Assembly: GCF_011799805.1 (NCBI RefSeq)
Contig: NZ_WXUB01000002.1
Span: 930,001 to 994,000 of the forward strand
Direction: 5' to 3'
Length of the DNA: 64,000 nt
DNA from: Maribellus sediminis
GTDB taxonomy: Bacteria; Bacteroidota; Bacteroidia; Bacteroidales; Prolixibacteraceae
A model generated the notes under the pieces. The model saw nothing but the letters and a program-made list of their open reading frames with translations, searched no databases and was not told where the DNA came from. This document shows, one piece after another, positions 1 to 64,000 of the stretch (position 1 is its first letter; each line of letters begins with the position of its first letter). The position numbers and the translations under genes were made by a program.

Positions 1-2109
1 GAACAGGTAGCTTTCGCAGTTGGCCACCAGCTTCACACTTTTGTTGTCGTATTCCGGATTCAGATTATTTAACTGAGCTGCAGGTACCGTAACTGTTGCC
101 GAGATATCATCTTCAGTCTGAATTTTCATGCTCGGAACAAAGTCAGAACGCAGTTTGTGCAGGTACCATCTTCCTTCTTCGTTAAAGCCGATACGAACAT
201 AACTTGCGGCAATTGGATTGTGTTTGTAACGCAACACATTGCCCGGTCTTCCGTTTACGATTTCAACATTAAAGAATTCGCGCCATTTTGTTCCCAGTTC
301 TTCCTGTCCGCGATAGTGGCGTTTTACAAAAAGTGCCAGCGTGCGAACATGCTGCGGAATGGCTTTCAGGAAATTGTTATAGTCGTCGTTATACTGTTCC
401 GACGGAGTAAGCAATTTTACTGCCGAACCAAGCGTACGTTCCTTACTTAAGAATGAACGTGAAACAGAACCCGGCCGTACTTTTTTCCAACGACCCGAAT
501 AATCGTAGTTGATGATCTCGTCCACCATGTTTTCGGCTTCTTCCAGGTTTTCAACGTAGAATGAACCGTGTTTAATGGCGTTCTGCATCGATTTTGAGAT
601 CTCGGATTTTCCACCTCCCGAAACCGTACTTGGCTTGTGGCAGAACATACCTTCGGGTGCAGTATCGATAATGCGCCACATCGATTGCGTTGGGTGTTTC
701 ACCAGCTGGAATTTATGTCCGGTTGGGTGAACATACACTTTATCGGGCGAAAGTTTCAGGTTGAATTCCTTGCCTTTGTAGGTCCAGGTAATGGCACTTT
801 TATCTACTTCAATGTCCGCATTTTCAGGTATGTAAATTATATCCGGATAGTTTTTATCGATGGCATAATTACCGTCCTGAAGCTCAATTTTATCGGCCAG
901 CAGTTTCTTCACCTCATCAAAGGAATAAGGTTTGTCGAATTTCTTGGTAAAAATGCTTCCGAACACGCTGTCGCTCATGTTTCCGCGCGGGAAAGCAATG
1001 GCACCACCGGCATGTTCTTCTTCAACCAAACCATAGAGGTTAGCCGAATAACTGATCTGGGTTTTAATTTCTTTTTTCGAATAGCCGTAATAGTTGTCGC
1101 CTATCAGGGTAACCACCACCCCACGGTCGTCGCGGCAGGTAAGTTTGAAAGCTGAACCGTCGTTGTACAATTCATTTTCATCTTTCCAGCACATGCCGTC
1201 GCGTTTCTGACGGGGTGTGGCATCGTCGTAATGCGGCAGACCAACATCTTTCTTTTTCAGCTTGGTCATTTGAGGCGCCAGGATGATACAACCGGTGTGT
1301 CCGGTCCAGTGTTCAACATCCAGTGCTGCATCGTTAATGGCCAGGTTATGGTCGCCGGCATTGCCAAAAATGGTTTCAACAAAATCGAGGTTACTTACCA
1401 GGCTACCCGGAGCAAAGAAACGAATCTCCATGCTTTTTTCGCTGGTAACACCTTTCACTTCAGGGCAAACCACCGGACGTAACAGCAAGGACACCATTAC
1501 TTTGGCCTCTTTTTCCTGACTTGAAGTAAAGGGCAATCTTTTTAGCTCATCGTCGGGATTGAGCGCTGCATGAAGCAGATGAGCAAACGTAATTTTTGGT
1601 ACTTCTTTCTTATCGGCCGGAACAGGTAAACCACCACGCACAATGTGGAAAGTACCTTTTGTAGTTCTTCGGTCCTGGGCCGGATTATTTAAAATACCCT
1701 GTTTCAAACGGTAAGAGCTCAGCAACTCGCTTTTAAATTCTTTTCCGTCAGGCGGAAGACTCAACTCGCGAGCCATTCCTTTTTGGTTAAGAACCAGGGT
1801 TGAATCGGGTAAACGGTATTCTTTATCATACGCTACCTCTTTTAGATAATCATCGATAAAATTCTGAATTCGAGTATCCACCGGCGAAAGGTGTCCACTT
1901 AGCAGGCGTGACTTTTCCCGGAAACTGTTGATAAGGCCATCAGTTAGGGCAAGAAACTTGGCATTGGCATATTTCTTTACCGAGTCGGATGAATCGATAT
2001 ACATCGGCTGGCCCAGTGAAGCCAGCTGTAAATTGATGTATTGGATCATATCGCGACGATCGCGTCTACTCAGCTTTTTGACTTTGTCTGTAGTTGAAAT
2101 CTTCTCCAT
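1..2109 (-). CDS. candidate PPi-type phosphoenolpyruvate carboxykinase, N-terminal 703 codons (runs off window)
   Basis: The minus-strand frame is open from an ATG at 2109 to base 1 without a stop, giving 703 residues and no C-terminus. Residues 336-368 hold a conserved block with GDNYYGYSKKE, an Asn-Leu-Tyr-Gly stretch and EEEHAGG; its Lys-Lys and downstream His lie as do the metal-binding Lys and His of PEP carboxykinases. Residues 491-506 (KPSTVSGGGKSEISKS) hold a Gly-rich P-loop-like motif. PPi-PEPCKs are roughly 1100-residue enzymes that interconvert PEP, CO2 and phosphate with oxaloacetate and pyrophosphate, so a protein cut at 703 fits. No signal peptide is seen; a cytosolic enzyme is expected. 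It is transcribed divergently from exonuclease III. The assignment is from remembered motif similarity; a conserved Bacteroidota protein of unknown function is the alternative. Confidence 0.55.
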   Translation of the reverse strand, partial: MEKISTTDKVKKLSRRDRRDMIQYINLQLASLGQPMYIDSSDSVKKYANAKFLALTDGLINSFREKSRLLSGHLSPVDTRIQNFIDDYLKEVAYDKEYRLPDSTLVLNQKGMARELSLPPDGKEFKSELLSSYRLKQGILNNPAQDRRTTKGTFHIVRGGLPVPADKKEVPKITFAHLLHAALNPDDELKRLPFTSSQEKEAKVMVSLLLRPVVCPEVKGVTSEKSMEIRFFAPGSLVSNLDFVETIFGNAGDHNLAINDAALDVEHWTGHTGCIILAPQMTKLKKKDVGLPHYDDATPRQKRDGMCWKDENELYNDGSAFKLTCRDDRGVVVTLIGDNYYGYSKKEIKTQISYSANLYGLVEEEHAGGAIAFPRGNMSDSVFGSIFTKKFDKPYSFDEVKKLLADKIELQDGNYAIDKNYPDIIYIPENADIEVDKSAITWTYKGKEFNLKLSPDKVYVHPTGHKFQLVKHPTQSMWRIIDTAPEGMFCHKPSTVSGGGKSEISKSMQNAIKHGSFYVENLEEAENMVDEIINYDYSGRWKKVRPGSVSRSFLSKERTLGSAVKLLTPSEQYNDDYNNFLKAIPQHVRTLALFVKRHYRGQEELGTKWREFFNVEIVNGRPGNVLRYKHNPIAASYVRIGFNEEGRWYLHKLRSDFVPSMKIQTEDDISATVTVPAAQLNNLNPEYDNKSVKLVANCESYLF

Positions 2110-2330
2110 TTTTACTATTTTGTTTCAGTGTCTAAAATTACGCAATTCGGAATGAATCTACATAAATAGCAACGGTTCGAAGCCTCAGATTTAACGGAAT
2201 TTAATGTTCTGCTAAGTATTCTTTGATAGATACATCACATAAGATGAAACGGAAAATGGAGATGTTTTTGGAAAATCATTCCGAATGAACCGGAATAGAC
2301 AGGAATCGTTATATTGCAATAAAAACAAGT

Positions 2331-3095
2331 ATGAAACTGATATCGTGGAATGTGAACGGACTTCGTGCCGTGGCTAAGAAGAATTTTTTTGAAGATCTGA
2401 CAGTAATGAATCCCGATGTAATGTGCCTGCAGGAAACCAAAGCACAAGATGACCAGGTAGCCGAAACGCTGGCAGAATTGAACGGTTACCACATTTATAG
2501 CAACTCGGCAGAGAAAAAGGGATACTCCGGAACTGCCATTCTTTCGAAGACCGAGCCACTGTCTGTTTCCCGCGACATGGGCATAGTTGAGCACGATAAT
2601 GAAGGACGCATTTTGTGCGCCGAATACGATAAATTTTACATGGTTGACGTATATGTGCCCAACTCGGGCAACGACCTGAAACGCCTTGACTATCGCCAGG
2701 ACTGGGACCTGCAGTTTTATAATTACCTGAAAACACTGGAGAAAACAAAACCGGTGGTGGTTTGCGGCGATTTTAATGTGGCGCACAAAGCCATCGATCT
2801 GGCGCGACCAAAAGCCAACTACAACAAATCGGCAGGCTACATGCAGGAGGAAATTGACGGCATGGACCGTTTTACTTCCGGCGGATTGGTTGATACCTTC
2901 AGGCATTTTAATCCCGATGTAAGCGACAAATACTCGTGGTGGAGTTACCGTGCCGGGGCCCGAGGCAAGAATGTAGGCTGGAGAATCGATTATTTCCTGG
3001 TGAGCGAGCACTTCCTGCCATCGGTAAAAAGTGCCTTTATTTTAGACCAGGTTATGGGCTCCGACCACTGTCCGGTAGGAATCGAAATTGCTTAA
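2331..3095 (+). CDS. xth: exodeoxyribonuclease III (AP endonuclease)
   Basis: A 254-residue exonuclease/endonuclease/phosphatase-fold enzyme that cleaves DNA 5' of abasic sites and degrades 3' ends in base-excision repair. The family's ordered motifs are all visible: WNVNG at 6-10, QET with metal-binding Glu35, GDFN with Asp147 and Asn149, RIDY with Asp220, and the catalytic SDH at 244-246. Length matches ExoIII/ExoA enzymes (about 250-270). No signal peptide, so cytosolic. The ATG start gives the conserved N-terminus MKLISWNVNG directly. It ends 16 bp before the next lipoprotein gene, so the two may be co-transcribed, though no functional link is apparent. Confidence 0.95.
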   Translation: MKLISWNVNGLRAVAKKNFFEDLTVMNPDVMCLQETKAQDDQVAETLAELNGYHIYSNSAEKKGYSGTAILSKTEPLSVSRDMGIVEHDNEGRILCAEYDKFYMVDVYVPNSGNDLKRLDYRQDWDLQFYNYLKTLEKTKPVVVCGDFNVAHKAIDLARPKANYNKSAGYMQEEIDGMDRFTSGGLVDTFRHFNPDVSDKYSWWSYRAGARGKNVGWRIDYFLVSEHFLPSVKSAFILDQVMGSDHCPVGIEIA

Positions 3096-3111
3096 TCAAA
3101 TACTTACAATA

Positions 3112-4188
3112 ATGAAAACCGCCACACTGTTTGTTTTGCTACTGGTGTTGTTTTCGTGCAGTTCAGTCACAAAAGAGAAGAGCGAAACAGACGAAAGGTC
3201 GTTCGAAGAGGTTTCGAAAAAAGTTATTGCAGATCTTTTAGCACGGCCCGACTATATGATGTACAACACCGGAGACGTTGTTGCCATGCATTATGCCGAA
3301 GTTTGTGCGGCATTTGGAGCCGCACGGATTGCCGGATCAACCGGGGACACTGTGCTCGTTAAGGCTCTCGCAGAGCGGTATTCGCGCCTTAAAACCGACA
3401 GCTTACCCAATACAGCCAATCATGTTGATGCAAATGTTTACGGCATACTTCCTCTTGAACTGTTCGTTTTAACCGGTGATTCTGCTTTTTACCGCCAGGG
3501 TATCGAACTGGCCGATAGTCAATGGAAGGATTCGCTACCAAACGGACTGACCCGGCAAACACGCTTTTGGATTGATGATGTGTACATGATCGGTAGCTTA
3601 CAGATTCAAGCCTACAGGGTAACAGGAAAAAGCAAATACCTCGATCGTGCTGCACTTGAAACGGTAGCCTACCTCGACAGTCTGCAGGAATCCAACGGAT
3701 TATTCCATCACGGGCCTGAAGCTTCTTTTTTTTGGGGGCGTGGAAACGGTTGGGTGGCAGCGGGATTGGCAGAGGTCCTTTCCGAACTTCCTCCTGATCA
3801 TCAGCATTACGCCAGAATTGAAGCCGGCTACAAAAAAATGATGGCGGCTCTCCTCAGCTTGCAGACTGAAGACGGAATGTGGCGTCAGCTTCTTGATGTT
3901 GAAAGCGCCTGGAAAGAAACTTCCTGCACCGGGATGTTTGCCTATGCCATGGCGGTCGGTATCAAAACCGGCATTTTAACAGACGCAACTTACCGGACAG
4001 CCTGCATAAAAGCATGGAATGCTTTAACGGGATACATCGACGAGGCTGGTAAAATGAATGGAGTTTGTGTTGGTACGGGGCAAAGTACCGACATCAATTA
4101 TTACCTTAACCGCCCTACTGTAAGCGGCGATTTTCACGGCCAGGCACCTGTTCTTTGGTTAGCAAATGTATTAATTCAGTTGCCATGA
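3112..4188 (+). CDS. GH88/GH105-family unsaturated glycosyl hydrolase, lipoprotein
   Basis: A 358-residue lipoprotein; the signal peptide ends LFSC with the lipidated Cys16. The start is the ATG at 3112, because the longer TTG-started frame would place eight residues before the lipoprotein signal. The body has the alpha/alpha barrel pattern of PF07470 (YteR/YesR), which removes unsaturated uronic acid from oligosaccharides left by polysaccharide lyases. Residues 153-159 (WIDDVYM) carry the catalytic-type Asp pair and FFWGRGNGW follows in the second half, both typical of GH105. Its stop overlaps the next gene's start (ATGA), implying translational coupling with the serine hydrolase. Likely periplasmic or surface-attached. 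The exact sugar substrate cannot be read from sequence. Confidence 0.85.
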   Translation: MKTATLFVLLLVLFSCSSVTKEKSETDERSFEEVSKKVIADLLARPDYMMYNTGDVVAMHYAEVCAAFGAARIAGSTGDTVLVKALAERYSRLKTDSLPNTANHVDANVYGILPLELFVLTGDSAFYRQGIELADSQWKDSLPNGLTRQTRFWIDDVYMIGSLQIQAYRVTGKSKYLDRAALETVAYLDSLQESNGLFHHGPEASFFWGRGNGWVAAGLAEVLSELPPDHQHYARIEAGYKKMMAALLSLQTEDGMWRQLLDVESAWKETSCTGMFAYAMAVGIKTGILTDATYRTACIKAWNALTGYIDEAGKMNGVCVGTGQSTDINYYLNRPTVSGDFHGQAPVLWLANVLIQLP

Positions 4189-5297
4189 AAAGATTGACTT
4201 ACTCATTATTGTTTCTGATCATAGTAATGGCGGCATGCCAAAAAAGCGACGATAATCATCCGCCAATCGAAAACGGTCTGTACTTCCCTCCCACCACTTC
4301 AGGAGAGTGGCAAAACACGGCTCCCGAAGAACTTGGTTGGGACACCGACAGCCTTGAAGCCTTGTACACCTTTTTATCCGATCACGGAACACGTGCCTTT
4401 TTGATTTTAAAAGACGGAAAGATAGTGGCCGAAAAATACTGGGGTAAAAACATCCTTAACACCGGCGATTTTAATGCCGAATCGAATTGGTACTGGGCTT
4501 CAGCAGGGAAAACATTGTCTGCTTTTTTGATCGGCGTTGCCCAGCAGGACGGGCTACTCAGCATATCCGACAAGACTTCGGATTACCTGGGCGAGGGCTG
4601 GACTTCACTCACAAAAGAAAAGGAAGAGCTCATTACCATCCGTCACCAGTTGACCATGACCACCGGACTTGATTACACCGTAAATGATACGTATTGTACT
4701 GATCCCGAATGCCTGCAATATAAAACCGATGCCGGCCAGCAGTGGTACTACCACAATGCACCTTACACTTTACTGAAAGATGTGATTGCCAGCGCCAGTG
4801 GAATGACGGATAATGAATATACACATGAAATACTGGAAGTGCCCACCGGAATGAGCGGCACGTGGATTTACAATGGGGTGAATAACGTGTATTACAGTGT
4901 TCCGCGCGACATGGCGCGTTTTGGCCTGCTCATCCTGAATAAGGGAACCTGGGACGAAACAGAGCTTTTGAGCGATCAGAACTATTTTTCAGAAATGACC
5001 ACCACTTCGCAAAATATAAATCCGGCCTACGGTTATTTGTGGTGGCTAAACGGAACAAGCAAAACGATGATGCCGGGAATAACCATTCCTTTGAATACTT
5101 CGATTTCACCCGACGCACCGGAAGACCTGATCGTTGCTGCCGGGAAAAACGGGCAATTTCTGGATGTGATCCCGAGTATGAACATGGTTGTTGTGCGCAT
5201 GGGAGAAGCACCCGACGAGGCGCAGGTGCCCATCATTTTTCATAACCAGATGTGGCAGAAACTAAATCCGGTAATCGGACGCCAGCCAGTGATGTAA
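4185..5297 (+). CDS. beta-lactamase-family serine hydrolase, lipoprotein
   Basis: A 370-residue protein of the PF00144 (class C beta-lactamase/esterase) fold. The ATG at 4185, overlapping the GH105 stop, begins a lipoprotein signal with Cys18 (VMAAC). The nucleophile motif SxxK is S106-A-G-K109 and the second catalytic motif is Y189-H-N191. A third motif near the C-terminus reads AAGKNGQF, where KTG or HxG occurs in relatives. Family members hydrolyse esters, amides or D-amino-acid peptides; resistance to antibiotics should not be assumed. Translational coupling to the GH105 gene suggests deacylation of a plant or algal glycan substrate, which is inference. An EstB-like esterase is the main alternative. 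Confidence 0.85.
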   Translation: MKRLTYSLLFLIIVMAACQKSDDNHPPIENGLYFPPTTSGEWQNTAPEELGWDTDSLEALYTFLSDHGTRAFLILKDGKIVAEKYWGKNILNTGDFNAESNWYWASAGKTLSAFLIGVAQQDGLLSISDKTSDYLGEGWTSLTKEKEELITIRHQLTMTTGLDYTVNDTYCTDPECLQYKTDAGQQWYYHNAPYTLLKDVIASASGMTDNEYTHEILEVPTGMSGTWIYNGVNNVYYSVPRDMARFGLLILNKGTWDETELLSDQNYFSEMTTTSQNINPAYGYLWWLNGTSKTMMPGITIPLNTSISPDAPEDLIVAAGKNGQFLDVIPSMNMVVVRMGEAPDEAQVPIIFHNQMWQKLNPVIGRQPVM

Positions 5298-5405
5298 CCA
5301 ATATTCTTTATATACGTCTTCTAATAATCATAAAAATCTTGTTAATATTAAGATCGACCATTATTTTGAACTGATTCTTTGAAGCAAACATTTAAAAGAA
5401 ACAAA

Positions 5406-6995
5406 ATGAAAAACGTATGCGGCCTTCTTCTCGTCATCAGTTTTGCAGCTATCTTATCCTCATGCCATTCCAAACAACCTTCGGCATCAAATGCAGGGAG
5501 TTCTGTTCACAGTTATTCCGAAACATACAAAGCACCGGCTTTTGTTAATGACAATCGGTTAGAACAGATAAAAAAGATTGCTCCCGACATACAAAAATCC
5601 ATTGAGGAACGTGCAAAAACAGCACATATCCCGGGCATTGCTTTTGGCATTGTTGTGGATAACGAACTGGTATTTGCAACAGCTACCGGTTTAGCAAACA
5701 TTGAAAAAGGAATTTCGGCAACTCCGACTTCTGCCTTTCGGATTGCATCCATGACCAAGAGTTTTACGGCAATGGCCATTCTCAAACTCAGAGACGAAGG
5801 CAAACTTAGCCTGAGCGATCCGGTTAGTTACTACATTCCCGAAATGGCCAACCTTAAATACCTGACCAGTGATGCACCGGTAATAGATATTGAAAACCTG
5901 TTAACCATGACAGCCGGATTTCCCGAGGATAATCCCTGGGGCGACCGACAATTGGACGAATCCGATCAAATGCTCATGGACCTGATCAGTGAAGGCCTTT
6001 CTTTTTCCAACGCTACTTCGTATGAATTTGAATACAGCAACACCGGTTATGCGCTTCTGGGACATATCGTTTCACGCGTATCGGGCATGCCTTTTCAGGA
6101 GTACATTACGAAAAATATTCTTCTGCCGCTTGGCATGGAACATACCTACTGGGAAATTGACAGTGTTCCGGAAGAAGAGCTGGTTATCGGATACCGCTGG
6201 GAAGACGAACAATGGAAGCTGGAACCAATGCTTCACGATGGATCGTACGGCGCAATGGGCGGTTTAATCACAACCATCGAAGATTTCAGCAAGTACGTCA
6301 GCTTTCATCTTTCGGCATGGCCACCACGAAACGACGCTGAAAGCGGCCCCTTAAAAAGAAGCTCACTCCGAGAAATGCAGACACCGCAGTTCCCATCCTT
6401 GTACGCCGACGCAAAGGACTATAACGGCAATCCCTGTCCTACCTGTTCCGGTTATGGTTTCGGACTTGGAATTACCGAATACTGCAATGGTTTGAAAAGA
6501 GTCTCACACGGTGGAGCCCTGCCCGGGTTTGGAAGTAATTATACCTTTTACCCCGATTACGGAATTGGAATTATGGCCTTTTGTAACCTGACGTATACCT
6601 CGCCCTGGTCGTTGGCGGAAATAAGTAAGTTGCTTTTTGAAACTGCAGATCTGCAACCCCGGAAATTACCCGTGTCTGATATTTTACTCGAACGAAAAGA
6701 GCAACTCACTCAGTTGATTCAAAACTGGGAACCGGAGCTGGAAGAAAAAATACTGGCAGAGAATTTTTACCTCGATCAGTCGCGCGAAAAACGAATGGCT
6801 GAAGTGAAGCAAATACCGAAAAAAATCGGAGTTATTCAGGAAGTTGGTGAACTTGAGCCTGAAAACCAGCTCAGAGGCAGTTTTAAACTACATGCTGAAC
6901 ACGGCGATGTTGTGGTCTTTTTTACCTTAACACCCGAGAAAGCTGCGAAAGTGCAGCAACTGGATATTTCATTTAAGGAAAATGAAACAAAGTAA
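5406..6995 (+). CDS. beta-lactamase-family serine hydrolase with C-terminal extension, lipoprotein
   Basis: A 529-residue lipoprotein from the ATG at 5406 (lipobox LSSC, Cys20); the upstream TTG frame start is disfavoured because it lengthens the n-region. The PF00144 catalytic motifs are intact: S115-M-T-K118, Y210-S-N212, and SHGGALPGFG further downstream matching the HxG box. About 120 residues follow the catalytic domain, a C-terminal extension of the kind seen in many Bacteroidota penicillin-binding-protein-like esterases. It is separated by 108 bp from the preceding serine hydrolase and followed by a clear intrinsic terminator, so it may be its own transcription unit or the end of the hydrolase run. 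Substrate unknown: ester, peptide or D-amino-acid amide. Confidence 0.88.
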   Translation: MKNVCGLLLVISFAAILSSCHSKQPSASNAGSSVHSYSETYKAPAFVNDNRLEQIKKIAPDIQKSIEERAKTAHIPGIAFGIVVDNELVFATATGLANIEKGISATPTSAFRIASMTKSFTAMAILKLRDEGKLSLSDPVSYYIPEMANLKYLTSDAPVIDIENLLTMTAGFPEDNPWGDRQLDESDQMLMDLISEGLSFSNATSYEFEYSNTGYALLGHIVSRVSGMPFQEYITKNILLPLGMEHTYWEIDSVPEEELVIGYRWEDEQWKLEPMLHDGSYGAMGGLITTIEDFSKYVSFHLSAWPPRNDAESGPLKRSSLREMQTPQFPSLYADAKDYNGNPCPTCSGYGFGLGITEYCNGLKRVSHGGALPGFGSNYTFYPDYGIGIMAFCNLTYTSPWSLAEISKLLFETADLQPRKLPVSDILLERKEQLTQLIQNWEPELEEKILAENFYLDQSREKRMAEVKQIPKKIGVIQEVGELEPENQLRGSFKLHAEHGDVVVFFTLTPEKAAKVQQLDISFKENETK

Positions 6996-7025
6996 AATCG
7001 TACCGAAAAAGATGTAATGCTCAAT

Positions 7026-7053
7026 AAAAAAGCCCGGAATCCCGGGCTTTTTT
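7026..7053 (+). terminator. intrinsic terminator after serine hydrolase
   Basis: A perfect 7-bp stem (AGCCCGG at 7031-7037 with CCGGGCT at 7042-7048, loop AATC) is preceded by an A run and followed by six Ts, 30 bp after the stop codon at 6995. The A and T tracts extend the stem. Confidence 0.9.
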
Positions 7054-7383
7054 ATTGGACGATTTATGGCACTAAACTAAATACTATGTTAATACTCTGG
7101 AAGATGAAACCCAAATTAAACCGGTAGATTTCTCCAAAACCGTTTTTCTGGTTATATTGGCAAACTAAACTGCCGGTAGCTGTATTCAGGAAATTATGCT
7201 TCAAAGTTTAACTTAGTAGAGTATCGCTGTTTGCCAATTTGCACGAAAATCAATTCTGTTCCTCCATCATAAACAAGGAATAAAAGCAAAGCACGCAATA
7301 GGATAAAAAAGTAAGTATAAAATCACTTCCGTTCCATAAGCAGCTGCGTGTAGTTTATAATTTGAGACCAATAAAACAAAAAG
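7054..7383. other. intergenic gap of 330 bp, promoter region of the CotH gene
   Basis: No coding frame with family resemblance and no RNA structure was recognised. A TATAATTTG element about 25 bp before the ATG at 7384 is a possible but imperfect -7 box. Confidence 0.4.
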
Positions 7384-9561
7384 ATGAGAACCGTACTTAT
7401 TATTGTCCTGTCGTTATTTTTTTCGCAACTATGGGGTCAAACCCATTGGGAAAGCATAGTTACCGAAAGTGATGAGTTTAAATATCAATTGCCGCTGACC
7501 GAACCCACCGAAGATTGGACAGTCTTAAATTACGACGATCAGAACTGGAAGAGCGGAAATGGCGGATTTGGATATGGCGACAACGATGACAATACGATCA
7601 TAGCCAGCACAAAATCTGTTTTTCTGCGCAAAGAGTTTACCATACCGGCAACGCTTCAATTGTATAACCTGGTTTTGGATATCGATTATGATGATGCCTT
7701 TGTTGCGTATTTAAACGGTGTTGAAATTGCCAGGTCGGGCAACCTGCCCGATGGAAAGCCGGGCATTAATGCCAATGTTTCGGTAGATCACGAAGCAATG
7801 ATTTATAGCGGAGGGCAGGCCGAACGCTTTACAGTTGATCCTGAATTAATTAATGCAGGAGCGAATGTACTGGCAGTGCATATTTTAAACGTAAGTTTGA
7901 CTTCCTCTGATTTATCGTCCAGGATTTTTCTTAATGCAGAGATTGACGGAACGGAAATCATTTTCAATGAATTACCCGAATGGTTTCAGCAACCGGTTAC
8001 TTATACATCATCAAATCTTCCCATAATAAAAATCAATACGCAAGGAAAAATCATTGTCGACGAGCCAAAAATAATGGCGATCATGCAGGTGATCAACAAT
8101 GCCAGTGGAATCAACCACTTTAACGACACTAGCTATGAATACGATGGGTACATCGGCATCGAAATAAGAGGAAATACAGCACAGATGTTCCCGAAAAAAA
8201 GCTATACCGTTGAAACCCGGCTAAGCGACGGGTCAAACAACAATGTTTCGTTAATGGGCTTACCTGCTGAGAACGATTGGGTGCTGCACGGGCCTTACTC
8301 CGACAAATCATTAATGAGAAATGCATTGGCATACACCATTGGCAGTGGCATGGAAAACGGATGGCATCCGCGAACCCGCTTTGTGGAGCTTGAAATTAAC
8401 GGCGAATACCGGGGAGTTTACCTGTTTGTTGAGAAAATCAAAATTGATAAAAACCGCGTTGACATTGCGACATTAAAACCCGAGGATGTCAGCGGAGACG
8501 AATTGACCGGCGGATATATTATCAGTATCGACCGGGATCAGGAAGGAAGCTGGAACTCTCCTTTTATGGGAAGAACCGGAAGTGTTGATGTCCCCTTTTC
8601 GTACGTCGATCCGAAATATGATGAGCTGGCACCGGTACAACGCGAATACATCAAATCGTACATTACTGAGTTTGAATATGCCTTGCACGGTAATAATTTC
8701 AAAGATCCGGAATTGGGATACAGGGCCTACATTGATGTGGAAACCTTTGTCGATTATTTTATTATTACCGAATTAAGCCGCGACCTGGACGGTTACCGGG
8801 TAAGCGTTTATTTTCATAAAGATAAGGACAGCAAAGGCGGAAAACTTAAAATGACGCCTTTTTGGGATTACAATATTTGTTTTGGAAATGCCAACTTTTT
8901 TAGTGCCGGCAGCCCCATTGGATGGGCTTCGGATGGTATTGGAGCAGGCGACTGGTACGAAATTCCTTTCTGGTGGGACCGCTTCAGGGAAGATCCTTAT
9001 TTTGAGACGGTACTTAAATACAGGTGGGAGGAACTTCGCAAACAGGTTCTGCATAAAAGTACCATCAACAATTTCATTACTTCCACTTCTGACCAGTTGA
9101 AGGATGCACAGGCAAGAAACTTTCAGAAATGGAATGTGCTGAATAACTGGGTGTGGCCAAATAATTATGTTGGAGGAACCTATTTAAACGAAGTGGATTA
9201 TCTGCGAAATTGGATATTCGACAGAATAGACTGGCTGGATGAGCAAATCGACATGATCGAACCTTCGTTTACAACCGGTAATGAACTCGTCCTTTCTGAT
9301 GATCCTGATCCACTCGTCTATCCAAACCCGTTTAGCAATAAGTTTACCGTTGAAATTGATTCGCCCGATTATGCCGAACTCGATATTGTTGTTGAAAATC
9401 TGCTGGGCCAGCTGGTCTGCAGAAAAACAAGCACTGCAGTTGCCGGAAAGCAAACCATTGAATTTACTTACGATGAACTGGGACAAAGTGGCAATATGTT
9501 TATTTACACGATATTGAAAGACGGACAACGGATTAAATCAGGTTTGATCGCACATCAATAA
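7384..9561 (+). CDS. secreted CotH-kinase-family protein with T9SS sorting domain
   Basis: A 725-residue exported protein with a signal peptide at residues 1-18 (cleavage after WGQ). Residues about 25-195 form a beta-rich, galactose-binding-like module containing a YLNGVEIARSG stretch. The CotH domain (PF08757) follows at about 200-590, marked by GNTAQMFPKKSYTVETR, then LHGPYSDKSLMRNAL and GEYRGVYLFVEKI; CotH is an atypical kinase fold that phosphorylates spore-coat proteins in Bacillus. The last 80 residues (LVYPNPFSNKF onward, ending in a beta strand) are a type A T9SS sorting domain, so the protein should be carried across the outer membrane. Function in Bacteroidota is not established. 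A shared bidirectional terminator separates it from the convergent OsmC gene. Confidence 0.88.
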   Translation: MRTVLIIVLSLFFSQLWGQTHWESIVTESDEFKYQLPLTEPTEDWTVLNYDDQNWKSGNGGFGYGDNDDNTIIASTKSVFLRKEFTIPATLQLYNLVLDIDYDDAFVAYLNGVEIARSGNLPDGKPGINANVSVDHEAMIYSGGQAERFTVDPELINAGANVLAVHILNVSLTSSDLSSRIFLNAEIDGTEIIFNELPEWFQQPVTYTSSNLPIIKINTQGKIIVDEPKIMAIMQVINNASGINHFNDTSYEYDGYIGIEIRGNTAQMFPKKSYTVETRLSDGSNNNVSLMGLPAENDWVLHGPYSDKSLMRNALAYTIGSGMENGWHPRTRFVELEINGEYRGVYLFVEKIKIDKNRVDIATLKPEDVSGDELTGGYIISIDRDQEGSWNSPFMGRTGSVDVPFSYVDPKYDELAPVQREYIKSYITEFEYALHGNNFKDPELGYRAYIDVETFVDYFIITELSRDLDGYRVSVYFHKDKDSKGGKLKMTPFWDYNICFGNANFFSAGSPIGWASDGIGAGDWYEIPFWWDRFREDPYFETVLKYRWEELRKQVLHKSTINNFITSTSDQLKDAQARNFQKWNVLNNWVWPNNYVGGTYLNEVDYLRNWIFDRIDWLDEQIDMIEPSFTTGNELVLSDDPDPLVYPNPFSNKFTVEIDSPDYAELDIVVENLLGQLVCRKTSTAVAGKQTIEFTYDELGQSGNMFIYTILKDGQRIKSGLIAHQ

Positions 9562-9566
9562 AAACA

Positions 9567-9597
9567 AACAACCCCGCGTTATAAACGCGAGGTTGTT
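9567..9597. terminator. bidirectional terminator between CotH and OsmC genes
   Basis: The hairpin pairs CAACCCCGCGTT with AACGCGAGGTTG around a short loop, one mismatch, with A/T-rich flanks on both sides. It lies in the 78-bp gap between convergent genes. Confidence 0.7.
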
Positions 9598-9639
9598 CAC
9601 CAATTTAAAATTCATCATCATTCACGGTTTGCTGAATTA

Positions 9640-10194
9640 TTAGTTCAGCGAAACCTGTACATCAGTCGGGTTGATCAGCGTGTTAAATACCGGCGATTGT
9701 TTGGCAAAGGCGAGAAGTTGCTCCTTTTCTTCGTCACTTGCACCTTCTATTTCGAATTTAACGCGAATCTGGCTGAATTCTTTTGGGGTATCCGGATTCA
9801 TTCCAAGAAAACCCTGAAGATCCACATCGCCTTCAATGCTCGATGAAACGGCTCCTACTTCAATTCCTTGTGCTGCGGCCAACAAAACCATGGCCGTTGT
9901 CATGCATGCAAGCAAACCATGCAGTAAAATTTCTCCGGGGTTGGCACCTTTGTTCTCTCCCAGCAAAACCGGTGGTTCATCGTTGTCGAATACAAAAGGT
10001 GTTTCACGCGAGGTGTCTTCCTGGCAGGCGCCGTAAAATCCCTGTACAAAGCTACGGTTGTGTCCGCCGCTGATCCAGGTGTTGGTGGCACGCAATTCAA
10101 ATTTCGATACTTCAGGATTTCCCTGGATGGCTGCTACTGTGTTCATAATTCCTTCAGTGCTGAAGCCGTTGATTGTTGTTACTGTTGTTTCCAT
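9640..10194 (-). CDS. OsmC-family protein lacking the usual second cysteine
   Basis: A 184-residue cytosolic protein of the OsmC/Ohr fold (PF02566), a family that reduces organic hydroperoxides. The central helix motif is present (GEILLHGLLACMTT, with the first conserved Cys). In classical OsmC/Ohr the second catalytic Cys is in a CPVS-like motif, but here the equivalent reads QSPVFNTL with Ser, so the two-Cys redox cycle looks absent. Another Cys in the loop GACQED could in principle substitute. The N-terminal 30 residues are longer than in minimal OsmC proteins and match the YhfA-like group. Monocistronic, convergent with CotH. Confidence 0.85.
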   Translation of the reverse strand: METTVTTINGFSTEGIMNTVAAIQGNPEVSKFELRATNTWISGGHNRSFVQGFYGACQEDTSRETPFVFDNDEPPVLLGENKGANPGEILLHGLLACMTTAMVLLAAAQGIEVGAVSSSIEGDVDLQGFLGMNPDTPKEFSQIRVKFEIEGASDEEKEQLLAFAKQSPVFNTLINPTDVQVSLN

Positions 10195-10836
10195 TTTTTA
10201 ATTGTTTTTAGGATGAATAATTAAGTACAATGCAAAGATAGAGTGCAACACAGCCCCGGGGATAGACACAGCAGTTCACAAAATCTGCAAAAAAGTTCAA
10301 AGGGTATTTTTTAGTAGAAAATCGAATAAAAAGAGCATAGAAAAAGATGGATTACGGTTGAAACCGGCCCTGGATTCCTTTCGTCCGAAGGACATTCGAG
10401 CCCTGATCTGCTCCCTTCGCCGGACGATTTTTTATTATTTATAAATCCCAGAGCGACACTCTTCCGATAAATCGGAAATCGTTTGCCCTGGGCTGATAGC
10501 TGACGCCCCTTCAGGGCTCCTAAATAGAAGGCCCCAAAGGGGCGAAAGGTAACAGCCCGGTGCGCCTGACGGCAGTCAGGAAGTGCTGGGTTATGTATGA
10601 ATTCTGTTCTCGTCGGGCGACGAAAGTTAAAATATGATCGTTCGTAGTCCCGGACGAAACAAGAATGACCAAAATTCAACCGACATAAAAAATATGGAAT
10701 TAAAAGGCTACTCAAGGAAGTACCGGACTACTTTTATCCTGCTTTGAAAATATGCAAACACATGCGTCGCATTTGATAGGGAACATTGAATTGAGTATGT
10801 TATTGTGAAAACGATTATTTAACGCCCTCACATTAC
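10195..10836. repeat. 642-bp non-coding stretch with a dispersed Bacteroidota palindromic repeat
   Basis: The core, roughly 10436-10610, is a mosaic of short inverted repeats: CCCAGAGCG/CCCTGGG elements, CTTCCGATAAATCGGAA, GCCCCAAAGGGGC and CCTGACGGCAGTCAGG (10565-10580), ending in a GCTGGGTTA motif. Similar mosaics occur between genes in many Bacteroidota genomes and are often mis-called as small proteins, as is the 134-codon minus frame here (10311-10715). Its translation is Arg/Pro/Phe-rich and lacks any domain. I see no real gene in the gap. Confidence 0.7.
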
Positions 10837-11700
10837 TCAGGCATTCACCAACCGGTAGCGAAGCGGCGTTTCGTTAAACTTTTGTTTAAACACCCGAATA
10901 AAACTCGAAGGCTCTTCAAATCCGCTTTCAAAAGCAATCTGCCCCACTGTTTTGTCGGAAGTCAGCAGCAGATGTGAAGCAAGGTCTAGCCGTTTTTGTG
11001 TAAGCCACTTGCCGGGCGAAGTATTAAAAACCGAGCTGAACATTCTTTTAAAAGAACTCAGACTCATGTTGCATAAACGGGCAAATTCTTCCAGTTTCAG
11101 GTTGTAGGCAAAGTTCTCTTCCATCACCTGGCGCAACTGGGTGCTTTGATCTTTACCCAGCGAATGCAGGTACTTTGCAACATTTTTATGCAGCGGGCGG
11201 GTGAAAATATTCAACAGCAATTCTTCAAATTTGTGAACCAGCAGGTTCTTATCGGGCACAAACTCGGCTCCCAGGAAAAAGGCCAGCGAGCTGACATAGG
11301 CCTCCAGAAATTGGTCCAGTTCAATACGAATTACCGAATCGGCTTCCGACTGGTCTTCCGGCAGCTTGTGAATGACTTCAGAAAAACGGGTCATAAAATT
11401 TTTGATAAAATCGTCGGGGATAAAAACCATCAGTGCACAGTAGTCCTCATCGAAATACTGGTGCACCAGGTTGGCGCCTTTTTTCACAAACAACGAATCG
11501 CCGGTTTGCACCACGTACTCGTTGTAAATGCTTTTCCACATTTTTTTGCCGCTGGTAACAAAAACAAAATAGTTGGTGTCCGACCAGATTCCGGCCTTGG
11601 TTTCCTCTACCACACAGCGGTATTCCACAAACAGCAAATCGTCGATTACCAATTTGTTGTAATATTTATTGTCCCTGATATACGCGTACAGATCAATCAT
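10837..11700 (-). CDS. AraC-family transcriptional regulator
   Basis: A 287-residue DNA-binding regulator. The N-terminal 150 residues resemble the cupin-like ExsA-type sensor region (a WSDTNYFVFVTSGKKMW stretch followed by GDSLFVKKGA). The C-terminal 95 residues are a double helix-turn-helix AraC domain: the first helix set around FARLCNMSLSSFKRMF and the second with the family signature VGQIAFESGFEEPSSFIRVFKQ. No ligand can be assigned. It is transcribed away from the 12.1-kb membrane gene, with 432 bp between the two starts, and could regulate that gene or itself. Confidence 0.92.
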   Translation of the reverse strand: MIDLYAYIRDNKYYNKLVIDDLLFVEYRCVVEETKAGIWSDTNYFVFVTSGKKMWKSIYNEYVVQTGDSLFVKKGANLVHQYFDEDYCALMVFIPDDFIKNFMTRFSEVIHKLPEDQSEADSVIRIELDQFLEAYVSSLAFFLGAEFVPDKNLLVHKFEELLLNIFTRPLHKNVAKYLHSLGKDQSTQLRQVMEENFAYNLKLEEFARLCNMSLSSFKRMFSSVFNTSPGKWLTQKRLDLASHLLLTSDKTVGQIAFESGFEEPSSFIRVFKQKFNETPLRYRLVNA

Positions 11701-12132
11701 TATGCATTTTTTTTGAAGGCTTTCCGACTTAAAGAATACCCATTAGTCTGAATTTCATTTAAGTTACGATAGAATGATAAAATCAGCATAATAAATGGGG
11801 ATAAAATGTTCAGCTACGGTTGTTTAAAGTATAAAGAGCGAACAACAACCATTAAAATAAGAACTGCTGTTCCTCCAAATAAATTTCATTGCCGATGACA
11901 ATTCATTTTCAATGGCAGCAACACTTTCAAAAATACGGACCCAAACCGTAAGCATTGTATCACAGTAAGTTATTTCGTAAATTGTATAAAACCCATCGAC
12001 TAATGAAACGATCTTTCTGCAATTCCCGCTTTCTTCTTCGATCTCAAAATATGTCTCGAACTAAACAGTAACAGACGAAGCACGCGACTTTGGATAAGTA
12101 TGTTAAACTAAACAATTAAAAACTATAGCCTT
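11701..12132. other. 432-bp divergent intergenic region
   Basis: It separates the AraC regulator (minus) from a membrane-protein gene (plus) and must hold both promoters. The sequence is AT-rich; I found no convincing ORF, RNA or strong palindrome. Confidence 0.4.
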
Positions 12133-12648
12133 ATGAAATTTATCTTATTACTTTCCCCGCTTGTAATGATTATTTATTTAATCTGGTGTTACCTTAAAAT
12201 CGGTATGACAACTACAGTCTCTCAAACCTACCGTAAACTTGATGTCCCGCTGAAAGCTTTATTCCCTTTAACGTATGTTATTTATGCCTCACCAATAATG
12301 TTGGTCACCGCGGACAGGTGGTTCATTGCTGCCGGAATCATGTTCATGCTTGTGGCTTCAAATCCGGTGTACTGGGTGAAGGAAGGCCTGGGCGACAACC
12401 TGCATTACATCGGAAGTTACGGTGCCATTCTCCTGGGTCACGCCGGTTTGATTATCATGGATTACCATAACAATTCTATTCAAGGTTTTGGCGGAATTGC
12501 AGTTTATGTAACGCTCGCTTTTATAGTATTTGCAGCCGGAGTTACTTTTAACCTGGCGTTTTTTAAGAAAGTGAAACACGAAACATACTGGATGGAAGTT
12601 TTTGCAGCGATTAGCATTCCCCTTACCCTGTTTTTTGTGTTCAAATAA
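12133..12648 (+). CDS. small multi-pass membrane protein, function unknown
   Basis: A 171-residue integral membrane protein with about five or six hydrophobic helices (residues about 3-20, 40-57, 65-80, 95-112, 120-142 and 155-170). No lipoprotein or secretion signal beyond the first helix and no recognised catalytic motif. Charged residues are confined to loops such as WVKEGLGDN. It may belong to an uncharacterised inner-membrane family; I do not recognise it. It stands alone between a divergent AraC gene and the carbonic anhydrase gene, 186 bp downstream. Confidence 0.75.
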   Translation: MKFILLLSPLVMIIYLIWCYLKIGMTTTVSQTYRKLDVPLKALFPLTYVIYASPIMLVTADRWFIAAGIMFMLVASNPVYWVKEGLGDNLHYIGSYGAILLGHAGLIIMDYHNNSIQGFGGIAVYVTLAFIVFAAGVTFNLAFFKKVKHETYWMEVFAAISIPLTLFFVFK

Positions 12649-12834
12649 AAGTACTTTATTTACGCAAGCGATTTTCGCTCAATTCCCATAGCTTAAAGCT
12701 AAATTAGCAAGCCTTGGTGCGTTTGCAATTTTAACATAACAGCCAAAGTTTTGTATATTGCAGCTTCCCGGCACCGCACGAATAAACAAAAAAAAGCCTG
12801 CAGCGTTGCATAAGCTGAATAAATAGAACAAACG

Positions 12835-13461
12835 ATGGACATCAAACAAATTTTCGAAAACAACCATAACTGGGTAAAAGACAAATTGAATCAGGACCCG
12901 AATTACTTTAAGAACCTTTCCAAAGGGCAAAACCCGGATATCCTGTACATCGGTTGTTCCGACAGCCGGGTAACCGCCGAAGAGCTAATGGGGATTTCGG
13001 CCGGCGAAGCCTTTGTGCACCGGAACATTGCCAATATGGTCCCCAACACCGATTTAAGTTCGATGTCGGTAATCGATTATGCTGTGGTACATTTACAGGT
13101 GCAGCACATTGTGGTGTGCGGCCATTATTATTGCGGCGGAGTAAAGGCGGCCATGCAGTCGCAGGACCTGGGCATACTGAATCCCTGGTTGCGAAACATC
13201 CGCGATGTGTACCGTACGCACAGAGATGAATTGAACGAAATTGAAGAGGAAGACCAGCGCTACAAACGACTGGTGGAACTGAACGTGCAGGAGCAATGCA
13301 TCAATGTGATTAAAACGGCAGAGGTGCAACGGGCCTACCGCGAACGGGGAATCAGCATCCACGGCTGGGTATTCGATATCAACACCGGGAAACTGATCGA
13401 CCTGAAAATCGACCTCGAAAAAATACTGGCCAACGTGATGGAAATTTATCACCTGGAGTAA
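12835..13461 (+). CDS. can: beta-class carbonic anhydrase
   Basis: A 208-residue zinc enzyme that interconverts CO2 and bicarbonate. All clade motifs are present: Cys41-Ser-Asp43-Ser-Arg45 and, after 52 residues, HYYCGG with His97 and Cys100, giving the Cys2-His zinc site and the Asp-Arg dyad. Length fits bacterial Can/CynT enzymes (about 200-220). No signal peptide, so cytosolic. Bicarbonate supply would serve carboxylating enzymes such as the PEP carboxykinase candidate elsewhere in the window, though they are not linked in an operon. Confidence 0.95.
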   Translation: MDIKQIFENNHNWVKDKLNQDPNYFKNLSKGQNPDILYIGCSDSRVTAEELMGISAGEAFVHRNIANMVPNTDLSSMSVIDYAVVHLQVQHIVVCGHYYCGGVKAAMQSQDLGILNPWLRNIRDVYRTHRDELNEIEEEDQRYKRLVELNVQEQCINVIKTAEVQRAYRERGISIHGWVFDINTGKLIDLKIDLEKILANVMEIYHLE

Positions 13462-13845
13462 TACCGGAAGATGCTTGTAAATTTCCGGCTTTTTCCCCTG
13501 GAAAAGCTACCCTTTAAAAACAAATACAAGAAATGAGCGATTTTGATCACCTCTGGAAATTCGGCGCATTCTAGTGTACCTTTTCAATGCTTTGCCGCAA
13601 TTGGGCCGATTTTGTAGGATCATTAACCTCGTCCGGTGAAAAAGGCTGATCGAAGCTGAACGATTGTTCCGGACGAAAATGGAGCAGAACCTCGCAAAGA
13701 GGTGTATAAAGGGTAGCTGGAAAAGGGGAATAAGCGGAATAAAAAGTTTACACAAATACCTGATAACAGAATTAGCTTTGTATTTTTAAGCCCGAAGTAT
13801 GCGGTGTAATTCCGTACCCGATTTTTAACTGACTAAACCTGACAA
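13462..13845. other. 384-bp gap, possible decayed sequence
   Basis: It contains an 8-bp inverted repeat (TCGTCCGG near 13629 and CCGGACGA near 13671) but no supported gene. A minus-strand 82-codon frame here has no domain. The short plus frame beginning MSDFDHLWKFGAF near 13533 stops at once and could be a gene remnant. A possible -7 box lies at the right end. Confidence 0.4.
13773..13780 (+). promoter_or_regulatory. candidate -7 box (TAGCTTTG) for the sulfatase gene
   Basis: It matches the Bacteroidota sigma-ABfr consensus TAnnTTTG 66 bp before the sulfatase ATG. No convincing -33 TTTG is present at the usual spacing. Confidence 0.35.
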
Positions 13846-15279
13846 ATGAAAACAAAAACGCTTTCCGGTAAATCCTTCTACCTTAACAACTCCTACATGC
13901 TATTCCTGCTTGCTGTTCTGACTGTCCATTTTTCGGCATGCACAAACAGTGAAACTACAAATAACAAACAGCCCAACATTGTATTTTTACTCGCCGACGA
14001 TATGGGTTACGGCGAACTGGGGGCCTATGGTCAGGAAGTAATTAAAACACCCTTTCTCGATTCGCTTGCTTCGCAGGGTATGAAATTTACCAATTTTTAT
14101 GCCGGCACCTCGGTATGTTCGCCATCCAGGGCATCGTTAATGACAGGTTTACACACCGGGCATTTAAGCATCCGGGGCAATAACGGGTATTACAACGGCG
14201 AGTGGAGCCGTATTCCGCTTAAAAAAGACGAAAAAACACTGGGCGAAATGCTGCAAAACGCGGGCTATCAAACTGCCATGATTGGAAAATGGCACCTCGG
14301 TCGCCCCGAAGATTTTTCCACCTGGGCAAAAGGTCGCGGTTTCGATTATGCCGTTCAGGAACAATGGGGCGAGACAAAAGACGGGATCGAAATTGATGAA
14401 CGCGTACACTGGGTAAACAACAACGAAGACTCCATATTTTACGACTACAGAAATTACGATTGTCTGGATGAATTCAGAACCAATTTTGCCCTCGACTATT
14501 TAAAACAGAAGGACAAGGAGAAACCCTTCTTTCTGTACATGTCGTACCGGATTCCGCACGCGCACGAATTCTTTTTACGCGATAATGATTTGTACAGCGA
14601 CAAGGTGGATGAGTGGCCCAAAATTGAGCGCCTGCATGCGGCCCGCATTACCATGCTCGATGCACAGATCAGGAGGCTTTTCAAACAATTGGAAGCCAGT
14701 GGCGAGCTGGACAATACATTTATCATTTTTACGAGCGACAACGGCCCGCACAACGAAAGCCACCACCGCTACCGCTTCTTCAAAAGTGCGGGCAACTTAA
14801 AAGGCTTTAAACGCGATGTATACGAAGGTGGAATCCGGGTTCCCATGTTTGCCTACTGGAAAGGAAAAATCAGCCCGGCAAGCATAAGCGACCACCCGGG
14901 CGCCTTCTACGATGTAATGCCCACCCTGGCCGAACTGGCCAACACGCAGGTTCCCAATAAAACCGACGGCATTTCCTTTGTGCCCGAACTGATGGGAAAA
15001 GCACAAAAAGAACATGAGTTTCTCTACTGGGAAATTCACGAAGGCAAACAAGTGAAGGGATTTCGGCAGGCCACACGCTTTGGCAACTGGAAAGCCGTAC
15101 GATACGCCGATAAGTACCACACCGAATTGTACGACCTTACGAACGACGAAGCGGAACAAAACGATGTATCGGAACAATTCCCCGAAATTGTGGAACAAGC
15201 CAATACCATTCTAAAACGTGAAAGCGTAAAAAACGAATATTTTCCGTTTTCGGGTGGTGTATTTAAAAATGAACCTTAA
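13846..15279 (+). CDS. sulfatase (arylsulfatase A-like), lipoprotein
   Basis: A 477-residue sulfatase (PF00884) that hydrolyses sulfate esters, probably on sulfated polysaccharides. The N-terminal signal ends HFSAC (Cys32), so it is probably a lipoprotein. The metal-binding pair is Asp51-Asp52 in LLADDMGYGE, and the CxPxR activation motif is Cys91-S-P-S-R95, whose Cys must be oxidised to formylglycine by an anaerobic sulfatase-maturating enzyme not present in the window. A second metal site is seen at FTSDNGPHNE. Length is normal. It is not embedded in an obvious polysaccharide-utilisation locus here. Confidence 0.93.
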   Translation: MKTKTLSGKSFYLNNSYMLFLLAVLTVHFSACTNSETTNNKQPNIVFLLADDMGYGELGAYGQEVIKTPFLDSLASQGMKFTNFYAGTSVCSPSRASLMTGLHTGHLSIRGNNGYYNGEWSRIPLKKDEKTLGEMLQNAGYQTAMIGKWHLGRPEDFSTWAKGRGFDYAVQEQWGETKDGIEIDERVHWVNNNEDSIFYDYRNYDCLDEFRTNFALDYLKQKDKEKPFFLYMSYRIPHAHEFFLRDNDLYSDKVDEWPKIERLHAARITMLDAQIRRLFKQLEASGELDNTFIIFTSDNGPHNESHHRYRFFKSAGNLKGFKRDVYEGGIRVPMFAYWKGKISPASISDHPGAFYDVMPTLAELANTQVPNKTDGISFVPELMGKAQKEHEFLYWEIHEGKQVKGFRQATRFGNWKAVRYADKYHTELYDLTNDEAEQNDVSEQFPEIVEQANTILKRESVKNEYFPFSGGVFKNEP

Positions 15280-15572
15280 CTTACTGTCCGATCAAATGTA
15301 GCAATCTCATTGGACAGCTTCTCGCTCCCCTGTATTTTTGTCCTGAATACCTCGGGTATCATCTTTTTACCCTGGGTAATTGCTGTCCTCCCCTGGCGAA
15401 AAACGCTTCTCGCCTGATTGCTTAAAGACCTTACCAACTCCCCGATTGCCTGTTGCTAAAACAAAGTCGCCGCCCGGGCACGCACACGCACCTACCTCTT
15501 TGCCAACACGTTAAAGGAGAGATAACGAATGTTAAAAGTCTGAATTTGTGAATTTTTCACTATTTTGCAGTT

Positions 15573-18248
15573 ATGCTAAAAACGAAACTAACTAAGCCCG
15601 CTCCAACTTCTAAATTAATCTTCAGAAAAGAGCTGATTCATACCCTGGAATCCGGAAAGGAAAAAAGGTTAACCCTGGTTTCGGCCCCGGCAGGTTACGG
15701 TAAAAGCACATTGATCAGTCAATGGATTGATCAAAGTGATATCCGCCATTCATGGTACTCGCTCGACAAATCGGATAATGACATTGTTATCTTTTTACAA
15801 TACATTATCGCCGGTATCCTGTCGGATTATAAGAGCCTTCAATTTAAAACAGAGAAATTGCTTGCATCCAACGCCAACCCATCGTATGAAACGCTTGCTA
15901 CTTTTTTAATAAACGATTTGCTTGAAATAGACGATCACTTTTACATCGTGTTCGACGATTATCATTTGATTGAAAATAATGCGATCAATAATTTCATTCA
16001 CTTTTTATTGAACAACCTTCCTCAGCATATTCACCTCGTGCTGATTACCCGATCTGATCCTTCAATTCCTTTGGCACGCCTGCGAAGCCGGCAATTGGTT
16101 ACCGATATCCGCTTATCCGATTTATCCTTCAGTGCCAATAATATCTACGATTACTTTAAAAAGAGTTTGAATATTAGTTTATCCATTGATGATGCGAAAA
16201 CGCTTGAAGTGAAAACCGAAGGTTGGATAGCCGGGCTGCAGCTTGCAGCATTATCGCTGCAAGGCAGAGATGATATAAGTGATTTTGTGGAAAAGCTGAA
16301 AGGTGATAACCGGTATATAATGGACTATCTGATTGAAGAAGTTCTTCAGCAGCAAAGCTCAGCGTTAAGAGATTTTCTTATAGCTACTTCCATATTAAAG
16401 CGTTTTAATGCCTCCTTATGCAATGCTATTCTGGGTATAAATAACAGTCAGGAGATAATTGAATATCTTGAACGAAATAACATGTTTGTTGTCCCCCTCG
16501 ACTCAGAGAGGCAATGGTACAGGTATCATCATTTGTTGGAACATTTATTATTAAACAGACTAAAAAATAAAAACCCCGCTTACACAAACGACTTGCATAC
16601 TAAAGCCTGTAACTGGTACGAAAAAAATGGAATGATTGAGGATGCAATTCAGCATGCTATAGAAATAAAGGACTTTAAACGAAGTTTGGGACTGTTAAAT
16701 CAAATTTCTGCCGATTTATGGGCAACCGGCAGGCATAGCAGTTTATTAGAATATGGCAACCTGTTGACGGATAATGATATTTATACCAACCCCGGGTTTT
16801 CAATATATTATTCATGGGTGCTTATACATTCCGGCCAGGCACTCAAAGCTGTTCAATATCTAAGTAATGCAGAAATCGAGATTGAAAAAAGATTAGCAAA
16901 GCCGCACGATTCAAAAGAGTTATTCGAACTAAAAGGAAGGTTAGCCGTAGCGCAGGCAATTTTGCATACCGTGACCGGCGATTTCGAAAAAATCGAAAAA
17001 CATTCCTGCATTGCTTTAGAATATCTTTCTGAAGAAGACCCACTTTGGTACAGCTGGGCCTGGTATGCTGTTGGATTAAAAGACATGGCCTTAAACAATC
17101 TTCCGGAAGCAATAAAATCGTTAAAAGTTGCCGTTGATTACGCTAAAAAATCAGGTAATATCTATTTAGTTTCAACCATTGTGTTACGCTTAGTGTATAC
17201 CGAACAACGGATGGGACACTATGTATCCGCCTTCCAGAACTGCACCGGATTATTGGAGTATATCGAAGAGCAGGGTTATTCTGAATTAACGAAAGTAGAT
17301 TGGATCTACTCAGGGTTGTATACAACGCTTTCGATGATAAATTTTATGTGGGGAGAGTTTGAAAGGGCTAAGGCGTATATAAAAATTGGTTATGAATTAT
17401 CGTTGAAAGAACCCAATTTAACCTACCGGTTCCTAAGCTTGTTTACACTGTCGATTGTGAATTACGACAAAAATAATTTAAGTCATTGTTTAGCGGATTT
17501 GAAGCAATTGGAGGAGCTCATGCACAACAATACCGTGCAACCACACTTTACTGTTCTATACCTGGCCCGGAAAGGATTTGTTCTGTTAGAAACTGAAGAA
17601 CCGGAGAAAGTACTGGCATTTTTCAATACCAACAACATCACCTCCGATTCCGAAATAAATTCTTTTAACGAGTACGCTTTTATCCCTTTGGTACTTTACC
17701 TTTTGTCGATTGGAAATATCAGTGAAGCACAAAAGAAGTTGGGTGAAATAAATAGGCTGGCAACACAAGCAAATCGCTTAGACCGATTAATTGAAATTCA
17801 GGTAATTTATTCATTAATACATGAGGTATCAGGAGATACCGAAGAAGCTGTTCAATGTCTTATAAATGCGATGGATATTGCATCTGAACAAAGAATTGTA
17901 ATTTACTTTTTGCACTATCTTGATAAAATTAAAGAACCCTTGCACAAGGCTTTTAAAGTACTTGCAACACGCAAGCATAATGTACCGGAAGAATACCTCG
18001 AAAAATTGAAATTACTACTTGCCAGACATAAAAAAGTAAGTAAGAACCAAAATTTTTCTGATATAAGTAAGCGTGAATTAGAAACCTTAAAACTAATCGC
18101 CGAAGGTTTATCAAACCAGGAAATTGCAGAGGCTTTGTTTTTAAGTATTCATACGATTAAATCGCATGTAAAAAGTATTCTTTTAAAGCTTGAGGTCGAC
18201 AAACGCTCTAAAGCAGTTGTTAAGGCGAAAGAGCTAAATATCATCTGA
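15573..18248 (+). CDS. MalT-like LuxR-family transcriptional regulator
   Basis: An 891-residue STAND-type regulator. An N-terminal NTPase domain carries the P-loop APAGYGKST at 38-46 and a Walker-B-like FDDYH. A long central helical region (about 350-800) has the spacing of MalT-like TPR repeats, and the last 60 residues (about 831-891) form a LuxR helix-turn-helix including LIAEGLSNQEIAEALFLS and TIKSHVKSILLKL. MalT-type proteins bind an inducer and ATP, oligomerise and activate promoters. A TATTTTG element only about 6 bp before the ATG would make the transcript nearly leaderless. The downstream 72-aa protein and outer-membrane barrel are likely partners or targets. Confidence 0.92.
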   Translation: MLKTKLTKPAPTSKLIFRKELIHTLESGKEKRLTLVSAPAGYGKSTLISQWIDQSDIRHSWYSLDKSDNDIVIFLQYIIAGILSDYKSLQFKTEKLLASNANPSYETLATFLINDLLEIDDHFYIVFDDYHLIENNAINNFIHFLLNNLPQHIHLVLITRSDPSIPLARLRSRQLVTDIRLSDLSFSANNIYDYFKKSLNISLSIDDAKTLEVKTEGWIAGLQLAALSLQGRDDISDFVEKLKGDNRYIMDYLIEEVLQQQSSALRDFLIATSILKRFNASLCNAILGINNSQEIIEYLERNNMFVVPLDSERQWYRYHHLLEHLLLNRLKNKNPAYTNDLHTKACNWYEKNGMIEDAIQHAIEIKDFKRSLGLLNQISADLWATGRHSSLLEYGNLLTDNDIYTNPGFSIYYSWVLIHSGQALKAVQYLSNAEIEIEKRLAKPHDSKELFELKGRLAVAQAILHTVTGDFEKIEKHSCIALEYLSEEDPLWYSWAWYAVGLKDMALNNLPEAIKSLKVAVDYAKKSGNIYLVSTIVLRLVYTEQRMGHYVSAFQNCTGLLEYIEEQGYSELTKVDWIYSGLYTTLSMINFMWGEFERAKAYIKIGYELSLKEPNLTYRFLSLFTLSIVNYDKNNLSHCLADLKQLEELMHNNTVQPHFTVLYLARKGFVLLETEEPEKVLAFFNTNNITSDSEINSFNEYAFIPLVLYLLSIGNISEAQKKLGEINRLATQANRLDRLIEIQVIYSLIHEVSGDTEEAVQCLINAMDIASEQRIVIYFLHYLDKIKEPLHKAFKVLATRKHNVPEEYLEKLKLLLARHKKVSKNQNFSDISKRELETLKLIAEGLSNQEIAEALFLSIHTIKSHVKSILLKLEVDKRSKAVVKAKELNII

Positions 18249-18427
18249 TTGTAAACCGCAAATTAATACAAATGGCATTCTTTTCCGGAAGCAGGTAAAA
18301 CCTGAGAAGCCCTTTGTTCATATTTCCGAAATCCAAAATTTCATCCCTTTAATTCACTCTTAAGAGTGAATGATCTGCTTTGGAGTCATCCTACCTTTGA
18401 TCTGTTATTTCATTTCAAAATAAACAC

Positions 18428-18646
18428 ATGATAAACAAGCAAATGATGAAAAGAAAAGTGAAAATAAGAATCAAAGGTCTTCTCGATGATAAATGGAGAA
18501 ACTGGTTCGACGGGATGGAAATTACGCACGAAGGCAGCAACTCAATTCTCAGCGGAATCATAATCGATGAAGCTGCACTACACGGAATTCTTAACAAGAT
18601 AAGAGATTTAAACCTCACGCTTTTATCGGTGAATTTTGACAGTTAA
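18428..18646 (+). CDS. conserved 72-aa small protein, partner of MalT-like regulator
   Basis: A soluble 72-residue protein with basic N-terminus (KRKVKIRIKG) and a compact alpha/beta pattern: WRNWFDGMEITHEG, then GIIIDEAALHGILNKIRDLNLTLLSVN. I recall similar small proteins near MalT-like LuxR genes in other bacteria, but no function is established. It starts 179 bp after the regulator and ends 38 bp before the outer-membrane protein gene, so it probably shares a transcript with the latter. A start three codons later at an internal ATG is possible. Confidence 0.75.
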   Translation: MINKQMMKRKVKIRIKGLLDDKWRNWFDGMEITHEGSNSILSGIIIDEAALHGILNKIRDLNLTLLSVNFDS

Positions 18647-18684
18647 CTCAATGCGAAACTTACATGAATTAAAAACTAAATAAG

Positions 18685-19308
18685 ATGAAAAAATTACAAC
18701 TAACAATTTTAGTAGTTGCCATGTCAATCAACGTGGTAATGAGCCAGAACACCACACAAACAGCTGCCAGCTCAAAAGAAAACAAAAAAGAGGATGTTCA
18801 ATTCAAACATTCCATCGGGTCTTCTCTTTTTATGCTGTATAACTTCACCGATGAATCGGCCGATTATGTCCTGCTTACTTACGGCTATCAGCTAAGCAGC
18901 AAAGACCGTATTTTTGCCGAATACAATACCTGGAAATATGCCGAGCCCATGGGTACCTATGGCGATTCGGACGAATCCTATCCGGGATATGTCAGAACTC
19001 ACGGGATAGGCATAGGATATAAGCGTTTTATTTGGAAAGGCCTGTTTGCAACTGCCGAGGCCACCAACTTTTACAAGCAATATTTCGGCGAAAACGACAA
19101 CAAAATCCAGACAGGTTACCAGTTGTACCTGCAAACAGGCATTGGCTATCGTTTCGAATTCTTTAAAAAGCGTTTCTATGTCGAACCTGCATGGTTAATA
19201 AAGTTCTGGCCGGTTGATACCAACATTCCTGCTGACTTTGCCGCAATTGAAGAGGGAACTCCCAAGCACATCTGGGAACCCAGTCTGAATTTCGGATTCA
19301 AATTCTAA
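18685..19308 (+). CDS. outer-membrane beta-barrel protein, unknown role
   Basis: A 207-residue exported protein with a signal peptide at 1-20 (cleavage after VMSQ). After a charged linker, residues about 40-207 alternate as amphipathic strands (for example RTHGIGIGYKRF, QLYLQTGIGYRFEF) and the chain ends in Phe (FGFKF), the classical outer-membrane targeting residue. Eight strands are plausible, as in OmpA/OmpW-size barrels. It follows the 72-aa gene by 38 bp and is plausibly controlled by the upstream MalT-like regulator. Substrate or ligand unknown. Confidence 0.78.
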   Translation: MKKLQLTILVVAMSINVVMSQNTTQTAASSKENKKEDVQFKHSIGSSLFMLYNFTDESADYVLLTYGYQLSSKDRIFAEYNTWKYAEPMGTYGDSDESYPGYVRTHGIGIGYKRFIWKGLFATAEATNFYKQYFGENDNKIQTGYQLYLQTGIGYRFEFFKKRFYVEPAWLIKFWPVDTNIPADFAAIEEGTPKHIWEPSLNFGFKF

Positions 19309-19734
19309 ACATCAAACAATGTCCATTATAGTCGTGGCGCTTTGCCACAATTGGATCATACGGGTTTGTTTCTGGGTTTTTTATGGCCTGTTCTTTTGGA
19401 TAAATATATGTCTTGAAATCCTGACAACAAGCGCTCTTGTTAACTTTGATAAGGGAGCCCGGGAGATTGATTCTCCCGGAATCTCTCACCTTTAAACAAA
19501 ACCTGTCCCGGTGTCTGCCGGGACGGAACATAATCAGGAATCACCTTCCATTCCTCCACCACCCCACCTTATAAGCTCAGCCTCACTTATTTAGAAATTG
19601 TACAAATTACATTTATAGTTTGTATTTATCTGATTAACATATAATTTTAGACTCACTAATCCAGGTGACACCCAGAACGATAAGCAGCGAGAGATTTTTT
19701 CACCAGAGGACTATGTTGGCTTAATTGCCGTTTT

Positions 19735-19760
19735 GTTTATCCGTCAGCTGACGGATAAAC
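19735..19760. repeat. 26-bp perfect palindrome with CCGTCAGCTGACGG core
   Basis: The two halves, GTTTATCCGTCAG and CTGACGGATAAAC, are exact reverse complements. The 14-bp core belongs to the same palindrome family as the repeats at 26.5, 27.5, 27.6 and 28.05 kb. Confidence 0.85.
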
Positions 19761-19865
19761 GTTTACAAATGGTTACAAACGGATATAAAGTTGAAAATGA
19801 ACAAGTTTGTGGAAAAACACAAAACACTGCTAATAGCGATATAAACGTACTACATATACACGTAC

Positions 19866-19872
19866 ATTAGGC
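19866..19872 (+). other. possible degenerate attC right end (ATTAGGC)
   Basis: CACGTACATTAGGCG just before the first cassette-like gene resembles the GTTAGGC core with one substitution. No matching left half folds convincingly, so this may be a relic or chance. Confidence 0.3.
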
Positions 19873-19885
19873 GTAATATTGAACA

Positions 19886-20833
19886 ATGACAAAAGATGAA
19901 ATTAAAATATTAGCAAAAATTGAGAAGGAAAAGAAAAGAGTGTACAATAAATCTCGTAAATGCTTTCACCCGTTTTGTGATAAAACGGCGATTAACTCTC
20001 ATGTATTACAAAAGAATGCATTTATTTCAGCCATTGCAGATGAAGGGCATGTATATGAATATGAGCATTTACCATTTAAAGAACAGAATTTCCATTTCAA
20101 AAAATCAGGAATAAATGAAGTTTTCACGTTTAAAGGATTTTGTTCCTTTCATGATGATTTTCTATTTCGTGATATTGAAAAAAAAGAAATTAATTTTTAC
20201 GACTATAAAACACTTCTAATTTTTGCGCATAGAATATTAGCACAAGAGATTACTAAGAAGAAAAATGTTATCGAATTTCATGAGTCCCTAATTCAAAAGA
20301 ATATTGGAGACTCACAGTTCTTCAAGGAAAATATTTCTGGACAAAGACTAGGAATACAAGATGCCAATTACACACTAAAAAAGGTTCTCAACAATATCAA
20401 AAATCCAGAATTAAAAGAATTTAATTTTCACACAAGGGAGATTAAACAACTTGAAATCTGTGCATCAGGACCATATACATTTGAAACTACAAGGGAGCAA
20501 AATGAAATGCATCCTGAAATTTATGCCTTACCATTGACAGATATTTTTGTAAATATTCTTCCAACCAATGGTAATACAACCGTTTCATTTTGCTATTTAA
20601 ATTCTAATAATTTAAAGTGCAATACATACATAAAAAGTAAATTTCAATTACCGGAAGTAGAATTTATAAAGTTTTTAAGCGACATTTTAGTAGCTCAAAT
20701 GGAGAATTGGGTAATATCTACAACGCTTTATGAGAAGGTAAAAGAAGATGAAAAAATACTTTTTAATATAACTCAACAAGCATTTAATACAGACGATGAA
20801 AGATTTGAAATCGACTATAACCTTTTTAAATAA
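19886..20833 (+). CDS. zinc-motif protein of unknown function (cassette gene 1)
   Basis: A 315-residue soluble protein, Lys- and Phe-rich, strongly AT-biased in codon use. Near the N-terminus it has a probable zinc site: Cys26-x4-Cys31, His39 in NSHVLQ, and FKGFCSFHDDFLF with Cys86 and His89. This spacing resembles treble-clef/HNH-type zinc modules, and similar C-x4-C...SH...GFCxxHD proteins are scattered hypotheticals in bacterial accessory regions; a nuclease-like or defence role is possible but unproven. The C-terminal 200 residues show no known domain. It is bounded by an attC-like relic upstream and a good attC-like site 10 bp after its stop, as for a one-gene integron cassette. Confidence 0.7.
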   Translation: MTKDEIKILAKIEKEKKRVYNKSRKCFHPFCDKTAINSHVLQKNAFISAIADEGHVYEYEHLPFKEQNFHFKKSGINEVFTFKGFCSFHDDFLFRDIEKKEINFYDYKTLLIFAHRILAQEITKKKNVIEFHESLIQKNIGDSQFFKENISGQRLGIQDANYTLKKVLNNIKNPELKEFNFHTREIKQLEICASGPYTFETTREQNEMHPEIYALPLTDIFVNILPTNGNTTVSFCYLNSNNLKCNTYIKSKFQLPEVEFIKFLSDILVAQMENWVISTTLYEKVKEDEKILFNITQQAFNTDDERFEIDYNLFK

Positions 20834-20842
20834 AAATACTAC

Positions 20843-20974
20843 GCCTAACAATTTGTATATGGCAGGCGGGGGCTTTAGCGGTCTGACAAGTCAGATCTCG
20901 TTCCCACTTTACTGCGGGTCTGACAGGATTTCTCTTCGAAATCCCGCCCGACCACATACAAGTGACCGTTAGGC
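20843..20974 (+). repeat. attC-like recombination site 1
   Basis: The 132-bp imperfect palindrome starts with R'' GCCTAAC (20843-20849) and ends with R' GTTAGGC (20968-20974), fitting RYYYAAC/GTTRRRY. Inside, TTTGTATATGG...GGCGGG pairs with CCCGCC...CCACATACAAG, with extra unpaired bases on one arm as expected for strand choice by integron integrases. The stop of the preceding gene lies 10 bp upstream, the usual cassette geometry. No integrase is in the window. Confidence 0.72.
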
Positions 20975-21027
20975 TTCATGCTAAAAAGACAGAGATATTA
21001 TGAATATTTTAAAGTTAAATTGTAAAT

Positions 21028-21621
21028 ATGAAAATTGAACCAAAAGAGACAGCACTTATAATTGTAGATATGCAAAAGGGATTTTTGGATGAGGGAGCAC
21101 CAATTTTTACTCCTAATGGGAAATCCATTATTCCACAAGTAAAAAAACTCATATCCTTATGCAGAAAACACAGTATTCAAATTTTTTGGTCTAAAAGTCA
21201 TATCGACCTATTTAAACAAGGTCCATATCCCTTATTATTTCCAAAACATTTTGATAAAGAAACGGGGGAATCTGCCATGAGTAAAAAATCTATTTATTAT
21301 GATATAATTGATGAACTAAAAGAAGATATAGCTAATAATGATATAATTATTTATAAAGATAGGTATAGCGTATTTTATAATACAAATTTCGACACTAACT
21401 TAAAACAGCTTGCAATAAAAAACTTGATTGTATGCGGTGTTACAACAAATGTTTGCGTAGAATCCACGGTAAGAGATGCTTTTACATCGGATTACTTCCC
21501 ATTTATGATTTCCGATTGTACAGCAACATTTTCTGAAGAATTTCAAAAAACCGCTGAGGACATAATTAGATTTTGCTTTGGGTTTGTTTTAAAACTTAAT
21601 GAACTAGAAAATAAACTTTAA
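21028..21621 (+). CDS. isochorismatase-family cysteine hydrolase (cassette 2, gene 1)
   Basis: A 197-residue cytosolic enzyme of the PF00857 fold. The catalytic triad is complete: Asp14 in IIVDMQKGF, Lys110 in IYKDRYSVF and Cys143 in GVTTNVCVEST, with the cis-peptide-type Val-Thr-Thr preceding. Members hydrolyse amide or ureido C-N bonds (nicotinamide, biuret, ureidoacrylate, N-carbamoylsarcosine) or isochorismate. It is 54 bp after attC-like site 1 and leads a tight five-gene run with an ABC importer, so the likely role is hydrolysis of an imported nitrogen compound; that substrate is inference. Codon use is markedly AT-rich relative to the flanking chromosome. Confidence 0.85.
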   Translation: MKIEPKETALIIVDMQKGFLDEGAPIFTPNGKSIIPQVKKLISLCRKHSIQIFWSKSHIDLFKQGPYPLLFPKHFDKETGESAMSKKSIYYDIIDELKEDIANNDIIIYKDRYSVFYNTNFDTNLKQLAIKNLIVCGVTTNVCVESTVRDAFTSDYFPFMISDCTATFSEEFQKTAEDIIRFCFGFVLKLNELENKL

Positions 21622-21625
21622 AATT

Positions 21626-22645
21626 ATGAAAAAAATAAAATTATTATGTGTCATATCTCTTCTGCTTACGGTGGGATTTTATTCTTGTAAAAATTCATCT
21701 AATAAAAAAACAGAGGAGGGAAAGCTGGAAAATGTTGTTTTAGCTTTTGCTTGGAATCCCGGTCCTGAAAATGCTTTTGTCTACTATGGAATTGAACAAG
21801 GTTTCTTCGAAGATGAAGGTATCAAACTTGAAATAAGACCATTTAAAGGCTCTGGAATTGTGGCTGAAATGCTTGCTAATGAAAGTGTAGACTTCGGTTT
21901 TATAAGTAGTGACTATATTGTCACTTCACGTATAAAGGGAACGCCTATCTCTGCAATTATGACTTTATACCATGAATCACCCGTAACTATATATTCACTA
22001 AAGGAAAAAGGTATTACTTCACTTGACTCCCTTTACCATAAAAAGTTCGGTGTAATTAAACAAAGTGCGACATATCCTCAAGTTAAAGGTATGTTCGAAT
22101 TAACAAACCGTGATTATAGTAAGGTAATCGAGGTTGCGACAAGGGCTAGTTCACAAGAATTGATGCACAAAACAATAGATGCGGCCATGGACTATACAAA
22201 TTATTCTCCCTGTATTTTGCAAGCTGAAGGTATTGAAGTAAATGAAATCCTTGCAAAAGACTACGGAATTGAAATGGCAGGCATTAGTATTGCAGGCTTG
22301 ACAAAAACATTTAGAGACAAAGAAACTTTAACTCAAAGTTTTATAAATGCAATGGTCAAAAGTTTAAATGAATCTAAAAAACACTCGAAAGAGTCACTTG
22401 CTACGCTTCTTCAAAATGACATCACTCAGAATCCTGATATACTGAAAATCCAACTAAAAAGAACTGAAGAACTGTTTTATACAAAAAAAACAGATATTAA
22501 TGGTGCAGGATTCTTGGAGTTATCTGATTGGCAAAAAACTCAAAACACTTTGAAAAAAATCAACGCTATAGACCAAACTATTGACCCAAATTTCTTTTTT
22601 GAAAATTCTTTTTATATAAAAGCATGGAAAAAATATAATGACTAG
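21626..22645 (+). CDS. ABC transporter substrate-binding lipoprotein, NMT1/SsuA-like (cassette 2, gene 2)
   Basis: A 339-residue lipoprotein (lipobox FYSC, Cys21) that begins 4 bp after the hydrolase stop. The NMT1/THI5-like pattern is clear: AFAWNPGPENAFVYYGIEQGFFEDEGI, then GSGIVAEMLANESVDFGFISSD. Relatives bind sulfonates, taurine, nitrate, thiamine pyrimidine precursors or similar small molecules for import. It overlaps the permease gene by 8 bp. The ligand cannot be read from sequence, but pairing with an isochorismatase-type amidase favours a small amide, ureide or heterocycle. Confidence 0.87.
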   Translation: MKKIKLLCVISLLLTVGFYSCKNSSNKKTEEGKLENVVLAFAWNPGPENAFVYYGIEQGFFEDEGIKLEIRPFKGSGIVAEMLANESVDFGFISSDYIVTSRIKGTPISAIMTLYHESPVTIYSLKEKGITSLDSLYHKKFGVIKQSATYPQVKGMFELTNRDYSKVIEVATRASSQELMHKTIDAAMDYTNYSPCILQAEGIEVNEILAKDYGIEMAGISIAGLTKTFRDKETLTQSFINAMVKSLNESKKHSKESLATLLQNDITQNPDILKIQLKRTEELFYTKKTDINGAGFLELSDWQKTQNTLKKINAIDQTIDPNFFFENSFYIKAWKKYND

Positions 22646-23447
22646 ACTACGAGAAATATACATTACTTCTAAAGCATTTATATTTAATCTTCTGATTGGT
22701 TTAATACCGATAATACTTATATGGGTATTGATAAAAATGGTATTTAAAATTCAAGATATAACTATTCCTTGGCCAAACACAGTTATTAAAGAGATAATCC
22801 ATAACTGGAGACAATTATTGGAAGAAACAGCTCATACAATGCTATGGGCAATTATTTGCTTCATTACAAGTACGTTTTTAGGAATATTATTAGGTATTAT
22901 AACTCACAAATCAATCACTTTCTCTAAAATTGTAGTACCATCAATAGTTATCAGCCAAGTTCTCCCAAAAGCTGCAATGTTGCCCTTATTAGTTATATTG
23001 TTTGGTTACAATCCGATTTCAAAATCAATAGTTGCCACAACAATCGGTTTTTTCCCAATCTATGCTGCTACAATAAATGCTTTAAATTCTCTACCAAAAG
23101 AATGGGTATTGTTCTATCTAGTATCAGAAAATAAAAAACTAACTTTTTTCTTTAGAATAGAGTTTCCTTTTATCATAACAAACAGTTTAAGCTTCTTCAA
23201 GACTTCATTAATTTATGTGGTAATTGGAATAATAACGGCAGAAGTTATTTCTGCTGAAAAAGGAATTGGAACAATAATTAGTAATGCGTTTTACAATAAC
23301 AATGCACCAATAATGTACGCCGCTTTATTCTACTCAACATTCTTTGGCGGTGTCCTACTTTACTTATTTGAATTAGCAAGAATTTTAGTCTTACCTTTTA
23401 ATAAATGGCAAATCTCAACATTATACAAAGATGGCAGTAAGTTTTAG
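22638..23447 (+). CDS. ABC transporter permease (cassette 2, gene 3)
   Basis: A 269-residue inner-membrane permease of the BPD_transp_1 family (SsuC/TauC/ThiX type) with about six helices. The EAA-like coupling loop is visible around residues 150-190 (NALNSLPKEWVLFYLVSENKKLTFFFRIEFPF), and TAEVISAEKGIGTIISNA is typical of the C-terminal part of nitrate/sulfonate permeases. Its start overlaps the binding-protein gene by 8 bp and its end overlaps the next gene by 17 bp. Confidence 0.88.
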   Translation: MTRLREIYITSKAFIFNLLIGLIPIILIWVLIKMVFKIQDITIPWPNTVIKEIIHNWRQLLEETAHTMLWAIICFITSTFLGILLGIITHKSITFSKIVVPSIVISQVLPKAAMLPLLVILFGYNPISKSIVATTIGFFPIYAATINALNSLPKEWVLFYLVSENKKLTFFFRIEFPFIITNSLSFFKTSLIYVVIGIITAEVISAEKGIGTIISNAFYNNNAPIMYAALFYSTFFGGVLLYLFELARILVLPFNKWQISTLYKDGSKF

Positions 23448-24393
23448 ATATAAACCAATCATGACGGGTTGGACTGTAGGAGCGATTTCCTCAATTATTT
23501 TAATAATTATATCACTCTATAGACTTGGTTCAGAATTAAATAATATTGAATATATTTCTTATTTTGAAGTAGCTTGGCAAGATTCAATGCTGAAAAACAA
23601 ATTTCTTCCACAAGCGAATTTTGCCATTATTTGTATTTATATCTGCGTATTATTTATCTGTTTGTATCTTTTTAAGGTATATATTTCAGTTAAAATTATT
23701 GAGGGTAGTACTGAGCATAGAGAACGATTCTTTGAAATGGTATTTGTACCCTTTCAAATTTTTGAGTGGATTCTTAGGTTAGTTATCGTTCTCTATCTAA
23801 TATTGGGAATCTCAGGTCATGAATGGTTCGTTAGTAATATTGACATTAAAAAGCACATCGATTTTTTGTTTCTAAAAACGATGAATAATTCAGATTATAA
23901 GTCAATTAGCAATACGGAGTTATACTTACCATTAGTTAATATATTAGTTTATTCAATTAGTATATATCTCTTATTGATTCTCTATAGCTTACACTTATAT
24001 GTAAGCCTACTTTTTAGTAAAATAAATTGGTACTTAAGAAGAAAAAACAAATTGTACGATTCTCTTTTTAAGCAGGAAAGCTATTGGAATTCACCTAAGC
24101 ACGCCGGGAAAGACCACTTTATTTATTACTCTAAAAGATTTTTTCTTCCGAATTTACTTGGCATTGTCTTACTTCTATTAATTCTTGTATTATCGTGTAT
24201 TAAAATACCACCAATGGTTTTTACTACTCTTCTTGGGGTACTAACAATAACTAATGCAATAATTCTGATTCAAGCTTTCTTCAAGAAACACGGTGAGGTG
24301 AAATGTTTGTCTATTAGCTTTTTGTCGTTGTTTTTTGAAGATAAAAAATTGGAAACAAAAAAAATCCTAAAACTTTGGTATGTTATTGAATAA
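23431..24393 (+). CDS. unknown membrane protein inside the ABC operon (cassette 2, gene 4)
   Basis: A 320-residue integral membrane protein with about six predicted helices (near residues 10-28, 62-82, 108-130, 168-195, 240-260 and 264-282) and two sizeable polar loops. It lacks the EAA loop of ABC permeases and any family motif I know. It overlaps the permease gene by 17 bp and the ATPase gene by 14 bp, so translation of all three is coupled and it is very likely part of the same system, as an accessory or second membrane subunit. An alternative start at the ATG at 23461 would shorten it by ten residues. Confidence 0.75.
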   Translation: MAVSFRYKPIMTGWTVGAISSIILIIISLYRLGSELNNIEYISYFEVAWQDSMLKNKFLPQANFAIICIYICVLFICLYLFKVYISVKIIEGSTEHRERFFEMVFVPFQIFEWILRLVIVLYLILGISGHEWFVSNIDIKKHIDFLFLKTMNNSDYKSISNTELYLPLVNILVYSISIYLLLILYSLHLYVSLLFSKINWYLRRKNKLYDSLFKQESYWNSPKHAGKDHFIYYSKRFFLPNLLGIVLLLLILVLSCIKIPPMVFTTLLGVLTITNAIILIQAFFKKHGEVKCLSISFLSLFFEDKKLETKKILKLWYVIE

Positions 24394-25117
24394 TATCGCA
24401 ATAGAAGCTAAGTCGGTAAATAAAAACTATAATGGGAAACAAATTCTACACAAAATAAATTTGTCAATTGTTTCAGGCGAAATTGTTTCAATTATTGGAC
24501 CTTCGGGTTGTGGAAAATCTACTTTACTTAGATTATTATCATTAAAAGAAAAGCCTTCAGAGGGCAGTATAATAGTAAATAAAGATTTTGGGTCCTTGTT
24601 TTATTCTCCTCAAACTCCAGTTTTAATGCCTTGGTTAGATGTAATGGATAATTTGCTTTTACCATTCAGATTATTGGGTGACCATAAAGACACTAATTTA
24701 GAAAATGTAGTTTTTGAAGCATTAGAAACTGTGGGATTACGAGAGTTTTGTAATCACTATCCTCATGAGTTATCTGGCGGAATGAAAGAAAGAGTAGTAT
24801 TTGCACAATTGCTTTTACATAAATCCAGCTTGGCGTTCTTGGATGAACCTCTATCATCAATAGATGAAATTACAAAATATGAGATATTAGAAATTGCAAG
24901 AGAAATATGGACAGAATCTTCAAAAACAATTATTTGGATAACACATGATGTAAGTGAAGCACTATATATTTCAGATAGAATTGTGCTAATGTCTCAGACA
25001 CCATCAAATATTATGAAAGAGGTAAAAATTGAAAAAACAAGACCTGAAATGAATGGTTTTTTAAAAGACAGTTATTATAACGATTTAAAAGCGGAAATTT
25101 TAAAATTGTACGAATAA
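24380..25117 (+). CDS. ABC transporter ATP-binding protein (cassette 2, gene 5)
   Basis: A 245-residue ATPase of the SsuB/TauB/ThiZ class. Walker A is GPSGCGKST at 40-48, the signature is LSGGM at 131-135, Walker B ends LDEP at 154-157 with catalytic Glu156, and the switch His is His189 (ITHD). The Q-loop reads YSPQTPVLMPW, typical of nitrate/sulfonate importers. It overlaps the unknown membrane gene by 14 bp and its stop is 12 bp before attC-like site 2, as expected for the last gene of a cassette. Confidence 0.92.
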   Translation: MLLNNIAIEAKSVNKNYNGKQILHKINLSIVSGEIVSIIGPSGCGKSTLLRLLSLKEKPSEGSIIVNKDFGSLFYSPQTPVLMPWLDVMDNLLLPFRLLGDHKDTNLENVVFEALETVGLREFCNHYPHELSGGMKERVVFAQLLLHKSSLAFLDEPLSSIDEITKYEILEIAREIWTESSKTIIWITHDVSEALYISDRIVLMSQTPSNIMKEVKIEKTRPEMNGFLKDSYYNDLKAEILKLYE

Positions 25118-25128
25118 AAAGCACGAAA

Positions 25129-25259
25129 GCCTAACACTTTGTATAAGTAATGGCAGGCGATGTGGTAAATATCAAGGTTTGTAACCCGCTCAAACTGCTT
25201 AGCGGTTTGAGAGGAAACTACCACGCAATCTGCCACTACTCATCAATTTTCCGTTAACC
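25129..25259 (+). repeat. attC-like recombination site 2
   Basis: A 131-bp imperfect palindrome begins GCCTAAC (25129-25135) and ends GTTAACC (25253-25259; the third R of GTTRRRY is replaced by C). Inner arms pair well: AGTAATGGCAG with CTGCCACTACT, and ATGTGGTA with TACCACGCAAT, around an inner hairpin CTCAAACTGC...GCGGTTTGAG. Position just after the ATPase stop supports the reading; the imperfect R' lowers confidence. Confidence 0.58.
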
Positions 25260-25295
25260 AATTTTGAAATTAAATAACAATTACAAAACAATAAT

Positions 25296-26006
25296 ATGAT
25301 TATGAATGACATATGGGTTACAATTCTCTTATCGTTAATTGGAATTTTCTCTGGTGGAGTTATATCTTTCTATTTCTTTCGTTCACAACAGAAAGACGCT
25401 ATCTCTAAACTCTCAGCTAATATTGCAAAACTAAATTCACGTGAATCTTCATCAGAAAGAGTTGAAAAATATTTAATTGAACAACGCAAAAATTTGAATG
25501 AAGTTTTAAACCAAATGTCTAAAATCCAAACTTCTATTAATTTCTCAGAAAAGATTGAAAACCATGACAAATTAAATGACGTCAAAAGTACATTGGACAA
25601 CATTAAAGAAAGTTTTAAAAGTGATTTATCTGATTTAAAGAAATCCATTGACGATAGTTTTACCTCAATCATCTCAAGATTTGATAATGGAAATTTTAAT
25701 GCAACAAAAATGCTTCATTCTCAACTGGCAAAAGAATTTCAGAAAGACGTTAAATTATTTATTCCATCTTCGGAACTGGAAAGTGAAGTTCTTGCTTCAA
25801 AGTTAGTCGACAATTTCTTAAAGTTATATAAAGAAATAAATCAAATACAAAGGGAAAATTTAAATTCTGACAGAGAACATTTTCTTAAAAATGTTGATGA
25901 CAGAATTGATGATTCATTTAATAACTTCCAATCGAGATTTGAAGAAAGTTTTCAAAATTTTGAAAGTAAACTTTCCTTACCTAATTCTGGAAAACAAAAA
26001 AAATAA
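25296..26006 (+). CDS. membrane-anchored coiled-coil protein (cassette 3)
   Basis: A 236-residue protein with one N-terminal helix (residues about 7-28, VTILLSLIGIFSGG then a basic-flanked end) followed by a long helical, Lys/Glu/Ser/Asp-rich region with heptad-like spacing through most of residues 30-230. No enzymatic motif. It begins 36 bp after attC-like site 2. The fragment immediately downstream looks like the start of a trypsin-type protease gene; the two may once have formed a pair, which is inference. Function unknown. The start could also be the second ATG at 25302. Confidence 0.65.
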   Translation: MIMNDIWVTILLSLIGIFSGGVISFYFFRSQQKDAISKLSANIAKLNSRESSSERVEKYLIEQRKNLNEVLNQMSKIQTSINFSEKIENHDKLNDVKSTLDNIKESFKSDLSDLKKSIDDSFTSIISRFDNGNFNATKMLHSQLAKEFQKDVKLFIPSSELESEVLASKLVDNFLKLYKEINQIQRENLNSDREHFLKNVDDRIDDSFNNFQSRFEESFQNFESKLSLPNSGKQKK

Positions 26007-26010
26007 AATA

Positions 26011-26166
26011 AAAATATTTGATTACTATAAAGAAATACAGTCTGAAGCTGCTCAGTTAGCATATAGTTCAACATGCCAATTTATAACTATAAAAAATGAA
26101 AATCCACAACCACACAGGTGCGGTGTTTTTGTTGAAATTGATGGAGAACATTTTATGATAACTGCC
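26011..26166 (+). pseudogene. truncated N-terminal fragment of a trypsin-like peptidase-type gene
   Basis: In one frame this encodes FDYYKEIQSEAAQLAYSS, then a GVFVEIDGEHFMITAS segment. The VFVEIDGxxFMITA pattern is what precedes the catalytic His of trypsin-like and related serine peptidases (xxxYLITAxHV). The frame is broken off exactly there by a repeat that starts at about 26164, and no ATG in frame lies outside the upstream coiled-coil gene. It therefore looks like a 3'-truncated gene of cassette 3. The domain call rests on a short segment. Confidence 0.45.
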
Positions 26167-26201
26167 TCGCTAGAGCGGATTTGCAATCCGTGCCCTGGTC
26201 G
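26164..26201. repeat. palindromic dispersed repeat at truncation point
   Basis: GCCTCGCTAGAGCGGATT followed by TGCAATCCGTGCCC contains the inverted pair CGGATT/AATCCG. The left end matches GCCTCGCTGGCGC at 27525. It abuts the broken peptidase fragment. Confidence 0.6.
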
Positions 26202-26240
26202 ATAGACCAGAAAAGTTGATAAAAACAAAACTAAAAACCT

Positions 26241-26495
26241 ATGAATAAACTAAAACTGACCTTGATATTTCTGTTGTTCTTCGCTTTCGAATGCTTTAGT
26301 CAGCAAACCGGAAACGATGGAATAGGAAGTACCGCCATACGAAGTGGCATTGGTTTGGGGAGTGTGCTGGCTGTTGTTGTTTCGTGGGAACGGAATAAAT
26401 CTGTTTTACTGGCTTTAATACACGGCATCTTCAGTTGGCTGTATGTACTGTATTTTGTACTCACCCGAAAACCTGAAGAGCGGCGCAAATACTAA
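26241..26495 (+). CDS. small membrane protein with signal-like N-terminus
   Basis: An 84-residue protein. Residues 1-21 resemble a signal peptide (cleavage possible after CFSQ), and two further hydrophobic stretches lie at about 35-50 and 55-76, ending in a charged tail KPEERRKY. A GIGSTAIRSGIGLGSVLAVVVSW segment is Gly-rich. Homologous small proteins of Bacteroidota of this kind are uncharacterised. It sits between two dispersed palindromic repeats, like the other small genes up to 28.8 kb. Confidence 0.6.
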   Translation: MNKLKLTLIFLLFFAFECFSQQTGNDGIGSTAIRSGIGLGSVLAVVVSWERNKSVLLALIHGIFSWLYVLYFVLTRKPEERRKY

Positions 26496-26515
26496 ATTGA
26501 GTTTCCCTGCTCAAA

Positions 26516-26585
26516 AACTTTAAGCCGTCGGCTGAGGTACGGATTACATCCCGTCCGTCGGCTGACGGATCGGGACGCACCGGCG
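26516..26585 (+). repeat. 70-bp palindromic repeat, copy A
   Basis: It matches 27589-27658 in 69 of 70 positions. It contains AGCCGTCGGCTGA and the 14-bp palindrome CCGTCGGCTGACGG at 26555-26568, then CGGGACGCACCGGCG. Confidence 0.9.
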
Positions 26586-26778
26586 GTGAATTTAGGAAAA
26601 ATATTCAATGCCAAATAAATCAACTTAAGCTACTGAAAATTAAAACACTAAATAACAGCAATAAATAATCAATAATGAAAATGTCAGGTTTATGGCGTAA
26701 AAATGTCCTATTAAAATCATCACTGATTTTTGGATTGGGTATTTGTTTATCATAAACTTGTTCAATCTACGATGAATT

Positions 26779-27513
26779 ATGAAACAACCCTATTTAGGTA
26801 AAAAAGTTCTGGAACTTCGAAAGGCAAAGGGACTAACCCAGTCAGAATTAGTGGAGAAATGTGATATTACAATAAGAACTCTCCAACGGATTGAATCAGG
26901 CGAGGTTACTCCAAGAGCATATACAATTAAAGCAATATTTGAAGTTTTGGATTATGACTTTTATGATTCTTCAAAAACAAAAACTAGTGAATCAGTTAGA
27001 GTAATTAACCATGTGTTATACAGACTCGAACAGGTTTATAAATACATTATTGATTTATTTAACTTAAAAATTAACACAATGAAAAAATTAAAAATTTTAT
27101 CTATTCCTGTTATTTTGGTTTGTATCGTATTAATTACAGTTAGTTATAATGCAAATGCCCAGCGTAGAATTCAAAAACAATTAATAGGTACATGGCAAGT
27201 TTGTAATCCCGACAGCACCGTTGCAAATAACCTTTACAATGATAGCGACATAGCAAGGTACAAGATTATTACAAAAGAGACGTTCATGGTGAGCGATTTT
27301 GCCCCTGAGAGAAAAATTGTGCTTAACTCATTTTGGGGAACATATACCGTGGAGAAAGGCGTATATACCGAATTTATACAATATACAACACCACAATATC
27401 GCAACGTATTTGGTGTCATGAATTCTTTTAAAATAGAAATAAAAAAAGATTTTATGTTTATTAAAGGAGTCAATAATGACCTTGATGAAATATGGAAAAA
27501 AGTAAAGAATTAA
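26779..27513 (+). CDS. XRE-type helix-turn-helix protein with transmembrane segment and lipocalin-like C-domain
   Basis: A 244-residue fusion. Residues 8-60 are an XRE/Cro HTH (VLELRKAKGLTQSELVEKC, then TIRTLQRIESGEVTP). A helix at about 103-124 (LSIPVILVCIVLITVSYNANA) looks like a signal or membrane anchor preceded by an internal MKKLK, and residues 125-244 resemble a DUF4488/lipocalin-like calycin domain (LIGTWQVCNPDSTVANN). Topology would put the regulator in the cytosol and the C-domain in the periplasm, suggesting a membrane-tethered one-component sensor. Alternatively two genes were fused in frame. Flanked on both sides by dispersed palindromic repeats. Confidence 0.7.
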   Translation: MKQPYLGKKVLELRKAKGLTQSELVEKCDITIRTLQRIESGEVTPRAYTIKAIFEVLDYDFYDSSKTKTSESVRVINHVLYRLEQVYKYIIDLFNLKINTMKKLKILSIPVILVCIVLITVSYNANAQRRIQKQLIGTWQVCNPDSTVANNLYNDSDIARYKIITKETFMVSDFAPERKIVLNSFWGTYTVEKGVYTEFIQYTTPQYRNVFGVMNSFKIEIKKDFMFIKGVNNDLDEIWKKVKN

Positions 27514-27524
27514 ATTCTATTACG

Positions 27525-27565
27525 GCCTCGCTGGCGCCAATCCGTCAGCCGACGGACGGTGTGCA
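27525..27565. repeat. palindromic repeat, inverted partial copy D
   Basis: GCCTCGCTGGCGCC followed by AATCCGTCAGCCGACGGACG is the reverse complement of the core of copies A and B; the palindrome CCGTCAGCCGACGG is at 27542-27555. Confidence 0.75.
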
Positions 27566-27588
27566 ATTCGGAAGAATTGAAAAGAACA

Positions 27589-27658
27589 AACTTTCAGCCG
27601 TCGGCTGAGGTACGGATTACATCCCGTCCGTCGGCTGACGGATCGGGACGCACCGGCG
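27589..27658 (+). repeat. 70-bp palindromic repeat, copy B
   Basis: Near-identical to copy A 1.07 kb upstream, one substitution in 70 bp. The core palindrome is at 27628-27641. Confidence 0.9.
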
Positions 27659-27673
27659 ACTATCAAAACAAAA

Positions 27674-28009
27674 ATGACTATGAAAAACCAAAATTATCTG
27701 ATTTTATTGCTGATTATTTCTGTTGCAGGAATTTCGACCGGGTTTTATTTGAAATTTATTAAATCGTACACCGACGAAAAACTTCAAATTACCACAACCA
27801 ACGATGTCGGGAGAAGCCCAAATCTGGGGCAAACTATCAATTTTCTGGAAGAGCTCAACACAATAACAGGGTCTGCTGTAACCGACAAGAATGATGTTGC
27901 ACTCAAAAGACTCAAAACAATTAATTTGACTTCAATTGTAGTATTACTCATTTCAATACTCGTTGCAGTTGGAACAACTCAAAAATTATTACGAAGGAAA
28001 ATTGTTTGA
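27674..28009 (+). CDS. small two-helix membrane protein, unknown
   Basis: A 111-residue protein with hydrophobic helices at about 8-26 and 88-104 and a polar middle segment of about 60 residues containing TTTNDVGRSPNLGQTINF. No known domain recognised. It starts 16 bp after repeat copy B; the ATG two codons later (27680) is an equally good start. It is plausibly a partner of the neighbouring XRE proteins, but only position supports this. Confidence 0.55.
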   Translation: MTMKNQNYLILLLIISVAGISTGFYLKFIKSYTDEKLQITTTNDVGRSPNLGQTINFLEELNTITGSAVTDKNDVALKRLKTINLTSIVVLLISILVAVGTTQKLLRRKIV

Positions 28010-28043
28010 AAAAATAATAAGGTTGGTAATCTTGCTTATGCCG

Positions 28044-28079
28044 CCCGTCCGTCGACTGATGGATCGGGACGCACCGGCG
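28044..28079 (+). repeat. palindromic repeat, truncated copy C
   Basis: 36 bp matching the 3' half of copies A and B with two substitutions; the core is degenerate (CCGTCGACTGATGG, 28049-28062). Confidence 0.8.
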
Positions 28080-28189
28080 GTGCAGAATACCGGTAAATCA
28101 GTAAATGCCGTAAAAATGCCGTCAGAAAATCGCTACCAAATCGGGGAATGGGGAATTACTTTTGCCTCAAAAAACTAATTTCACGATTT

Positions 28190-28807
28190 ATGAAAGAACC
28201 AGGAAAAAGAATTAAAGAAAGCAGATTAAAACAAGGTTGGACCCAGGAAGATTTGGCGGAGCACGCAAAAGTTAATTTGAGAACAATTCAGCGAATCGAA
28301 AATAATGAAACCACCCCACGACGAAAAACACTCGACTTACTGTTTGATGTTTTAGCTATCGACAGGCTTGAACCGGAGAAAACGCCCCTGAATAAATACA
28401 TGCTATGGTCATCGTTTCTGACACTGCTGATTGTTGCAGGCACATTTTTAGGATGGACCAGACGTTTTAAAATGTTTGTGGATGGAGAAAGAACTTACCA
28501 AACCTTTACCGGTTGGACAGGCTATACTTTTTTAAACGATTATCACTTTCAAAACTGGTTGCTCAGTATTACCAGTATCTCGGTAGGCTTAATCGTGGTT
28601 GCGAATTCGCTTGGGCTGATAAAAAATAAAATGAAATATATTCTGGTGCAGCTGGCATGTTTAATCCTTTATTTGGTTGGTGTCTTAGGGTGGAGTACCA
28701 GACAGGCTCTTGAACTGAGACCGGGATTATTCCTGATTGTAATTGCAAGCATTTTATTGGTAGTAGCCTACCGAAGGAACGGGACAAAAGCAGGTGCCAA
28801 CCAATAA
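28190..28807 (+). CDS. XRE-type helix-turn-helix membrane protein
   Basis: A 205-residue protein from the ATG at 28190; the longer frame would add 14 residues before the usual HTH start. Residues 1-65 are an XRE domain (IKESRLKQGWTQEDLAEHAKV, then LRTIQRIENNETTP). After a short linker there are four hydrophobic helices (about 73-92, 122-145, 150-170 and 175-193). HTH-plus-four-helix proteins occur widely in Bacteroidota, function unclear; a membrane-bound transcription factor is the simplest reading. It is the second such architecture within 1.5 kb, after the 26.8-kb gene. Confidence 0.78.
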   Translation: MKEPGKRIKESRLKQGWTQEDLAEHAKVNLRTIQRIENNETTPRRKTLDLLFDVLAIDRLEPEKTPLNKYMLWSSFLTLLIVAGTFLGWTRRFKMFVDGERTYQTFTGWTGYTFLNDYHFQNWLLSITSISVGLIVVANSLGLIKNKMKYILVQLACLILYLVGVLGWSTRQALELRPGLFLIVIASILLVVAYRRNGTKAGANQ

Positions 28808-28962
28808 GCTTCACCCGCTCGATCCCATTTACAATCGGAGTGAAATCCGGAAGGATAGTATAAGAAATCTGCAAATAATCAGGCTGCATACTGATTAACA
28901 GAAGATAAGTGAGATTTTAGCATTATTTTAATAGCATTAAAACCTAAGTAAATTTTTATACG

Positions 28963-30525
28963 ATGAAACTACTAACCAAACTTATTTTCTTTTTTGTACT
29001 TACAGCAGGATTTTGTTTTACCGCCTGTACTCCAAAAACCGGCAGTAACCAGGAACCGCTTATTAAAACCACCTCCGGTGAAATATCGGGCAGTATTAAC
29101 GATAGCGTATACGCTTTTAAGGGGATTCCGTACGCCACGGCCGAACGATTTATGCCTCCGCAGGATCCGGATGCCTGGGACGGAATTCGTGCATGTACCG
29201 ACTTCGGGCCGGTTGCCCGGCAAATAGTACCCTGGTATCCCGATTCAGTTCAAAACGAAAAGGAACTGTTTAGTGCAAATGTTTGGACGCAGGGAATCCG
29301 GGATGGCAAAAAACGGCCGGTAATGCTCTGGTTACATGGCGGCGGATTTCATGTTGGCGCCAGCAACGACCCGATGACCTATGGCGAAGCCCTGGCTAAA
29401 AAAGGGGATGTGGTTTTTGTATCCATAAATCACCGCTTAAACATTCTTGGTTTTCTTGATCTGTCGGCCTGTGGCGATAAGTATGCACAATCGGCCAATG
29501 TGGGTGTGCTCGACATTGTGAAAGCCCTCGAGTGGATTCAAAAAAACATTGAGCAGTTTGGAGGCAATCCTGCCGATGTAACCATTTTAGGCGAATCGGG
29601 AGGCGGCGGAAAAGTGGGTACCATTATGTGTATGCCGGCGGCAAAAGGTTTGTTTCACAAGGCCATTATACAGAGCGGAACCCTGATAAATACAATGACC
29701 AAAGAGAAATCGCAAGCCCTTGGTTTGGCCGTACTTGAAAATCTGGGACTTACACCAAACGATGTTGAAAAACTGGATACGATCCCTTACAAAGACCTGG
29801 TTAAAGCAGGGAATGATGCCATTGCCAAAATATCGGGTCCGAGAAAACCGGGGTCGCCAACCATGTTTGGCTTTGCACCTTCGGCCGACGGTGAAATTTT
29901 GTTACAGCAACCTTTCAGCCCCGGATTTGCAGACATTTCAAAGGATATACCGCTTATGATAGGCTCCACACTAAATGAGCTAATGCGTACCGCTTACGGC
30001 GAAAAAGACCTGACAATGGAACAGGCTAAAGAACGCCTGGCAAAAGAATATGGCGATAGAACCGATGAGTATATTTCACTCTTCGCAAAGGCTTATCCTG
30101 ATTATACGCCTCAGGATCTGCTGTCGGTTGACAAGACTTTCAGGCCATTTACCATAAGAACTGCAGACGCACGGGCACAGGAAACAGATGCCCCGCTGTA
30201 TGTTTACTTTTTAGCATGGAAAAGCGGTGTCGACAATGCATCGAAAGGTTCGTTTCATGGCCTCGACATTCCACTGGCATTCAATACGGTTGACCTGAGA
30301 GCAGACTGGACCGGCAATACGGAAGAAGCCTGGGAATTGGCAGACAAAATGAGCTCGGCATGGATCAACTTTGTAAAAACGGGTAACCCAAATGTTGATG
30401 GCGTGCTGCCAACCTGGGAGCAATACACTCCGGAAAACGGCGCTACCATGTATTTTGATAACGAATGCAGAATTGTAAATAACCACGACCGGGAATTAAT
30501 GCATTTTATTAAACCCCTGGATTAG
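28963..30525 (+). CDS. type-B carboxylesterase, lipoprotein
   Basis: A 520-residue alpha/beta-hydrolase of the carboxylesterase family (PF00135). The signal ends FTACTPK with lipid Cys22. The oxyanion-hole HGGG is at 125-128, and the nucleophile elbow GESGGGG has Ser212; the second G after Ser is typical, though Ala is commoner. The His motif reads SFHGLDIPLAFNT in the C-terminal third. Such enzymes cleave carboxylic esters of aryl, acyl or sugar substrates. Likely periplasmic or surface bound. It stands after a 155-bp gap and begins the stretch of normal chromosomal composition that ends the accessory region. Confidence 0.92.
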   Translation: MKLLTKLIFFFVLTAGFCFTACTPKTGSNQEPLIKTTSGEISGSINDSVYAFKGIPYATAERFMPPQDPDAWDGIRACTDFGPVARQIVPWYPDSVQNEKELFSANVWTQGIRDGKKRPVMLWLHGGGFHVGASNDPMTYGEALAKKGDVVFVSINHRLNILGFLDLSACGDKYAQSANVGVLDIVKALEWIQKNIEQFGGNPADVTILGESGGGGKVGTIMCMPAAKGLFHKAIIQSGTLINTMTKEKSQALGLAVLENLGLTPNDVEKLDTIPYKDLVKAGNDAIAKISGPRKPGSPTMFGFAPSADGEILLQQPFSPGFADISKDIPLMIGSTLNELMRTAYGEKDLTMEQAKERLAKEYGDRTDEYISLFAKAYPDYTPQDLLSVDKTFRPFTIRTADARAQETDAPLYVYFLAWKSGVDNASKGSFHGLDIPLAFNTVDLRADWTGNTEEAWELADKMSSAWINFVKTGNPNVDGVLPTWEQYTPENGATMYFDNECRIVNNHDRELMHFIKPLD

Positions 30526-30602
30526 TAGTTGGAGTTATTCTCCCGCTCGCCCACTGCCAGCGATAGAAAAAAATCAACATAAAAACCAAAAACTAAACAA
30601 CC

Positions 30603-31325
30603 ATGTCAGCTACTAAACTTACAACTATCCGGGAATTTTGTACGGCCAACTCAAACCCGGAGATTATAAAAAAGTACCAACGCTACTTTAAGGAAGGTTA
30701 TGATGGCTACGGTATTGACGATAAACTGTTCCTGCGGCAGATAGAGGACTGGCAGGAACAATGGAAAGCCGAAATGACCATCGACAGCTACCTGGACCTC
30801 GGTGACGAACTGATGAAAACGGGCAGGTTTGATGAAAAGCACGTGGCTATCAATTTTTTAAAGTCGTGCAGAGCCGATTTTTCGAAAGATACCTTTCAAC
30901 GGGTTGGGCGCTGGTTCGACTACGGCATAAACAACTGGGCCACTACCGATGTACTTTGTATGCTGATTTTGTCGGCTTTGTTGTTGGATAAAGTGATCGG
31001 CTTGGAGGATCTGAAAACATGGATCGACGCTGAATCGGAATGGAAACGCCGGGCAGTTCCGGTGGCCCTTGTCGAATTGGATAAATCATCAATGGATTTA
31101 AGTCCGTCAGAAGCATTGGACCTCGTTGATCCTTTAATGTTGGATGATTCGGAATATGTACAAAAAGGCATTGGCACGCTTTTACGCGGTTTGTGGAAGA
31201 AATACCCGGCTGAGGTTGAGGAGTTTCTGATGAAATGGAAAGACAGCTGCGGAAGGTTGATCGTGCAATACGCCACCGAAAAAATGGATAAGGATTACCG
31301 AAAGAAATTCAGAAAAAGTAAATAA
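30603..31325 (+). CDS. DNA alkylation repair family protein (AlkD-like HEAT repeats)
   Basis: A 240-residue all-helical protein of PF08713, related to AlkC/AlkD DNA glycosylases that excise alkylated bases without base flipping. Visible family signatures include KKYQRYFKEGYDGYG near residue 21, a FDYGINNWATTDVLC helix pair around 103-118 (the Trp-Ala-Thr-x-Asp of AlkD) and KRRAVPVALVEL. No signal peptide, cytosolic. A strong 12-bp hairpin follows the stop. It precedes an ACT protein, but co-function is not evident. Confidence 0.87.
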   Translation: MSATKLTTIREFCTANSNPEIIKKYQRYFKEGYDGYGIDDKLFLRQIEDWQEQWKAEMTIDSYLDLGDELMKTGRFDEKHVAINFLKSCRADFSKDTFQRVGRWFDYGINNWATTDVLCMLILSALLLDKVIGLEDLKTWIDAESEWKRRAVPVALVELDKSSMDLSPSEALDLVDPLMLDDSEYVQKGIGTLLRGLWKKYPAEVEEFLMKWKDSCGRLIVQYATEKMDKDYRKKFRKSK

Positions 31326-31336
31326 CGTAAGCCGCC

Positions 31337-31363
31337 CTACCCCTCGTTTGCAACGAGGGGTAG
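31337..31363. repeat. 12-bp hairpin CTACCCCTCGTT / AACGAGGGGTAG
   Basis: Perfect 12-bp arms with a TGC loop, 11 bp after the alkylation-repair stop. No T run follows, so it may be a dispersed palindrome or RNA-stabilising structure rather than a terminator. Confidence 0.7.
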
Positions 31364-31385
31364 ATAGTAAATTCAGGAAAAGCAG

Positions 31386-31781
31386 ATGAGTGGAGAAACA
31401 AATTTAGCTGAGCTGCTAAAAGGAATGCATCCCAAACTTAACGAAGGAGAGTATATTTTTTCGACCCTAAAAGATGTAAGCAGGATTGACCGAAATGATA
31501 CGCTTTGTGAATTCAGGGAAACGGAAGGAACAACGCTTGTTATGGAGAAAGGAAAAGCCGACCGGTTAAACCTGAGTTACGACTATATTGTCTCCTGGAT
31601 CACCCTGACGATTCATTCATCGCTTGACGCGGTAGGTCTGACAGCCGTATTTTCAACGGAATTAGCCAAACACCAAATATCTTGCAACGTGATCGCCGGA
31701 TATTACCACGACCATATTTTCGTCGACAGGAAAGACGCGGACCGGGCCATGAAAATCTTAACTAAACTATCAGAAGGTTAA
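31386..31781 (+). CDS. ACT-domain protein
   Basis: A 131-residue cytosolic protein with two tandem ACT-like folds as in the PF10000 (ACT_3) family: residues about 5-60 ([17 protein letters not shown]) and 65-131 ([29 protein letters not shown], then [22 protein letters not shown]). Such stand-alone proteins are thought to bind amino acids or similar ligands; no enzyme domain is attached. It begins 23 bp after the 31.35-kb hairpin, on the same strand as its neighbours. Confidence 0.88.
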
Positions 31782-31893
31782 CAATATGATCTGTTGTGAA
31801 GAATTTAAGTTCAACATAAACGAATAAGCATAATTTTAGAATTCGTATTTCATTCTCAAACTACTTCTCAATTGTGAAACTAAGCGATTTAAC

Positions 31894-32631
31894 ATGATCT
31901 TAGCTGCAGCACAAACCAGTCCCAAACGATTTGATATCAATGTAAATCTGGCCGACCACTATCGATTCATCGAGCTGGCCGCTAAAAACAATGCTGATCT
32001 GGTTTTATTCCCCGAATTATCCATCAGCGGCTACGAACGGGAAAAGGCTGCAGAACTGGCATTTGAATCAAACGATTCGAGGCTCAGTGAATTCAGAAAA
32101 CTGGCAGTGAAGAATAAGATCGTTATAATTGCCGGGGCGCCCATCCGAATGAATAAGGAGCTCTACATTGGCGCTTTTGTATTTCAGCCCGACGATACGG
32201 TTTCGGTGTATACCAAACAGTTTCTGCACACCGGTGAAGAGGTTTACTACCACTCATCGTTTGATTTCAACCCGGTAATTGAGCTAAAGAACGAACAATT
32301 GACTATAGCCATTTGTGCCGACATCAATCATCCCGAACACGCAGAGCAGGCAAAAAAGCTGGATACAAGCATTTATCTGGCAAGTATTTTCTGGGAACCA
32401 CAGGATATGGCCCGCGCTTACCAAACGCTTTCAACATATGCAAAAAACCATTCGATGAATGTGTTGATGTCGAATTTTACCAGACAATCCTGGGGGCTCG
32501 ATGCCGGCGGCGAAAGCGGATTTTGGGATAATTCAGGTGATTTAGTTGCCAAGTTAAATGGTTCTGAATCAGGCTTGCTGCTGATTGAGAAAACCGATAG
32601 TAACTGGACCGGTAAGAAAATTAAGTTTTAA
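31894..32631 (+). CDS. carbon-nitrogen hydrolase (nitrilase superfamily)
   Basis: A 245-residue cytosolic hydrolase of PF00795. The Glu-Lys-Cys triad is intact: Glu41 in LFPELSISGY, Lys108 in YTKQFLH and Cys141 in AICADINHPE. The length matches the short omega-amidase/carbamoyl-putrescine amidase-like branches rather than NAD synthetase-fused forms. Substrate is probably a small amide or nitrile-derived compound. It is 31 bp upstream of an N-acetyltransferase gene on the same strand, so the two may be co-transcribed. Confidence 0.88.
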   Translation: MILAAAQTSPKRFDINVNLADHYRFIELAAKNNADLVLFPELSISGYEREKAAELAFESNDSRLSEFRKLAVKNKIVIIAGAPIRMNKELYIGAFVFQPDDTVSVYTKQFLHTGEEVYYHSSFDFNPVIELKNEQLTIAICADINHPEHAEQAKKLDTSIYLASIFWEPQDMARAYQTLSTYAKNHSMNVLMSNFTRQSWGLDAGGESGFWDNSGDLVAKLNGSESGLLLIEKTDSNWTGKKIKF

Positions 32632-32662
32632 GATTAAAAAACTTCAACACCAATTTAGCGAG

Positions 32663-33163
32663 ATGCAGGAGATCAGGATAGCGCCTATGAGCGACGGAAA
32701 CTGGCCCGAAGTTGCCGGAATCTACGAAGCGGGAATTGCGACAAAAAATGCCACTTTTCAAACCGAAGTTCCGGAATGGGAAACCTGGGGTAGTTCACAC
32801 CGCAAAGATTGCAGGCTGGTAGCCAAACATGGAGAGCAGGTTGTTGGCTGGGCGGCTTTGTCGAATGTATCGAGCCGCTGTGTTTATGCCGGTGTGGCCG
32901 AGGTGAGTATTTATGTTTACCCGGATTACAGCGAAAAGGGAGTTGGCAGCAAGTTAATGGCAGCTTTAATTGAGGCATCGGAAGCAAACGGCATCTGGAC
33001 CCTGCAGGCCGGAATTTTCCCTGAGAACACCGGCAGCATCCGCTTACATCAAAAATTCGGTTTCCGAATCCTCGGCGTGAAAGAGCGCATCGGCAAAATG
33101 GACGGCGTGTGGCGCGATGTGGTCAGCCTGGAACGACGGAGTAAGCTTGTTGGAATCGATTAA
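32663..33163 (+). CDS. GNAT N-acetyltransferase, phosphinothricin/methionine-sulfoximine acetyltransferase-like
   Basis: A 166-residue acetyl-CoA-dependent transferase. The ATG at 32663 is chosen because an upstream in-frame start would overlap the nitrilase-family gene. The PAT-type N-terminus IYEAGIATKNATFQTEVPEWETW is visible at 20-42, Glu80 in AEVSIYVYPDY is the catalytic-type residue, and the acetyl-CoA loop reads EKGVGS at 91-96. Homologues acetylate phosphinothricin, methionine sulfoximine or other amino acids; the natural substrate is usually unknown. Confidence 0.87.
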   Translation: MQEIRIAPMSDGNWPEVAGIYEAGIATKNATFQTEVPEWETWGSSHRKDCRLVAKHGEQVVGWAALSNVSSRCVYAGVAEVSIYVYPDYSEKGVGSKLMAALIEASEANGIWTLQAGIFPENTGSIRLHQKFGFRILGVKERIGKMDGVWRDVVSLERRSKLVGID

Positions 33164-33208
33164 AACCTCCCCTTTTCGGTTCGTATTAATTTCGCTGCAT
33201 TTGTCAGC

Positions 33209-34924
33209 CTACCATGTAAAGCGTAATAAAGAAACGGCCTGTCGCGGAAGTTCAATGGATAGCTTCATTTCGTTGTCGGGAATCACCCACTCGGGAGAGG
33301 TGTAAAGATCGAGCTGACCGGCCCGTTCCAATGCGGCAATTTCTTCAGCTGTTGGCTGCTGAGGCGAACCAATGCTTTTCCAGTAGGTGTACGAATTACT
33401 GTGTTCCTGATCCACCCGGTAATGCTGCATCAACACCTTTGTATTTGGCAGATTTTCAAGGCTCAGTTCCACCAGGGCAGGCGCCACATCCAAATTGTTG
33501 TTGTCGTGGTAATTCCAGATCATTACAGTAGCCGAATGCTCTCCAAAAGTGGCAATCGCATTCACATCCGGCACCGCTTTTCTTACACTTTCATCCCTCA
33601 CCGCTTCAAAATCATAAGCCATATTTCCACTCACCGAAACGCGATTTCCCTGCATCATTCCAAACATCCTGAAAACATTAAGCACGGGCTTATCCACTCC
33701 ATTGGTAGCCATGTCCCTGAAACCGGCATACCAGGGTTGATCTTCGAATTCAAAGCCCCATGTCACAGCCCCCAGAAAATTCACATCGAAATGATCGGCC
33801 AACGCGTATTTCCGGGCAAAAGAAGCCGCAGTATAGCTCGAATACATGGTGCCGTTCCGGTAAGCATTATGCGGATAATCGGCTTCGGAACATGCCGCAC
33901 AACCTTCAGGGTCCGACTCCCCGATGATGATGGGCAGATCTTTGAATTCGGGGTAAGAAGCCACGATTTCAAAACCTTTGCTGATGTCGTTCAACTGGGC
34001 GCCCATGTTCATCTGTACCATGCCATCAACCACTTTTGGATTGCCTTTGGCGTGAAAAGTGATAAAATCCAGGGGGGATCCGGTTTCGCCGGTGGCATAA
34101 TTTTTCCCGTGACTAACATGATCCAGAAATTTCCGAAGGTAATCCGCTGCCTTATCCCATCCGGGGCCGGTTGTTTCGGGTCCCCCGATTTTTGCGGTTG
34201 GCAGAGCGCGCTTTACAGCATCGGCGCTGTAATCATAGAGTTTGATGTATTCTTCCAACGTTCCCTGCCAGTAACCAATGTTTGGTTCGTTCCAAACCTC
34301 CCAGTACCAGCTTTCAACTTCTTCCTTGCCGTAACGATCTACAGAATGCTTTACCCATTGATAAACCAGCTCCGCCCATTTTTCATAATCATTGGGAGGA
34401 TAGGCCCAACCCGTATATATTTCTTCGTACCTGGCTCCGGGCTTCCAGTAATGGCGATAGGGCTCGGGACGGGAGGATAATGCTTTGGGCATAAATCCGA
34501 TTTGAGCCATTGGTTTCATCCCTCGTTCGATATAGGAATCGAATATTTTGTCGATGATGGTCCAGTCGTAGACCGGGTTGCCATTAGCATCTTCGGTGTA
34601 TGCATTGGTAGATCCCCACTTTAAAGCATGCGTTCCTTCGCCGGTGACCAACAAACTGTGCACACGCATATATACCGGAACGGGACTCAGTTCAGCCAGT
34701 TCTGTCAGGAGCTTTTGGCCATCTTTCATGTAGGTGTAGTTAGGTTCGTCGTGCCCCCAAAATGCCCACACAGGATCCATATCACCAACCGTATTGTTGA
34801 AATCCACATCGATGGTTACCGGCTCTTCCGGTAAATACTGTGCGGATAAATCAAATGAAAAGCCGGTTAACAGCAGAAAAACAGAAAGGGGGATCATCTT
34901 TGAAAAATGGCCATAAGTTTTCAT
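33209..34924 (-). CDS. secreted GH39-like glycoside hydrolase (beta-xylosidase/related)
   Basis: A 571-residue protein with a signal peptide (cleavage near DLSAQ, residue 29), so periplasmic or secreted. The ATG at 34924 is preferred over a TTG two codons upstream. A TIM-barrel of the GH-A clan is indicated by WEVWNEPNIG, placing the acid/base at Glu213, and by IIIGESDPEG with the likely nucleophile Glu336. GH39 enzymes release xylose, iduronate or related sugars. C-terminal beta-sandwich segment present from about residue 430. It is convergent with the GNAT gene and precedes, on the same strand side, the polyphosphate glucokinase gene. Confidence 0.85.
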   Translation of the reverse strand: MKTYGHFSKMIPLSVFLLLTGFSFDLSAQYLPEEPVTIDVDFNNTVGDMDPVWAFWGHDEPNYTYMKDGQKLLTELAELSPVPVYMRVHSLLVTGEGTHALKWGSTNAYTEDANGNPVYDWTIIDKIFDSYIERGMKPMAQIGFMPKALSSRPEPYRHYWKPGARYEEIYTGWAYPPNDYEKWAELVYQWVKHSVDRYGKEEVESWYWEVWNEPNIGYWQGTLEEYIKLYDYSADAVKRALPTAKIGGPETTGPGWDKAADYLRKFLDHVSHGKNYATGETGSPLDFITFHAKGNPKVVDGMVQMNMGAQLNDISKGFEIVASYPEFKDLPIIIGESDPEGCAACSEADYPHNAYRNGTMYSSYTAASFARKYALADHFDVNFLGAVTWGFEFEDQPWYAGFRDMATNGVDKPVLNVFRMFGMMQGNRVSVSGNMAYDFEAVRDESVRKAVPDVNAIATFGEHSATVMIWNYHDNNNLDVAPALVELSLENLPNTKVLMQHYRVDQEHSNSYTYWKSIGSPQQPTAEEIAALERAGQLDLYTSPEWVIPDNEMKLSIELPRQAVSLLRFTW

Positions 34925-35028
34925 ATGCAACAGGTTTAGACAGCTTGGTTAAAAACATTTCGCTTTCTGATCAACATTACTGGTGAACAGTCGGTTTCGC
35001 TTTAAAGTTAGAAGTTCCAATCCATCCG

Positions 35029-35763
35029 TTATTTATACACCAGGTTTAAAGCTGCACCGATTATGCCGGCATTGTTTTCCATTTCGGCGGGTACCACTGG
35101 CGTGTCGATAGCAATGTATTCGTTGAATTTGTCCATTTTTTTGCTCACACCTCCCCCAACGATAAACAGGTTGGGATTAAACATCCTGTCGTAATAATCG
35201 AGTGCGCTGTTAAAACGTTTGCCCCAGTCCTTCCACGAGAGGTCTTTGCGCTTTCGCACCGAATCGGCAGTATAGCGTTCAATTGTCTTGTTCTTAAACT
35301 CCAGGTGGCCCAGTTCAAGATTCGGAACCAGGTGTTTGTCGATAAAGATCACGGTTCCGATACCAGTACCCACGGTGAGCAAAAAAACCATCCCTTTGGC
35401 TTTGGCACCGGCCCCAAAATGGATCTCGGCCATTCCGGCGGCATCGGCATCGTTAATGCATTCCACTTCGCAACCGGTTTTCTCCGACAGGTGCTGGTTG
35501 ATGGGCTGTCCGATCCAGCTGTCGTCGATATTGGCCGCGGTCAATACCACACCGTTTTTCACTACTGCAGGCACTCCAACTCCCACTTTTCCTTTCCAGT
35601 TGAAATGCTGAATCAGCTCAGTCATCACTTCCGACACAGCTTCCGGAGTCGCGGGTTGTGGCGTTTCAATGCGGTGACGTTCGGTTACCAGTTCGCCGGT
35701 TTTGGTATCTACGATCGCTCCTTTTATTCCCGATCCGCCAAAATCAATTCCAAGTACTTCCAT
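35029..35763 (-). CDS. ppgK: polyphosphate glucokinase (ROK family)
   Basis: A 244-residue cytosolic kinase that phosphorylates glucose with polyphosphate (or ATP). The phosphate-binding loop [12 protein letters not shown] spans 5-16, the ROK hinge motifs [10 protein letters not shown] and [13 protein letters not shown] are present, and the PPGK-specific C-terminal segment [10 protein letters not shown] is visible. Length fits bacterial PPGK (240-270). Located just upstream (in transcription) of the GH39-like gene, so it could handle glucose released by extracellular hydrolases, though no shared operon is clear (104-bp gap). Confidence 0.92.
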
Positions 35764-35802
35764 GTTTTTGAGTTTTTTACTACCGTCAGGCTAAATTCAT
35801 TT

Positions 35803-35961
35803 AGATTCCTCACTGCGTTCGGAATGACAAATTTATTATGGAATATGCTTTTGGGAGGGATTTGGCAGCTTGGCAGCCAAATCCCTCCCAAAAGCACCAC
35901 AACACTTAACGACCTGTCATTCTGAGCGTATCCGTTAGCAAACGGAGAAGCGAAAGAATCT
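35803..35961. repeat. 159-bp MITE-like foldback element
   Basis: A perfect 20-bp inverted repeat (35847-35866 and 35876-35895, GCTTTTGGGAGGGATTTGGC) with a 9-nt loop is nested in outer arms GGAATGACA / TGTCATTC and AGATTC / GAATCT. The TGTCATTCTGAGCG motif is a widespread Bacteroidota intergenic repeat. Confidence 0.75.
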
Positions 35962-36090
35962 TTTTCATAAGACAGAATTTAATCAGTGAACAGTAACTTT
36001 TTATTACTCCTAAGTTACTATCAAAATCGAAGAATGTAAAGCATGAATTGAATTTCGCCTGTAATTTTTTGAACAGGCAATTTGCAAACA

Positions 36091-36123
36091 TTTTGCTCAA
36101 ACCCTGTAAATCGCTTATACTTG
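36091..36123 (+). promoter_or_regulatory. candidate sigma-ABfr promoter
   Basis: TTTTG at 36091-36095, 20 bp, then TATACTTG at 36116-36123 (one mismatch to TAnnTTTG), 25 bp before the ATG at 36149. Confidence 0.45.
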
Positions 36124-36148
36124 CATCTTGTTGTAACCAGAATCACCA

Positions 36149-36646
36149 ATGACGCGACCGGAGAAAAAAACATCGAAAGCAACACGGAATTATGTGTTTA
36201 ACCTGATCTCGTTTCTACCTTTTCTATTTTTGCTTACCACAGGCATCATTGTTTTACGTTACCACAGCGGCTTCGATAAAGAACTGCCAACGTTTGGAAT
36301 CAATGGACATCAATGGTTAATCGTTCATCAGGTTACCGCGCTGGTAATCATTCCCATGATATTCACTCATTTGCTGATGCACTTGCATTGGGTTAAACAG
36401 CTGTTCACCTTCAAGCTAAAAGGTACTAACAGCGGAATGAACCTCACACAGCTGATCGTTTTTCTGATGTGTGCACTCACCGCCCTGCTGGCCTGGTGGG
36501 TTTTCGACGGCACCAAACTGGCCGAAGCACTTCGCGAAGTGCACAGCAAACTCGGGTTGCTGCTCATCATATTCTGGGGCATTCACCTCTACAACTACTC
36601 GAGGTGGCTGATAAATATGACCCGCATACAATTGGGGAAGAATTAA
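36149..36646 (+). CDS. DUF4405-like cytochrome-b-type membrane protein
   Basis: A 165-residue protein with four hydrophobic helices (about 16-37, 54-78, 99-119 and 135-152). Histidines occupy helix positions typical of b-heme ligands: VHQ and FTHLLMHLHW in helix 2 and its end, VHSKLG and GIHLYNYSRW around helix 4. This matches DUF4405-type proteins, presumed membrane heme proteins in electron transfer. No partner reductase or c-type cytochrome gene is adjacent. Preceded by a good promoter-like sequence and followed by a 695-bp gap, so it is probably monocistronic. Confidence 0.72.
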   Translation: MTRPEKKTSKATRNYVFNLISFLPFLFLLTTGIIVLRYHSGFDKELPTFGINGHQWLIVHQVTALVIIPMIFTHLLMHLHWVKQLFTFKLKGTNSGMNLTQLIVFLMCALTALLAWWVFDGTKLAEALREVHSKLGLLLIIFWGIHLYNYSRWLINMTRIQLGKN

Positions 36647-37341
36647 CTCTAATATTTTATAGGGAATTTTTCAACGGAAAACGTTTCCGGGCCCTGATAC
36701 TGCCAGCGTCAGGCAATATCAGGGCGATGATCAGAAACTTTTTATAACACAACTTAATTTAGGTACCTTTTGAGGCCGCTATCCACTATGCAAAGATTAC
36801 GAAACGGCCGAGAACCAACTTTTGCATTTACCTGCTTTACGGGTTTGTAATTTTAAAACAGTGGGTTGTAAAATGCTTCTCTACTAAACCTAACTAACTA
36901 AAACTAATCTATGAACAATCTTAATAGAACTCTTTTGCCTTTTATATTGGAAAGCAACTTCCGTCTTGGTTTTGTATGTCAATAGTTATTAAATTTTGAC
37001 GCTGCAAAGAAATACAATCACGCAACCCCCACCGCATTTAATTTGCTGAATACAACATTCAGAAATGCCTAAAAATGAATAAGAAAACGGATAATTACCG
37101 ATCAAGTTTTTTAGAAATGAATCAGTAAATCTTATAAAATCTCCGGGATGGACTAAGCAGAATCTAAGCACATTGATAAAACCGGGTAATTTATTCTGAC
37201 ATTTCGCAGCGCCGTATTCATGCTGTCAGTTATGCGGAACAGTACACTAGGCATTTGCTCAAAATTGTTGATTTAATCCTGCTGTCAGCAGATTTCATGT
37301 CAGATTCGTTTGTATTTTTGCACCAATAAAATCATTAGAAC
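36647..37341. other. 695-bp non-coding gap
   Basis: It contains a hairpin GCCCTGATACTGCC/GGCAATATCAGGGC at 36691-36725, possibly terminating the preceding gene; a 24-codon frame at 36911-36985 (MNNLNRTLLPF...) preceded by a CTAACTAACTAAAACTAATCT leader of the type found before TonB-receptor genes, perhaps a relic; and, at its end, a TATTTTTG -7 box. No larger gene is supported. Confidence 0.5.
37313..37320 (+). promoter_or_regulatory. candidate -7 box (TATTTTTG) of ettA
   Basis: It matches TAnnTTTG exactly, 21 bp before the ATG at 37342. A clear -33 element at the expected distance was not seen. Confidence 0.45.
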
Positions 37342-39027
37342 ATGAGCGACGATAAGAAGATAATTTTTTCGATGTACAAGGTGAGTAAAACCTACCCACC
37401 CTCAAAAACGGTGATCAAGGACATTTCGCTTTCGTTTTTTCTGGGTGCGAAAATCGGTATCATTGGTTTGAACGGATCGGGTAAATCGACCTTGCTGCGT
37501 ATTATTGCCGGACAGGATACTGCCTATAACGGCGAGCTGGTATTTGCACCGGGTTATTCGGTTGGATTGCTTGAGCAGGAACCACAGCTCGACGAAAGCA
37601 AAACCGTGATAGAAGTGGTAAAAGAAGGTATGCAGGAAACCGTGGATGTACTGAACCGCTACGAGGAGATCAACCAGCAGTTTGGACTGCCCGAGGTGTA
37701 CGAGAATCCTGACAAAATGGATGAACTGATGGCCGAACAGGCGCAGCTGCAGGAAAAAATGGATGCACTGGATGCCTGGAACCTCGACAGCAAACTCGAA
37801 CGTGCCATGGATGCTCTGCAGTGTCCGCCCGATGATCAGCCCATCAGCGAACTATCGGGTGGTGAACGCCGCCGAGTGGCGCTTTGCCGCTTATTGCTGA
37901 AAGAACCTGATGTGCTCTTGCTCGATGAGCCTACCAACCACCTCGATGCCGAAAGTATCCAGTGGCTGGAAGCCCACCTCGACCAGTACAAAGGAACCGT
38001 GATCTGTATTACCCACGACCGCTACTTCCTTGATAATGTGGCCGGCTGGATCCTTGAACTCGACCGCGGAATGGGTATTCCGTGGAAAGGCAACTACAGT
38101 TCGTGGCTCGAGCAAAAAGCCAAACGACTGGAGCAGGAAGAAAAAGGCAGTCAGAAACGTAAGAAAACTTTGGAGCGCGAGCTGGAATGGGTGCGCATGG
38201 CTCCGAAGGCACGTCACGCCAAAAGCAAAGCACGTTTGAGTGCCTACGATAAAATGCTGAACGAAGACGCCAAACAAAAGGAAGAGCGCCTCGAGATCTT
38301 TATTCCGAATGGTCCGCGACTGGGTGACAAAGTGGTGGAAATGGAAGGCGTAAAAAAAGGTTTTGGCGACCGCATCTTGTTTGAAGACCTCAGCTTTAAA
38401 CTGCCTCCTGCCGGAATTATCGGCGTTATCGGTCCGAACGGTGCCGGTAAAACCACCTTGTTCAAACTGATCATGAAACAGCTGGAAGCCGAAACCGGAA
38501 CCATCGAAATTGGTGATACGGTTAAAACCAGTTATGTGGATCAGACCCACGAGGCTATCGATCCGAATAAATCGGTTTACGAAGTGATCTCGGGAGGTAC
38601 CGAAACCATTATGCTTGGTAACAAGCAGGCCAACGCGCGTGCTTATGTCTCGCGTTTTAACTTTTCGGGTTCCGATCAGGAAAAGAAATGCGGTGTGCTT
38701 TCGGGTGGTGAACGTAACCGTTTGCACCTGGCGCTGGCGCTAAAATCGGAAGGTAACCTCTTGCTGCTCGATGAGCCTACCAACGACATCGACGTGAATA
38801 CGCTGCGTGCGCTGGAAGAAGGCCTCGAAAGTTTTGCCGGTTGTGCCGTGGTTATCTCGCACGACCGCTGGTTCCTCGACCGCATTGCTACCCATATCCT
38901 GGCTTTTGAAGGCGAAGGCCATGTTCATTTCTTTGAAGGTTCGTTCTCGGAATACGAAGAGAACCGCAAAAAACGCATGGGTGGCGAAGCACCGAAACGA
39001 TTTAAGTATAAAAAGCTGAAAGCATAG
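37342..39027 (+). CDS. ettA: energy-dependent translational throttle ABC-F protein
   Basis: A 561-residue cytosolic ABC-F ATPase with two nucleotide-binding domains and no membrane segments. First domain: Walker A GLNGSGKST at 42-50, signature LSGGERRRVALC, Walker B LLLLDEPTNHLD. Second domain: GPNGAGKTT, LSGGERNRLHLA and LLLLDEPTNDID. The linker with the long charged helix pair (around 240-300) and an arm-like insertion between the first Walker A and signature fit EttA rather than Uup. EttA binds the ribosomal E site and gates the first peptide bond according to ATP/ADP ratio. A stem-loop terminator follows. Confidence 0.93.
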   Translation: MSDDKKIIFSMYKVSKTYPPSKTVIKDISLSFFLGAKIGIIGLNGSGKSTLLRIIAGQDTAYNGELVFAPGYSVGLLEQEPQLDESKTVIEVVKEGMQETVDVLNRYEEINQQFGLPEVYENPDKMDELMAEQAQLQEKMDALDAWNLDSKLERAMDALQCPPDDQPISELSGGERRRVALCRLLLKEPDVLLLDEPTNHLDAESIQWLEAHLDQYKGTVICITHDRYFLDNVAGWILELDRGMGIPWKGNYSSWLEQKAKRLEQEEKGSQKRKKTLERELEWVRMAPKARHAKSKARLSAYDKMLNEDAKQKEERLEIFIPNGPRLGDKVVEMEGVKKGFGDRILFEDLSFKLPPAGIIGVIGPNGAGKTTLFKLIMKQLEAETGTIEIGDTVKTSYVDQTHEAIDPNKSVYEVISGGTETIMLGNKQANARAYVSRFNFSGSDQEKKCGVLSGGERNRLHLALALKSEGNLLLLDEPTNDIDVNTLRALEEGLESFAGCAVVISHDRWFLDRIATHILAFEGEGHVHFFEGSFSEYEENRKKRMGGEAPKRFKYKKLKA

Positions 39028-39072
39028 GCTGGACTAGTACAAAGTTCAGAGTTTAGTGTTCAAAGTATAAAG

Positions 39073-39110
39073 TTCACCCGATGACTCAAAGTCACCGGGT
39101 GAATTTATTT
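39073..39110 (+). terminator. terminator after ettA
   Basis: TTCACCCGATGAC (39073-39085) pairs with GTCACCGGGTGAA (39091-39103), one mismatch, followed by TTTATTTT. Confidence 0.75.
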
Positions 39111-39247
39111 TACGCGGTTCTATTTTTCCAAACGTATTAGAATCCGGCAGTATATATATTTTCCTTCGATTAAATACTTATTCATCTTTTTGTTTTGTTT
39201 TCTTGCTGATTTAGACTAACTTATGTAAGTAACTAAAACATAACAAG

Positions 39248-40000
39248 ATGAAAAAATTGTACTTAGGGTTTATTGTAATCCTTCTTTTTATCGCCATCAA
39301 CAGTGCAAATGCACAGGAAAATGAAAAGCAACTGTGGTATTGCTGGGAGGAAGTTGTTCACCCCACACTAATTAATGAGTATTGGGAACTTAGCAAAGAA
39401 CTGTCGGAATTATGCAAAAGCGAAGGTTATTCTTATGCTTTTTATGCCTGGACAAGCGGTAATTTTAAATACCAGTACTGGCATCCGATCAACTCGCTCA
39501 GCGACATTGATAAACTGGAAGCAGAATGGGATAAGATAATAGCAAAATTCGGGGCTGAAAAAACCGAAAAATGGATAAAAACGATTCAATCAACCAATTC
39601 GCGCACAATTACCGAAATTTCCGATCTAAGCTTTTATCCTGCAAACCCCAGGGTTGTGATGGATAGTGTAAATTATATGGAATTTCAGGAATTCTATATT
39701 ATCCCTGGAAAAGGAAAAGAATTTGAAAAGATGATGAAAAAAGCGGTGGCTCATATAAAATCGGAAGGACACAGCGATTCCTGGCACGTCGCTTCAGGAG
39801 GATTGGGTTATGATGGTCCTGTTTATATTGGATGGGCTTTCGATAAAAATAAAAAAGAGTATATAATAAACGACGAAATCTTTTCGAAAAAATATGGTGA
39901 TTTCTTTAAAGAGTTCAATAAAGACTTTGTTAAGATTTTAAGAAGCGTTGAAAGGAAAGAAGCTTGGTTTGCACGAGACCTGAGCTATTTTGGAAACTAA
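39248..40000 (+). CDS. secreted protein of unknown function
   Basis: A 250-residue exported protein; signal peptide 1-22 (cleavage after ANAQ). The mature part is mixed alpha/beta, rich in aromatics and Lys, with two similarly built halves beginning LWYCWEEVVHP and VNYMEFQEFYIIPGKGKEFE that suggest duplicated ferredoxin-like (dimeric alpha-beta barrel) units. No catalytic motif is recognised. It stands alone between the ettA terminator and a bidirectional terminator shared with the convergent oligopeptidase gene. Probably periplasmic. Confidence 0.6.
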   Translation: MKKLYLGFIVILLFIAINSANAQENEKQLWYCWEEVVHPTLINEYWELSKELSELCKSEGYSYAFYAWTSGNFKYQYWHPINSLSDIDKLEAEWDKIIAKFGAEKTEKWIKTIQSTNSRTITEISDLSFYPANPRVVMDSVNYMEFQEFYIIPGKGKEFEKMMKKAVAHIKSEGHSDSWHVASGGLGYDGPVYIGWAFDKNKKEYIINDEIFSKKYGDFFKEFNKDFVKILRSVERKEAWFARDLSYFGN

Positions 40001-40050
40001 AATTTTCTACAATTTTAATTCAGTATTCATTAAGGAAAAGTAGGAATCAG

Positions 40051-40088
40051 AAGAGGCTGTCCCATTGAGACAGCCTCTTCTTTTATTT
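40051..40088. terminator. bidirectional terminator
   Basis: AAGAGGCTGTC (40051-40061) pairs perfectly with GACAGCCTCTT (40069-40079); a T-rich run follows and an A-rich run precedes, serving both convergent genes. Confidence 0.88.
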
Positions 40089-40097
40089 TCATATTGA

Positions 40098-42206
40098 TTA
40101 ATCTTTTATACCCAATTGGTCTAAAATAAAGGCATATTCCAGCGCGGTTTCTTTAATCCACTCAAAACGCCCCGAAGCACCTCCATGGCCGTAATCCATA
40201 TTGATGTGGAAGATCAGCAGGTTGTCATCGGTTTTCAGATCGCGGAGTTTGGCTACCCATTTGGCAGGTTCCCAGTACTGCACCTGCGAATCGTGCAAAC
40301 CTGTTGTTACCAGCATGGCCGGGTAATCTTTGGCCACCACATTGTCGTAAGGCGAATACGACTTCATGTAGTAGTAATATTTTTCTTCCTTTGGATTCCC
40401 CCACTCGTCAAATTCGCCGGTTGTCAAAGGAATGCTTTCGTCGAGCATGGTCGTCACCACATCCACAAACGGAACTGCAGCGATAACGCCCTTATACAAC
40501 TCCGGCTTCAGGTTGATACAGGCTCCCATCAACAAGCCACCGGCACTTCCACCCAGGGCAAACAGTTTCTCAGAGTTTGTATAACCTTCATCAATCAGGA
40601 ATTGAGCACAGTCGTTGAAATCGGTAAAGGTGTTCATTTTATTCAGCAGCTTGCCATCTTCGTACCATTGGCGGCCATAGATCTGACTTCCGCGAATATG
40701 CGCGATCGCATAAACAAAACCACGGTCGAGGAGTGGCAGTCGCGCTACCGAGAACGAGGGATCAATGGTATGACCGTATGATCCGTAACCGTAAATCAGT
40801 GCCGGGTTGTTGCCATCCTTTTGCATGCCCTTTTTATACACAATCGACATCGGGATTTTTGTCCCGTCCATCGCCGTTGCATAAATACGTTTGGTTGCAT
40901 AATTGTTTTTGTCGTATCCTCCCAACACCTCCTGTTCTTTCAGCAAGGTGCGCTCTTTGGTTTTCATATTGAAATCGAAGGTAGATATCGGCGTTGTCAT
41001 GGAGGTATAGTTAAGTCGAAATACCTCCGTATCAAAATCCATATTGATACTCGAATGCACCGAGTACACTTCTTCATCAAAATCGATAAAATACTCCTCT
41101 CCTTTCCATGGCATCACCCTGATATTACTGATTCCTTCCTTTCGTTCTGTTAGCACCAGGTAATCCTTGAACACATCGAAATCGGAGAAATATACATCGT
41201 CGCGATGCGGAATTACTTCTTCCCAGTGTTCTTTTTCGGTAGCATTTAGCGGCGTTCGCATCAAACGGAAGTTCTGCGCATCGAGGTTGGTACGGATGTA
41301 AAAGTAATCTTCTACCTGATCAACCGAGTACTCCAGTTCGCGGATACGAGGCTGAATGACCTTAAATTCTCCTTCAGGATGATTGGCATCCAGGTAACGG
41401 TATTCCGAAGTCAGCGTGCTCTCGCTTCCGATGATCAGGTAATCATCGGTTTTACTTTTATAAATGAACACATCAAAAGTTTCATCCGCTTCATAGTAGG
41501 TCACCCGGTCGTCTTCTAACGGAGTTCCCAGCGTGTGCTTCATGATCTTTTCCGAACGCAAAGTCACATCATCCTTCAGCGTGTAGTAAACCGTTTTACT
41601 GTCGTTGGCCCAAACAGCACCACCGGTAGTCAGCGGAATGGCATCTTCCAATAATTCTCCGGTTTCGAGGTTTTTAAAATAGATGGTGTATTTTCTACGG
41701 CTTAAGGTGTCGACGCCAAATGCAAGAATTTTATTGTCTTTGCTGACTGAATAACTTCCAACGGCATAATATTCATAGCCTTCAGCCAATTGATTTACAT
41801 CGAGCAAGACCTCTTCTTCCGCATCGAGGCTACCCTTTTTGCGGCATAGCAGGTAATATTCCTTTCCGGCCTCTGTTTTGGAATAATAATAATAACCGTT
41901 CTTTTTGTACGGCACCGATTCATCCTCTTCCTTGATCTTCGACTTAATCTCGTCGTACAATTTCTCCTGAAGTACCTCTGTAGGTTTCATCACCTCATCC
42001 TTGTAGGCATTTTCTGCTTCGAGGTAAGCAATTACTTCCGGATTTTCCCGCTCGTTTAACCAGTAATAGTTGTCGATTCGGGTGTCACCGTGAATGGTGA
42101 GCGCTTTTGGAACTTTCTTTGCTACGGGTGGCATTATTTTTTCTTTACGTGAACAAGCCGACAAAAGTAGGAAGATAAAGGCAAGTAAAAAAACGTTAGT
42201 TCTCAT
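40098..42206 (-). CDS. ptrB: oligopeptidase B-type prolyl oligopeptidase (S9A), lipoprotein
   Basis: A 702-residue serine peptidase with a lipoprotein signal (LLLSACSRK, Cys18). An N-terminal beta-propeller (about 70-420) is followed by the alpha/beta-hydrolase domain with catalytic Ser554 (GGSAGGLL), Asp639 (GLHDSQV) and His674 (YGHGG). The family cleaves short peptides after basic residues (oligopeptidase B) or proline; the IDNYYWLNERENPEVI N-terminus is oligopeptidase B-like. Likely periplasmic, feeding peptide uptake. The lipoprotein form differs from the cytosolic E. coli enzyme. Confidence 0.92.
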   Translation of the reverse strand: MRTNVFLLAFIFLLLSACSRKEKIMPPVAKKVPKALTIHGDTRIDNYYWLNERENPEVIAYLEAENAYKDEVMKPTEVLQEKLYDEIKSKIKEEDESVPYKKNGYYYYSKTEAGKEYYLLCRKKGSLDAEEEVLLDVNQLAEGYEYYAVGSYSVSKDNKILAFGVDTLSRRKYTIYFKNLETGELLEDAIPLTTGGAVWANDSKTVYYTLKDDVTLRSEKIMKHTLGTPLEDDRVTYYEADETFDVFIYKSKTDDYLIIGSESTLTSEYRYLDANHPEGEFKVIQPRIRELEYSVDQVEDYFYIRTNLDAQNFRLMRTPLNATEKEHWEEVIPHRDDVYFSDFDVFKDYLVLTERKEGISNIRVMPWKGEEYFIDFDEEVYSVHSSINMDFDTEVFRLNYTSMTTPISTFDFNMKTKERTLLKEQEVLGGYDKNNYATKRIYATAMDGTKIPMSIVYKKGMQKDGNNPALIYGYGSYGHTIDPSFSVARLPLLDRGFVYAIAHIRGSQIYGRQWYEDGKLLNKMNTFTDFNDCAQFLIDEGYTNSEKLFALGGSAGGLLMGACINLKPELYKGVIAAVPFVDVVTTMLDESIPLTTGEFDEWGNPKEEKYYYYMKSYSPYDNVVAKDYPAMLVTTGLHDSQVQYWEPAKWVAKLRDLKTDDNLLIFHINMDYGHGGASGRFEWIKETALEYAFILDQLGIKD

Positions 42207-42369
42207 AGTCAGTATTTTAATTCGGTAAATAATAATTCCAGAACCTATTTTAGTATTTTACACCGTACTTTAGTGCGGCGCGAGTGATATACCCGATGTA
42301 TCAAATTCACATAATCTGCTCAGCAATTTATGAATTTAGTACAGATTTTCGATCTTTGTATCTAACATC

Positions 42370-43701
42370 ATGCAGGTTGAATTTACAATCATAGCTTACT
42401 TTTTGTTTATCATCGGAATTGGCGTGTACTCGGCTTTCCGGATAAAACAACCCGGCGATTATTATGTGGCAGGTAAAAAAGCGGGCATGTGGCAGGTCTC
42501 GGGAAGCTTGCTGGCTACCATTCTGGGCGGATCGGCCGTGCTGGGCACCATCGAACTCAGCCAGAAAATAGGTTGGGCAGCGCTTTGGTTTTTGTTTAGT
42601 GCCGCACTCGGACTTTTCATCCTTGTTCCCATTTCGAAATATGTGAGGCGTTTCGGGCATTTTACCTTACCTGAACTGCTGGGACGTTTTTACGGGAAGA
42701 AGGCGGAGATCATAGCTTCTATCATTATTCCGCTGGCCTGGCTCGGAATTGTGGCAGCACAGATCATTGCAGCAGCCAAAATACTTAGCGGATTGAATAC
42801 CATTGGCTATCAGCAAGCGGCACTTATTTCGGGTGTGGTGTTTATCGTGTACACCTTGCTGGGCGGACAACTCAGCATTCTTAAAACCGACGCCTTGCAA
42901 TCGCTGCTGATCCTGGCAGGTTTAGTGGCCATTTTGATGTTTACCACACATCCGCAGCACGAACAAAACATCGAAGTGCTTCAACTAAATCATCTTTTTA
43001 ACGATTCCTTTGGCTGGATTGATTTGTTAATACTGCTGATAACTTACTCGGTAACCTTTATCGTTGGGCCCGATATTTATTCGCGTGTGTTCTGTGCCAA
43101 AGACGAGCGCACGGCTTCGCGAAGCGTAATACTTGTGGCTTCGATTTTGGTTCCGGTTTCATTTGTTCTGACTTATTTGGGAGTTTATTCCAAAGCATCG
43201 GGCGAAGGCATTGTTGCTTTTGCAGAACACCTGTTACCGGCGTGGGCATACGGACTATTTCTTGCAGCGCTGCTTTCGGCAGTAATGTCGTCGGCCGACA
43301 CTACCCTGCTCACTTCTTCCATGATCATGAGCGAACTGATCACGGGTGATCTGGAAAAGAAACAGGCCCTCCGCCTGACCCGTTTTCTGATTGTCGGGCT
43401 GGGAATTTTGAGCATCGTTATTGCGCTCTTTGTTACTTCCATCATTCAATCGCTGTTGCTGGCACTCACCTTTTTCTCAGGAGCTTTTGTGGTGCCCACC
43501 CTCGCAGGATTGCTTCGGCTCAGAGTAAATAAGAAACGTGTTGTTATCGCAATACTATCGGGTGGATTGATAGCACTTGCTGGTAAAATTCTTTTTCTGG
43601 CGGGTTATGAAAAATCCGGAAATTTGCTAATCATTGTAAGCTACTTTATAAATTCTCTTATACTGTTTTATCCTTTAAACCGAAATCTGGAAACCGTCTA
43701 A
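42370..43701 (+). CDS. sodium:solute symporter family transporter
   Basis: A 443-residue inner-membrane protein of the SSS family (PF00474) with about 12-13 helices. Family cues include GDYYVAGKKAGMWQVSGSLLATILGGSAVLG near the N-terminus, FTLPELLGRFYGKKAEIIAS, and LLSAVMSSADTTLLTSSMIMS in the middle (TM8 sodium-site region). Related proteins carry sugars, amino acids, pantothenate or carboxylates; the substrate here is unknown. It precedes the sensor-kinase cluster by about 110 bp; SSS proteins are sometimes coupled to two-component sensing, but no fusion is present. Confidence 0.88.
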   Translation: MQVEFTIIAYFLFIIGIGVYSAFRIKQPGDYYVAGKKAGMWQVSGSLLATILGGSAVLGTIELSQKIGWAALWFLFSAALGLFILVPISKYVRRFGHFTLPELLGRFYGKKAEIIASIIIPLAWLGIVAAQIIAAAKILSGLNTIGYQQAALISGVVFIVYTLLGGQLSILKTDALQSLLILAGLVAILMFTTHPQHEQNIEVLQLNHLFNDSFGWIDLLILLITYSVTFIVGPDIYSRVFCAKDERTASRSVILVASILVPVSFVLTYLGVYSKASGEGIVAFAEHLLPAWAYGLFLAALLSAVMSSADTTLLTSSMIMSELITGDLEKKQALRLTRFLIVGLGILSIVIALFVTSIIQSLLLALTFFSGAFVVPTLAGLLRLRVNKKRVVIAILSGGLIALAGKILFLAGYEKSGNLLIIVSYFINSLILFYPLNRNLETV

Positions 43702-43812
43702 ATTACTTCAAATCACAGTTATAATTATCAATATTTCAATTTTTTACTATCTTCAGCCACCTTGTATAAGGGCTATAACATAGGCAATTTCTAATTATTG
43801 GATAACAGTTTA

Positions 43813-45711
43813 ATGAACGATTACACAAATTACAAAGGACTGATTGAAAGCCTCGAAAACGATTATTTTTTTTACTCGCACAATCTGAAGGGTAAATATT
43901 TGTACATAAGCCCGTCAGTAGAAAAAATTTTAGGATATTCGGTAGAAGAGGCCAGAAAAGGCATAGTGAAGTATTTAACCGATTGTGAAGCCAATAAAGA
44001 AGTATTGGAATTACTACAAAAGAGTGCGACCGGAGAACAACAAAAAACTTTTGAATTGGAACTTTATACAAAATCCGGTAAAATAAAAATCATTGAAATA
44101 ACCGAATCACCAATATTCGACAACCATGGCAAAGTAATTTCTGTTGAAGGTGTTGCACACGACATTACGGACAGAAAAAATCATGAGCGGATTATACGGC
44201 AGCAAAATGAAGAGCTAAAAAGAAAAGAAGAAGAACTTCGAAATCATCTCAATCAGCTGTCTGAAAGCAACAAAAACATCGATAAGTTAAAGCAGGAACT
44301 TGAAGACCGTTCCAATTTACTGCTGAATATCATTAACGAAATCCCTGAAAAGATATTTTTAAAGGATGAAAACGGCAAATTCATAATTGCCAACACGCCT
44401 GTAGCAGCCAACTACGGAATGAAGCCGGAGGAATTAATAGGAAAATCAGATTTTGATTTGTACCCGGATCATTTGGCTGAGCAAAAATATAAGCGCGAGC
44501 AAGAAATTATAAAAAGCGGGACAATTCATTCGTATGAAGAAGGAAGCTTCGACAAGGAAGATGGTTTAATTGTGAATACGCGAATAAAACCATTCAAACT
44601 GGATGAATTGCATACAGGCATTCTGGGAATACAGGTTGATATTACCCAGGTTAGAAAGAAAGAACTGGAATTGCAGGAGTTAAATTCGAAGCTTACGTTC
44701 CAAACAGAAGAACTCAACAACACACTCAAAAACCTTCAGGAAACACAGTCTCAACTGGTTCACTCTGAAAAAATGAGGGCGCTGGGTGACCTTATTGCAG
44801 GCATCGCACACGAAATAAACACGCCAATTGGTGCTGTCAATGCTTCGGTGAGTAATATCTCGGCTTCACTCGACGCATCCATGCAAAACCTGTATAAGTT
44901 GTTTACAAGCCTTACCAAAAAGGAACTGATGATTTTTCTGCGGATCATGAATCTGATGGAAAAAAGTAAACCTGCATTAAACTCAAAGGAAAAAAGGCAA
45001 TACAAAAAAGAAATACAAAGGAAATTTGATTTAGCAGGATTTAAGGAAGTGCCCGTAATTTGTGAACTTATCCTCTACCTTAACCTCTACGACGATACCG
45101 ATGAAGTGATCAGGATGCTTAACGTGAACGATCCCGTGTTCATTCTCCAATCGATCCGCAATATTTATTCGGTTCGCAAAAATGCGGAAAACATTAAACT
45201 TGCCGTTGATAAAGCATCGAAACTGGTTTTTGCCCTCAAGAAATTCGCACACAAGGATATTACTGAGAAAAAAGAACAGGCCAATCTGATTGAAAATATT
45301 GAAACTGTTCTGATCTTGCACCATAACCAACTGAAGCAAGGTATTGAAGTTATAAAGGATTATGAAGAAGTACCGCTGATCAATTGTTATCCCGACGAAT
45401 TGATGCAGGTTTGGACCAATTTGATCTCCAACTCCATACATGCCATGGACTACCACGGAGATCTCACTATCACTGTAAGAAACTTAGGGAAAAAGGTAAA
45501 GGTCAGTATCAGCGATATCGGACATGGAATCCCGGATGAAATAAAACAACGCATATTTGAACCCTTTTTTACAACCAAAAAATCCGGTGAAGGAACCGGA
45601 ATAGGATTGGATATTGTGAAAAGAATTTTGGATAAGCATAATGCAACTATGGAGCTTGAGAGTGAAATTGGTGTTGGTACCAGCTTCCATATCACACTTC
45701 CGGTTAACTAA
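43813..45711 (+). CDS. PAS-domain sensor histidine kinase
   Basis: A 632-residue soluble (no membrane helices) kinase. The ATG at 43813 is preferred over a TTG five codons earlier. PAS domains lie at about 10-125 (FFYSHNLKGKYLYISPSVEKILGYS) and 165-285 (IPEKIFLKDENGKFIIANTPVA), a coiled coil follows, and the H-box is GIAHEINTPIGAV with His333. Unusually, about 140 helical residues separate the H-box from the ATP-binding domain, whose N box is NLISNSIHAMD, with ISDIGHGIP and GEGTGIGLDIVKRI. It begins a three-gene run with two receiver proteins. Confidence 0.9.
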   Translation: MNDYTNYKGLIESLENDYFFYSHNLKGKYLYISPSVEKILGYSVEEARKGIVKYLTDCEANKEVLELLQKSATGEQQKTFELELYTKSGKIKIIEITESPIFDNHGKVISVEGVAHDITDRKNHERIIRQQNEELKRKEEELRNHLNQLSESNKNIDKLKQELEDRSNLLLNIINEIPEKIFLKDENGKFIIANTPVAANYGMKPEELIGKSDFDLYPDHLAEQKYKREQEIIKSGTIHSYEEGSFDKEDGLIVNTRIKPFKLDELHTGILGIQVDITQVRKKELELQELNSKLTFQTEELNNTLKNLQETQSQLVHSEKMRALGDLIAGIAHEINTPIGAVNASVSNISASLDASMQNLYKLFTSLTKKELMIFLRIMNLMEKSKPALNSKEKRQYKKEIQRKFDLAGFKEVPVICELILYLNLYDDTDEVIRMLNVNDPVFILQSIRNIYSVRKNAENIKLAVDKASKLVFALKKFAHKDITEKKEQANLIENIETVLILHHNQLKQGIEVIKDYEEVPLINCYPDELMQVWTNLISNSIHAMDYHGDLTITVRNLGKKVKVSISDIGHGIPDEIKQRIFEPFFTTKKSGEGTGIGLDIVKRILDKHNATMELESEIGVGTSFHITLPVN

Positions 45712-45724
45712 AACTTGAACTATT

Positions 45725-46126
45725 ATGAAGAATGCAATTGTATGTGTCGACGATGAAAGCATAATCCTGGATAGCCTGGGTGAACAGATAGCCAACTTAT
45801 TTGGTGATGACTTTTTGTATGAATTCGCCGAAAATGCAGAAGAGGGAATGGAGATTCTTGAAGAGCTTTCGGAGGAAGGGATAAGTGTTCTGGTTATCGT
45901 TTCAGACTGGCTGATGCCCGGAAAAAAAGGAGATGAATTTTTAATAGAAGTTCATAAAAAATTCCCAAATATTGTTAAGGTAATGCTAACCGGACAAGCC
46001 GACAACGGGGCTGTTAAGAATGCACAGGAAAATGCCAATTTATTTGCCTGTATCCACAAACCCTGGACTGCCGAACAATTGGAAAGTGTAATCAAAGAAG
46101 GAATATCGAACATTAATAAAAAGTAG
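45725..46126 (+). CDS. stand-alone response-regulator receiver
   Basis: A 133-residue single REC domain. Acidic pair Asp9-Asp10, phosphoacceptor Asp61 in VSDWLMPGKKGDE, switch Thr in MLTGQAD and Lys in IHKPW are all present. No output domain, so it probably acts as a phosphate carrier or interacts with the adjacent kinases. It starts 14 bp after the PAS kinase and 6 bp before the next gene, and its REC is clearly homologous to that of the next protein, suggesting local duplication. Confidence 0.92.
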   Translation: MKNAIVCVDDESIILDSLGEQIANLFGDDFLYEFAENAEEGMEILEELSEEGISVLVIVSDWLMPGKKGDEFLIEVHKKFPNIVKVMLTGQADNGAVKNAQENANLFACIHKPWTAEQLESVIKEGISNINKK

Positions 46127-46132
46127 TTGGGG

Positions 46133-47314
46133 ATGAAAAAAAGGGTTATTTTATGTATCGATGATGAGGAGATCATTTTACAGGCGTTGGAAGAGCAACT
46201 GAAAAATATATTCGGAAAAGAATACGAAATTGAAACCTCGGACAGCGGAGATGATGCCATCGAATTCTTCAGGGAACTAACTGAAGAAGGCATTCACGTA
46301 CCGGTCGTAATTTCCGACTACATCATGCCCGGGAAAAAAGGTGACGAAGTACTGAAGGAAATACACCAACTGTCGCCGGGATCACTGAAAATATTGCTAA
46401 CCGGACATGCCGACTTTGATGGTATCAGCAATGCCATAAATAATGCGCAGTTGTACCGGTATATCGCCAAACCCTGGGATAAGGATGACCTTGTACTGAC
46501 CGTTAAGGAAGCTATAAAAAGTTTTTTACAGGAAGCGAAAATCAGAAAACAAAACAAAGAACTGATCAAACTGAATGCTTCACTCGAGGAAAAAGTAAAG
46601 GAACGTACAAAAGAACTGAGTGTTGCCAATGCTTCGAAAGACAAATTTTTCTCCATTATTGCTCACGACCTTAGAAGTCCTTTTAATGCGCTGTTCGGCC
46701 TAACTGACTTTCTGATTGGGAGTTGGGAAGAGATTGACGAAGAAACAAAACTTGAGCTAATTACAGACCTTCAAAACTCGTCCAAGGTTACCTTTAATCT
46801 ACTTCAGAATTTACTGGAATGGTCGCGATCACAAACGGGTAAAATTATTGTTGAGGCGGTTGAATCGGATGCCGGCCAAATTATAAATGAAAATATAGCC
46901 GTTCTTCGGAAACAAGCCGACCATAAACAAATTACCGTTGCAAACAATGTTCCGGATGGCACTTTGTTTTTTGGCGACAAGAATATGATTTCCACTGTTT
47001 TCAGAAACCTGATTTCAAATTCCGTAAAGTTTACCAATATTGGTGGAGAAATAGAAATTAGCGTCAACTCCCAAAACGGATATCATGAGTTCTGCGTCAG
47101 TGACAATGGAATTGGAATGGATGAGGACACCTTGAATAAACTCTTTCTGATTACTGAAAAAGTAAAACGATCGGGTACTGCAAACGAAGAAGGAACCGGG
47201 CTCGGGTTGATTCTCTGCAAAGAATTTGTAGAGAAAAACGGCGGCTCCATTCGTGTTGAAAGTTCAAGAGATGTTGGCAGCAAATTCTTTTTTACTCTTC
47301 CGGTTAAAGCTTAA
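46133..47314 (+). CDS. receiver-histidine kinase hybrid
   Basis: A 393-residue protein with an N-terminal REC domain (phosphoacceptor Asp62 in SDYIMPGKKGDE, switch Thr in LLTGHAD, Lys in AKPW), a coiled-coil linker (about 135-165), a HisKA helix with His178 in IIAHDLRSPFNALFG, and a HATPase domain (NLISNSVKFTN, SDNGIGM, GTGLGLILCKEF). The REC-first order implies that phosphorylation of Asp62 controls the kinase. The ATG at 46133 is used. Its stop codon is interleaved with the stop of the convergent aminopeptidase gene (TTAA at 47311-47314). Confidence 0.92.
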   Translation: MKKRVILCIDDEEIILQALEEQLKNIFGKEYEIETSDSGDDAIEFFRELTEEGIHVPVVISDYIMPGKKGDEVLKEIHQLSPGSLKILLTGHADFDGISNAINNAQLYRYIAKPWDKDDLVLTVKEAIKSFLQEAKIRKQNKELIKLNASLEEKVKERTKELSVANASKDKFFSIIAHDLRSPFNALFGLTDFLIGSWEEIDEETKLELITDLQNSSKVTFNLLQNLLEWSRSQTGKIIVEAVESDAGQIINENIAVLRKQADHKQITVANNVPDGTLFFGDKNMISTVFRNLISNSVKFTNIGGEIEISVNSQNGYHEFCVSDNGIGMDEDTLNKLFLITEKVKRSGTANEEGTGLGLILCKEFVEKNGGSIRVESSRDVGSKFFFTLPVKA

Positions 47315-49092
47315 ACGGGTTTTGTTAATTCATCCAGAAAAGCATGATACTTTTCATCCAGTAACGGTTTCAATTCCTCATTCACCCATTGGTGATAATC
47401 GTTCAGCCATGCTTTTTCTTTTTCGCTCAATAATTCCACTCTGATCAGCGATGTATCAATCGGACAAAGAGTAAGCGTATCAAAACCAAGGAATCGCCCA
47501 AATTCAGTCGTTTCACGCTCTACGCAAACCATCATGTTCTCGGTGCGAAGTCCGTATTCACCTTCGCGGTAAAAAGCAGGTTCATTGGAAAGCACCTGTC
47601 CCGGGAGCATCAGGTTTTCGTTGTATTCCAGTCGGATGGCCATCGGTCCTTCGTGTACATTCAGAAAATGCCCTACTCCGTGACCGGTACCATGACCATA
47701 ATTCATTCCGTGCTCCCAAAGTGCCTGGCGCGCCAGAATATCGAGGTGACAACCTTTTACGCCGTACGGAAATTTGGCCTGAGTCAAAGCGATCATTCCT
47801 TTCAAGGTCAAAGTAAAATCAGTTTTAAACTGATCGGAAACGGCGCCCAAAGCAACTGTTCTTGTAACATCGGTAGTTCCATCGAGATACTGGCCTCCTG
47901 AGTCAAACAAAACAACTCCATCAGCTTCCAGTGGTTTGCCATCATCGGGGCCAATATGCAGGTGAACCAGGGCACCGCGGCTTTTGTAACCCACGATCGG
48001 AGGAAAACTCTCACCTTTAAAACCGTCCTGCTTCGAGCGAAATTCAGCCAGTTTTACCCCCAATTCATAATCCGTCAGCGGATGCGTACCAATGGTTTCC
48101 TTTAACCAGTATAAAAACTCCACCAAAGCCACTCCGTCCTTTTTCATAGCACTTCGGAAACCTGCAAGTTCTGTTTCATTTTTAAGCGCTTTTAAAATGG
48201 CTACAATCGAAGTTCCTTCCACTATTTCGTTATTGGCCTCCAATGCACTGTACGCCGCATAATTCAAAGTCGACGGATCAACAAAAACGGTTTTCCCGGT
48301 TATTCCTGCCAGGTAATCGTAAAACTCGTTGTAATGCATTAACTGAACGCCATCGGCTTCGAGTTTTGCTTTCAGTTCCTCATCTATTTTAACAGGATCG
48401 ACAAAAAGTACATAAACGTTTTTGCCAACCACGGCAAAAGCTGTGAAAACCGGATTGTAGGGAATATCAGAGCCTCGCAGGTTGTAAAGCCAAGCCAGTT
48501 CGTCGAGCATGGAAACTACGTGCAAATCCGCTTTTCGCGTTGCCAGTTCGGCGGCTATTTTTTGCTGCTTTTCAACCCGGCTGACTCCGGAATACTGCAA
48601 TTCCAGCTCAAAGGCTTTGTCATTCGGAATTTCCGGACGATCTGCCCAAACAGCTTCCAGCAGATCGGGTGTTTCAATCAGTTCAATATCCTGTTTCAGC
48701 AATCCTTTCTGAAGATTTCTGAAATCGTTAATGCTAACGGTTTGCGCATCGAGCCCAACTTTGCTACCGGCGGGCAAATTCATCCCCAGCCACTTTTCAG
48801 GCGCAATGGCATCGGTTACACGCAGTTTCATCATATCGATTCCGGTACCTTCCAACTCTTCTGTTGCCTGCAGAAAATAACGGGTGTCAGTCCATAACGC
48901 TGCTTTTTCAGCAGTGACGGCCACCATTCCGTACGAACCGGTAAACCCGGCAATAAACTCGCGTGTTTCCCAGCGTTTGGGCAGGTATTCACTCGAATGC
49001 GGATCGGTGCCTGAAATGTACCAGGCATCAACACCTGTTTTATTGATTTCGTTACGGAGAGCGGCTACTCGGTTTTGAATCGTATTTTTCAT
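47311..49092 (-). CDS. pepP: Xaa-Pro aminopeptidase (M24B, aminopeptidase P)
   Basis: A 593-residue cytosolic metallopeptidase removing N-terminal residues before proline. Two creatinase-N-type domains occupy residues 1-300 and the pita-bread catalytic domain 310-540; metal ligands are seen in LFDSGGQYLDGTTDVTRT (two Asp), YGHGTGHGVGHFLNVHEGP (His) and downstream Glu residues of LSNEPAFYREGEYGLRTENM. A C-terminal extension of about 60 residues is as in eukaryotic-like XPNPEP1. Longer than E. coli PepP (441), matching the XPNPEP1/Bacteroidota form. Its 3' end interlocks with the receiver-kinase gene. Confidence 0.92.
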   Translation of the reverse strand: MKNTIQNRVAALRNEINKTGVDAWYISGTDPHSSEYLPKRWETREFIAGFTGSYGMVAVTAEKAALWTDTRYFLQATEELEGTGIDMMKLRVTDAIAPEKWLGMNLPAGSKVGLDAQTVSINDFRNLQKGLLKQDIELIETPDLLEAVWADRPEIPNDKAFELELQYSGVSRVEKQQKIAAELATRKADLHVVSMLDELAWLYNLRGSDIPYNPVFTAFAVVGKNVYVLFVDPVKIDEELKAKLEADGVQLMHYNEFYDYLAGITGKTVFVDPSTLNYAAYSALEANNEIVEGTSIVAILKALKNETELAGFRSAMKKDGVALVEFLYWLKETIGTHPLTDYELGVKLAEFRSKQDGFKGESFPPIVGYKSRGALVHLHIGPDDGKPLEADGVVLFDSGGQYLDGTTDVTRTVALGAVSDQFKTDFTLTLKGMIALTQAKFPYGVKGCHLDILARQALWEHGMNYGHGTGHGVGHFLNVHEGPMAIRLEYNENLMLPGQVLSNEPAFYREGEYGLRTENMMVCVERETTEFGRFLGFDTLTLCPIDTSLIRVELLSEKEKAWLNDYHQWVNEELKPLLDEKYHAFLDELTKPV

Positions 49093-49385
49093 AGGATTAA
49101 AATTGTCTGTTTTCAGCGGTATTACATGGAATTCGCATGAACGTAATCATCGACGATTGGTGTGAATCATTTCTCATGCTCATTTCATGTTTTTAGTTTT
49201 TCAATGTTTGTTCTGCTTTGCGGTGCATGGTTTGCCGGCTTTTCAAATGAATTACCGGATTGCACCTGGCTCACTTATCCACTTATACCCCGGGTTAAAA
49301 CCCGGGGCTATTCATTTTCGACTCCTCTGGAGTCATATTCCTTTTTGCAATTCGAATATACAATTAGCAATTTTACAATTTAACA
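49093..49385. other. 293-bp gap with short palindromes
   Basis: Perfect hairpins: CCCCGGGTT/AACCCGGGG at 49288-49307 and GACTCC/GGAGTC at 49320-49334. These resemble the element at 51.8 kb. No gene. Confidence 0.6.
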
Positions 49386-49919
49386 TCAATCCTTCTTCAG
49401 CCTTTCAAAATAGCGCCTAACAAAGCTATTTATCGAGGGTGCGGGAATATCGTTGTAATCCAGTTCGTCTTCGGAATAAAAGCGGTAAGCCAGAATGTCG
49501 TCCATGGCTTTCAGGTTCTCAATCGACTCCACCTGAACTTTAAACGCGAAATCGAGCGTGAAAACCTTGTACCCGGAAAACTCATACTCGTTAGGTAGCG
49601 AAAACAGGTACTCGAGCTGTGTCACTTTTAATCCGAGTTCTTCGTGTAATTCGCGTCTAACAGCATCTTCAACCGTTTCCATCGGGTCGACAAAGCCACC
49701 GGGCAGATCCAGTTTCCCATAATCGGGTTCCACACCGCGTGTTACCAACATCAGCTTTCCTGTATCATCGGCAACTAAAGCGGCCACTGCGGCCGATGCA
49801 TTGATGAAGAAATGGAAACCACAAGCGCCGCATTTCAGTGAGCGCTCGCCAGAAGGTTTGAACTTCTCAGAACCGCACTTCGGACAATATTTTAAGACTT
49901 TCAGCGGATGGGTATCCAT
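49386..49919 (-). CDS. Nudix hydrolase with N-terminal zinc ribbon
   Basis: A 177-residue protein. A zinc ribbon uses Cys12, Cys15, Cys30 and Cys33. The Nudix box runs from Gly75 to Leu97 and fits Gx5Ex7REuxEExGu exactly (Glu81, Arg89-Glu90, Glu93, Glu94). Zinc-ribbon Nudix proteins include NudC (NADH pyrophosphatase) and relatives; the NudC substrate motif SQPWPFPxS is not seen, so general nucleoside-diphosphate-X hydrolysis is the safest call. Cytosolic. Confidence 0.92.
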   Translation of the reverse strand: MDTHPLKVLKYCPKCGSEKFKPSGERSLKCGACGFHFFINASAAVAALVADDTGKLMLVTRGVEPDYGKLDLPGGFVDPMETVEDAVRRELHEELGLKVTQLEYLFSLPNEYEFSGYKVFTLDFAFKVQVESIENLKAMDDILAYRFYSEDELDYNDIPAPSINSFVRRYFERLKKD

Positions 49920-49941
49920 TTATATTTGATTTAAGAATGTC

Positions 49942-49989
49942 GATTAACGATCTGAGATTGCAGATTTATTCCTTCTAAAATCGTTAATC
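49942..49989. repeat. inverted repeat GATTAACGAT / ATCGTTAATC (first copy)
   Basis: 10-bp perfect arms 28 bp apart in the gap between the Nudix and esterase genes. A similar element recurs at 50939-51004. Confidence 0.7.
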
Positions 49990-50004
49990 ACTATTCTACA
50001 TTCA

Positions 50005-50907
50005 TCATTCAATAATTTCTATTGCCTTCAGCCAGTCGGTAAACAGATTCGGCCAGTTGTTGGCAGGTATTCCTTCCTGGCGTATTCCAAAACCGTGACC
50101 GCCTTTCTGGAAAATATGCATTTCGGCCGGTACCTTGTAACGTTTCAGTGCCGAATAAAATTCGATGGAATTTCGCGGAGGAACTGCTCCGTCGTCGTCT
50201 GCCAGAATCAGGAAGGTTGGCGGTGTTTCACTGTTTACATTCAATTCGTTTGAATATTTTTTTACCAGTTTCATGTTGTGGCCTTCACCGATCAGGTTAA
50301 CGCGCGATCCCATGTGCGTGAATTCTTCGTTCATGGTGATCACCGGGTAAAGCAGCAACATAAAATCGGGGCGGCAACTCACCTGTTCAACAGGATCGTC
50401 ACTTTCCGGATTTCCGGCATCGAAAACGGTACCGGCAGTTGATGCCAGGTGGCCTCCGGCTGATGATCCGGCTATTCCGATTTTTTCAGGATCGATCCCC
50501 CACTCCGCTGCATTGGCCCGAACTGTACGAACAGCACGTCGGGCATCGCTCGATGGGACTTCATCATTACCGTAAGGCAAACGATATTTCAGCACGATTC
50601 CTGCAACACCTTTTTCCTGTAAAAACTTTGCAATATCAAATCCCTCGTGATCCATGGCTTCAATCCAATAACCTCCTCCGGGACAAATAACCACCGCTGC
50701 ACCGGTATTCTTTTCCTTTTCAGGCAGGTACACATACATTTCAGCCTCCGAAACATTGCGTACCCTGACCCCGTCGTATTTTTCTTCGGGATCCGTCATC
50801 CCGTTGTCGTTGGGTGCGCCGTTGGGCCAAACTTTTAATGTTAGGTCTTGTGCAATCACACTTGTCACTGTCATAAAAAATAATAGAACCGGTAAGATTA
50901 GTTTCAT
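50005..50907 (-). CDS. secreted alpha/beta-hydrolase esterase (acetyl-xylan-esterase-like)
   Basis: A 300-residue exported hydrolase; signal peptide 1-20 (VIAQ). The oxyanion motif CPGGGY is at 75-80, nucleophile elbow GSSAGGH has Ser149, with LADDDGAVP (Asp) and KGGHGFG (His) completing the triad. It belongs to the BD-FAE-like/PF20434 esterases that remove acetyl or feruloyl groups from hemicellulose. Located between a Nudix gene and a conserved small-protein gene on the same strand, separated by repeat-containing gaps. Confidence 0.88.
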   Translation of the reverse strand: MKLILPVLLFFMTVTSVIAQDLTLKVWPNGAPNDNGMTDPEEKYDGVRVRNVSEAEMYVYLPEKEKNTGAAVVICPGGGYWIEAMDHEGFDIAKFLQEKGVAGIVLKYRLPYGNDEVPSSDARRAVRTVRANAAEWGIDPEKIGIAGSSAGGHLASTAGTVFDAGNPESDDPVEQVSCRPDFMLLLYPVITMNEEFTHMGSRVNLIGEGHNMKLVKKYSNELNVNSETPPTFLILADDDGAVPPRNSIEFYSALKRYKVPAEMHIFQKGGHGFGIRQEGIPANNWPNLFTDWLKAIEIIE

Positions 50908-50938
50908 TGCTAGTTGTTTTTATAGATTTTAGAATATC

Positions 50939-51004
50939 GATTAACGAATGCTGAATTCAGATTTTCATCCAGAAAACATCCTTCCAAATCTTAATTCGTT
51001 AATC
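50939..51004. repeat. inverted repeat GATTAACGAAT / ATTCGTTAATC (second copy)
   Basis: 11-bp perfect arms 44 bp apart, in the gap upstream of the esterase gene; sequence-related to 49942-49989. Confidence 0.7.
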
Positions 51005-51020
51005 TTCAATCAATATTCAT

Positions 51021-51554
51021 TTATTTCGTTTTGGCTCCCACAAAATAATGTTCCTTTTCAGCAAATAGGACATTGAATGTAGTTAACGAACCATAGGCAC
51101 GCGTGATGTACTGCTGAATATCTACCTTTTCCTCGTCAGTCAGCGACTTGCTGCTGTTAATGTTTTGCTCGAGTACGCGTAAGCGGTCGCGTAGCATTAC
51201 AATTTTATGAAAAAACGTTTCAATCGGAATTTCCTTGGCCTGAAGTTCGGGATTGGCGGGTTGCAATTTCATCATACCTCCCTGCCATTTTTCACCAAGT
51301 GGTACCACTTCGTTCAGCGCGCCGTATTTATCGAGCACATAACTCATCACTTTCTCAATCTCCTTAATGGAAAGTGTTGACTTTGGAGCTGCCTCGTTGG
51401 CCTGTAACACTTTCAGGTCGGTATTTCGTTTTGTGATTTCGATTTTACCACCGCGTTCAAAAAATATCTCATAGGCAGTCAGGTTATCTTTGCTGATTAT
51501 TCCTTCGCCATAACGTGGATGTTCCACACGTGTTCCTACTGTTAAGTCTTCCAT
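51021..51554 (-). CDS. conserved Bacteroidota protein with UvrD-C-like N-terminal segment
   Basis: A 177-residue soluble protein. Residues 6-40 (VGTRVEHPRYGEGIISKDN, then a basic strand) match the Tudor-like fold at the C-terminus of UvrD/PcrA helicases, a module that binds RNA polymerase or nucleic acid. The rest is helical (LSIKEIEKVMSYVLDKY, LRDRLRVLEQNI). I recall similar stand-alone proteins in Bacteroidota but no function is known. Monocistronic. Confidence 0.65.
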   Translation of the reverse strand: MEDLTVGTRVEHPRYGEGIISKDNLTAYEIFFERGGKIEITKRNTDLKVLQANEAAPKSTLSIKEIEKVMSYVLDKYGALNEVVPLGEKWQGGMMKLQPANPELQAKEIPIETFFHKIVMLRDRLRVLEQNINSSKSLTDEEKVDIQQYITRAYGSLTTFNVLFAEKEHYFVGAKTK

Positions 51555-51951
51555 TTTTATCGATTTTTTTGAAAACCTTAAAAGTAGAATATTTTAGGAA
51601 AAAATACCTGATGAAACGAGCATAATAAAAGAGCTTACTGATACTATGGCAAATGATTATGCGAGTTACATGAGTTGTCTTGAAAATAAACAATTTAAAC
51701 GAATGAAAATCTATTTCCCAAATTATTGAAGCAGGCTTTTGGGGTGATAAATTAAAGTTTGCATTAAAACTGTTGCAAATGACTAACTCCGGTATTTATG
51801 CCGGGGGATTAGAACAAACCAAAACCCTGTGGACTTTAGTCCTTAAAAAACAAATTCGGACTAAAGTCCTGCACCATCTCATGTCATCAACTCCGCCCTG
51901 AAGGACGGAGTTGGTCATTAGCAAACAAAACCAATGTGGTTAACTCCTTTA
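51555..51951. other. 397-bp gap with nested hairpins
   Basis: Contains GGACTTTAGTCC...GGACTAAAGTCC (51831-51869, which also pair with each other) and CAACTCCGCCCT/AGGACGGAGTTG (51888-51913), plus CCGGTATTTATGCCGG near 51789. These are typical dispersed intergenic palindromes; no gene found. Confidence 0.65.
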
Positions 51952-53796
51952 CTATTCCTTTTTACGAATTCCAAATTCCGGATCGATTTTCAGGAACGGG
52001 ATCACCAAGAATATCGGAATGGTACAGATCATCACCCAGATAAAGAAATTCTGGTAACCAATGATCTCCTGCAACCAACCGCTGACCATTCCCGGAATCA
52101 TCATTCCGAGCGCCATAAAACCGGTGGTTAAGGCGTAGTGCGCTGTTTTGTATTTTCCCTGCGAAATGTAGATCATGTAAAGCATGTAAGCCGTAAAACC
52201 AAAGCCATAGCCAAACTGCTCGACCACCACCGCGGCAGCCACATACCACAACGATTCAGGCGTAAACAGCGAAAGAAAAAGGTACGATAAGTTGGGCAGG
52301 TTAATTGCAACAGCCATCCACCAGATCCAGTATTTCAGGCCATTTCGCGATGCAACAACACCGCCAAGAATTCCGCCAACTGTAAGCGCAATCATTCCGG
52401 CCGTTCCGTAAACCAGGCCAAGGTCGCCGGTAGTGAGTCCCAGTCCGCCAATTTCGCGGGCATCGAGCAAAAACGGCGATGCCAGTTTTACCAATTGCGA
52501 TTCAGCGAGGCGGTATAACAGCATAAAAAGTATGGCCACGCCAATTTGTTTCTTCTGAAAAAAGCTGGCAAAAGTCTGCAGAAATTCCTTTAACACACCA
52601 CTGCCCTGTTCCTTGTTAGCCACATCCGATTCCGGACGGGGCAAAATAAAGCGGTGGTACAGGAAGAATAAGGCGAATAAACCGGCAATCACCACAAACA
52701 CCATCGACCACGCAAAAGTGATATTTCCCGAACGACCAATAAATGATGCCTGCGTCGGTTTGTTTAGTTTCGAATCGAGCTGAACCACTGCAAATGCAGG
52801 TTTGTCCCAGTTCTTGGGGCTAAACTCAAAACGGTATTCACGTGTCAGTTTTATGCTTTTGTCTCCTTTATCGAAGCCAAAATTCAGCACCAGCGTTTCG
52901 TCTGCTTCCGGCACATTTGCCAGCTGAATCGGAATGATGGCAATGTTACCTACCTCGGCACCTAATTGTGGTGTTTGCCTGTTGAAAACACGTTTCAGCA
53001 AATTCTCCATGGGCATGGAAACATGCTTTTTCCAGGCAGAAACACGTTCGGTTTTTGCGAGCGTTTCTTCCGCCGTATAAAAGGAATGATCAATGTTCCA
53101 CTGGTTTACCAATTGAACAATGGAATCGGCAGTTGCTGCCTTCACTTTAGCAATCGAAACATTTAATTCTTCGGGAGCTACAAAACGGGTTTCGCCCTGT
53201 TCTTTTGTTATTTGGAAATCTTCGGGATTAAAGGCTATCTCTTTTGCCGCACTTTGCTGAGCCGACACATTAACTTCAAGCGGTTGCAAACCTGTAAAAG
53301 TTTCGATACTTCCGGCCAAAATAACAAGCAGACCCTGACCGGTAAGCATCGCAAAACGGTAAAACGTGCTTCTGATTCCGACAAAGAATGCCTGGTCGCC
53401 ACTCGAAAGTTCGAGCATGTAATAGCCGTCGGCGGCAATATCGTGTGTAGCCGAACTAAAGGCAATTAACCAGAAAAAAGCCAGTGTAATTTGAAAAAAA
53501 CGGTCAACAGGAATGGTAAAAGCTACGCCTGCCAAACCTACTCCGATCACCAGCTGCATGATGATGATCCAGAAACGTTTCGTTTTCAGAATATCAACGA
53601 TCGGGCTCCACAAGGGCTTGATTACCCAAGGCAGGTACAGCCAACTGGTATAAAGTGCAATGTCGGTGTTCGATATTCCCAGTCGTTTGTACATGATCAC
53701 GGAAAGTGTCATAACAATTACGTAAGGAATACCTTGTGCAAAATAAAGTGAGGGAACCCAGAACCAGGGCGATCGTTGTTTAGATTTAGTTGACAT
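51952..53796 (-). CDS. ampG: AmpG-like MFS permease with large inserted domain
   Basis: A 614-residue inner-membrane transporter. The ATG at 53796 is used, not the TTG ten codons earlier. The N-terminal half matches AmpG/SLC33-type permeases (LYFAQGIPYVIV, YTSWLYLPWVIKPLWSPIVD, FSSATHDIAADGYYM), which import muropeptides or anhydro-sugars. About 170 polar residues (roughly 185-350) interrupt helices 6 and 7; they contain beta-strand-like LNFGFDKGDKSIKLTREYRFE and are probably exposed outside the cytoplasm. The gene leads the minus-strand recycling cluster with SpoIID, kinase and glycosyltransferase genes. Confidence 0.8.
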   Translation of the reverse strand: MSTKSKQRSPWFWVPSLYFAQGIPYVIVMTLSVIMYKRLGISNTDIALYTSWLYLPWVIKPLWSPIVDILKTKRFWIIIMQLVIGVGLAGVAFTIPVDRFFQITLAFFWLIAFSSATHDIAADGYYMLELSSGDQAFFVGIRSTFYRFAMLTGQGLLVILAGSIETFTGLQPLEVNVSAQQSAAKEIAFNPEDFQITKEQGETRFVAPEELNVSIAKVKAATADSIVQLVNQWNIDHSFYTAEETLAKTERVSAWKKHVSMPMENLLKRVFNRQTPQLGAEVGNIAIIPIQLANVPEADETLVLNFGFDKGDKSIKLTREYRFEFSPKNWDKPAFAVVQLDSKLNKPTQASFIGRSGNITFAWSMVFVVIAGLFALFFLYHRFILPRPESDVANKEQGSGVLKEFLQTFASFFQKKQIGVAILFMLLYRLAESQLVKLASPFLLDAREIGGLGLTTGDLGLVYGTAGMIALTVGGILGGVVASRNGLKYWIWWMAVAINLPNLSYLFLSLFTPESLWYVAAAVVVEQFGYGFGFTAYMLYMIYISQGKYKTAHYALTTGFMALGMMIPGMVSGWLQEIIGYQNFFIWVMICTIPIFLVIPFLKIDPEFGIRKKE

Positions 53797-53866
53797 AGTT
53801 AATTTCAAATATAAGGCATGCTTCAACTTTGATCAGCATGACGTGCAAAGTGAACTTTGCGAATGA

Positions 53867-55204
53867 TTAATACCTGCTTTCCAAAGTTATATTTTTAAAA
53901 TAATGATGCAGAATCTCGTCGTATTTATATCCTTTGTGGCCCATTACCGCAGCACCGATCTGGCACAGCCCAACGCCATGGCCCCAACCGGCACCGTGCA
54001 AAACAAATTTACCCGGAACTCCATCCTGCTCGTCCTGTTTTTCAATAGTAAAAGCCGAACTGTAAAGGTGAGATTCACTTAACCAGCGGCGTATTTCCAG
54101 TTCCTTTCCAACAGTCAGTGTTTTTTTCGAACCTCTGATTTTTAGCCGGATCAAACGTGCCGATGTACCCCTTTCAATTGGAATGAGGTCGAGGATCGTT
54201 CCAAAATCGTGGCCCGAACGACGCAAGATCAGATCTGATAATTCCTGATTGGTATATACCACTTTCCAGCGGTAAAAATCTTTGGCTGTCCAGTCGTAGT
54301 CGTTCAACACCTGCTTAAGTACCACCTCGTCATGGGTGTTACAAAATGCGTCAGGACTCGCGATTAACCAGGCCGCCGCGTTTTGCTCCACAGTGAGGTC
54401 GGCTTCAAAACCTTTCGGAAATTCAGGATTATCAACCACTGCCGTTAAATAAGGATGATTGACCGGCTCCCAGCAATTTTCGAACAACTCAGCCACCCCG
54501 CCACAACATTTCGAAAAACGGGCATCGCAAACATTTCCTTTGTAACTTAGAATAACCCCCGAAGTTTCATTTACAGCTTTCACCACATTCGGATTATGAG
54601 CCCGTGTAATTCCCTGGTAGCGCTGGCAATGATCGTCGGCACAAACATGGAAATTCAGATGGTCCTCGCGGTCGTACCATTTTATGTATTCATCATCAGA
54701 AACAAAAGAACTTTCGTAGGCTGAAGTTTCCGTTGTGATCTTTTCCTGTTTGTCGATTTGTGCAATCAGCCAGCTTCGCGAAATAATGGCGTGCGCTTTT
54801 AAGAGCTCCAGCGAACTGTTGGCGCTCATTTCCGACGAAATCACACTGATCAGGTAATCTTCGATCGGCAAAACATTAATCGCAGTTAATTTTCCGTTTT
54901 CAACGATCAGTTTCAACGCTCCTTTGAATTGCTGATTTTCCTGTTGCTCCCAGTGAAAGTTTACTCCGATGGTGACGTTTTTCAGTTCGAAAGCAGCATC
55001 GGAATACTTCTCCGGAATAAACAATAACTCCTTTTCAGCGATTGAAGAATTGGCCAGACGAACCATTTCTCCGTCAGGCGAGGCAGACAGATCGCCCTCG
55101 AAAAACCAATCGATGTGAGGCACTTTGAAACGACCACTGAAACTGAATTCAATGGTCGTTTCACTCATGATTCCTACTGCTATTTCAGGATGTTTTTTTT
55201 CCAT
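53867..55204 (-). CDS. SpoIID/LytB-domain protein
   Basis: A 445-residue protein with the SpoIID/LytB domain (PF08486): residues about 100-180 include a LLKAHAIISRSWLIAQ segment, and the C-terminal signature is GWGHGVGLCQIGAAVMGHKGY. SpoIID is a lytic transglycosylase active on denuded glycan in sporulating Firmicutes; in Bacteroidota homologues are linked to peptidoglycan turnover. No obvious signal peptide is present at the ATG at 55204, so its location is uncertain. It lies 70 bp upstream (in transcription) of the AmpG-like gene. Confidence 0.85.
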   Translation of the reverse strand: MEKKHPEIAVGIMSETTIEFSFSGRFKVPHIDWFFEGDLSASPDGEMVRLANSSIAEKELLFIPEKYSDAAFELKNVTIGVNFHWEQQENQQFKGALKLIVENGKLTAINVLPIEDYLISVISSEMSANSSLELLKAHAIISRSWLIAQIDKQEKITTETSAYESSFVSDDEYIKWYDREDHLNFHVCADDHCQRYQGITRAHNPNVVKAVNETSGVILSYKGNVCDARFSKCCGGVAELFENCWEPVNHPYLTAVVDNPEFPKGFEADLTVEQNAAAWLIASPDAFCNTHDEVVLKQVLNDYDWTAKDFYRWKVVYTNQELSDLILRRSGHDFGTILDLIPIERGTSARLIRLKIRGSKKTLTVGKELEIRRWLSESHLYSSAFTIEKQDEQDGVPGKFVLHGAGWGHGVGLCQIGAAVMGHKGYKYDEILHHYFKNITLESRY

Positions 55205-55352
55205 TCTGTACAAAAATGTTAGTCAAGGCAAATTAACATTTTAATCAATCACCCTGATTGTGCCTTCTACACAATCGTCCCTCTCTATGAATAGAGAGGG
55301 ATTGAGGGAGATTGCGGATTAAATGCTTTGCAATATTTTGCGTAGTTCATAT

Positions 55353-56531
55353 TTATCTGGCTAAAAAGGCATCAACACCAGCACCTAATGCCGGAGCCTC
55401 CCTAAGTTTTGACACCTGTACAACAGCATCAATATCTTTATAATGTTTTTTTATTTCAGCAGGCAGAAACTCTGAATTCTGAATCAGTTCGTGTAACTGT
55501 GCCAAAACAGGTTTTCGTACGATTTCTTTTCCGTTTTCATCATCAAACAGGTCGCCAAGTCGCTGACCAATAATCAACACCTCGAACACTTTTCCTTCGT
55601 TTGGATGTTCGGGATTCAGTGCCGGACGATTTGGATTCACAAACCCGAACAGGTCTTTCCATCCCTGGTTTAACGTTACTATGCGTTCGTAAAGTAAACG
55701 GGCCAGGTTTTGGTTCACCACCTCAAAAGTCCGGATGGCAGCCTCTTCCCCGCTTTTTGCCAGTCCCGAAATCTGCAGCGGATAAATTTCTGCCTCATTC
55801 AGTTCTTCCAGAGTTTTTCCGGCAAATCCGGCATAAGTACGCTGAATTCCGCTCACCGACGTTACCAGCTCCAGCGAAATTCCTTCGGCACTTTTCATTT
55901 CCCAGGTTTTGGCCATCCATTCTTTGGCATTGTCGAAAGTCACCAGCTTACCATCCAGTTTCATGGCATCGGCAACACCGGTTCCTCCACCAAGGTAGTA
56001 AGCGTTTGAAACCGACCGAAACAAACCTTCCTGAGCATAATTCTCACCAATTCCGCAATAATCGGCATCGCTGCCCAAATGTGCGATTGGTGCTGCCAGT
56101 TGAATTCCCAACTCCAGTAGACGCTGTTCAAGCCGGTCGGCATAATCCACCATGCGCGGACCATTTGCCACCACGGCAATCCCTCGTTTGCTATCGGTTT
56201 TTAATCCCGGCATTCCTATTCCAATCAAAACTTCGGCTTTTCCTGTCTGCTGAGCAAGTGCATGAATTGCCTGAGCACAAGCCTCCACGTATACGGCGGC
56301 CTGCTGCTTTTCCTCGCTTGTAGGATGAATTTCTGCAGTTCGCTCGTTGAGCTGAACCGTTAATTCCACCGGTTTGAAATCGGGTATAAAACCTTCTATT
56401 TCGCGATATGATTTCACGGCATTCGCAGCACCTAAAACAAAAGTCGATTGCTGTTTGTCGTAAACGATCTCCCAGGCACTGACTTTTGTGGCACCACCGT
56501 CAATTCCAATCAACAAAGCTTGATTTTCCAT
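55353..56531 (-). CDS. ROK/BadF-like sugar kinase family protein
   Basis: A 392-residue cytosolic ASKHA-fold protein. The phosphate-1 loop GIDGGATKVSAWEI is at 9-22, a second phosphate motif YYLGGGTGVADAM follows at about 178-190, and IGIGMPG marks the hinge. Longer than typical ROK kinases and lacking the ROK zinc motif CxCGxxGC, it is closer to BadF/BcrAD-type ATPase kinases. Probable role: phosphorylation of an imported amino sugar in the recycling cluster. Gene order (AmpG, SpoIID, kinase, glycosyltransferase) supports this but substrate is unproven. Confidence 0.72.
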   Translation of the reverse strand: MENQALLIGIDGGATKVSAWEIVYDKQQSTFVLGAANAVKSYREIEGFIPDFKPVELTVQLNERTAEIHPTSEEKQQAAVYVEACAQAIHALAQQTGKAEVLIGIGMPGLKTDSKRGIAVVANGPRMVDYADRLEQRLLELGIQLAAPIAHLGSDADYCGIGENYAQEGLFRSVSNAYYLGGGTGVADAMKLDGKLVTFDNAKEWMAKTWEMKSAEGISLELVTSVSGIQRTYAGFAGKTLEELNEAEIYPLQISGLAKSGEEAAIRTFEVVNQNLARLLYERIVTLNQGWKDLFGFVNPNRPALNPEHPNEGKVFEVLIIGQRLGDLFDDENGKEIVRKPVLAQLHELIQNSEFLPAEIKKHYKDIDAVVQVSKLREAPALGAGVDAFLAR

Positions 56532-56545
56532 ACTTACGAAAACTT

Positions 56546-58099
56546 CTATTTGTTGAGTTTAATACGTCGCTGAATACTTTCCTTTCGCATAAAATCTTTG
56601 GCTTCGTCGTTGCGATCGATGGTATTCTGATCGATGCTGTGGTCGGTTCCACCTGCATGACGGATCACTTTGTAAATTGGATCCCAAACACGGCCAATGC
56701 GGTGACGTTCACTAATTTTCATCACCATCTGGTAGTCTTCGCCATAATTTCTGGCAAACGGTTCTTCGTTCATGCTAAAACCAATTTCTTTGATCAGTTC
56801 AATCGGGATTGAACGCGGTGCTCCTGCTCCGTTGATACGCAAGAGGTTGTTCCGGCCATTTTCTTCGGTCCACTCGTCGTGAGTTACCACCGGGATCTGC
56901 TCCATTCGCGTGATGGCACCGCTGGCATCTTTTTCCCACACTTCGTACGAACCAATTACCATCCCTATTTTGGGATCGCTGTTGTACACTGCCAAAACTT
57001 TCTCAACAGCATCCGGCGTCAATCGATCGTCTGAATCAAGCTGCACATAATATTCTCCGCGGGCGATTCTGGCACCTGAATTAAAACACAGACCCAGATT
57101 GTTCATATCGTGTATCAGCAAGCGAACTTCAGGTTTTGCAGCATCGTATTTTTCGCCACCCGGTTGGTAGGCCTTTACCGATTCTACGGTAGGGTCATTT
57201 TCACCTCCGTTTACCACAACAATCACTTCAACTTCCTTCACTGTTTGCGCCTGCACGCTTTCAATCGCGTCGCAAATAAACTCCGGGCGATTATTTACAG
57301 GAATGATCACCGAAGCTTTTAAAGTTGCTTCTGAACCGGCTTTTGGCCGCTCGGTATAATGTGCTCCGGCCTCGAGATAAGCACCGATGCGTTTTAAATG
57401 TCCGCTTAAAATATTTTCGGCTTCAAGCTGACTGTCTTTGCTGGCCAGCAGGTAATCGAAAACATTGTGCGCTTTCGACTGCGCAACAACTTGGTACAAC
57501 GAACCCGCATAACGGTTGGCAATGTGCAGCAGTTTGAATTTCTCTGAAATTTTTAACCGTAGATCGTAGATGGCATTAAACTGTACATCGGCTGAAACAG
57601 GCTCGCTGTTTTTTAAAGCCTCAGCAGTAAAAAAGAATACTTTCCCGTAATCCTGGTTATCTCGAACGCGTCCGATATGGTGTTTCAATAAACGGATTTC
57701 TTTAACCTCGTTATTTTCCAGCATTTCGTAATCACCGTAAATCATTCCAACATTATTGTTGTTTTTCACGGTCAGGCCCAAAAGTTCGAGTGCACTTTTC
57801 TTCAGCACCACTTGCTGTGTTCTGTTATCGATGTATAGATGTCCATCAGCGTTGCTGTTCTCAAAAGCTTTTTGCAGCTGCACCGATTGCGGTTCATCCT
57901 GAAGTTTAAGAACAGTTATGGCAACTGCGCTGGTGTTTAAGGCTTCTATTTCGGCTGAAATATCCGAATCTGAATCGTGAAGAATTGTAATTTCAAAATC
58001 CTTACCGGTTTGTACAAAAACAGATTGCAGCGTTTTTACCCAGTCTTCCTGACTGTATCCTGCTGATTTCGAATGATGTAATACAATGTTTGTTTTCAT
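56546..58099 (-). CDS. family-2 glycosyltransferase with long unknown N-terminal domain
   Basis: A 517-residue protein; no membrane segment or signal seen. Residues about 265-400 are a GT2/GT-A fold with KASVIIPVNNRPEFICDAIES, VVVNGGENDPTVE and the metal-binding QLDSDDRLTPD. The N-terminal 260 residues also begin like a second, degenerate GT-A-like unit (NIVLHHSKSAGYS, then ITILHDSDSDISAE), without the DxD acidic motif. Acceptor unknown. It is the first gene of the minus-strand cluster and 15 bp before the kinase gene. Confidence 0.82.
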   Translation of the reverse strand: MKTNIVLHHSKSAGYSQEDWVKTLQSVFVQTGKDFEITILHDSDSDISAEIEALNTSAVAITVLKLQDEPQSVQLQKAFENSNADGHLYIDNRTQQVVLKKSALELLGLTVKNNNNVGMIYGDYEMLENNEVKEIRLLKHHIGRVRDNQDYGKVFFFTAEALKNSEPVSADVQFNAIYDLRLKISEKFKLLHIANRYAGSLYQVVAQSKAHNVFDYLLASKDSQLEAENILSGHLKRIGAYLEAGAHYTERPKAGSEATLKASVIIPVNNRPEFICDAIESVQAQTVKEVEVIVVVNGGENDPTVESVKAYQPGGEKYDAAKPEVRLLIHDMNNLGLCFNSGARIARGEYYVQLDSDDRLTPDAVEKVLAVYNSDPKIGMVIGSYEVWEKDASGAITRMEQIPVVTHDEWTEENGRNNLLRINGAGAPRSIPIELIKEIGFSMNEEPFARNYGEDYQMVMKISERHRIGRVWDPIYKVIRHAGGTDHSIDQNTIDRNDEAKDFMRKESIQRRIKLNK

Positions 58100-58342
58100 T
58101 AACTCGATTATTTTATAATTCTATTATTTCAATTAAAAAATTTGACCAAAGAATTTTTTATCAACTACTTCTTAACTTTTTCCAGGCATCAACTTCGTAT
58201 ATTTTCTGACCTTCATTTCCTTCCGTAATCCTAGTGAAAGAAACACTTTCAACAAAAACCTGCGCCCTCACTTCATCGTTCACAATTGGTTCTTACGAAA
58301 TCAATATCCCAAAAAACTTAGAAACAAATATAGATGAATATT

Positions 58343-58358
58343 TGTAGTACATATTACA
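58343..58358. promoter_or_regulatory. candidate operator TGTAGTACA
   Basis: TGTAGTACATATTACA contains the palindrome TGTAnTACA, shared with sites at 60216, 60252 and 61874. It lies 24 bp upstream of the candidate -7 box of murK. Confidence 0.45.
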
Positions 58359-58374
58359 AAATACCAAAAAATTA

Positions 58375-58382
58375 TATATTTG
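58375..58382 (+). promoter_or_regulatory. candidate -7 box (TATATTTG) of murK-murQ
   Basis: Exact TAnnTTTG match, 49 bp before the murK ATG. A -33 element is not clear. Confidence 0.4.
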
Positions 58383-58431
58383 TAGAGCAGTTCATGTCTG
58401 AAACAAAATTAGACCAAATATTTAAAAAAGT

Positions 58432-59265
58432 ATGATTGTTATTGCTGATAGTGGATCTACAAAAACCGATTGGTTGTTTATAAACAAACACCAACGGATT
58501 TGTATTGAAACTCCGGGAATAGAATTGTTTCTGCAAAACTCAGAAAAGGCAAGTAAAATACTTACCGATTGTTTTTTGAAACAGGATTTCAATAGTGTTT
58601 TTGAGGTTTTCTTTTACGGATCAAACTTCGAACAATCCACTATAAATGAAGCAGTTCACCACATACTTGGTAATCTGTTCAATCGCGCTGAAATTCATAT
58701 TGAAAACGAAATTTTAGGGGCTGCCAGGTCTTTATTGGGGCACGAAAAAGGCATAGCCTGCATCCTGGATACAGCTGCGGATTCAGGGTATTATGACGGA
58801 CAGACAATTGCAAAAAAGATACCTGCCCTGGGATTTTTGCTCGGCGAAGGCGGGAGCAGATCGCACCTGGGTATGCTTTTCCTGAAAGACTATTGCGATT
58901 ACGAAGTACCCGGAGACATCAAAGTACTTTTTGAACACGAACTAAATATCGATATGAATGAGGTATTTAGATTGGTTTTTAAAGGTGAATACCCGCTTCA
59001 CTACCTCTCCGGCTTATCGGAGTTTCTCGAGAAACACCGAAACCATTGCTATGTCAGAAATTTAATAAAAAGAAACTTCTCGGATTTCTTTGTAAGTAAT
59101 ATTAAACAGTATAATGGATTGCAACAACACAAGGTAAACTTTGTAGGTTCAGTTGCGTATCATTACTCTGAATTACTGGAAGAAGTTGCTATCGAGAAAG
59201 GAATTCCATTGGGTAAAATAATTGAAAAGCCAATGGACGGTTTAGAACTATTTCATACAAAATAA
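58432..59265 (+). CDS. murK: MurK-like N-acetylmuramate/N-acetylglucosamine kinase (BadF family)
   Basis: A 277-residue cytosolic ASKHA kinase of the BadF/BcrAD family; phosphate-1 loop ADSGSTKTDW at 5-14, hinge GEGGSRSHLG, and length typical of MurK-type kinases. In Tannerella a kinase of this class lies next to murQ and phosphorylates MurNAc taken up from the environment. Here its stop is 5 bp before murQ, so a functional pair is very likely, though GlcNAc could also be the substrate. The Asp-rich catalytic motif of classical GlcNAc kinases is only partly conserved (LDTAADSGYY). Confidence 0.78.
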   Translation: MIVIADSGSTKTDWLFINKHQRICIETPGIELFLQNSEKASKILTDCFLKQDFNSVFEVFFYGSNFEQSTINEAVHHILGNLFNRAEIHIENEILGAARSLLGHEKGIACILDTAADSGYYDGQTIAKKIPALGFLLGEGGSRSHLGMLFLKDYCDYEVPGDIKVLFEHELNIDMNEVFRLVFKGEYPLHYLSGLSEFLEKHRNHCYVRNLIKRNFSDFFVSNIKQYNGLQQHKVNFVGSVAYHYSELLEEVAIEKGIPLGKIIEKPMDGLELFHTK

Positions 59266-59270
59266 GAAAA

Positions 59271-60083
59271 ATGAAGATTACTGAATCAACCTCTCTATAC
59301 GATAACCTGGATCAAATGTCGGTAAACGAAATTCTTACCAACATTAATAATGAGGACGCAAAAATCCATGTTGCCGTAAAGTCACAAATTCCAAAGATTG
59401 AGCAACTGGTTACCATGCTTGTTGACCGGATTAAACGCGGTGGACGGCTGTTTTACCTGGGAGCCGGAACCAGTGGAAGACTGGGAATTCTCGATGCTTC
59501 AGAAATACCTCCAACCTACGGTATGCCCCATGGCGTGGTTGTTGGCTTGATAGCCGGCGGTGACAAAGCCATCAGAAAAGCAGTTGAAGCAGCCGAAGAC
59601 AACATCCATGGCGGATGGAACGACCTAAAAAAATTCAACGTGAATCAGAAAGATACCATTGTTGGAATAGCAGCATCAGGTGGAACTCCCTATGTAATCG
59701 GAGCACTCAAAGACGCCAATGCCAATGGCTTGCTTACCGCCTGCATCACCTGCAATCCGGACACTGATATTGCAAAAGAAGCAGACATTGCAATTGAAGC
59801 AATCGTCGGTCCCGAATTTGTAACCGGCAGCACACGCATGAAAGCAGGAACTGCCCAAAAAATGGTACTGAATATGATCACCACTGCTTTGATGATCAAA
59901 TTAGGCCGAATAAAAGGAAACAAGATGGTTGACATGCAGCTTACCAATAAAAAACTGGTAGAACGCGGATCGAAAATGATAATGGATGAAACAGGCCTGG
60001 AGTACGAAGAAGCCAAACGCCTGCTACTGCTTCATGGTTCAGTTAGGGCTGTACTCGACAACTTAAAATCGAACGCTTCTTAA
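59271..60083 (+). CDS. murQ: N-acetylmuramic acid 6-phosphate etherase
   Basis: A 270-residue SIS-domain enzyme that cleaves the lactyl ether of MurNAc-6-phosphate to give GlcNAc-6-phosphate and lactate. Diagnostic residues are seen: YLGAGTSGRLGILDASEIPPTYG at about 62-84 with Glu78 (E. coli Glu83 equivalent) and EAAEDN with Glu109 (E. coli Glu114 equivalent), then IAASGGTPYVIGAL. Shorter than E. coli MurQ (298), losing part of the C-terminus as in other Bacteroidota. It forms an operon with the MurK-like gene. Confidence 0.95.
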   Translation: MKITESTSLYDNLDQMSVNEILTNINNEDAKIHVAVKSQIPKIEQLVTMLVDRIKRGGRLFYLGAGTSGRLGILDASEIPPTYGMPHGVVVGLIAGGDKAIRKAVEAAEDNIHGGWNDLKKFNVNQKDTIVGIAASGGTPYVIGALKDANANGLLTACITCNPDTDIAKEADIAIEAIVGPEFVTGSTRMKAGTAQKMVLNMITTALMIKLGRIKGNKMVDMQLTNKKLVERGSKMIMDETGLEYEEAKRLLLLHGSVRAVLDNLKSNAS

Positions 60084-60215
60084 TCGATAAAACCGTAGCA
60101 AAACAACGTTCTTACAAATTATAAAAGACAGTATTTTCAATGCAATTACAACACAAAAAAATACATTCATCTTTAACACTTTGTTCACACAAGAATTGGT
60201 TAAAAAATTTGCTTT

Positions 60216-60260
60216 TGTAGTACATTTCTTCTAATATTGCCTTAGGCAATTTGTAATACA
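60216..60260. promoter_or_regulatory. two TGTAnTACA palindromes upstream of the T9SS gene
   Basis: TGTAGTACA at 60216-60224 and TGTAATACA at 60252-60260, 36 bp apart centre to centre, in the 215-bp gap between murQ and the secreted-protein gene. A GCCTTAGGC palindrome lies between them. Confidence 0.45.
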
Positions 60261-60298
60261 TCATATTTTAATTAATTAATAACTTTAAATGTCACCTT

Positions 60299-61717
60299 AT
60301 GAAAAAAATCTTTACCTTCTTATTTTTAGCCGCACTGGTCATTACGACATCGGCACAGGATGTCAAACTAACCGAAATCTGGCATCATTCAACCCGTAGC
60401 ACTGCTACTGATCTTGGAGGAGGAACTTTCCTTGAAGGAACAGCACCTGAATGGATGGGAGCAACCACAGAAAGAAGTATGGTTACAGCCAACGGAAAAA
60501 TGTATGTTGCCTCCAGAAAAAATGGCATGGAAATCGTTATAATCGATCCTGCTACCGGTGAATTCATGAAAGCAATGTCTCTTACTGACACTATTGTTAA
60601 GGGTGGATTATTCCCTATGAACTGTGTTGCAGCTACTGAATCGGGCGACTTGATTGTAGCCAGCTTGACAACAAATACACAAGCTGCCGACAGCACAGGA
60701 GCACCGCTTCCCAGCAGTTCATTTAAAGCCTATCACGTTACACTTACTGAAACCGATGACAGCATTGCCAGCATTGAAACTATCATTGACTGGAACAATG
60801 TAGGCGACACGCTGACTCCGTCTTTCAGAATTGGTGATGGAATGACTTTCTACGGCGACATGACAGATGGAACAACTGGTTACCTGGCAGTTGCAGCAGC
60901 AGGAACCGATTACATTTTAAGATGGAATGCCACTAACGGAGTGATGGACCAAACTCCACAAATGTTCCGCGTAGCTACATCTAATCCTGCTCCGGCTGAA
61001 GGTTCTGCAGTTAATTTTGCAACTGCACCACAGGTTACACCTGTAAGCGAAAACCTGTTGATTGTTGACGGAAACAACCTTTACCCAGCCGTTTACGACC
61101 TGGCAAGTTCAGATCCAATGGCTGTTGAAATGGTAGCCACTTTCGATACGATCGTATATCCGCAAACGCCGAACCTGAACGGCTGTGATTATTTCGAATT
61201 CAAAGGAAGACAGTTCATTGTTGCAGTTACTGCCTATTGGACAACGGCTTATGCTGCTCCACCAAACTCATTTGAAGTATTCGAATTGATCAATGGAGAT
61301 TGGGCTCAGGCTGTATCTTTGGGATTTGTTCCTGCAGACGGATTGAGCGCTACTACTGCAACCAAAAATACTTCATTTGCTTATCCTGCCTCTGTTGATG
61401 TACAACAGGATACAGCATTTATCTATGTAATGTCAGCCAACATGGGTATTGCAAAATATGCTCTATCAATGGTAGCTACCGGCATCCAGGATGATTTTAC
61501 AGCCGACCAGGTTAATATCTATCCTAACCCGGCTACTTCGGTTATTAACTTCAGTAAAGAAATGAGCACCGTTCAAATATTCGATATCAGCGGCCGTGTA
61601 GCAAAAGAAGCTACCAACGTTTCAAGAATGAGTGTAAGCGAACTGAAAGGCATGTACATCGTTAACGCGACTGACAGTCAAGGCAACAGAACAATTAAGA
61701 AACTCATTGTTCAATAG
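60299..61717 (+). CDS. secreted DUF4623-like protein with T9SS sorting domain
   Basis: A 472-residue exported protein: signal peptide 1-19 (cleavage after TSAQ), then a beta-rich (propeller-like) region in which repeats of the form GDLIVASLTTN and TGYLAVAAAGTDYI recur, as in DUF4623-type Bacteroidota proteins, and a C-terminal T9SS type A sorting domain starting at VNIYPNPATSVINF. The product would be secreted or anchored at the cell surface. Its position between murQ and a SusC-like receptor, and the shared TGTAnTACA sites, suggest a role in capture of cell-wall-derived material; this is inference. Confidence 0.8.
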   Translation: MKKIFTFLFLAALVITTSAQDVKLTEIWHHSTRSTATDLGGGTFLEGTAPEWMGATTERSMVTANGKMYVASRKNGMEIVIIDPATGEFMKAMSLTDTIVKGGLFPMNCVAATESGDLIVASLTTNTQAADSTGAPLPSSSFKAYHVTLTETDDSIASIETIIDWNNVGDTLTPSFRIGDGMTFYGDMTDGTTGYLAVAAAGTDYILRWNATNGVMDQTPQMFRVATSNPAPAEGSAVNFATAPQVTPVSENLLIVDGNNLYPAVYDLASSDPMAVEMVATFDTIVYPQTPNLNGCDYFEFKGRQFIVAVTAYWTTAYAAPPNSFEVFELINGDWAQAVSLGFVPADGLSATTATKNTSFAYPASVDVQQDTAFIYVMSANMGIAKYALSMVATGIQDDFTADQVNIYPNPATSVINFSKEMSTVQIFDISGRVAKEATNVSRMSVSELKGMYIVNATDSQGNRTIKKLIVQ

Positions 61718-61736
61718 GTATAATAGTTAAATTTAG

Positions 61737-61769
61737 AAAAAGGTCGCTCGTTTTGAGCGGCCTTTTTTT
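61737..61769 (+). terminator. terminator after T9SS gene
   Basis: AGGTCGCTC (61741-61749) pairs with GAGCGGCCT (61755-61763) with one G-U; preceded by As and followed by seven Ts. Confidence 0.88.
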
Positions 61770-62107
61770 GTATCTTCCATTGCCGTAATGAATACATGCA
61801 TATAACTTTTCGCATACAAAAACGGGAAGATTTATGTGTTGTTAATTCATGTTTAAAAAAATTACTTGAATGATGTATTACATATTTACAGAAAACTTGC
61901 TTTTCTGACCTAAAAATGATAAAATTGTACAGCAATGTACGTGCATCTTAAATATGTATCATACAACAAATAATTTAAATAAGTCTCAAATTAAAACTTC
62001 CGGGTTTTAATACATGCGTTGAGCTAAAATCAAGCGATCATATTTAGCTTGGTTCATACTCAACAAACAGCTATAAAGCATTGAATAACCAAATCAATTT
62101 TCTACAG
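61770..62107. other. 338-bp leader region of the SusC-like gene
   Basis: AT-rich upstream region without a supported ORF; contains ATGATGTATTACA at 61870-61882 and TGTATCATACA near 61955. Long 5' regions are common before susC-like genes. Confidence 0.5.
61874..61882. promoter_or_regulatory. candidate operator TGTATTACA
   Basis: Part of ATGATGTATTACA, the exact reverse complement of TGTAATACATCAT at 60252-60264. Confidence 0.45.
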
Positions 62108-64000
62108 ATGAAAGAAAAACTAAAAACAAGGTTCAGATTCAAACAAGCCGGATTTCCCCGAGCGGGATTTGGAAGTTTGTTGTTGGCTACCTTTATGTTG
62201 GTTGGAAATCTAAGTTCTGCTTCAAACGAACAGGCAGACGGACCAAACCAATTCAGGGAAGAAAAAGCCTTATCAACTTCATCGGCACAGCAAAACACCA
62301 TTAAGGTTACCGGAAAGGTTACCGACGGACAGGGACTGGGACTTCCGGGTGTAAACATTGTTGAAAAAGGAACGATGAAAGGCGTTGTAACTTCAGTTGA
62401 TGGAGACTACGAAATCGAGGTACCTGAGAATACGACACTCATTTTCTCGTTTATCGGATTCAGCACACAGGAAATCAATGTGAATGGAAGAACCACTATT
62501 GATATTGTAATGCAGGAACAAACACATGGATTGGACGAGGTTGTGGTGACCGCCATGGGTGTTGTTTCTGAAAAGAAAGAACTGAATTTCGCAGTACAGG
62601 CCATTAATTCCGATGAAATTACCCGCGACAAACAAGCGAGTTTTGTTGATGCACTGCAAGGCCGAATTGCGGGTGTGGATATTTCGGGAACAGGTGGCTC
62701 ACCAACCGCAAGTTCACAAATACTTATTCGAGGTATCGCCTCCATTAACCCGGCACAAAACAACGAACCGATTTTCATCCTGAACGGAATGCATGTATCG
62801 GGAGGAGCTTCAAAGGCTGCCGAAATCAATCCGAACGACATTGAGAATGTAACTGTTCTGAAAGGAGCAGCTGCAGCAGCACTTTACGGACAGGAAGCAG
62901 CCAACGGCGCCATCATGATCACCACCAAGTCGGGTAAAGCCGGCGAAGTGATCGTTCAGGCCAGCAGTACTTTCCAAATCGACGAAGCCTACCGCATTCC
63001 TGAAATCCAGGATATGTACCTCCGCGGAAGCGACGGAGTTTACCGCGAAGAAACTTTCCTTGGTTGGGGACCGCTTAAACCGGCCAATGTTCAAACCTAC
63101 GATAATGTTGGAAACTACCTGAAAACAGGAGTTTACCAAAAATATGACCTCTCCGTTTCGGGAGGAACAGATAAATTCACTTCATACGCTTCAGCAAGTT
63201 ATACCGATCATAAAGGAATTGTTCCAAACGATTACCTCAAAAGAACGGGCGTTTTATTTAAATCGGATTATAACGTTAGCGACAAGCTGAAATTTGGCTT
63301 TATGGCCGATCTTACAAAACGTGAATCACGCGGTCCGGGCTCAATGGGCACCGTGTATTCCTGGCCAATCGACGATAATATGGCAGATTACAAAAATCCT
63401 GACGGAAGCATGCGTTACCTTTGGTTCAGAATCGATGATCTTGGAAATAACAAGTATAACCGCATCCACAATTCAACCAACCCGTATTGGAGCCGATATG
63501 AAGATTCCGGTGTTAGTGAATCGTACCGAACGCTAGTACAGGGAACGGTGAACTGGAATCCGGTTAAAAACCTGAATCTTACCGGCAGACTTGGGTACGA
63601 TCTTACAAACTCAGAAAGCCAGAGTAGTGTTACGGCACGTTATAAATTGCAGGAAGGCGAAGAGATTATTGCTTCTGATCTTCCTTCGTTTGGATCGTTT
63701 AGTTATTACGATGGTAAAAGTTCGGTGGTAAACGCAGCAATTCTGGCTACTTATTCCTGGGACATCAATGAGGATATGTCGCTGAATTTTCTTGGAGGTG
63801 CCGATCTAAAAACCTCGAAAGGAAGATCGACAAGTCTATTAGGACAACAATATATTGTACCTGAGTTTGAAAGTTTAAACAACACGGCGGTTATTGAGCC
63901 GGATGTTAATTACCGCTCGATGTACCGCACCGAGAAAAACGTATACGGTTACTACGGCGAAGTAAAATTCGATTACCGGGGTATTGCGCACCTGGGAGTT
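62108..64000 (+). CDS. SusC/RagA-type TonB-linked outer-membrane receptor, N-terminal 631 codons (runs off window)
   Basis: Open from ATG 62108 to the window end (631 codons of about 1000). A signal peptide (about 1-42, ending NLSSAS) is followed by a carboxypeptidase-like CarboxypepD_reg domain (VTGKVTDGQGLGLPGVNIVEKGTMKGVVT), a TonB plug with DEVVVTAMG, the SusC plug motif GRIAGVDISGTGG and TKSGKAG, then beta-barrel strands (SVSGGTDKFTSYASASYTD). SusC proteins import glycans or peptides with a SusD partner, expected beyond the window end. Confidence 0.94.
   Translation, partial: MKEKLKTRFRFKQAGFPRAGFGSLLLATFMLVGNLSSASNEQADGPNQFREEKALSTSSAQQNTIKVTGKVTDGQGLGLPGVNIVEKGTMKGVVTSVDGDYEIEVPENTTLIFSFIGFSTQEINVNGRTTIDIVMQEQTHGLDEVVVTAMGVVSEKKELNFAVQAINSDEITRDKQASFVDALQGRIAGVDISGTGGSPTASSQILIRGIASINPAQNNEPIFILNGMHVSGGASKAAEINPNDIENVTVLKGAAAAALYGQEAANGAIMITTKSGKAGEVIVQASSTFQIDEAYRIPEIQDMYLRGSDGVYREETFLGWGPLKPANVQTYDNVGNYLKTGVYQKYDLSVSGGTDKFTSYASASYTDHKGIVPNDYLKRTGVLFKSDYNVSDKLKFGFMADLTKRESRGPGSMGTVYSWPIDDNMADYKNPDGSMRYLWFRIDDLGNNKYNRIHNSTNPYWSRYEDSGVSESYRTLVQGTVNWNPVKNLNLTGRLGYDLTNSESQSSVTARYKLQEGEEIIASDLPSFGSFSYYDGKSSVVNAAILATYSWDINEDMSLNFLGGADLKTSKGRSTSLLGQQYIVPEFESLNNTAVIEPDVNYRSMYRTEKNVYGYYGEVKFDYRGIAHLGV

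What the first reader, a model, noticed from the sequence alone, without database searches (positions are those of the whole stretch)
20843..25259. Five-gene catabolic-transport operon flanked by attC-like sites: an oversized integron-type cassette
Two ~130-bp palindromes with GCCTAAC...GTTAGGC/GTTAACC ends bracket a 4.1-kb block holding an isochorismatase-family hydrolase, a complete ABC importer (lipoprotein, permease, ATPase) and an unknown membrane protein, all overlapping or within 5 bp. Integron cassettes normally carry one promoterless gene; a five-gene transport-and-hydrolysis system in a cassette would be notable, especially without an integrase nearby (CALIN-like arrangement). The block is much more AT-rich than the chromosome on both sides. 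The importer plus amidase suggests scavenging of a small amide, ureide or heterocycle.
Basis: partly seen in the sequence, partly recalled or inferred. Interest (0 to 1): 0.85.

Follow-up and report, generated by a model that had tools for sequence, protein, structure and literature searches.

The report
Five-gene integron cassette in Bacteroidota
Five adjoining genes for an importer and a hydrolase lie between two folded-DNA recombination sites and look like one unusually large mobile gene cassette, and the sites belong to a widespread Bacteroidota version of the integron whose recombinase lacks a part that integron integrases are thought to need.

Summary
A covariance model built only from other genomes' sites finds two strong sites in the 64-kb window, exactly at the finding's coordinates and on the modelled (bottom) strand. 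The five genes between them overlap or are 4 bases apart, so no further site fits. The block is one 4,285-bp cassette (20969-25253), second in a short array: attI-like remnant, one-gene cassette, five-gene cassette, truncated third cassette. The window has no recombinase, but the same genome has two related recombinase loci with arrays (C5, C8).

Relatives of that recombinase occur in 169 of 395 sampled genomes of the class. Typically a palindromic attI-like site and attC arrays follow on the same strand: 28 of 34 loci with at least 2 kb downstream have model attCs. Cassette ends match their own far end, not others'. The recombinases lack the IntI-specific insert: they look like integrons but fail IntI's defining feature.

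A rAID immunity array of Bacteroides ovatus obeys the same end rule, and tet(X3) and blaVEB-3 lie first behind such recombinase pieces on plasmids. Activity is untested. I found no account of this class in the papers I could search.

The parts
19827..19868 (+). attI-like remnant ending ACATATACACGTAC-ATT; core is ATT where relatives have GTT
   Evidence: Word found once in the window against 0.01 expected; the same 14 letters stand at the attI of L063, and a shorter form at C5. No recombinase remnant recognised upstream.
19867..20968 (+). cassette 1, one 315-aa ORF (19886-20833) without a known family
   Evidence: ORF; no Pfam or NCBIfam match; its two ends match at 9 of 10 bases with the class's usual mismatch at position 8.
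20843..20974 (-). attC 1 (folds as bottom strand)
   Evidence: R1 hit 20976-20840, E 7.5e-8; bottom strand -25.3, top -20.0 kcal/mol. Not among the six hits of the whole-genome scan, which scored 150 of 3495 candidates.
20969..25253 (+). cassette 2: the five-gene cassette, 4,285 bp from core to core
   Evidence: ends agree over GTTAGGCTT, then one gap, then C-A/G-TGCT.
21028..21621 (+). isochorismatase-family hydrolase, 197 aa
   Evidence: PF00857 E 2.4e-39; RutB 100 bits and biuret amidohydrolase 64 bits, both far under their cut-offs.
21626..22645 (+). NMT1/THI5-type substrate-binding lipoprotein, 339 aa
   Evidence: PF09084 E 5.3e-35; 12 other homologues found, 22-58% identical.
22638..23447 (+). 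ABC importer permease, 269 aa
   Evidence: PF00528 E 1e-15.
23431..24393 (+). membrane protein of unknown family, 320 aa
   Evidence: No family over a cut-off; one other homologue, P0002, 53%.
24380..25117 (+). ABC importer ATPase, 245 aa
   Evidence: PF00005 E 4.8e-26; nearest NCBIfam models are sulfonate and nitrate importers, under their cut-offs.
25129..25259 (-). attC 2
   Evidence: R1 hit 25261-25126, E 8.1e-11; 82.7% identical over about 150 bases to an attC of Persicobacter psychrovividus plasmid pPP2.
25254..26170 (+). cassette 3, truncated: coiled-coil-like ORF 25296-26006, no attC at its right end
   Evidence: ORF; no R1 hit to the right of it; right limit read by eye.

Best explanation
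The five-gene block is one gene cassette of an integron-type system found across Bacteroidota. A tyrosine recombinase acts on bottom-strand attC hairpins, excises the cassette as a circle and inserts it at an attI that lies just behind the recombinase gene on the same strand. The window array is an orphan piece: attI and cassettes remain and the recombinase beside them is gone; the intact recombinase at C5, or a donor's, is the likely mover. The cargo is probably a complete uptake-and-hydrolysis module for a small amide-like solute, captured whole as an operon. Shown by sequence: sites, boundaries, strand, recombinase family, attI position in relatives, covariation. Inferred: single-strand recombination, movement, substrate.
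For: Independent model hits at both sites. Genes overlap or are 4 bases apart. Cassette ends: 61 cassettes match their own far end at 7.95 of 10 bases against 3.90 for 230 swapped pairs, 45 against 2 at 8 or more (one search gave 7.76 over 63); window cassettes agree. Sixty of 60 sites outside the model lie on the strand opposite to the recombinase. attI partner found behind the recombinase in 18 of 28 loci against 3 of 756 swapped. 91 scanner hits against 7 in reversed sequence. Covariation. Named replicate, pPP2: 7.81 of 9 against 4.10.
Against: No recombination was observed. Six of 34 loci with at least 2 kb downstream have no model attC: L066, L077, L089, L091, L095, L097; 10 of 28 loci show no attI partner. 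The window's attI core is ATT. Cassette 2 ends match only 6 of 10 without a gap, as a cross pair does. attC 2 folds no better on the bottom strand. The scanner also finds sites on the other strand, as palindromes allow. Sites for the model were chosen by pairing, so one search is inflated. An Arenibacter relative has its one hit upstream of the recombinase on the wrong strand. IntegronFinder could not be run.
Confidence: 0.88

Rival explanations
1. The 4.3-kb block arose in place: several cassettes fused by loss of inner attCs, or a resident operon became enclosed when attC 2 arrived.
For: Most cassettes of relatives are short: 43 of 69 have one ORF and the median is 1,030 bp.
Against: Overlaps of 8-17 bases at three junctions and 4 bases at the fourth leave no room for lost attCs. 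Cassette 2's two ends match each other and not those of cassette 1. The membrane protein is absent from 392 genomes of the order.
Confidence: 0.07
2. The palindromes are repeats or terminators without a role in recombination, near an operon by chance.
For: They are palindromic and lie just behind genes; no activity is shown.
Against: Model specificity, own-end matching, attI partner, and no model hits around four other recombinases of the same genome.
Confidence: 0.03
3. The sites belong to a canonical IntI integron whose integrase was lost.
For: Canonical IntI is over its cut-off in 105 of 395 genomes sampled from the phylum.
Against: None over the cut-off in this genome. The C5 and C8 arrays have the patchless recombinase and related attCs. 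R1 finds only two weak hits (E 0.026, 0.083) around 12 canonical IntI loci with 1.5-kb flanks.
Confidence: 0.04

Closest known systems
Chromosomal integron with canonical IntI
   Same: attC hairpins acting through one strand, attI next to the recombinase, circular cassettes with matching ends, genes mostly in one direction; the recombinase shares IntI's C-terminal [SN]P[LFIVM][DE].
   Different: The recombinase lacks the insert around patch III; it runs with the array and attI lies behind its 3' end, whereas classical integrases are divergent (recalled); attI is a short palindrome in many loci.
rAID arrays of gut Bacteroidales
   Same: Related recombinase, co-oriented genes, conserved intergenic motifs (PMC12247911 passages; B. 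ovatus plasmid); gene ends match own far ends, 5.9 of 8 against 3.3.
   Different: rAID cargo is immunity genes and its sites are shorter; R1 misses them.
CALIN (clusters of attC lacking an integrase)
   Same: The window has attCs and no integrase gene beside them.
   Different: An attI-like site is kept at the left edge, and matching recombinases lie elsewhere in the genome.

Membership tests
Integron (canonical, IntI) | attC sites with R/L arms foldable on one strand | tested here: met
   for attC 2 the energies do not favour the bottom strand.
Integron (canonical, IntI) | Integrase with the IntI-specific insert around patch III | tested here: not met
   No TIGR02249 match over cut-off in the genome; box I to HxxR is 90-98 residues in 50 relatives, 133 in 11 IntI.
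Integron (canonical, IntI) | attI next to the integrase gene, with cassettes inserted there | tested here: met
   18 of 28 recombinase loci, swapped control 3 of 756. In the window an attI-like remnant only, no integrase.
Integron (canonical, IntI) | Cassette ends complementary as in a circle | tested here: met
Integron (canonical, IntI) | Excision and insertion of cassettes by the recombinase | not testable with these tools
   Needs a bench assay.
CALIN | At least two attC sites and no integrase nearby | tested here: met
   Two model sites; no recombinase match in the window.
rAID | Recombinase heading an array of orphan immunity genes | tested here: not met
   The window has neither the recombinase nor recognised immunity domains in its cassette genes.

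The most novel reading that the evidence does not exclude
Bacteroidia carry their own widespread integron lineage that standard searches miss, because its integrase lacks the patch and runs with its array from an attI behind its own gene. rAID defence arrays are one form of it, whole five-gene operons can travel in it, and tet(X3) and blaVEB-3 were gene cassettes of it before they reached Gammaproteobacteria.
Probability: 0.6. Interest if true: 0.93.

Novelty: new variant of a known kind. Interest (0 to 1): 0.85.

Why it matters
Integrons are reported as nearly absent from Bacteroidetes: IntegronFinder 2.0 names one complete integron there, in Salinibacter, beside earlier In0 elements (PMC9024848, passages). 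If the reading holds, about four in ten sampled genomes of this class carry a relative of the recombinase (169 of 395), and a protein domain described as necessary for integron recombination (PMC9668308 and PMC8138268, passages) is dispensable. That makes a question testable: which part of an integrase recognises folded single-stranded attC. It also offers a way in which rAID arrays grow, which PMC12247911 calls an area of active research (passages), and a place where some resistance genes may have been packaged. A whole importer operon in one cassette shows that cassettes can carry complete functions.

Tried and rejected
No Rfam family matches the window. AlphaFold models of the recombinase (mean pLDDT 41) and of the membrane protein (42) were too poor to use; no fold search was made. 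The empty-site test failed: the flanking LuxR-type gene was not found in four relatives, which shows nothing. The genome-contig scan with the lipoprotein found 22 distant loci, in Paenibacillus and actinobacteria. No recombinase remnant was recognisable upstream of the window's attI. Fusion of cassettes was rejected because the genes overlap; chance palindromes.

Dropped or chosen before counts: 46 of 91 scanner sites had the right length and came from other genomes, 41 after dereplication, and 38 went into the alignment, three left out by hand. Those 38 are among the 100 hits and match by construction. Five fetched loci with under 300 bases downstream were not given to (L076, L078, L081, L086, L090). 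The script dropped 7 of 100 hits lacking AAC or GTT near their ends, and cassettes over 6 kb; my first counts from it (27 of 34 loci, 63 cassettes, two over 4,285 bp) were recounted with all hits, and the recount is used here. One of the 100 hits (L062:8719-8768) is an attI rather than an attC. L043 and L062 were left out because stop-to-stop extraction gave 9 residues; one of 12 IntI loci (L133) was too short. An earlier count said 18 model hits in L141; the table shows 17.
Full report
The finding reported two attC-like palindromes around a five-gene block. Both are where it said. Their arm pattern is absent from 100 shuffles of the window and occurs a third time in this 5.6-Mb genome, at C5:584130, inside what proved to be a gene cassette array.

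The cassette. Five ORFs on the plus strand fill 21028-25117, with neighbours +4, -8, -17 and -14 bases apart: an isochorismatase-family hydrolase, an NMT1/THI5 lipoprotein, a permease, a membrane protein of unknown family and an ABC ATPase. No attC can lie between them. From core to core the cassette is 4,285 bp. To its left is cassette 1, with one 315-aa ORF, and before that an attI-like word seen once in the window and also at the attI of a relative, L063. To its right is a truncated third cassette. GC is 0.28-0.33 over 19.5-26.5 kb.

The recombinase. TIGR02249 (integron integrase) gives no match over its cut-off in this genome, but two-piece matches at C5:577677-578480 and C8:449875-450672. 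At C5 a 399-aa recombinase is followed on the same strand by a short palindrome and then by cassettes; the first begins GTTGTGTGGC and ends GCCACACAAC. C8 has a 53% identical homologue with one in-frame stop and its own array. A 36-residue remnant lies at C6:44.8 kb.

Relatives. The C5 protein has matches at E <= 1e-60 in 169 of 395 genomes drawn from the class. Forty stretches around such matches were fetched. A simple arm scanner found 91 sites in 291 kb downstream of 42 recombinases, the two of this genome included, against 7 in the reversed sequence; on the opposite strand it also finds many, as expected of palindromes. Thirty-eight sites of other genomes were aligned. The stem that I imposed pairs in 91.2% of cells against 64.3% in shuffles, with 220 double-change cells against 80.8. 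The sites had been chosen by arm pairing, so these two figures are inflated. One pair is G.U on the bottom strand in 35 of 38 rows, a possible strand mark.

Independent test. The resulting model R1 contains no site of this genome. In the window it gives E 8.1e-11 and 7.5e-8 at the two palindromes, on the minus strand; the next is E 0.045. Over the whole genome it gives six hits at E <= 1 on four contigs; attC 2 is among them and attC 1 is not, 150 of 3495 candidates having been scored. Over 39 loci it gives 100 hits at E <= 0.1, 38 of them the model's own sites; of the other 60 in loci with a recombinase, 60 lie on the strand opposite to it. Of 34 loci with at least 2 kb downstream, 28 have one or more hits and 19 two or more; L066, L077, L089, L091, L095 and L097 have none. 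Ten of the 28, two of them of this genome, gave no site to the model. E-values from this short calibration are rough. Around four other recombinases of the genome there is no hit up to E 0.1.

Circle test. If cassettes move as circles, the 5' end of a cassette must match its own attC end. Over 61 cassettes between neighbouring sites with clear cores, the ten bases after the core match at 7.95 on average, against 3.90 for 230 swapped pairs of the same loci; 45 of 61 reach 8, against 2 of 230 (with slightly other rules, gave 7.76 and 3.90). Position 8 almost never matches (0.02). In a named plasmid, Persicobacter psychrovividus pPP2, 16 cassettes score 7.81 of 9 against 4.10 for 240 swapped pairs. 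In the window cassette 1 scores 9 of 10, with the same odd position. Cassette 2 scores only 6 of 10 ungapped, as does a cross pair. With one gap its ends read GTTAGGCTT-CATGCT and GTTAGGCTTTCGTGCT; 0.0056 of 8372 unrelated pairs score as high, and the cross pairs score 0.0 and -1.0 against 6.0.

attI. In 18 of 28 loci the end of the first attC finds its partner behind a core 33-205 nt after the recombinase stop, against 3 of 756 when ends are swapped between loci; in many of them a palindrome and about four bases stand before the core.

What the recombinase is. Against VchIntIA (PDB 2A3V) it aligns in two pieces, leaving chain residues 208-243 without a counterpart. Box I and HxxR are 90-98 residues apart in 50 relatives, 133 in 11 IntI, and 95 and 98 in two Xer proteins; the C-terminal motif [SN]P[LFIVM][DE] is in 47 of 48, 11 of 11 and 0 of 2. 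A quick tree puts patchless and IntI rows together against two long-branched Xer rows and does not settle whether IntI arose inside the patchless group. The protein passes NCBI's NF040815, named 'site-specific tyrosine recombinase/integron integrase'. Canonical IntI is over the cut-off in 105 of 395 genomes drawn from the phylum; of the 106 genomes listed with matches one is marked same class, though the call does not say how many of the 395 were of that class. About 110 N-terminal residues match no Pfam family over its cut-off.

Cargo. Of 69 cassettes of relatives, 4 have no ORF of at least 70 aa, 43 have one, 15 two, 4 three, 2 four and 1 five; 91 of 98 ORFs run with the recombinase; the median length is 1,030 bp and one cassette exceeds 4,285 bp. 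Five genes are thus rare, not unique. The membrane protein has one other homologue (53%, on a 4.1-kb contig) and none in 392 other genomes of the order, one of the same genus; the cargo looks acquired. From its families I infer uptake and hydrolysis of a small amide or ureide, at about 0.3.

Named relatives. pPP2 has 17 model attCs in a 16-kb stretch, one of them 82.7% identical to window attC 2. Chryseobacterium has four behind the recombinase, Rufibacter three and Pontibacter two weaker ones, Persicobacter sp. JZB09 one, and Arenibacter one on the wrong side and strand. In Bacteroides ovatus the recombinase heads an array of immunity genes, as rAID is defined in PMC12247911 (passages). R1 misses its short sites, but in 11 genes tested the ends match at 5.9 of 8 against 3.3 for 121 swapped pairs. 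In an Acinetobacter baylyi plasmid a recombinase piece is followed by a palindrome, GTTATG and tet(X3), behind which the left arm of an attC can be read; R1 finds nothing there and the two ends of that cassette do not match by eye. In a Klebsiella michiganensis plasmid blaVEB-3 follows such a piece, with GTTAGCGG between. The 'xerD' beside tet(X) is known; PMC7530245 links its movement to ISCR2 (passages).

Literature. Nine searches listed no description of this class by title or opening abstract. PMC9024848, PMC9668308, PMC8138268, PMC8618304, PMC2426708, PMC8102008, PMC12247911 and PMC7530245 were seen as passages only. PMC8138268 notes that the insertion is 'not fully conserved' in its integron-like subgroup but essential for integron function. 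Ross et al. 2019, the first rAID paper, is not held; I recall that it may liken rAID to integrons. The library holds open-licence papers only, so absence there is weak evidence.

Verdict. The block works like an integron cassette; its system fails the strict IntI test, so I file it as a new variant of a known kind.

Noticed in passing
L012:12577-14403 (G000:C5): A group II intron (RF01999, RF00029) with its maturase gene interrupts an attC; by eye it sits inside the L' arm.
   Followed up: partly
L142:2967-4988 (Acinetobacter baylyi plasmid pJAT2044): tet(X3) lies first behind a piece of this recombinase class, with an attI-like palindrome between and an attC-like left arm after it.
   Followed up: partly
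L147:4145-5766 (Klebsiella michiganensis plasmid p2): blaVEB-3 lies directly behind a recombinase piece of this class, with an attI-like stretch between.
   Followed up: partly
L145:7974-17053 (Bacteroides ovatus plasmid): A rAID-type array whose genes' ends match their own far ends, as integron cassettes do.
   Followed up: partly
L013:4390-4520 (G000:C5): By eye, a 3' remnant of a second recombinase gene and a second attI-like palindrome at the end of the C5 array.
   Followed up: no
L012:8961-9056 (G000:C5): SAM-I/IV riboswitch match on the opposite strand, just upstream of the recombinase gene.
   Followed up: no
window 26515-28079: Three copies (71 nt, two of them 99% alike, one 66%) of a palindrome-rich repeat with CCGTCGGCTGACGG to the right of the array; a related palindrome stands at 19739-19755 on its left.
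   Followed up: no
G000:C6:797722-797856, C8:614802-614935, C7:560868-561005: Further model attCs away from the known arrays; the first resembles attCs of L062 and L085.
   Followed up: partly
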